From Gallionellaceae bacterium (GTDB taxonomy: Bacteria; Pseudomonadota; Gammaproteobacteria; Burkholderiales; Gallionellaceae): a stretch of 16,181 nucleotides of DNA. Made by a program: the position numbers and the translations under genes. The stretch spans positions 1 through 16,181 of the forward strand of contig JAUSKS010000153.1 in assembly GCA_030646595.1 (NCBI GenBank), in the 5' to 3' direction. Under the pieces are notes generated by a model. The model was not told where the DNA came from. It did no database searches and saw nothing but the letters and a program-made list of their open reading frames with translations. Within the stretch, counting starts at the first letter, position 1. Each line of letters starts with the position of its first letter. Below are positions 1 to 16,181 of this stretch, piece after piece.

Positions 1-583
1 CCCCCCCAGCTTGGCCGCTGCTAGTACCGGTAAAATACATCCCATTATTGCTGCCGGAAATTGTAGCTCCCGTGTTGTTGGTAATTCCTGTGGTTGTCCC
101 CCCACCTCCACCAAAATAAATGCCATCGGTGCCCCCTGAAATTGTGCCATCATTAGTAATACCAGCAATAATATTGCTGGAAGTAGCTTCGATACCATAA
201 GTTTGGCCGGAAATGGTGCTCCCCGTATTATTGAGTATGGTTCCCGATTGTGCGTCGCCCTGTAAATAGATGCCCGCAGCAACCGTATTTGAAATAATGC
301 CGGAATTGGTGATAGTACCGGCAATAATCGGGGCAGTGGCAGTACCAATAATGGTTATAGCACCGCTACCCACATTTACAGTAATCTCGCCTGGGGCTGT
401 ATTCACTGCCACGCTATCGCCTGTGAGTAAACCACACGCCGTAGCTTCACTCGAAGAAATAGTATTTATCCCACTATTGGAACATGAGCCTGTTCCCGCC
501 CATGTGTTAGCCACCATGGATAAACATGCAGCTGTAACCGCTTGCGCTAAAACCTTACGTTTGAATTTGTAGTGAGGGGGCAT
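1..583 (-). CDS. Autotransporter-type surface protein, N-terminal part (runs off left edge)
   Basis: An open minus-strand frame runs from ATG at 583-581 to the window edge, about 194 residues without a stop. The N-terminus is a signal peptide: basic MPPHYKFKRK, then a hydrophobic stretch ending near NTWA, with probable cleavage before GTGSC. Two cysteines about 19 residues apart (GSC and TAC) open the mature protein, as in the complete autotransporter at 5143-7716. After them come degenerate beta-helix repeats rich in Gly, Thr, Ser and Asn (ITNSGII, ILNNTGSTISG, ITNDGTISGG, ITNNTGATISG). This is the pattern of a type V secretion passenger folding as a beta-helix on the cell surface. The beta-barrel that would prove it lies outside the window, so a filamentous or adhesin-like protein without its own barrel is possible. 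No strong Shine-Dalgarno precedes the ATG. It is divergent from the sulfotransferase at 689 across 105 bases. Confidence 0.8.
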   Translation of the reverse strand, partial: MPPHYKFKRKVLAQAVTAACLSMVANTWAGTGSCSNSGINTISSSEATACGLLTGDSVAVNTAPGEITVNVGSGAITIIGTATAPIIAGTITNSGIISNTVAAGIYLQGDAQSGTILNNTGSTISGQTYGIEATSSNIIAGITNDGTISGGTDGIYFGGGGGTTTGITNNTGATISGSNNGMYFTGTSSGQAGG

Positions 584-659
584 CCGAATCTTTCTGATTG
601 CTGTACAGTTATTGGTAAAATTTACAAGTGATGGGGTTTTCCTCCATCATTGGCTTAAC

Positions 660-690
660 TGGACAGATTTTAGCATGACCCTCCTATAAT
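660..690 (+). promoter_or_regulatory. Candidate sigma-70 promoter overlapping a start codon
   Basis: TGGACA (660-665, five of six to TTGACA) and a perfect TATAAT (685-690) are separated by 19 bases, slightly long. If used, transcription would begin near 697, after the ATG at 689, which the -10 box overlaps. The sulfotransferase would then start at the in-frame ATG at 719. Alternatively the match is chance and a promoter further up is used. No Shine-Dalgarno precedes either ATG. Confidence 0.35.
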
Positions 691-2404
691 GAATGACAGC
701 AATATCCAAAGCTTCAATATGACCCTGCCTCAAGCCATGGCCGAAGCCGCACGCCTGGAAGCAGCCGGGCAAATGTCTGATGCAGAGGCGATGTATCGAA
801 AAATGCTGGCTGCCTCGCCTGATTTCCACCCGGCTTACCATGCCTTGGGTTTGCTTGCCTATCAATACGGAAAATTAGCGCTGGCGGCCGAGTTAACGGC
901 TAAAGCCATTGCGCTGAATAGCACAGTAGGCATGTATCAGCGCAATTTTGGAGAAATGTGTCGCCGCCTGGGGCGACTGGATGAAGCAATTGCAGCAGGC
1001 AAGCGCGCGGTGCAACTGACGCCTGAAGATGCAGATGCACACTATAACCTGGGCTTGGCGCTAGCTGAGCAGAAAGAATACAACGCAGCCATATCTTATT
1101 ATCGTTGCGCATTGGCACTCAAACCGGACTATGGTTTGGTATGGAACAATTTAGGTTCGGCACTGGAATTGATGGGTGATAAGCCAGCCGCTGAAAAGGC
1201 TTACGTCAAAGCGGTGGCGATTAATCCTAAGCATAGCGAAGCACAAAATAATCTGGGTGCAATTTACAGCGAGCAAGGCAAGCTGGATCAAGCTTGCGCC
1301 TGTTTTAATGCGGCTATCGCAGCGCGTCCCAGCTTTGCTGAAGCCCATTTCAATCTATCTACCTTAAAAACGTACACCACCAGTGACCCGCATTTCATCA
1401 TGCTGGAAACATTGTCTGAGGTAGCGGAATCATTGCCTATTGAGATGCGCATGCGGTTGAATTTTGCATTAGGAAAAGCACGCGAAGATGTGGGTGATTA
1501 TGATCGCTCCTTTGCTGCCTATGCGCAGGGTAACCGCTTGCATTTTTCTTTGCACCCGGTGGATGAAACTCAGGCAGATATTTACCGGGGCAAAATCATA
1601 TCCACTTTCACCGAGCAATTTTTTAAACAGCATGCACCTAGCACGACACCCAGTAATAAAGTGCCTGTATTTATTGTGGGCATGCCGCGTTCTGGCACCA
1701 CACTGATCGAACAGATTTTATCCAGCCATCCAGCTGTGTTCGGTGCGGGTGAATTGATGGATTTGAATGAGGTGATCACGCAAGCACCCCAGTCTGCAAG
1801 CGGACACCATTTCACCGAATGGTGTTTAAATGTATCGCCAGACGAACTGGCCATGCTGGGCCGGCAGTATGAGCAACGGGTATGGAAGCTGGCACCCGAC
1901 AAGGCCATCATTACCGATAAAATGCCCGGTAATTTTTCCTTGATCGGCATGATTCACCAGATGTTGCCCCATGCAAAAATTATCCATGCCATGCGCGACC
2001 CCATGGATTCCTGTTTTTCATGCTACTCGCGGCTATTTAACGACAGCATGGATTTTGCCTATGATTTGGGAACCCTGGGACGTTATTACGTGCGCTATAG
2101 ACAGATGATGCAACATTGGCATGCTGTGCTGCCTGCGGGCACCATTCTTGATGTGCATTATGAAGAAGTCGTTGCCGACATGCCGCAACAAACCCGGCGC
2201 ATGCTGGATTATATCGGCCTGCCCTGGGATGAAGCCTGTCTTTCCTTTCACCGTAACCAACGTCTGGTAAAAACGGCCAGCGTGGCGCAGGTGCGCAAAC
2301 CAATTTATACCACCTCAGTTGCACGCTGGGAAAAATTCCGCGCGCACCTTTCTCCATTACTGGAAATTGTCCAGAATTATCGCCACTCCCCGCTATACAA
2401 GTAA
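689..2404 (+). CDS. TPR-repeat sulfotransferase family protein (ST1)
   Basis: This 571-residue protein has two parts. Residues about 11-240 are tetratricopeptide repeats with the usual spacing (for example NLGLALAEQKEYNAAISYY and NLGAIYSEQGKLDQA), a protein-binding solenoid. Residues about 325-560 are a sulfotransferase domain of the PAPS-dependent type. The 5'-phosphosulfate loop is GMPRSGTTL (331-339), ITDKMPGNF follows (408-416), and KIIHAMRDPMDSC (430-442) is the likely 3'-phosphate-binding segment with Arg436 and Ser441. The expected reaction is transfer of sulfate from PAPS to a hydroxyl or amine; the acceptor is not visible in the sequence. There is no signal peptide, so it acts in the cytoplasm. 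It is clearly homologous through the C-terminal domain to the sulfotransferase at 8782-10917. It is divergent from the partial autotransporter at 1-583. The start is uncertain: ATG 689 overlaps a TATAAT box, and ATG 719 (residue 11) aligns well with the paralogue. Confidence 0.9.
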   Translation: MNDSNIQSFNMTLPQAMAEAARLEAAGQMSDAEAMYRKMLAASPDFHPAYHALGLLAYQYGKLALAAELTAKAIALNSTVGMYQRNFGEMCRRLGRLDEAIAAGKRAVQLTPEDADAHYNLGLALAEQKEYNAAISYYRCALALKPDYGLVWNNLGSALELMGDKPAAEKAYVKAVAINPKHSEAQNNLGAIYSEQGKLDQACACFNAAIAARPSFAEAHFNLSTLKTYTTSDPHFIMLETLSEVAESLPIEMRMRLNFALGKAREDVGDYDRSFAAYAQGNRLHFSLHPVDETQADIYRGKIISTFTEQFFKQHAPSTTPSNKVPVFIVGMPRSGTTLIEQILSSHPAVFGAGELMDLNEVITQAPQSASGHHFTEWCLNVSPDELAMLGRQYEQRVWKLAPDKAIITDKMPGNFSLIGMIHQMLPHAKIIHAMRDPMDSCFSCYSRLFNDSMDFAYDLGTLGRYYVRYRQMMQHWHAVLPAGTILDVHYEEVVADMPQQTRRMLDYIGLPWDEACLSFHRNQRLVKTASVAQVRKPIYTTSVARWEKFRAHLSPLLEIVQNYRHSPLYK

Positions 2405-2417
2405 TTGATCACAGGGC

Positions 2418-2443
2418 AATACGGGGGTATCCCCTACCGTATT
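2418..2443 (+). terminator. Stem-loop after the ST1 gene, possible weak terminator
   Basis: AATACGG (2418-2424) pairs with CCGTATT (2437-2443), and an inner GGG/CCC extends the stem around a TAT loop. It lies 14 bases after the sulfotransferase stop. Only a short T run follows, so intrinsic termination would be weak. It could instead protect the mRNA end or be a protein site. Confidence 0.4.
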
Positions 2444-2495
2444 TACAAGCATATTGCCGATTATCCAAAAGATTCGACCTTTCATCTTTTACGCA

Positions 2496-2524
2496 TTGAC
2501 TCTACCTGAGCCATTCAATATTCT
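2496..2524 (+). promoter_or_regulatory. Candidate sigma-70 promoter for the riboswitch operon
   Basis: TTGACT (2496-2501) and TATTCT (2519-2524) have an ideal 17-base spacer. They match consensus at five of six and four of six positions. The predicted start, near 2531, would fall inside the 5' end of the riboswitch and remove the 5' strand of its P1 stem. So either P1 is dispensable or transcription starts further upstream. Confidence 0.35.
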
Positions 2525-2603
2525 GCGCCCACTTGGCAAACTTATCGAAAGGTAAGGACGCAAAGTCACCGGCCTAAAGGAGACTATGGTAGCGGGACCG
2601 CGA
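2522..2603 (+). promoter_or_regulatory. Cyclic di-GMP-I riboswitch (GEMM-I aptamer)
   Basis: The conserved blocks of the GEMM-I aptamer appear in order. GGCAAAC (2535-2541) is followed by the P2 hairpin CTTATC-GAAA-GGTAAG with its GNRA tetraloop. Next come GGACGCAAAG, then CCGGCCTAAA with TATGG, which form a tetraloop receptor like the 11-nt CCUAAG/UAUGG motif, and finally GGTAGCGGGACC. P3 is capped by a short GAGA loop. A P1 stem can form between TGCG (2524-2527) and CGCG (2599-2602). In this family the RNA binds one c-di-GMP and controls the downstream genes, often for motility, adhesion, matrix or extracellular proteins. Here the next genes are a small lipoprotein and a large secreted protein on the same strand. 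Whether the switch is ON or OFF cannot be read with certainty. No copy was seen elsewhere in the window. Confidence 0.95.
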
Positions 2604-2622
2604 TACGGACGTTCGTCCGTAT
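2603..2622 (+). promoter_or_regulatory. Perfect hairpin abutting the riboswitch
   Basis: ATACGGAC and GTCCGTAT form an eight-pair stem with a GTTC loop, starting directly where P1 of the aptamer ends. No T tract follows, so it is not a normal intrinsic terminator. It may belong to the expression platform or stack on the aptamer. GCG/CGC pairing at 2592-2601 would compete with P1 and is a possible alternative fold. Confidence 0.5.
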
Positions 2623-2636
2623 GCATACTCTGCTTA

Positions 2637-2673
2637 CTCCTGCGCTATTTTTCAAATCTTGAAAAAAGGAGAG
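2637..2673 (+). promoter_or_regulatory. Shine-Dalgarno with possible sequestering hairpin (expression platform)
   Basis: The ribosome binding site AAGGAGAG (2666-2673) stands four bases before ATG 2678. TTTTTCAA (2648-2655) pairs with TTGAAAAA (2659-2666) around an ATC loop. Just outside it CTCC (2637-2640) can pair with GGAG (2668-2671) of the ribosome binding site. This suggests translational control by the riboswitch. The pairing is seen; the switching is inferred. Confidence 0.45.
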
Positions 2674-2677
2674 CAAC

Positions 2678-2824
2678 ATGAACAGATTAATCTTGGCTTT
2701 AGCAGTATGTGTACTCAGCGGCACAATGTCAGGTTGCGGCGGGGGCGGCGGAACAAGCTCCAGTACAACCTCCGTTACCGGTGTCGCTACGCCCGGTACC
2801 ATCTCCGTAGTCACTGCAAATTAA
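2678..2824 (+). CDS. Small Gly/Ser/Thr-rich lipoprotein, 48 residues
   Basis: The ORF runs from ATG 2678 to TAA 2822-2824, behind a strong AAGGAGAG Shine-Dalgarno. The N-terminus MNRLILALAVCVLSG is a lipoprotein signal. TMSGC at residues 16-20 is an acceptable lipobox with Cys20 as the acylated residue. The mature chain is only 29 residues: a run of five glycines, a Ser/Thr stretch, then a short tail ending VVTAN. No domain is recognisable. It is the first gene after the c-di-GMP-I riboswitch and ends 10 bases before the next ATG, so the two are surely cotranscribed. It may anchor or help export or assemble the 739-residue protein. It may also act partly as a translated leader, since its translation through the control region would couple to the next gene. 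Its good ribosome binding site and intact signal argue that it is a real gene. Confidence 0.75.
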   Translation: MNRLILALAVCVLSGTMSGCGGGGGTSSSTTSVTGVATPGTISVVTAN

Positions 2825-2834
2825 GGGGGCTGTC

Positions 2835-5054
2835 ATGAAAACAATTAAATTTCACCAAATTGCGATTCTGGCTTGCACACTGGTGCTCAGCGCAACTGCC
2901 TGGGCAACCCCTTCCAGCAGCTCTCCTTATGTTACCGACCCGCAGAATGAATATGTGCAAGATGCCACTTCGGAAGTAATTGGCAGTGTCAATATGGTGT
3001 TGTGCATTATGCATGCCATGAATGTGAATGACAGTGGCATGCTTAATGTTGGCCCATATATTGCCCTCATAGACATGAACAAGTGTGAGTCCCATGGTTC
3101 TGGTGGTTCTACAGGTGGCTCTTCTGGAGCCAGCTCTTCAACCAACTATATGACGGCGGTAATCGACGCTACTCGTGCCAGCAACACTGCTCCCATGGTT
3201 GGAAATGTCTGGATGTCCATGACTCAGATGGGCCAAGTAATGAACATCTTTGTCAAGGTAAGCGCCAGCCAGTCTCCAACAGATGTACCTCCTTATGGCG
3301 TGTTTCGCGTAGACTTCATAGGCAAGGATGCTCTCGGTACTGTACAGTTCAACGGCTTCATCGATTCTGCCGCAGGGACTCTGCAATATTACGAGACGGG
3401 TTCCAATTCACCTGATGTTGCCATGACCATGACCGCCAATAGCACGACTTCTGGCAGCGGTACCATGGCAGTTGGTGGCATGTCTTCCACCACCTTTAAT
3501 TTTAATTACAACTCCAGCTATTTTCGGCGCAGCGACGGCACCAACGATCAGTGTTTTGATCGTTTGAAAGCCAATGCCAACCGATCCGTCTGGCGTTTGG
3601 GAACTTACAATGCCGATGATGGTAGTCGGGTAGATCAGGCCAACCCAAGTTTTCCAACCACTGCCACTTATTCAGGTAGTTCTTATTATGGTTATGCCGG
3701 TTACTATGGGTTAAATTTCCAAGGACTGGATCTCAACCTTATAGCTGACGCCAGCCCGATTACTGGACTGGTTGTTACCGATCAGCGTCCTGGCAATAGC
3801 ACGACCTATAATTTATCCAAGGTCGGTGGCAAATTAACCAAATGGACAAAAAATGCAACGACGCTCTCTGCAATGGATGGCATCCCTTTCAGTTTCTACG
3901 GCGACCTGTCTGGTCTAACGGATAACGGGGCGGTCACAGGTTTTGGGAACTGGCAAATGCAGTGGAACAACACAGCGGCAAATTTTACCGTGATCGGTAC
4001 GCAAAGCTGTGGCCCCGGTGGTTGTGTGCTCACCGCACTCTCTCCAGTTGCAACAGTCAATGCCAATGCTTTTAATAGCCTCCCCATATCGGGTTGGTCT
4101 GATTCATTTGGCGGCAACATTGACATCCCCTCTACTGGGGCAGCGCATGGCGGCACTGATACCGTGAATTACTTCAGTCAATCTGCTGTTATTCCTGGAT
4201 CAGGCTCAGCACCCACCGCTTTGTATTGCCTGAGCAATTGCCCGGATGCAACCTCAGTTGCCGCAGCCAATGCCTACACCACTGGTACAGCGCCTACACC
4301 ATTCGGAGGCTCTACTGCCATGCAGTGGTTCTCGGCTCCCAACAGCGGCAGCACAGTCAGCTACACCTTTGATGGTAGTGGATTAAAAAATGGTAGTACA
4401 GCAATGATCATCAGCAACGCCGCTTTTTTCGATGCCAGCCCCATGTATCAATATGGGATCATGACTGGCCGCTTGTTCGATACCGCGTTTGCAACCTGCG
4501 GTAGCGGTGTGTGTGAACCAAGCTCGCCCTCGGTCTACTATACGTGGTCTACCGGTACTGGCCAGTGGAACCAATCCATGTGGCTGACCAAAACCACTGA
4601 TAGCAGTGTAGTCGCGTTTGATCCACCGCAAAACATCGCTTACACCGTGCCTAGCGGAACGGCTTATGGTAGCTGGGCAGGGAAAACCATACAGTTGCAG
4701 TTCAATGGTTTCGGCAATCTGTATGGCATTCCTGGTTATTGTGTAAGTCCGGTGGATAACAGCCCGGCAGACTGCTCTACAGCCAGCACTCGTTATGTAC
4801 CGATGTTCTCCATACCTGACGGTGCCACCATGACGTTAAATAGCACACCCTTAATCGTCAAGGCTCTGGATGCAGAAATACGGCTACAGGACCTGGGCCC
4901 AGGTGCTGCACAATGTTCCAGCATGTCATTTTCTCCCTTGACACCGCCCACTGGTGGCACACATGACATGAGCGATCCATCTGACGCCTTTTACCTCGGA
5001 GTTAAGCCTACTGTTACGGCCAGCCCCAAGGTCATTGACGGTATTGTTCAGTAA
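2835..5054 (+). CDS. Secreted cysteine-paired protein of unknown family, under c-di-GMP riboswitch
   Basis: This 739-residue protein starts at ATG 2835, after AAGGGGG at 2823-2829. It has a cleavable signal peptide (basic MKTIK, hydrophobic core, ending TAWA near residue 24). The mature protein has 12 cysteines at 57, 84, 240, 392, 397, 465, 469, 555, 560, 636, 647 and 694. The even number and local pairs (SCGPGGC, CLSNC, CGSGVC) suggest disulfides formed in the periplasm or outside. The N-terminal block holds VNMVLCIMHAMN and GPYIALIDMNKC, then a Gly/Ser linker (residues 88-103). The rest is rich in Ser, Thr, Gly and Asn, with tyrosine-rich patches (SSYYGYAGYYG, 282-292; SVYYTW). No transmembrane segment or beta-barrel terminus is seen. 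I do not recognise the family. An extracellular matrix, adhesin or surface-layer role is inferred from the riboswitch, the lipoprotein partner and the neighbouring autotransporters. Confidence 0.85.
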   Translation: MKTIKFHQIAILACTLVLSATAWATPSSSSPYVTDPQNEYVQDATSEVIGSVNMVLCIMHAMNVNDSGMLNVGPYIALIDMNKCESHGSGGSTGGSSGASSSTNYMTAVIDATRASNTAPMVGNVWMSMTQMGQVMNIFVKVSASQSPTDVPPYGVFRVDFIGKDALGTVQFNGFIDSAAGTLQYYETGSNSPDVAMTMTANSTTSGSGTMAVGGMSSTTFNFNYNSSYFRRSDGTNDQCFDRLKANANRSVWRLGTYNADDGSRVDQANPSFPTTATYSGSSYYGYAGYYGLNFQGLDLNLIADASPITGLVVTDQRPGNSTTYNLSKVGGKLTKWTKNATTLSAMDGIPFSFYGDLSGLTDNGAVTGFGNWQMQWNNTAANFTVIGTQSCGPGGCVLTALSPVATVNANAFNSLPISGWSDSFGGNIDIPSTGAAHGGTDTVNYFSQSAVIPGSGSAPTALYCLSNCPDATSVAAANAYTTGTAPTPFGGSTAMQWFSAPNSGSTVSYTFDGSGLKNGSTAMIISNAAFFDASPMYQYGIMTGRLFDTAFATCGSGVCEPSSPSVYYTWSTGTGQWNQSMWLTKTTDSSVVAFDPPQNIAYTVPSGTAYGSWAGKTIQLQFNGFGNLYGIPGYCVSPVDNSPADCSTASTRYVPMFSIPDGATMTLNSTPLIVKALDAEIRLQDLGPGAAQCSSMSFSPLTPPTGGTHDMSDPSDAFYLGVKPTVTASPKVIDGIVQ

Positions 5055-5071
5055 CCCGGTTCAAAGAGCAC

Positions 5072-5104
5072 AAAAAAAAGCGCGGCTAGTCCGCGCTTTT
5101 TTTA
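5072..5104. terminator. Bidirectional rho-independent terminator
   Basis: AGCGCGG (5079-5085) and CCGCGCT (5091-5097) form a GC-rich stem around a CTAGT loop. It is flanked by a run of A on the left and T on the right, so it works on both strands. It closes the riboswitch operon ending at 5054 and the convergent autotransporter gene ending at 5143. Confidence 0.93.
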
Positions 5105-5142
5105 TAACTGCTTGCAATAAAATATCTGCAATAACCCGGTAG

Positions 5143-7716
5143 TTAAAATAACTGCTTGAAATTAAGCGAGACCATATGATTGGTATAGCCTGATCTGCCT
5201 TCTATATCATAATTGGCCTGAAAGGCCCTGCTATTGGCTTGTTCCGCTTCATAACCCACACCAGCACGAATCAAAGTAGCTGACGGCTTGATACCTTGAG
5301 TCACAAAAGTGGACCCACCACCTACAAAAGTAGAAGTAATCGACGATTGCTTGGCTTTGGTGTCGTATCCTACATTCAAGTGGCCAGTTAATTTTGATTG
5401 GTCGTTCAGCTTATACCCCGCCTTACTTCCTGCTGAGATAATAAGCGCAGTCTGGGTCAGCTTGCCATTATTAAGGGCAAGTGGACTGCCGCTTTCGGTA
5501 TAACCATTCACTTTGACGCGCGCATACTCCAACCCCAAGGCAGGAGTAAGCGAGGTCTTGGAGTTGACCTGATGCAGACGCTCCAATTCTGCACTGAACA
5601 ACATATGGGCGCTGTTATAGCGGCCACTGGCCACGCCACCAAGAACATCCCGGGTACTGTTATTGCGGTTAGTTCCCAGGCCAAATTGCAAGTTCAAGGC
5701 GGTAACATCGTTGATACGATCCGAACCGTATACTGCGATTTGATAAGTTTTGATATCCACTTTTTGTGTATCGCTACTATTTTTTACCTTGCTATTGGCA
5801 TAAGCCAGCGCCGTGCCTATTCTCCATTGCTTGGAAACTTTCTGGTCTGCACCCACCATCAATCCATAGCTATTTGCCTTGTAGCCAGGCAGCCCATTAC
5901 GATCATTTTGTTTGGGGCGGGCGGCAAAAGGTTTGATCCAGCCGATGCGGTCTTTCTTTACCCCATCGCCAGAGGACAAACCATTAGCACTGCGCATTTG
6001 TTCATTCACTACATTCATCGAGCCACTGTGCAGCACGTCCAGAGTGGCAGCACCACTTGCCAGTTCCGGGGATAAGGAATGTAAAGCAGTTGCCACTTCG
6101 GCTGCACTGCCGAGCGAGGTCAGGCTGTCAAGTTCTGTCGTAATGGCATTGGGATTGGCTGCCAGCATACTATCCAGGGCAGTGGCAATACTCGACATCG
6201 CCGTTCCCGCTGCCGCAGTCTCAAAAGTAGTAAGTCCTGTACTCGTTGCAGTCAGGTCAATATGGCTAGCTCCATCATCCTGAGCACTAAATTGCCAGGC
6301 TAGACTGTTGTCCGTTACATGATAGCTACTGACTGGTACTAATGTTGTTGCGCTAACCACATTATCCAGCACGTCATTATTTGCCAGCGTATTAGTGGGC
6401 GCGACTTTCACAGATAATTTATTACTGGCTGAAAAATCCGCAGTACCACCGACCGTCAGCTTGTTGTAATTGGTGCTGCTGCCCGCTCCGATTTGCAATA
6501 TGCCATTTCCGCTCTGACTATAATTTCCGCCTATGGCGCTGGTACCGCCGGTGCTGTCAGCAATAGACAATAAACCGCTATTGCTCATGTTAATGGTGCC
6601 GCCCAAATTAAGCATGCCACTCAAGGACCCGCTATTGATGACGTTGCCCGTCCCGCTCCCGGCTGAAATCGAATAGGCGCTGGTGTCTGTTCCACTTGCA
6701 ACAATGGTTCCGCTATTGGTGATGGTCGAACCCGCATCCACAGAGGTGGCTCTTATGCCGACTGCAGAACCCGACCCGCCGGTTGTTATCGCGCTTGCGG
6801 TGATATGGCCGCTGTTGTTAATGCTGGACGTCACCATATTACTGGCATCAATGCCATAGGCAAAAGCATTGTTTAATCCCGTGGCGGTAGCACTCACCGT
6901 GCCACTGTTGGTAATGCTTGCTCCGCTGCTCATATTGCCCAGATGGATGCCTGAAGCATAAGCACCTCCAGTAGCATTATTAGCCGTAGCGCTGATGGTA
7001 CCGCTATTAACCAAAGAAGTAGACAGGTTGCCTTGCACATAAATACCCAGTGCAGAAGCACTGCCAGCCGAATGTGCATCAGCCGCAATAGTGCCACTAT
7101 TATTTAATGAGCCGGACAGATCACCCCCAACGTAGACACCGTAGGCGCGTGCCATAGTAGTGGCCATGGTGGATACACCATTGATGACACCGCTGATGGT
7201 ACCGGTGTTGGTCAAGCCCCCACTCAAAGCACCAGAAACCGTCACGCCTGCACCATAGAAAGCTGACGTTACGGCTTCGATGCGCCCGTGATTGGTCAGG
7301 CTACCATCCAATGCACCCGCATACAGCAAAGCGGTATTGGAAACAGCAGAGATTATGCCACCAGACTGATTGATAATAGTTGTCCCTGTCGCCGCTGCAT
7401 CGACCCTGATCGCATTGACTCCACCGTTAACAGCAATCGTTCCACTGTTATTGATGCTAACGCCAGTGGCCAAATTATCTACCGAAATTGCAGGAGCAGT
7501 AGCAGTCGATAAATTGATTGCGCCGCTCGCAGAGATCGTAGTGGAGCCCGTAGCCGACATGCTGCACGGAGCTGTTAAAACGCTGGTGATATTGGCATCA
7601 CACGCGGCGAATACCGTAGGTGCGCAAAGCGCAGCAATGGCCATCGTGACGGCACTGTTTATAACGGTATAGCTCCAGCGTGGTAAACGATGGTTGGTTT
7701 TATGTACATTTTTCAT
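5143..7716 (-). CDS. Autotransporter with beta-helix passenger and C-terminal beta-barrel
   Basis: This 857-residue type V secretion protein is complete. Residues 1-37 are a long signal peptide ending PTVFA, with ACDAN starting the mature protein. Cys39 and Cys51 may form a disulfide. Residues about 80-400 are passenger repeats of the form NSGTISA, with little sequence complexity, expected to coil as a beta-helix outside the cell. Residues about 485-585 are an Ala/Leu-rich helical linker (SIATALDSMLAANP, SLSPELASGAATLD). Residues about 590-857 are the outer-membrane autotransporter barrel, with alternating aromatic and polar strands and the terminal Phe (LNFKQLF) recognised by BAM. The start is supported by AAAGGAA just before ATG 7716. 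The passenger is small and shows no protease or lipase motif, so adhesion or aggregation is the likeliest role, which is inference. It follows, on the same strand, the cysC-sulfotransferase-hydrolase genes, with a 238-base gap that probably holds its own promoter. Expression ends at the terminator at 5072-5104. Confidence 0.93.
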   Translation of the reverse strand: MKNVHKTNHRLPRWSYTVINSAVTMAIAALCAPTVFAACDANITSVLTAPCSMSATGSTTISASGAINLSTATAPAISVDNLATGVSINNSGTIAVNGGVNAIRVDAAATGTTIINQSGGIISAVSNTALLYAGALDGSLTNHGRIEAVTSAFYGAGVTVSGALSGGLTNTGTISGVINGVSTMATTMARAYGVYVGGDLSGSLNNSGTIAADAHSAGSASALGIYVQGNLSTSLVNSGTISATANNATGGAYASGIHLGNMSSGASITNSGTVSATATGLNNAFAYGIDASNMVTSSINNSGHITASAITTGGSGSAVGIRATSVDAGSTITNSGTIVASGTDTSAYSISAGSGTGNVINSGSLSGMLNLGGTINMSNSGLLSIADSTGGTSAIGGNYSQSGNGILQIGAGSSTNYNKLTVGGTADFSASNKLSVKVAPTNTLANNDVLDNVVSATTLVPVSSYHVTDNSLAWQFSAQDDGASHIDLTATSTGLTTFETAAAGTAMSSIATALDSMLAANPNAITTELDSLTSLGSAAEVATALHSLSPELASGAATLDVLHSGSMNVVNEQMRSANGLSSGDGVKKDRIGWIKPFAARPKQNDRNGLPGYKANSYGLMVGADQKVSKQWRIGTALAYANSKVKNSSDTQKVDIKTYQIAVYGSDRINDVTALNLQFGLGTNRNNSTRDVLGGVASGRYNSAHMLFSAELERLHQVNSKTSLTPALGLEYARVKVNGYTESGSPLALNNGKLTQTALIISAGSKAGYKLNDQSKLTGHLNVGYDTKAKQSSITSTFVGGGSTFVTQGIKPSATLIRAGVGYEAEQANSRAFQANYDIEGRSGYTNHMVSLNFKQLF
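6622..7455 (-). repeat. Degenerate NSGTI-type coding repeats in the passenger
   Basis: Within the autotransporter passenger (residues about 88-365) the unit x-N-[NST]-G-[TH]-I-x-A recurs about ten times at 20-35 residue spacing: INNSGTIAV, LTNHGRIEA, LTNTGTISG, LNNSGTIAA, LVNSGTISA, ITNSGTVSA, INNSGHITA, ITNSGTIVA, VINSGSLSG. The units share protein rather than DNA identity, so these are old structural rungs. The same unit occurs in the partial protein at 1-583. Confidence 0.8.
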
Positions 7717-7954
7717 TTGGATATTCCTTTCGGTCGTGTTTAGAAGAGTAAATCACCAAACTTGCGGTTGATTGATTGATGCACATGACCAACGATCAAC
7801 TTAAGCTGAGCCATACTTTCTCACCATAGAGGAGGAAATTCTGTACGCTATCGAACACATAAATAGAAAAATATTGCAGGAGATAAAGCAGCCTCGTGCG
7901 ACCTTTTTGTACCGAGGAGAGGAGATAAAACAGTGGGCTACAGGTATATGGATT

Positions 7955-8785
7955 TCACCAGCGAGACAGATCTGGCCACTGTTCTACCCAGCAGCAGACA
8001 TGGTCAAAGCCTTCGATGACCCGCAGTTGCGCCCGGTTATTTTTGGGGAAGCGGGCCAAGTACGATGCAACAATTTCGCGCGTGACGATGTCATCCTCTG
8101 CGCCAACAAAATGTATCTGCGGTATAGCAGCCAATGCCTGCCATCGATCCGCCGGGTTAAGCGAGCCAGTCAAAGGCGTCACATGATGATGGTGCGTCCA
8201 CGCTGCATGATCGAGATTCCCTGCTACCGTCACCAGACGTACTACATCTGCACGTTGTGCGGCCACCAGCGCAGCAATTGCAGCGCCGCCGGAATAACCA
8301 ACCAGCACAATTTTATTGGCCTGGAAACGGCGTTTTAATTGCTCGATTGCCTGATCCGTCGCAGCTACCACCTCAGCAGCAAACCGCCGGTCGGTCCACC
8401 ATGTTGCTGCGCAGTTGTGCTGGTCATTACCGGTGACGTATTGGCAGGGCCGTGCCAGATAAGCGGCAGCCCCTTGCGGGTGACGCAATGCCAGTTGCAA
8501 AGCCAAGGGACGCAATGGAGTGGGATCCAAAGAAACTTGTGACTGGCTGAGCCAAGCCAAACCATCGCCTTCAATATAGATGGTCAACAACTCATCCTGA
8601 TGCACATTCTGTGGAATGAAACCGGCCAGCACAAAGGGGGTGGTCGTCATCAGACGTATACTTTGCCAGCCTGCGGCGTGAGCCATATTCTCAGCAGATT
8701 GACGGCGTAGTTCGGGTGAGGCAATACTGGCACAACCAACAAGAGTGAGCAGGAACAAACCCACCAGTCCACGGTTTGTTCTCAC
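7955..8785 (-). CDS. Alpha/beta hydrolase-fold lipoprotein
   Basis: This 276-residue protein starts with GTG at 8785-8783, overlapping the TGA of the upstream sulfotransferase gene (GTGA), so translation is probably coupled. The N-terminus RTNRGLVGLFLLTLVGC is a lipoprotein signal with Cys18 as the lipid site, which places the enzyme in the periplasm or at the outer membrane. A nucleophile elbow GYSGG gives Ser165. VGAEDDIV (Asp231 or 232) and GFDHVCCW (His262) complete a plausible Ser-Asp-His triad. Four further cysteines, at 114, 125, 264 and 265, may form disulfides. The fold predicts an esterase, lipase, thioesterase or similar; the substrate is not shown. Its place in a cysC-sulfotransferase operon suggests it trims or acts on the same surface product, which is inference. 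A 169-codon alternative on the opposite strand (7874-8338) is an antisense shadow. Confidence 0.85.
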   Translation of the reverse strand: MRTNRGLVGLFLLTLVGCASIASPELRRQSAENMAHAAGWQSIRLMTTTPFVLAGFIPQNVHQDELLTIYIEGDGLAWLSQSQVSLDPTPLRPLALQLALRHPQGAAAYLARPCQYVTGNDQHNCAATWWTDRRFAAEVVAATDQAIEQLKRRFQANKIVLVGYSGGAAIAALVAAQRADVVRLVTVAGNLDHAAWTHHHHVTPLTGSLNPADRWQALAAIPQIHFVGAEDDIVTREIVASYLARFPKNNRAQLRVIEGFDHVCCWVEQWPDLSRW

Positions 8786-10917
8786 CTTACCAAGTCACCT
8801 AATGCCTCCAGCAAAGGGCCCAGATGTGCTTCATATTTACGCCAACGCTCCAGTGAGGAATGATAGATCGGTTGCCGTACCTGAGTAACGCTGGCAGTGC
8901 GGATGTTGCGCTCGGTTTTGTGGGATTCCAGACAAGCATCATGCCACTCCAGGCCGCAATATTGGAGCAATGCACGAGCCTGGTTCTCGTTATCGGTGAC
9001 CAGATTTTCATATTGCACTTCATAAAAAGAACCAGCGGGTAACACACTGCGCCAGTGCTCCATCAGTTGTGCATAGTTGCGGTAGTAATCGCCAATTTCG
9101 CGCAAGTCATAGCTCTGGTTCTGGCTTTTATTGAACAAGCGGGTGAAACATGACAGGCAAGTATCCACCGGGTTGCGCTGGACATGAATAATTTTGGCAT
9201 GTGGCAACATCAGGTGGATGAGGCCAACGCAATTAAAATTAGCTGGCATTTTGTCGGTGATATATTGCGCACCCGGCTGACGTGCCTGCAAACCCGACAC
9301 ATATTGTTCGCCCAGTGCAGTCAACTCCGTCGGCGTGATGTTGGCAAGCGACCAGGGATAACCTGCGCTCGCTTCCGCCCGGGGATGGTTGGCCAGTTGC
9401 AACAGGTCATGCAGTTCGCCCGCCCCATATACCTGTGGATGGCTGGCGATAATCTGTTCGGTCAGGGTGGTGCCGGAACGCGGCATGCCCAATATAAAGA
9501 TGGGTAAGGTGGAAGGGCAAGCACTGCTGCGCAGACTGTCTATTTTTTGACGGCTGAAAAATTCGCGGATGTTGTGGCACATCTGCTCATTCTCCGCCGC
9601 GTTGTAGTGAATACGCTTGCGTTTCAGGCGACAGCCTTGCAGATAATGGGCAAAGGCCAGATCATATTGCCCGGTATCGTCATAACATTTTCCCAAAGCA
9701 AAGTGCAGGGGCAATGCTTTGGTTTCCATTTGCGGGTCTAACTGCTCTGCGGCAGCAATCAGCGCAGCCATATTGCCATCATCCGGTTTAGCCTTTTTAA
9801 CTTGCGCCAATGACAAACGTGCGCCCAGATTATCGGTATCCAGATGCAACACATGACGAAAGCTGGCTTCTGCTTCATCCAGCTTACCCTGTTCCATAAA
9901 CAAATGACCTTGGCCCAAATGTGCGCCTAACAGATCAGGCTCTAGCTGTAAGGCTTGCGCATACGCTTGATGCGCTTTGTCTGCAAATCCGGCTTCGCCA
10001 TAAATTCCGCCCAGCAAGCTGTGTACCCCGGCTTTGCTGGCATCCAATGCCAGTGCCTGGTGAGCCAGCGCCTCAGCTTCCTGTAGCTTTGATTGTTCCT
10101 GATAAAGCCGAGCCAAGCCCTGATAGGCTTCCACATAATCCGGTTTGAGCGCGAGCGCACGCTGAAAACCCGCAACAGCCTGATCAAATTTCTCCAGTGA
10201 TAAAAAAGCAGTAGCGATATTGCAATGCGCCTCGGCATAACCCGGACTGACCTGAATTGCAGTAAGCAGGAATTTGATCGCTTCTTCCGGTTGCTCAGTC
10301 TCGGTAAGTACTGCCCCCAGATTATTGAGCGACTCTGGATGTTGTGGTGCCAGTGCCAGCACTTGCCGATAAAAATCGATCGCACCATGCTTGTCTTTAC
10401 GATCGCGCCGGATGCTGCCCATATTATTCAGCGCCGTCACCAATTTTGGATTCAAGGCCAAGGCACGCTGCTGGCAAGCTTCTGCCTGGTCCAACTCCTT
10501 GCGATCATAATAAGCGATGCCCAAATTACTGTGTGCAATAGCCGAATGCGGATCAAGTGCCACTGCCTGCTCGCCATGGGCTACCGCTTCATCCCATCGT
10601 TTCAACAAGCGGCACATCTCTCCCAGATTGGAATGAAATTGTCCTGCTGTGGGTAAATTTATGATGGCCTGACGAATAAGCTGTATAGCTTGTTCGGTAT
10701 TATTCATTTGATGGGCAATAACCCCTGACAGATGCAATGCATGCGCATGATTGGGGCGTAGTTGCAAAATCTGCCGCAGCAGTATTTCTGCATGTTGCAA
10801 TTGACCTGCTGCATAATGACGCTCGGCCTGCTGCCAAGCCTGCTCAATGGTGAATTGCGGGGGAGCGGCAAGCGGCCCTGGCGTAGCAGGATGTAATGAA
10901 GAAGGTTTATGAACCAT
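8782..10917 (-). CDS. TPR-repeat sulfotransferase family protein (ST2)
   Basis: This protein has 711 residues from ATG 10917; a TTG at 10923 would add two. Numbering here is from the TTG. Residues about 25-375 hold about ten tetratricopeptide repeats (ALNNMGSIRRDRKDKHGAI and SLNNLGAVLTETEQPEEAI are examples). Residues about 473-705 are a sulfotransferase domain. It has the 5'-phosphosulfate loop GMPRSGTTL (479-487), ITDKMPANF (555-563) and the likely 3'-phosphate segment KIIHVQRNPVDTC (577-589). It should transfer sulfate from PAPS to an unidentified acceptor, with the TPR solenoid choosing the partner. It has no signal peptide. It is paralogous to the protein at 689-2404 over the whole catalytic domain, with more TPR units. 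The donor-making gene cysC lies 26 bases upstream on the same strand, and its stop overlaps the start of the exported hydrolase. This operon order is the best hint that it really uses PAPS. No clear Shine-Dalgarno is seen. Confidence 0.92.
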   Translation of the reverse strand: MVHKPSSLHPATPGPLAAPPQFTIEQAWQQAERHYAAGQLQHAEILLRQILQLRPNHAHALHLSGVIAHQMNNTEQAIQLIRQAIINLPTAGQFHSNLGEMCRLLKRWDEAVAHGEQAVALDPHSAIAHSNLGIAYYDRKELDQAEACQQRALALNPKLVTALNNMGSIRRDRKDKHGAIDFYRQVLALAPQHPESLNNLGAVLTETEQPEEAIKFLLTAIQVSPGYAEAHCNIATAFLSLEKFDQAVAGFQRALALKPDYVEAYQGLARLYQEQSKLQEAEALAHQALALDASKAGVHSLLGGIYGEAGFADKAHQAYAQALQLEPDLLGAHLGQGHLFMEQGKLDEAEASFRHVLHLDTDNLGARLSLAQVKKAKPDDGNMAALIAAAEQLDPQMETKALPLHFALGKCYDDTGQYDLAFAHYLQGCRLKRKRIHYNAAENEQMCHNIREFFSRQKIDSLRSSACPSTLPIFILGMPRSGTTLTEQIIASHPQVYGAGELHDLLQLANHPRAEASAGYPWSLANITPTELTALGEQYVSGLQARQPGAQYITDKMPANFNCVGLIHLMLPHAKIIHVQRNPVDTCLSCFTRLFNKSQNQSYDLREIGDYYRNYAQLMEHWRSVLPAGSFYEVQYENLVTDNENQARALLQYCGLEWHDACLESHKTERNIRTASVTQVRQPIYHSSLERWRKYEAHLGPLLEALGDLVR

Positions 10918-10943
10918 GAGCAATCAAACCCATGCACTATTAA

Positions 10944-11576
10944 CTAAGTCAGGGGCGCCAATACACTGCGCTGGACATGCCATTTTATAATTTCCTGCAC
11001 GGCATCCGGCAAGGGAGTAGCACTCGTGTCAATCACCAAATCGGGGTGCAATGGCTCCTGATAAGGCGAGGAGATGCCGGTAAATTCAGCAATCAAACCT
11101 TGCCGCGCTTTTTTATACAATCCCTTCACGTCGCGCTGTTCACATACTTCCAGGGGGCAACGACAATAAATTTCGCAAAAATTTTCGCTGCCGATTAAAT
11201 GCTTGGCGCGCTCTCTATCTTCCACAAACGGGGCAATGAACGCGCAAATCACGATTACCCCGGCTTCGACAAACAAATTGGAAACTTCACTGATGCGGCG
11301 GATATTTTCTATCCTGTCCTGGGCCGAGAATCCCAAATCCGCACATAAGCCATGCCGCACATTATCGCCGTCCAGTACAAAAGTCCGGCATCCCATTTGA
11401 TGCAGTGATTCTTCCAGTGCATGTCCCAAAGTAGATTTGCCCGAACCGGATAACCCGGTCAGCCAGATGACTGCGCCACGATGTCCGTTTTGTAATTCAC
11501 GCCGCGCCCGGGTAACGGTCGCAGCATGGCGGACAATATTGGCTGGCAAGGGAGGGGTGCTTATAGTCATGTGCAT
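10944..11576 (-). CDS. cysC: Adenylylsulfate (APS) kinase
   Basis: CysC phosphorylates adenylylsulfate with ATP to give PAPS, the donor for sulfotransferases and the substrate of PAPS reductase. The 210-residue protein has the expected single-domain length. It shows the P-loop GLSGSGKST (41-49), the APS-binding DGDNVRHGL (69-77), FSAQDRIENIRRISEV, then CAFIAPF and the lid segment KGLYKKARQG. The C-terminus keeps YQEPLHPDLVIDT. It starts at ATG 11576, with a second ATG two codons later, 24 bases after the tilS stop. No sulfate adenylyltransferase or PAPS reductase gene is nearby. Next to a PAPS-dependent sulfotransferase, this copy most likely serves sulfation rather than cysteine synthesis, which is inference. 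The cell probably makes APS from genes elsewhere. Confidence 0.95.
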   Translation of the reverse strand: MHMTISTPPLPANIVRHAATVTRARRELQNGHRGAVIWLTGLSGSGKSTLGHALEESLHQMGCRTFVLDGDNVRHGLCADLGFSAQDRIENIRRISEVSNLFVEAGVIVICAFIAPFVEDRERAKHLIGSENFCEIYCRCPLEVCEQRDVKGLYKKARQGLIAEFTGISSPYQEPLHPDLVIDTSATPLPDAVQEIIKWHVQRSVLAPLT

Positions 11577-11600
11577 AAACTCATATTAATATAACGTGCT

Positions 11601-12965
11601 TTACTGTTTACTCGGCTGCCAGCTAATCACCACCCCGGCTTCTTCGGGCTGTGCCTGATAAGTGCAAGCCATTGCGATGGTGGGCACATAGACCAGATCA
11701 TCGCCACAAAATAGCAAAGGCCAGGCATCACGTTGCCAGGGTGGAAGCGCACCCTCTTGCAACAGATTTTTCAAACTGCGCTGCGGGCGAGCTGCATGGG
11801 GCCGTATGGTTTCACCACCTTGGCGGCGACGAATAGTAAGGGCTTTAGATTGCAATTTTGTAACACTGATACCCTGCCCGACAGCCGATGAGAATTGCAG
11901 TATACCGTATGGTTGCGGTAAATGAATCACCGCCTCGCCTTGCCAGGCTCCCTGCCACAGTATAGAAGAAGTCAGTGGCGGTGCTGAGGGCAGCACATAA
12001 GCACGGTCCTGGTAACGACATATTTGCCAACCTTGCCAGGCAATACTTACGTGTGCATCCTGGCGCGCTTGACACAGCTGGCGCAGTATTTCCTGCAGCC
12101 GCGTACTATCCGGCATAGGTGCGCCTCGCAGTGCTATAAAATAGCGCAACAGATTTTTTCCGCGCACCCCACTCAGCATACGCAGTTTTGCTACATCCAG
12201 ACTCTCTGCATTTAGTACGGTCTGCGCATCCTGTTGCGCCAGTTCATCCAGCAATGCACTCGCTTCCGAAAAATGCCGCGCGCTACGCGCCAACGTCTCG
12301 CGGTAAGCAGCAAAGCGTTGTTCCACCAAGGGCAATACCCGGTGACGTAGAAAATTGCGCGGATAGGCATCGTCCGCATTACTCTCATCTTCTACCCATT
12401 GCAGTGCATGCTGTTGCGCATAATCGATCAAAACTGCGCGCTGTACATCAAGCAAGGGGCGCACCAGTGCGGGAGCGCCTGTACGATATTTGATTAACGG
12501 CATGGCACTGACTCCACGCACCCCTGCACCACGCAATAACTGCAACAACAGTGTTTCCGCCTGATCATCAGCATGATGCGCCAAGGCAACGAAGTCTAGC
12601 GCTTGCCGCGCCAGCGCGGCATGACGCAACTGCCGCGCCGCCGCTTCAATGCCCAGCTCACGCAAAGGCATAATGTCTACCCGCTCGACCTGCACAGGCA
12701 CTGCCATTTTTGCACCCAACTCCATGCAGAATGCTGCCCAGGCATCGGCGTGTGGGCTGATGCCATGATGTACATGCAGCGCGCTCAAATGCCAGTTGTG
12801 CCGGGAAGAAAGTTGTTGCAGCAGATGTAACAGGACAACAGAATCTACGCCTCCGCTCAAACCCAACAAAATTGTACTGCCCGCAGGAAGAATGGGGATG
12901 AGCACATGCTCAAGGTGTACCAGCAAACCGCTAGCAGGACGTTGCAAAACTACTGCGCTCGGCAT
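11601..12965 (-). CDS. tilS: tRNA(Ile)-lysidine synthase
   Basis: TilS converts the wobble cytidine of tRNA-Ile(CAU) to lysidine with ATP and lysine, so that AUA is read as isoleucine. The protein shows the PP-loop SGGVDS (residues 37-42 from this start), the metal- and nucleotide-binding HVHHGISPHADAW, and the tRNA-region HHADDQAETLLLQLLRGAG. A typical C-terminal domain contains IRRRQGGETIRPH. Starting at ATG 12965 it is 454 residues, close to the family's usual 430-450. The same frame stays open upstream to ATG 13103 (500 residues), but that extension is encoded mostly by the inverted-repeat element at 12931-13078 and resembles nothing in the family. Even the chosen ATG lies in the element, so the insertion has replaced the original start region. 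No good Shine-Dalgarno is visible for either. It sits between accA and cysC. Confidence 0.92.
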   Translation of the reverse strand: MPSAVVLQRPASGLLVHLEHVLIPILPAGSTILLGLSGGVDSVVLLHLLQQLSSRHNWHLSALHVHHGISPHADAWAAFCMELGAKMAVPVQVERVDIMPLRELGIEAAARQLRHAALARQALDFVALAHHADDQAETLLLQLLRGAGVRGVSAMPLIKYRTGAPALVRPLLDVQRAVLIDYAQQHALQWVEDESNADDAYPRNFLRHRVLPLVEQRFAAYRETLARSARHFSEASALLDELAQQDAQTVLNAESLDVAKLRMLSGVRGKNLLRYFIALRGAPMPDSTRLQEILRQLCQARQDAHVSIAWQGWQICRYQDRAYVLPSAPPLTSSILWQGAWQGEAVIHLPQPYGILQFSSAVGQGISVTKLQSKALTIRRRQGGETIRPHAARPQRSLKNLLQEGALPPWQRDAWPLLFCGDDLVYVPTIAMACTYQAQPEEAGVVISWQPSKQ

Positions 12966-13078
12966 TACTGCGTTGCTCAGGGACTCAAAATGCTCATTTA
13001 CTCCATGTAAACTCCGCTTTTTCGCCCCTGCGCGCCTTGTACTGCCGTCGCTCGCTACGTTTTTCAACGTCCTGCTAG
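12931..13078. repeat. MITE-like inverted-repeat element, 148 bases
   Basis: The ends are 20-base inverted repeats that match at 19 positions: CTAGCAGGACGTTGCAAAAC at 12931-12950, and GTTTTTCAACGTCCTGCTAG at 13059-13078. Inside, the arms can pair imperfectly further (a GTA-x-TGCCG block on both), so the whole may fold into a long hairpin. It has no gene of its own. It resembles, from memory, a small repeat scattered through betaproteobacterial genomes, but I cannot check copy number here. One CTAG end contains the TAG stop of accA; the other side continues into tilS. The CTAG at both ends could be part of the repeat or a target duplication. Confidence 0.8.
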
Positions 13079-14040
13079 AGTTCAACTTCCTTGAATTTTC
13101 CATAAGCCATCAGGCGATTGAAACGGGACTGTAATAGCTCATCTATGGGCTTGGACTGTACCTGTTGCAGTGTCTCTTGTAAAACCACTTTCATGGTTTC
13201 CATCATCGCTTGATAATCGCGATGCGCGCCACCCGCAGGCTCGGGAACAATGGTATCGATCAGGCCCAGTACTTTCAAACGGCTGGCAGTAATGCCCAGG
13301 GTTTCTGCTGCGTCGGGCGCTTTTTCCGCACTCTTCCACAAAATGGAAGCACAGCCTTCCGGCGAAATAACGGAGTACGTGGCATATTGCAACATCAATA
13401 AGGCATCGCCCACGGCGATGGCCAGCGCCCCACCGGAACCGCCCTCGCCGATGACCGTACAAATCAGCGGCACCCGCAATTCAGCCATGACATATAAATT
13501 TTTCCCGATCGCTTCCGACTGGCCGCGCTCCTCTGCGCCTATGCCGGGGTAGGCACCCGGCGTATCCACAAAGGTCATGATGGGGATGCCGAATTTTTCG
13601 GCCAGACGCATCAGGCGCATGGCTTTGCGATACCCTTCCGGGCGCGGCATGCCGAAATTGCGATACTGCCGCTCTTTGGTATCGCGCCCTTTTTGCTGGC
13701 CGATCACCATCACGCTTTGCCCATTGAACCGTGCCAGACCGCCGATGATGGCTGCATCATCAGCATACACACGGTCACCATGCAGCTCTTCAAAGTCGGT
13801 GAACAAACTCTGGATATAGTCCAGCGTATAAGGACGTTGGGGATGGCGCGAGACTTGCGAGATTTGCCAGGAAGTCAGATGGGAATAAATATCCTTGGCC
13901 AACGCCTGACTTTTCTTTTGCAAGCGGCCTATTTCTTTGGCAGCATCGGTGGTGTCATCTTCTGGCGCAGTACGCAGTTGTTCTATTTTATTGGCAAGCT
14001 CAGCAATAGGCTGCTCAAAATCAAGGAATATCTCTTTCAT
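13075..14040 (-). CDS. accA: Acetyl-CoA carboxylase carboxyltransferase, alpha subunit
   Basis: AccA pairs with AccD to transfer the carboxyl group from carboxybiotin on AccB to acetyl-CoA, making malonyl-CoA for fatty-acid synthesis. The 321-residue length matches the usual 317-322. The N-terminal [15 protein letters not shown], then [11 protein letters not shown] and [20 protein letters not shown], are characteristic. [10 protein letters not shown] (198-207) is an oxyanion-stabilising glycine loop. The protein ends KFKEVEL followed by TAG. That stop lies in the end of the inverted-repeat element at 12931-13078, so the C-terminus is intact or only slightly altered by the insertion. ATG 14040 lacks a clear Shine-Dalgarno. 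It is 52 bases downstream of the mechanosensitive channel gene on the same strand. Confidence 0.97.
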
Positions 14041-14092
14041 ATGTTTTTACTTAAGGGCTCGTAAATGAATAAAGTGTACATTCGGCGGGGCC

Positions 14093-15625
14093 CTAAAGTC
14101 CAAAGTAACGTTTCATGGTGGCCAGTATCTCCCTGCGCTGTTGCGGAAGCGCTTTACTGGGAACTTCCTGATCCAAATCCTGCAGGATGCTGTCCAGCTC
14201 AGCTCGCCGCACAGCCAGGATATGGGCCATTTCTTCGGCGATAGACGGACGTTCCCGCAAGATTTCCTCAAACATGGGCTTGTCCAGACGGTAGCATTCC
14301 ACATCGGTGGTAGCCACTACTGAAGCGGCGCGAGGGGCACCGGTCATCATGCCCATTTCGCCGAAAAAATTACCCTTGCTCAGGTTGCGAATTACCCGTC
14401 TGACTCCATTCGGCCTTTCCAGATAAACTTCCGCTTCGCCCTTGATAATCACATACAGCCAATGGGCAACTGTGCCCTGTTTGGTGATAATGCTGCCTTT
14501 GGCAAAAGGTGCATAGCGCAGATTCTCGGCCAACTGTCCCAGTTCCTCATCCGTCATTTGCGAAAATAATTCCACCCGGCGCAAGGTTTTCATGCGCAGC
14601 TGAATTTCACGGTGATGTACTTTTTCTTCATACTGCTCATTTTCTTTGGTGATGTGTATGCTTCTTTCTTCCATCGCCAATTTGATGCCCACGCGCTGCA
14701 GGGAAGCCATGATATGCCAGCGTATCGCAGCATCCGTAGGATCATCCAGCGCTAAATTAGTCAGCCAGTAGCGCAGGGCATAACGCGCAAAACCCTTGTT
14801 ATCCATTTCCATCAACACGCAATTGGGTGGGGGATTCCTTGCCATATTACTGATTTCGGTTTGCAGGATGGATTCTTCCACCACTCTGATTACCTTGGTG
14901 GGCGGGATATTCATGCTGACATTGAACCATATCCAGCGGCGTAATTGCACCGGCATACTGGTGCGCCGCCCCAGCACCAGGAATTTATTCTTCATCAACT
15001 GGCTGTTGGGGAACACCACGGTCTCCCAATTGCGGGTTTCTACCAAGGTAGAACGCCAGCGTATATCCACTACCTTGCCGGAAACACCATCCACTTCTAT
15101 CCAGTCGCCGATCTCGATGGAGTTATCCAGTTGCAGCGCCAGGCCACCAAGTATATTGCCCAAGGTATCTTGCATGGCAAAAGCCACCACTGCGGTAATC
15201 ATGGCTGAGGTTGCTACGATGCTGCCTAAATCCAGCCCGGCATAACGCAGCCGTACCATGCCCCAGGCAATATAGGCAATGATAATGATGATGTCTTCGG
15301 TAATACGCAGCGGGGAGAGCTTGGCCAGGGGCAGGATGATGCGAAAGATTAGTTGCCCCCACAGTCGGATCACTGCAATGCCGATGCCGATATAAAATAC
15401 TTCATGCAGCAACGAAGCAGCGCGGGTAAATTCCATCGCATACATCAGGCTGCTGGCAAATTGCCCAAACAGGCAAACAGCAAAAAACACCAGCGTGTTG
15501 TACAGGCTCTTGCGTTCATCCTTACGGAAGTGCAACAACGTCCCGGCCAGGAACAACACCATAACTAACACAGCTAGTGATTCGTCACGCCAGAAGAAAC
15601 CGAAAGCAGTATTTAAGAAATTCAT
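14093..15625 (-). CDS. MscS-family mechanosensitive channel with cyclic-nucleotide-binding domain
   Basis: This 510-residue inner-membrane protein has hydrophobic segments at about 17-33, 43-62, 72-100, 108-128 and the pore helix region 131-165. The MscS beta-domain follows (LDNSIEIGDWIEVDGVSG, about 167-184, and FPNSQLMKNKF). Residues about 355-480 form a cyclic-nucleotide-binding domain, with a phosphate-binding cassette FFGEMGMMTGAPRAASV (420-436) that keeps Glu423 and Arg432, as in cAMP binders. The likely role is tension-gated solute release, tuned by cAMP or cGMP. Such fusions form a known MscS subgroup; ligand preference is not shown. The gene sits 30 bases after the upstream rpfE-like gene and just before accA, all on the same strand. 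The ATG at 15625 has only a weak ribosome binding site. Confidence 0.92.
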   Translation of the reverse strand: MNFLNTAFGFFWRDESLAVLVMVLFLAGTLLHFRKDERKSLYNTLVFFAVCLFGQFASSLMYAMEFTRAASLLHEVFYIGIGIAVIRLWGQLIFRIILPLAKLSPLRITEDIIIIIAYIAWGMVRLRYAGLDLGSIVATSAMITAVVAFAMQDTLGNILGGLALQLDNSIEIGDWIEVDGVSGKVVDIRWRSTLVETRNWETVVFPNSQLMKNKFLVLGRRTSMPVQLRRWIWFNVSMNIPPTKVIRVVEESILQTEISNMARNPPPNCVLMEMDNKGFARYALRYWLTNLALDDPTDAAIRWHIMASLQRVGIKLAMEERSIHITKENEQYEEKVHHREIQLRMKTLRRVELFSQMTDEELGQLAENLRYAPFAKGSIITKQGTVAHWLYVIIKGEAEVYLERPNGVRRVIRNLSKGNFFGEMGMMTGAPRAASVVATTDVECYRLDKPMFEEILRERPSIAEEMAHILAVRRAELDSILQDLDQEVPSKALPQQRREILATMKRYFGL

Positions 15626-15655
15626 CTGTCTAACCCGGTTGCGATAGTTATAATT

Positions 15656-16181
15656 TTACACCAGTGCGTAATGCGCCAGTGGTTTTGAACGACACCATAA
15701 TTTCCACACATTAGCACGCGTCAATTCAAGACGGCAGGCACTCCCTGTATTCAATATATCTACCGTAAGCTGCGCTATACGCCCCGCGGCCAAGGCCTGC
15801 CACAAAGGGGCGATTACATTTTTCTCCAAACGCTGCACGGCTTCGCGCCAGCCGTAAAAATCGCCCTGTTGTAAAGCACGGCGCAAATCCTCCCAAACTA
15901 TCAGCACGGTTCCGTCATTGCCGAGCCCAGTAAAGCGATCTGCTGTGTAAGGAATATTCGCTGCCTGGGCAAAGGCTGCTGCTAAAGGGCTGTCCCCATA
16001 GACCCTGGAAAAAGGTGATCGTAACTGGGCAAGCACTCCCCCACCCCATAACCAGACACTGTTAACAGGCAATTCACCTCGCGCCTCGCGCGCCCGATTC
16101 ACTGCATGGTCAAAAAACAGCATCTGGATTTCGTTGAATACTTTATTCCAGCGTAACGCATCCGGCCCCTGCGGTAAATAT
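15656..16181 (-). CDS. RpfE-like / phosphoglycerate mutase-like protein, C-terminal part (runs off right edge)
   Basis: The minus-strand frame is open from the right edge to TAA at 15656. This gives 174 residues, of which the first 19 (LPQGPDALRWNKVFNEIQ region) lie upstream of the first visible ATG, so the gene begins outside the window. The conserved stretch GELPVNSVWLWGGG and the N-terminal RWNKVFNEIQM are those of the proteobacterial family annotated as RpfE or as a cofactor-independent phosphoglycerate mutase homologue. Its function is not settled, and in many betaproteobacteria it is next to recJ. No catalytic residues are clear here, so the mutase name is only nominal. Confidence 0.8.
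   Translation of the reverse strand, partial: YLPQGPDALRWNKVFNEIQMLFFDHAVNRAREARGELPVNSVWLWGGGVLAQLRSPFSRVYGDSPLAAAFAQAANIPYTADRFTGLGNDGTVLIVWEDLRRALQQGDFYGWREAVQRLEKNVIAPLWQALAAGRIAQLTVDILNTGSACRLELTRANVWKLWCRSKPLAHYALV

What the first reader, a model, noticed from the sequence alone, without database searches (positions are those of the whole stretch)
1..10917. Two autotransporter/TPR-sulfotransferase pairs flank a c-di-GMP-controlled secretion operon
A partial autotransporter is divergent from ST1 (689-2404), and a complete one lies downstream of ST2 (8782-10917). ST1 and ST2 share closely similar catalytic domains, and both autotransporters carry NSGTI-type repeats and a pair of cysteines after the signal peptide. 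The repeated pairing suggests that sulfotransferases recognise autotransporter passengers or shared surface polymers. This may be a new surface-sulfation system; it could also be simple clustering of surface genes.
Basis: inference. Interest (0 to 1): 0.75.

Follow-up and report, generated by a model that had tools for sequence, protein, structure and literature searches.

The report
Autotransporter-linked sulfotransferase gene cassette
Two enzymes that look built to attach sulfate groups to proteins sit, here and in many distantly related bacteria, next to the gene for a large exported surface protein, which suggests that these bacteria sulfate their surface proteins before export.

Summary
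The pairing is real and far above chance, but no c-di-GMP gene or secretion operon is in the window. ST1 and ST2 are TPR proteins with a tyrosylprotein-sulfotransferase-like catalytic domain. ST2 lies in a tight run with an APS kinase (makes the sulfate donor PAPS) and a lipoprotein alpha/beta-hydrolase (ABH), followed by autotransporter AT2; ST1 diverges from AT1. ST2 orthologues recur in Gallionellaceae, Desulfobulbaceae, Ghiorsea, Cycloclasticus, Moraxellaceae, Alphaproteobacteria and Paludibacterium. In 36 genomes outside Gallionellaceae-like records, 23 ST2 loci carry a PF03797 autotransporter (0.45 expected); of 13 genomes with a single autotransporter, 11 have it at ST2. ABH, APS kinase and ST1 recur, and ST1-ST2 are fused in eight loci. 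In one Gallionellaceae clade the partner is a two-partner-secretion adhesin instead (10 of 12 rows). Best reading: cytosolic sulfation of type V passengers before export, working like HMW1C-type glycosylation. The substrate is unproven, and Tyr versus Ser/Thr is open. Eight searches of an open-licence paper library showed no such system.

The parts
2..583 (-). AT1: N-terminal fragment of a putative autotransporter, cut by the contig end
   Evidence: open frame of 194 aa running off the contig; weak repeat similarity to AT2 (E 0.001); no Pfam match
689..2404 (+). ST1: TPR-sulfotransferase, divergent from AT1 with 105 bp between the start codons
   Evidence: PF13469 1.2e-48 plus TPR families; ST1 clade of the tree
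5143..7716 (-). AT2: complete type Va autotransporter, 857 aa, NSGTI repeat passenger
   Evidence: PF03797 6.4e-47, residues 593-837; ten NSGTI-like repeats
5073..5103 (.). 13-pair hairpin with A/T runs just past the AT2 end and the 739-aa gene end; terminator-like
   Evidence: pattern scan only
7955..8785 (-). ABH: predicted lipoprotein alpha/beta-hydrolase, start overlaps the ST2 stop
   Evidence: weak alpha/beta-hydrolase Pfam matches; Cys18 of the lipobox, Ser165, Asp231 and His262 invariant in 17 of 17 aligned; model pLDDT 90.4 with generic esterase/peptidase-like matches
8782..10923 (-). ST2: TPR-sulfotransferase, the cassette's most conserved member in the scan
   Evidence: PF13469 1.6e-49 plus TPR families; orthologues
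10944..11576 (-). APS kinase (CysC), makes PAPS; 20 bp upstream of ST2
   Evidence: PF01583 1.4e-67; TIGR00455 257.8 bits, cut-off 138.7; the only PF01583 match in this assembly

Best explanation
ST1, ST2, the APS kinase and ABH form, with the neighbouring autotransporter, a conserved cassette that sulfates type V exoproteins. Shown by sequence: the cassette recurs in distantly related Proteobacteria-type genomes and in Desulfobulbaceae; both enzymes join an OGT-like TPR superhelix to a TPST-like, PAPS-dependent catalytic domain; a PAPS-making kinase is in the run; the neighbouring exoprotein can be an autotransporter (type Va) or a two-partner-secretion adhesin (type Vb). Inferred: the APS kinase raises PAPS; ST1 and ST2 act in the cytosol, their TPR grooves holding the unfolded Ser/Thr-rich passenger while the catalytic domain moves sulfate onto hydroxyls (Tyr if strictly TPST-like, otherwise Ser/Thr); the passenger then leaves through Sec and its barrel or TpsB; ABH acts on or near it in the periplasm; the surface protein gains negative charge.
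For: Enrichment in the family and outside it. Recurring partners: of 45 loci outside Gallionellaceae-like records, 31 with an autotransporter-like gene within 10 kb, and within 6 kb 20 with ABH, 17 with ST1, 12 with APS kinase. ST1-ST2 fusions in 8 loci (5 checked by Pfam). Partner swap to TPS in 10 of 12 rows of one ST2 clade, TpsA and TpsB checked by Pfam. Cassette beta-domains fall in several lineages. Profile of catalytic domains finds protein-tyrosine sulfotransferases first; Arg482, Glu503, Lys558, Ser591, Ser678 of ST2 invariant in nine orthologues and their counterparts in ST1 too. ST2 model's best matches are OGT and SPINDLY, TPR enzymes that act on polypeptides. CysD in the assembly. 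All five genomes with an ST1-clade enzyme have PF03797, held over cut-off by 26 of 150.
Against: No sulfated passenger has been seen. No Tyr or acidic-residue excess in cassette passengers against 23 controls. Some ST2 loci with good flanks lack an autotransporter (for example L126, L141, L154, L167), 4 of 36 genomes have no PF03797 at all (two of these, L111 and L122, do have passenger-like fragments), and in Gallionellaceae-like records only 12 of 35 have a type V neighbour. G026, with two ST1-like copies, has no PF03797. A single-sequence PDB search put a polyketide-synthase sulfotransferase domain (3.1e-8) ahead of TPST2 (2.7e-7). No sulfotransferase is among the 50 fold matches shown, and the model is weak around Ser678.
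Confidence: 0.58

Rival explanations
1. The enzymes sulfate a surface polysaccharide, or a glycan carried by the passenger, and the autotransporter is displayed in the same matrix.
For: Glycosyltransferases and a further sulfotransferase lie between the two enzymes in G027 (L049), and an alginate-lyase-like gene precedes ST2 in G048 (L047:13327-15441). Many bacterial sulfotransferases act on glycans (recall).
Against: Of the recurrent neighbour clusters printed for the 80 loci none was recognised by eye as a glycosyltransferase, though they were not scanned with profiles; the recurrent partners are the exoprotein, ABH, ST1 and APS kinase. Heparan-sulfate enzymes score far below TPSTs in the profile search (0.002 against 4e-18). 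The TPR domain suits a polypeptide.
Confidence: 0.2
2. ST1 and ST2 modify some other protein or small molecule; the autotransporter is co-regulated and co-transferred but is not the substrate.
For: ST2-like enzymes without a type V neighbour exist, and one Gallionellaceae group sits near a Cyc2-like outer-membrane protein instead.
Against: The exoprotein neighbour is retained across AT lineages and across the switch to TPS, which is hard to explain if it were a passive companion.
Confidence: 0.18
3. Chance or loose clustering of surface genes.
For: Genomes are related, contigs are short and uneven, and the expected values assume uniform placement and independent rows.
Against: About 20-fold and 50-fold excess, the same gene set in distant bacteria, and fusions.
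Confidence: 0.03

Closest known systems
RaxST-RaxX of Xanthomonas (PMC6637879, passages seen)
   Same: PAPS-dependent TPST-like enzyme encoded beside the secreted polypeptide it modifies and its exporter
   Different: RaxX is a 60-residue precursor exported by a predicted type I system; RaxST homologues there are of RaxST length, whereas ST1/ST2 have a long TPR domain, come as a pair, lie with an APS kinase and ABH, and neighbour type V exoproteins
HMW1C and the BAHT/Aah/TibC heptosyltransferases (recalled, no call)
   Same: Cytosolic enzyme encoded beside a type Vb or type Va adhesin and modifying it before export
   Different: They add sugars; ST1 and ST2 are sulfotransferases
Human TPST1/TPST2
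   Same: Catalytic domain: best profile matches in the PDB with conserved Arg, Glu, Lys and Ser positions
   Different: TPSTs are Golgi enzymes without TPR repeats (recall)
O-GlcNAc transferase and SPINDLY
   Same: TPR superhelix before a C-terminal transferase; best fold matches of the ST2 model
   Different: Glycosyltransferase catalytic domain; likeness is in the TPR part

Membership tests
TPST-like PAPS-dependent sulfotransferase (PF13469) | Family profile over its curated cut-off | tested here: met
   ST1 166.6 bits, ST2 169.5 bits, cut-off 27
TPST-like PAPS-dependent sulfotransferase (PF13469) | Basic residue and Ser in the two PAPS motifs and a Glu/His base between them (essentials as given in PMC6637879) | tested here: met
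   Arg482, Ser591, Glu503 of ST2 invariant; counterparts Arg28, Ser137, Glu49 invariant across ST1 and ST2 rows
TPST-like PAPS-dependent sulfotransferase (PF13469) | Sulfates tyrosine of a polypeptide | not testable with these tools
   needs mass spectrometry or an assay
Rax system | Type I exporter (RaxA/RaxB) and RaxX beside the enzyme | tested here: not met
   no such Pfam or NCBIfam match in the window proteins scanned
HMW1C / BAHT adhesin glycosylation | The neighbouring modifying enzyme is a glycosyltransferase | tested here: not met
   ST1 and ST2 match sulfotransferase, not glycosyltransferase, families; the likeness is functional only
Type Va autotransporter (AT2) | C-terminal PF03797 barrel | tested here: met
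   160.9 bits, cut-off 26
Type Va autotransporter (AT1) | C-terminal PF03797 barrel | tested here: inconclusive
   gene cut by the contig end; a barrel-bearing fragment on contig C286 fits in orientation but no overlap was found
APS kinase | PF01583 / TIGR00455 over cut-off | tested here: met

The most novel reading that the evidence does not exclude
A widespread, laterally moving system of Gram-negative bacteria in which a pair (or fusion) of TPR-guided TPST-like enzymes sulfates type Va and type Vb surface proteins before export: a protein-sulfation counterpart of adhesin glycosylation, with its own PAPS supply and a periplasmic serine hydrolase.
Probability: 0.5. Interest if true: 0.9.

Novelty: new variant of a known kind. 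Interest (0 to 1): 0.76.

Why it matters
The one bacterial protein-sulfation system met in these searches is RaxST-RaxX. A cassette shared by iron- and sulfur-cycling bacteria, Cycloclasticus and a cultured isolate (Paludibacterium purpuratum) would give many enzyme-substrate pairs to test, would show a new way to put strong negative charge on surface proteins, and would give TPR-sulfotransferases of unknown function a likely job.

Tried and rejected
c-di-GMP control: no supporting domain. The exported 739-aa protein (2835-5054) as a cassette part: at least 415 homologues, named ones from Gallionella, Nitrosomonadales, Sideroxyarcus and Burkholderiales, but not the best match of any frame in the 80 ST2 loci, so left out. 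A Tyr/acid target motif: no excess of Tyr or D+E. NSGTI and G[IVL]Y[VIL] repeats are richer in 24 cassette passengers than in 23 controls (p 1.8e-5 and 2.1e-4), but the latter difference is not kept against the 7 NSGTI-rich controls (p 0.24), so no target site is claimed; an earlier control set was wrongly selected and replaced. ATP-sulfurylase PF01747 is not in the assembly; CysD is. AT1 continuing on contig C286: orientation fits and both contig ends run outward into poly-G, but no overlap was found; undecided.

Literature: searches of the open-licence PMC library; listings and openings of abstracts were seen, and of PMC6637879 passages. 19 papers hold both 'sulfotransferase' and 'autotransporter' and 3 hold 'sulfotransferase' and 'two-partner secretion'; no title or abstract opening joins the two. 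Subscription journals and preprints were not searched.

Rows dropped: searches used 36 of the 45 loci outside Gallionellaceae-like records. Left out were L114, L116, L117, L118, L135, L149, L156, L163, L187, all with about 1.1 kb or less on one side; eight showed no autotransporter, L163 did. Counting all 45, 24 are Pfam-confirmed; with L183, seen only through PF03797, 25. The split into 35 and 45 records is mine, by title and contig length. L155 was left out of passenger statistics (odd start) and L219 out of the controls (L178's own autotransporter). L127 and L175 fell out of the tree for lack of the motif searched.
Full report
What is in the window. The window is one whole contig (G000:C46) of a 2.31 Mb, 84% complete draft genome in 333 contigs. 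Left to right: AT1 fragment 2-583(-); ST1 689-2404(+); exported 739-aa protein 2835-5054(+); AT2 5143-7716(-); ABH 7955-8785(-); ST2 8782-10923(-); APS kinase 10944-11576(-); TilS; AccA; a MscS channel with a cNMP domain; an apgM-type gene end. The AT1 and ST1 start codons are 105 bp apart. The APS kinase ends 20 bp before ST2, and the ABH start overlaps the ST2 stop, so these look co-transcribed; AT2 follows on the same strand after 238 bp (coordinates), and a 13-pair hairpin lies just past its end.

Gene positions, the likeness of ST1 and ST2 (49% over the catalytic part), the repeats and the cysteine pair hold. No c-di-GMP gene or secretion operon was found.

Enrichment inside the family. 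In 150 genomes PF13469 (E<=1e-15), PF03797 and PF05860 were located; 36 autotransporter and 127 TPS matches over cut-off were used. Of 64 TPR-type sulfotransferases (my rule: at least 129 bits, and frame of at least 440 aa or a contig-cut frame under 300 aa) in 45 genomes, 15 in 13 genomes lie within 10 kb of a type V gene, 0.75 expected; within 5 kb 12, 0.37 expected. The window's own two are among them. Of 57 other sulfotransferases 4 do, 0.49 expected. Expected values assume uniform placement; related genomes make the Poisson values of that call too small. The five genomes of the ST1 clade (G000, G027, G045, G053, G119) all have PF03797 over cut-off, which 26 of 150 genomes have; G026, with two copies on the next branch, has none.

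Beyond the family. A scan of named genomes with nine Gallionellaceae ST2 orthologues (alignment A1) found 238 loci and kept the best 80. In 45 of these, outside Gallionellaceae-like records, 31 have an autotransporter-like gene within 10 kb (18 within 1 kb); within 6 kb 20 have ABH, 17 ST1, 12 APS kinase; among loci with at least 2 kb on each side 27 of 33 have a type V gene. Pfam confirmed the barrel in 12 of 13 such proteins scanned; the thirteenth, of L157, matches PF03797 in the genome search. PF03797 over 36 of these 45 genomes gave 91 autotransporters over cut-off (my tally); 23 ST2 loci carry one (24 with L183), 0.45 expected; 13 genomes have exactly one, and in 11 it is at ST2; 4 of 36 have none. 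In the other 35 records 12 have a type V gene: 2 AT, 10 TPS.

Order and fusion. AT divergent from ST1, then ST2 and ABH (L134, L137), or AT, fused ST1-ST2, ABH and APS kinase on one strand (L147, L153) are clear examples; in the window the set looks split into AT1/ST1 and APS kinase-ST2-ABH-AT2. ST1 and ST2 form one frame with two catalytic P-loops in L146, L147, L148, L153, L158, L164, L165 and L168 (five of these by Pfam), a sign that the two work together.

Partner swap and transfer. In a quick ST2 tree (17 of 77 inner branches well supported, midpoint root) one supported clade of 12 rows has a TPS adhesin next door in 10. The TPS label needs 3 changes against 9.6 for shuffled labels, AT 18 against 26.1, 0 of 500 shuffles as low in either case. 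TpsA carries ESPR, GLUG, MBG and YDG domains, TpsB ShlB and POTRA. Beta-domains of cassette autotransporters fall in several lineages mixed with some controls. None of 18 other same-genus genomes has an AT2 match or a full-length ST2 match. The window's ST2 has its highest identity (78%, 263 columns) with L155, a Desulfobacterales record, and of 16 other ABHs aligned its ABH is closest to the same locus (68%); this fits transfer as a unit.

Enzymes. The profile of nine catalytic domains finds protein-tyrosine sulfotransferases first (4e-18, 1e-16, 9e-14), then polyketide-synthase and CurM sulfotransferase domains, then SULT and heparan enzymes at 5e-4 and weaker. With ST2 alone a polyketide-synthase domain came first and TPST2 next. 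Arg482, Glu503, Lys558, Ser591 and Ser678 are invariant in nine orthologues and line up with TPST residues; which TPST residue does what, beyond the three essentials named in PMC6637879, is recalled. The ST2 model (pLDDT 82.8, nine sequences, under 50 at 669-689) is a long TPR superhelix whose best matches are OGT and SPINDLY; no sulfotransferase is in the 50 rows shown. ABH has an invariant lipobox Cys, Ser165, Asp231 and His262 in 17 of 17 sequences and a confident, generic esterase/peptidase-like fold; its job is unknown. PAPS: CysD is present; the window's APS kinase is the only one found in the assembly, whereas 13 of the 18 other same-genus genomes have theirs in a frame of 622-638 aa, the length of a CysNC fusion.

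Mechanism. Shown: cassette, enzyme type, donor-making gene, export route. Inferred: that the passenger is the substrate, that modification is cytosolic (no signal peptide is apparent by eye on ST1 or ST2), which residues, and what ABH does. Passengers hold about 1-4% Lys+Arg, 3-15% Asp+Glu and 16-29% Ser+Thr, so sulfate could change the charge of many of them strongly.

Verdict. A conserved cassette, undescribed in the papers searched; the substrate claim is plausible but unproven.

Noticed in passing
L063:7780-9042 and loci of 10 other family genomes: Another group of TPR-sulfotransferases lies within 8 kb of an outer-membrane-like protein with a FARQTGMACxxCH motif, in 11 genomes. It resembles the iron oxidase Cyc2 by recall; sources name its kin hypothetical proteins.
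   Followed up: partly
G102:C50, G107:C43, G116:C95, G121:C27: Sulfotransferases without a long TPR part (276-291 aa frames) also lie within 10 kb of TPS adhesins on the same strand.
   Followed up: no
L086:8083-13203 (G119:C77): ST1 and ST2 are fused in one frame of about 1,710 aa with ABH next to it.
   Followed up: yes
window 1-7 and the right end of L065 (G000:C286): Both contig ends run outward into poly-G within autotransporter genes; this may be a sequencing artefact at a hard stretch, or a real homopolymer. The C286 autotransporter has a broken frame near its barrel.
   Followed up: partly
window 2835-5054: Exported 739-aa protein without Pfam match, with at least 415 homologues, several named as from Gallionella or Nitrosomonadales; function unknown.
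   Followed up: partly
L049:12409-17178 (G027): A Sulfotransfer_4 protein and two GT2 glycosyltransferases lie between the ST1-like and ST2 genes.
   Followed up: no
L052:6433-8469 and nine kin loci: In the TPS-linked group an AMP-dependent CoA-ligase-like protein lies near ST2 in 10 genomes, with a small VOC-like protein (named by eye) in 5.
   Followed up: no
   Followed up: no
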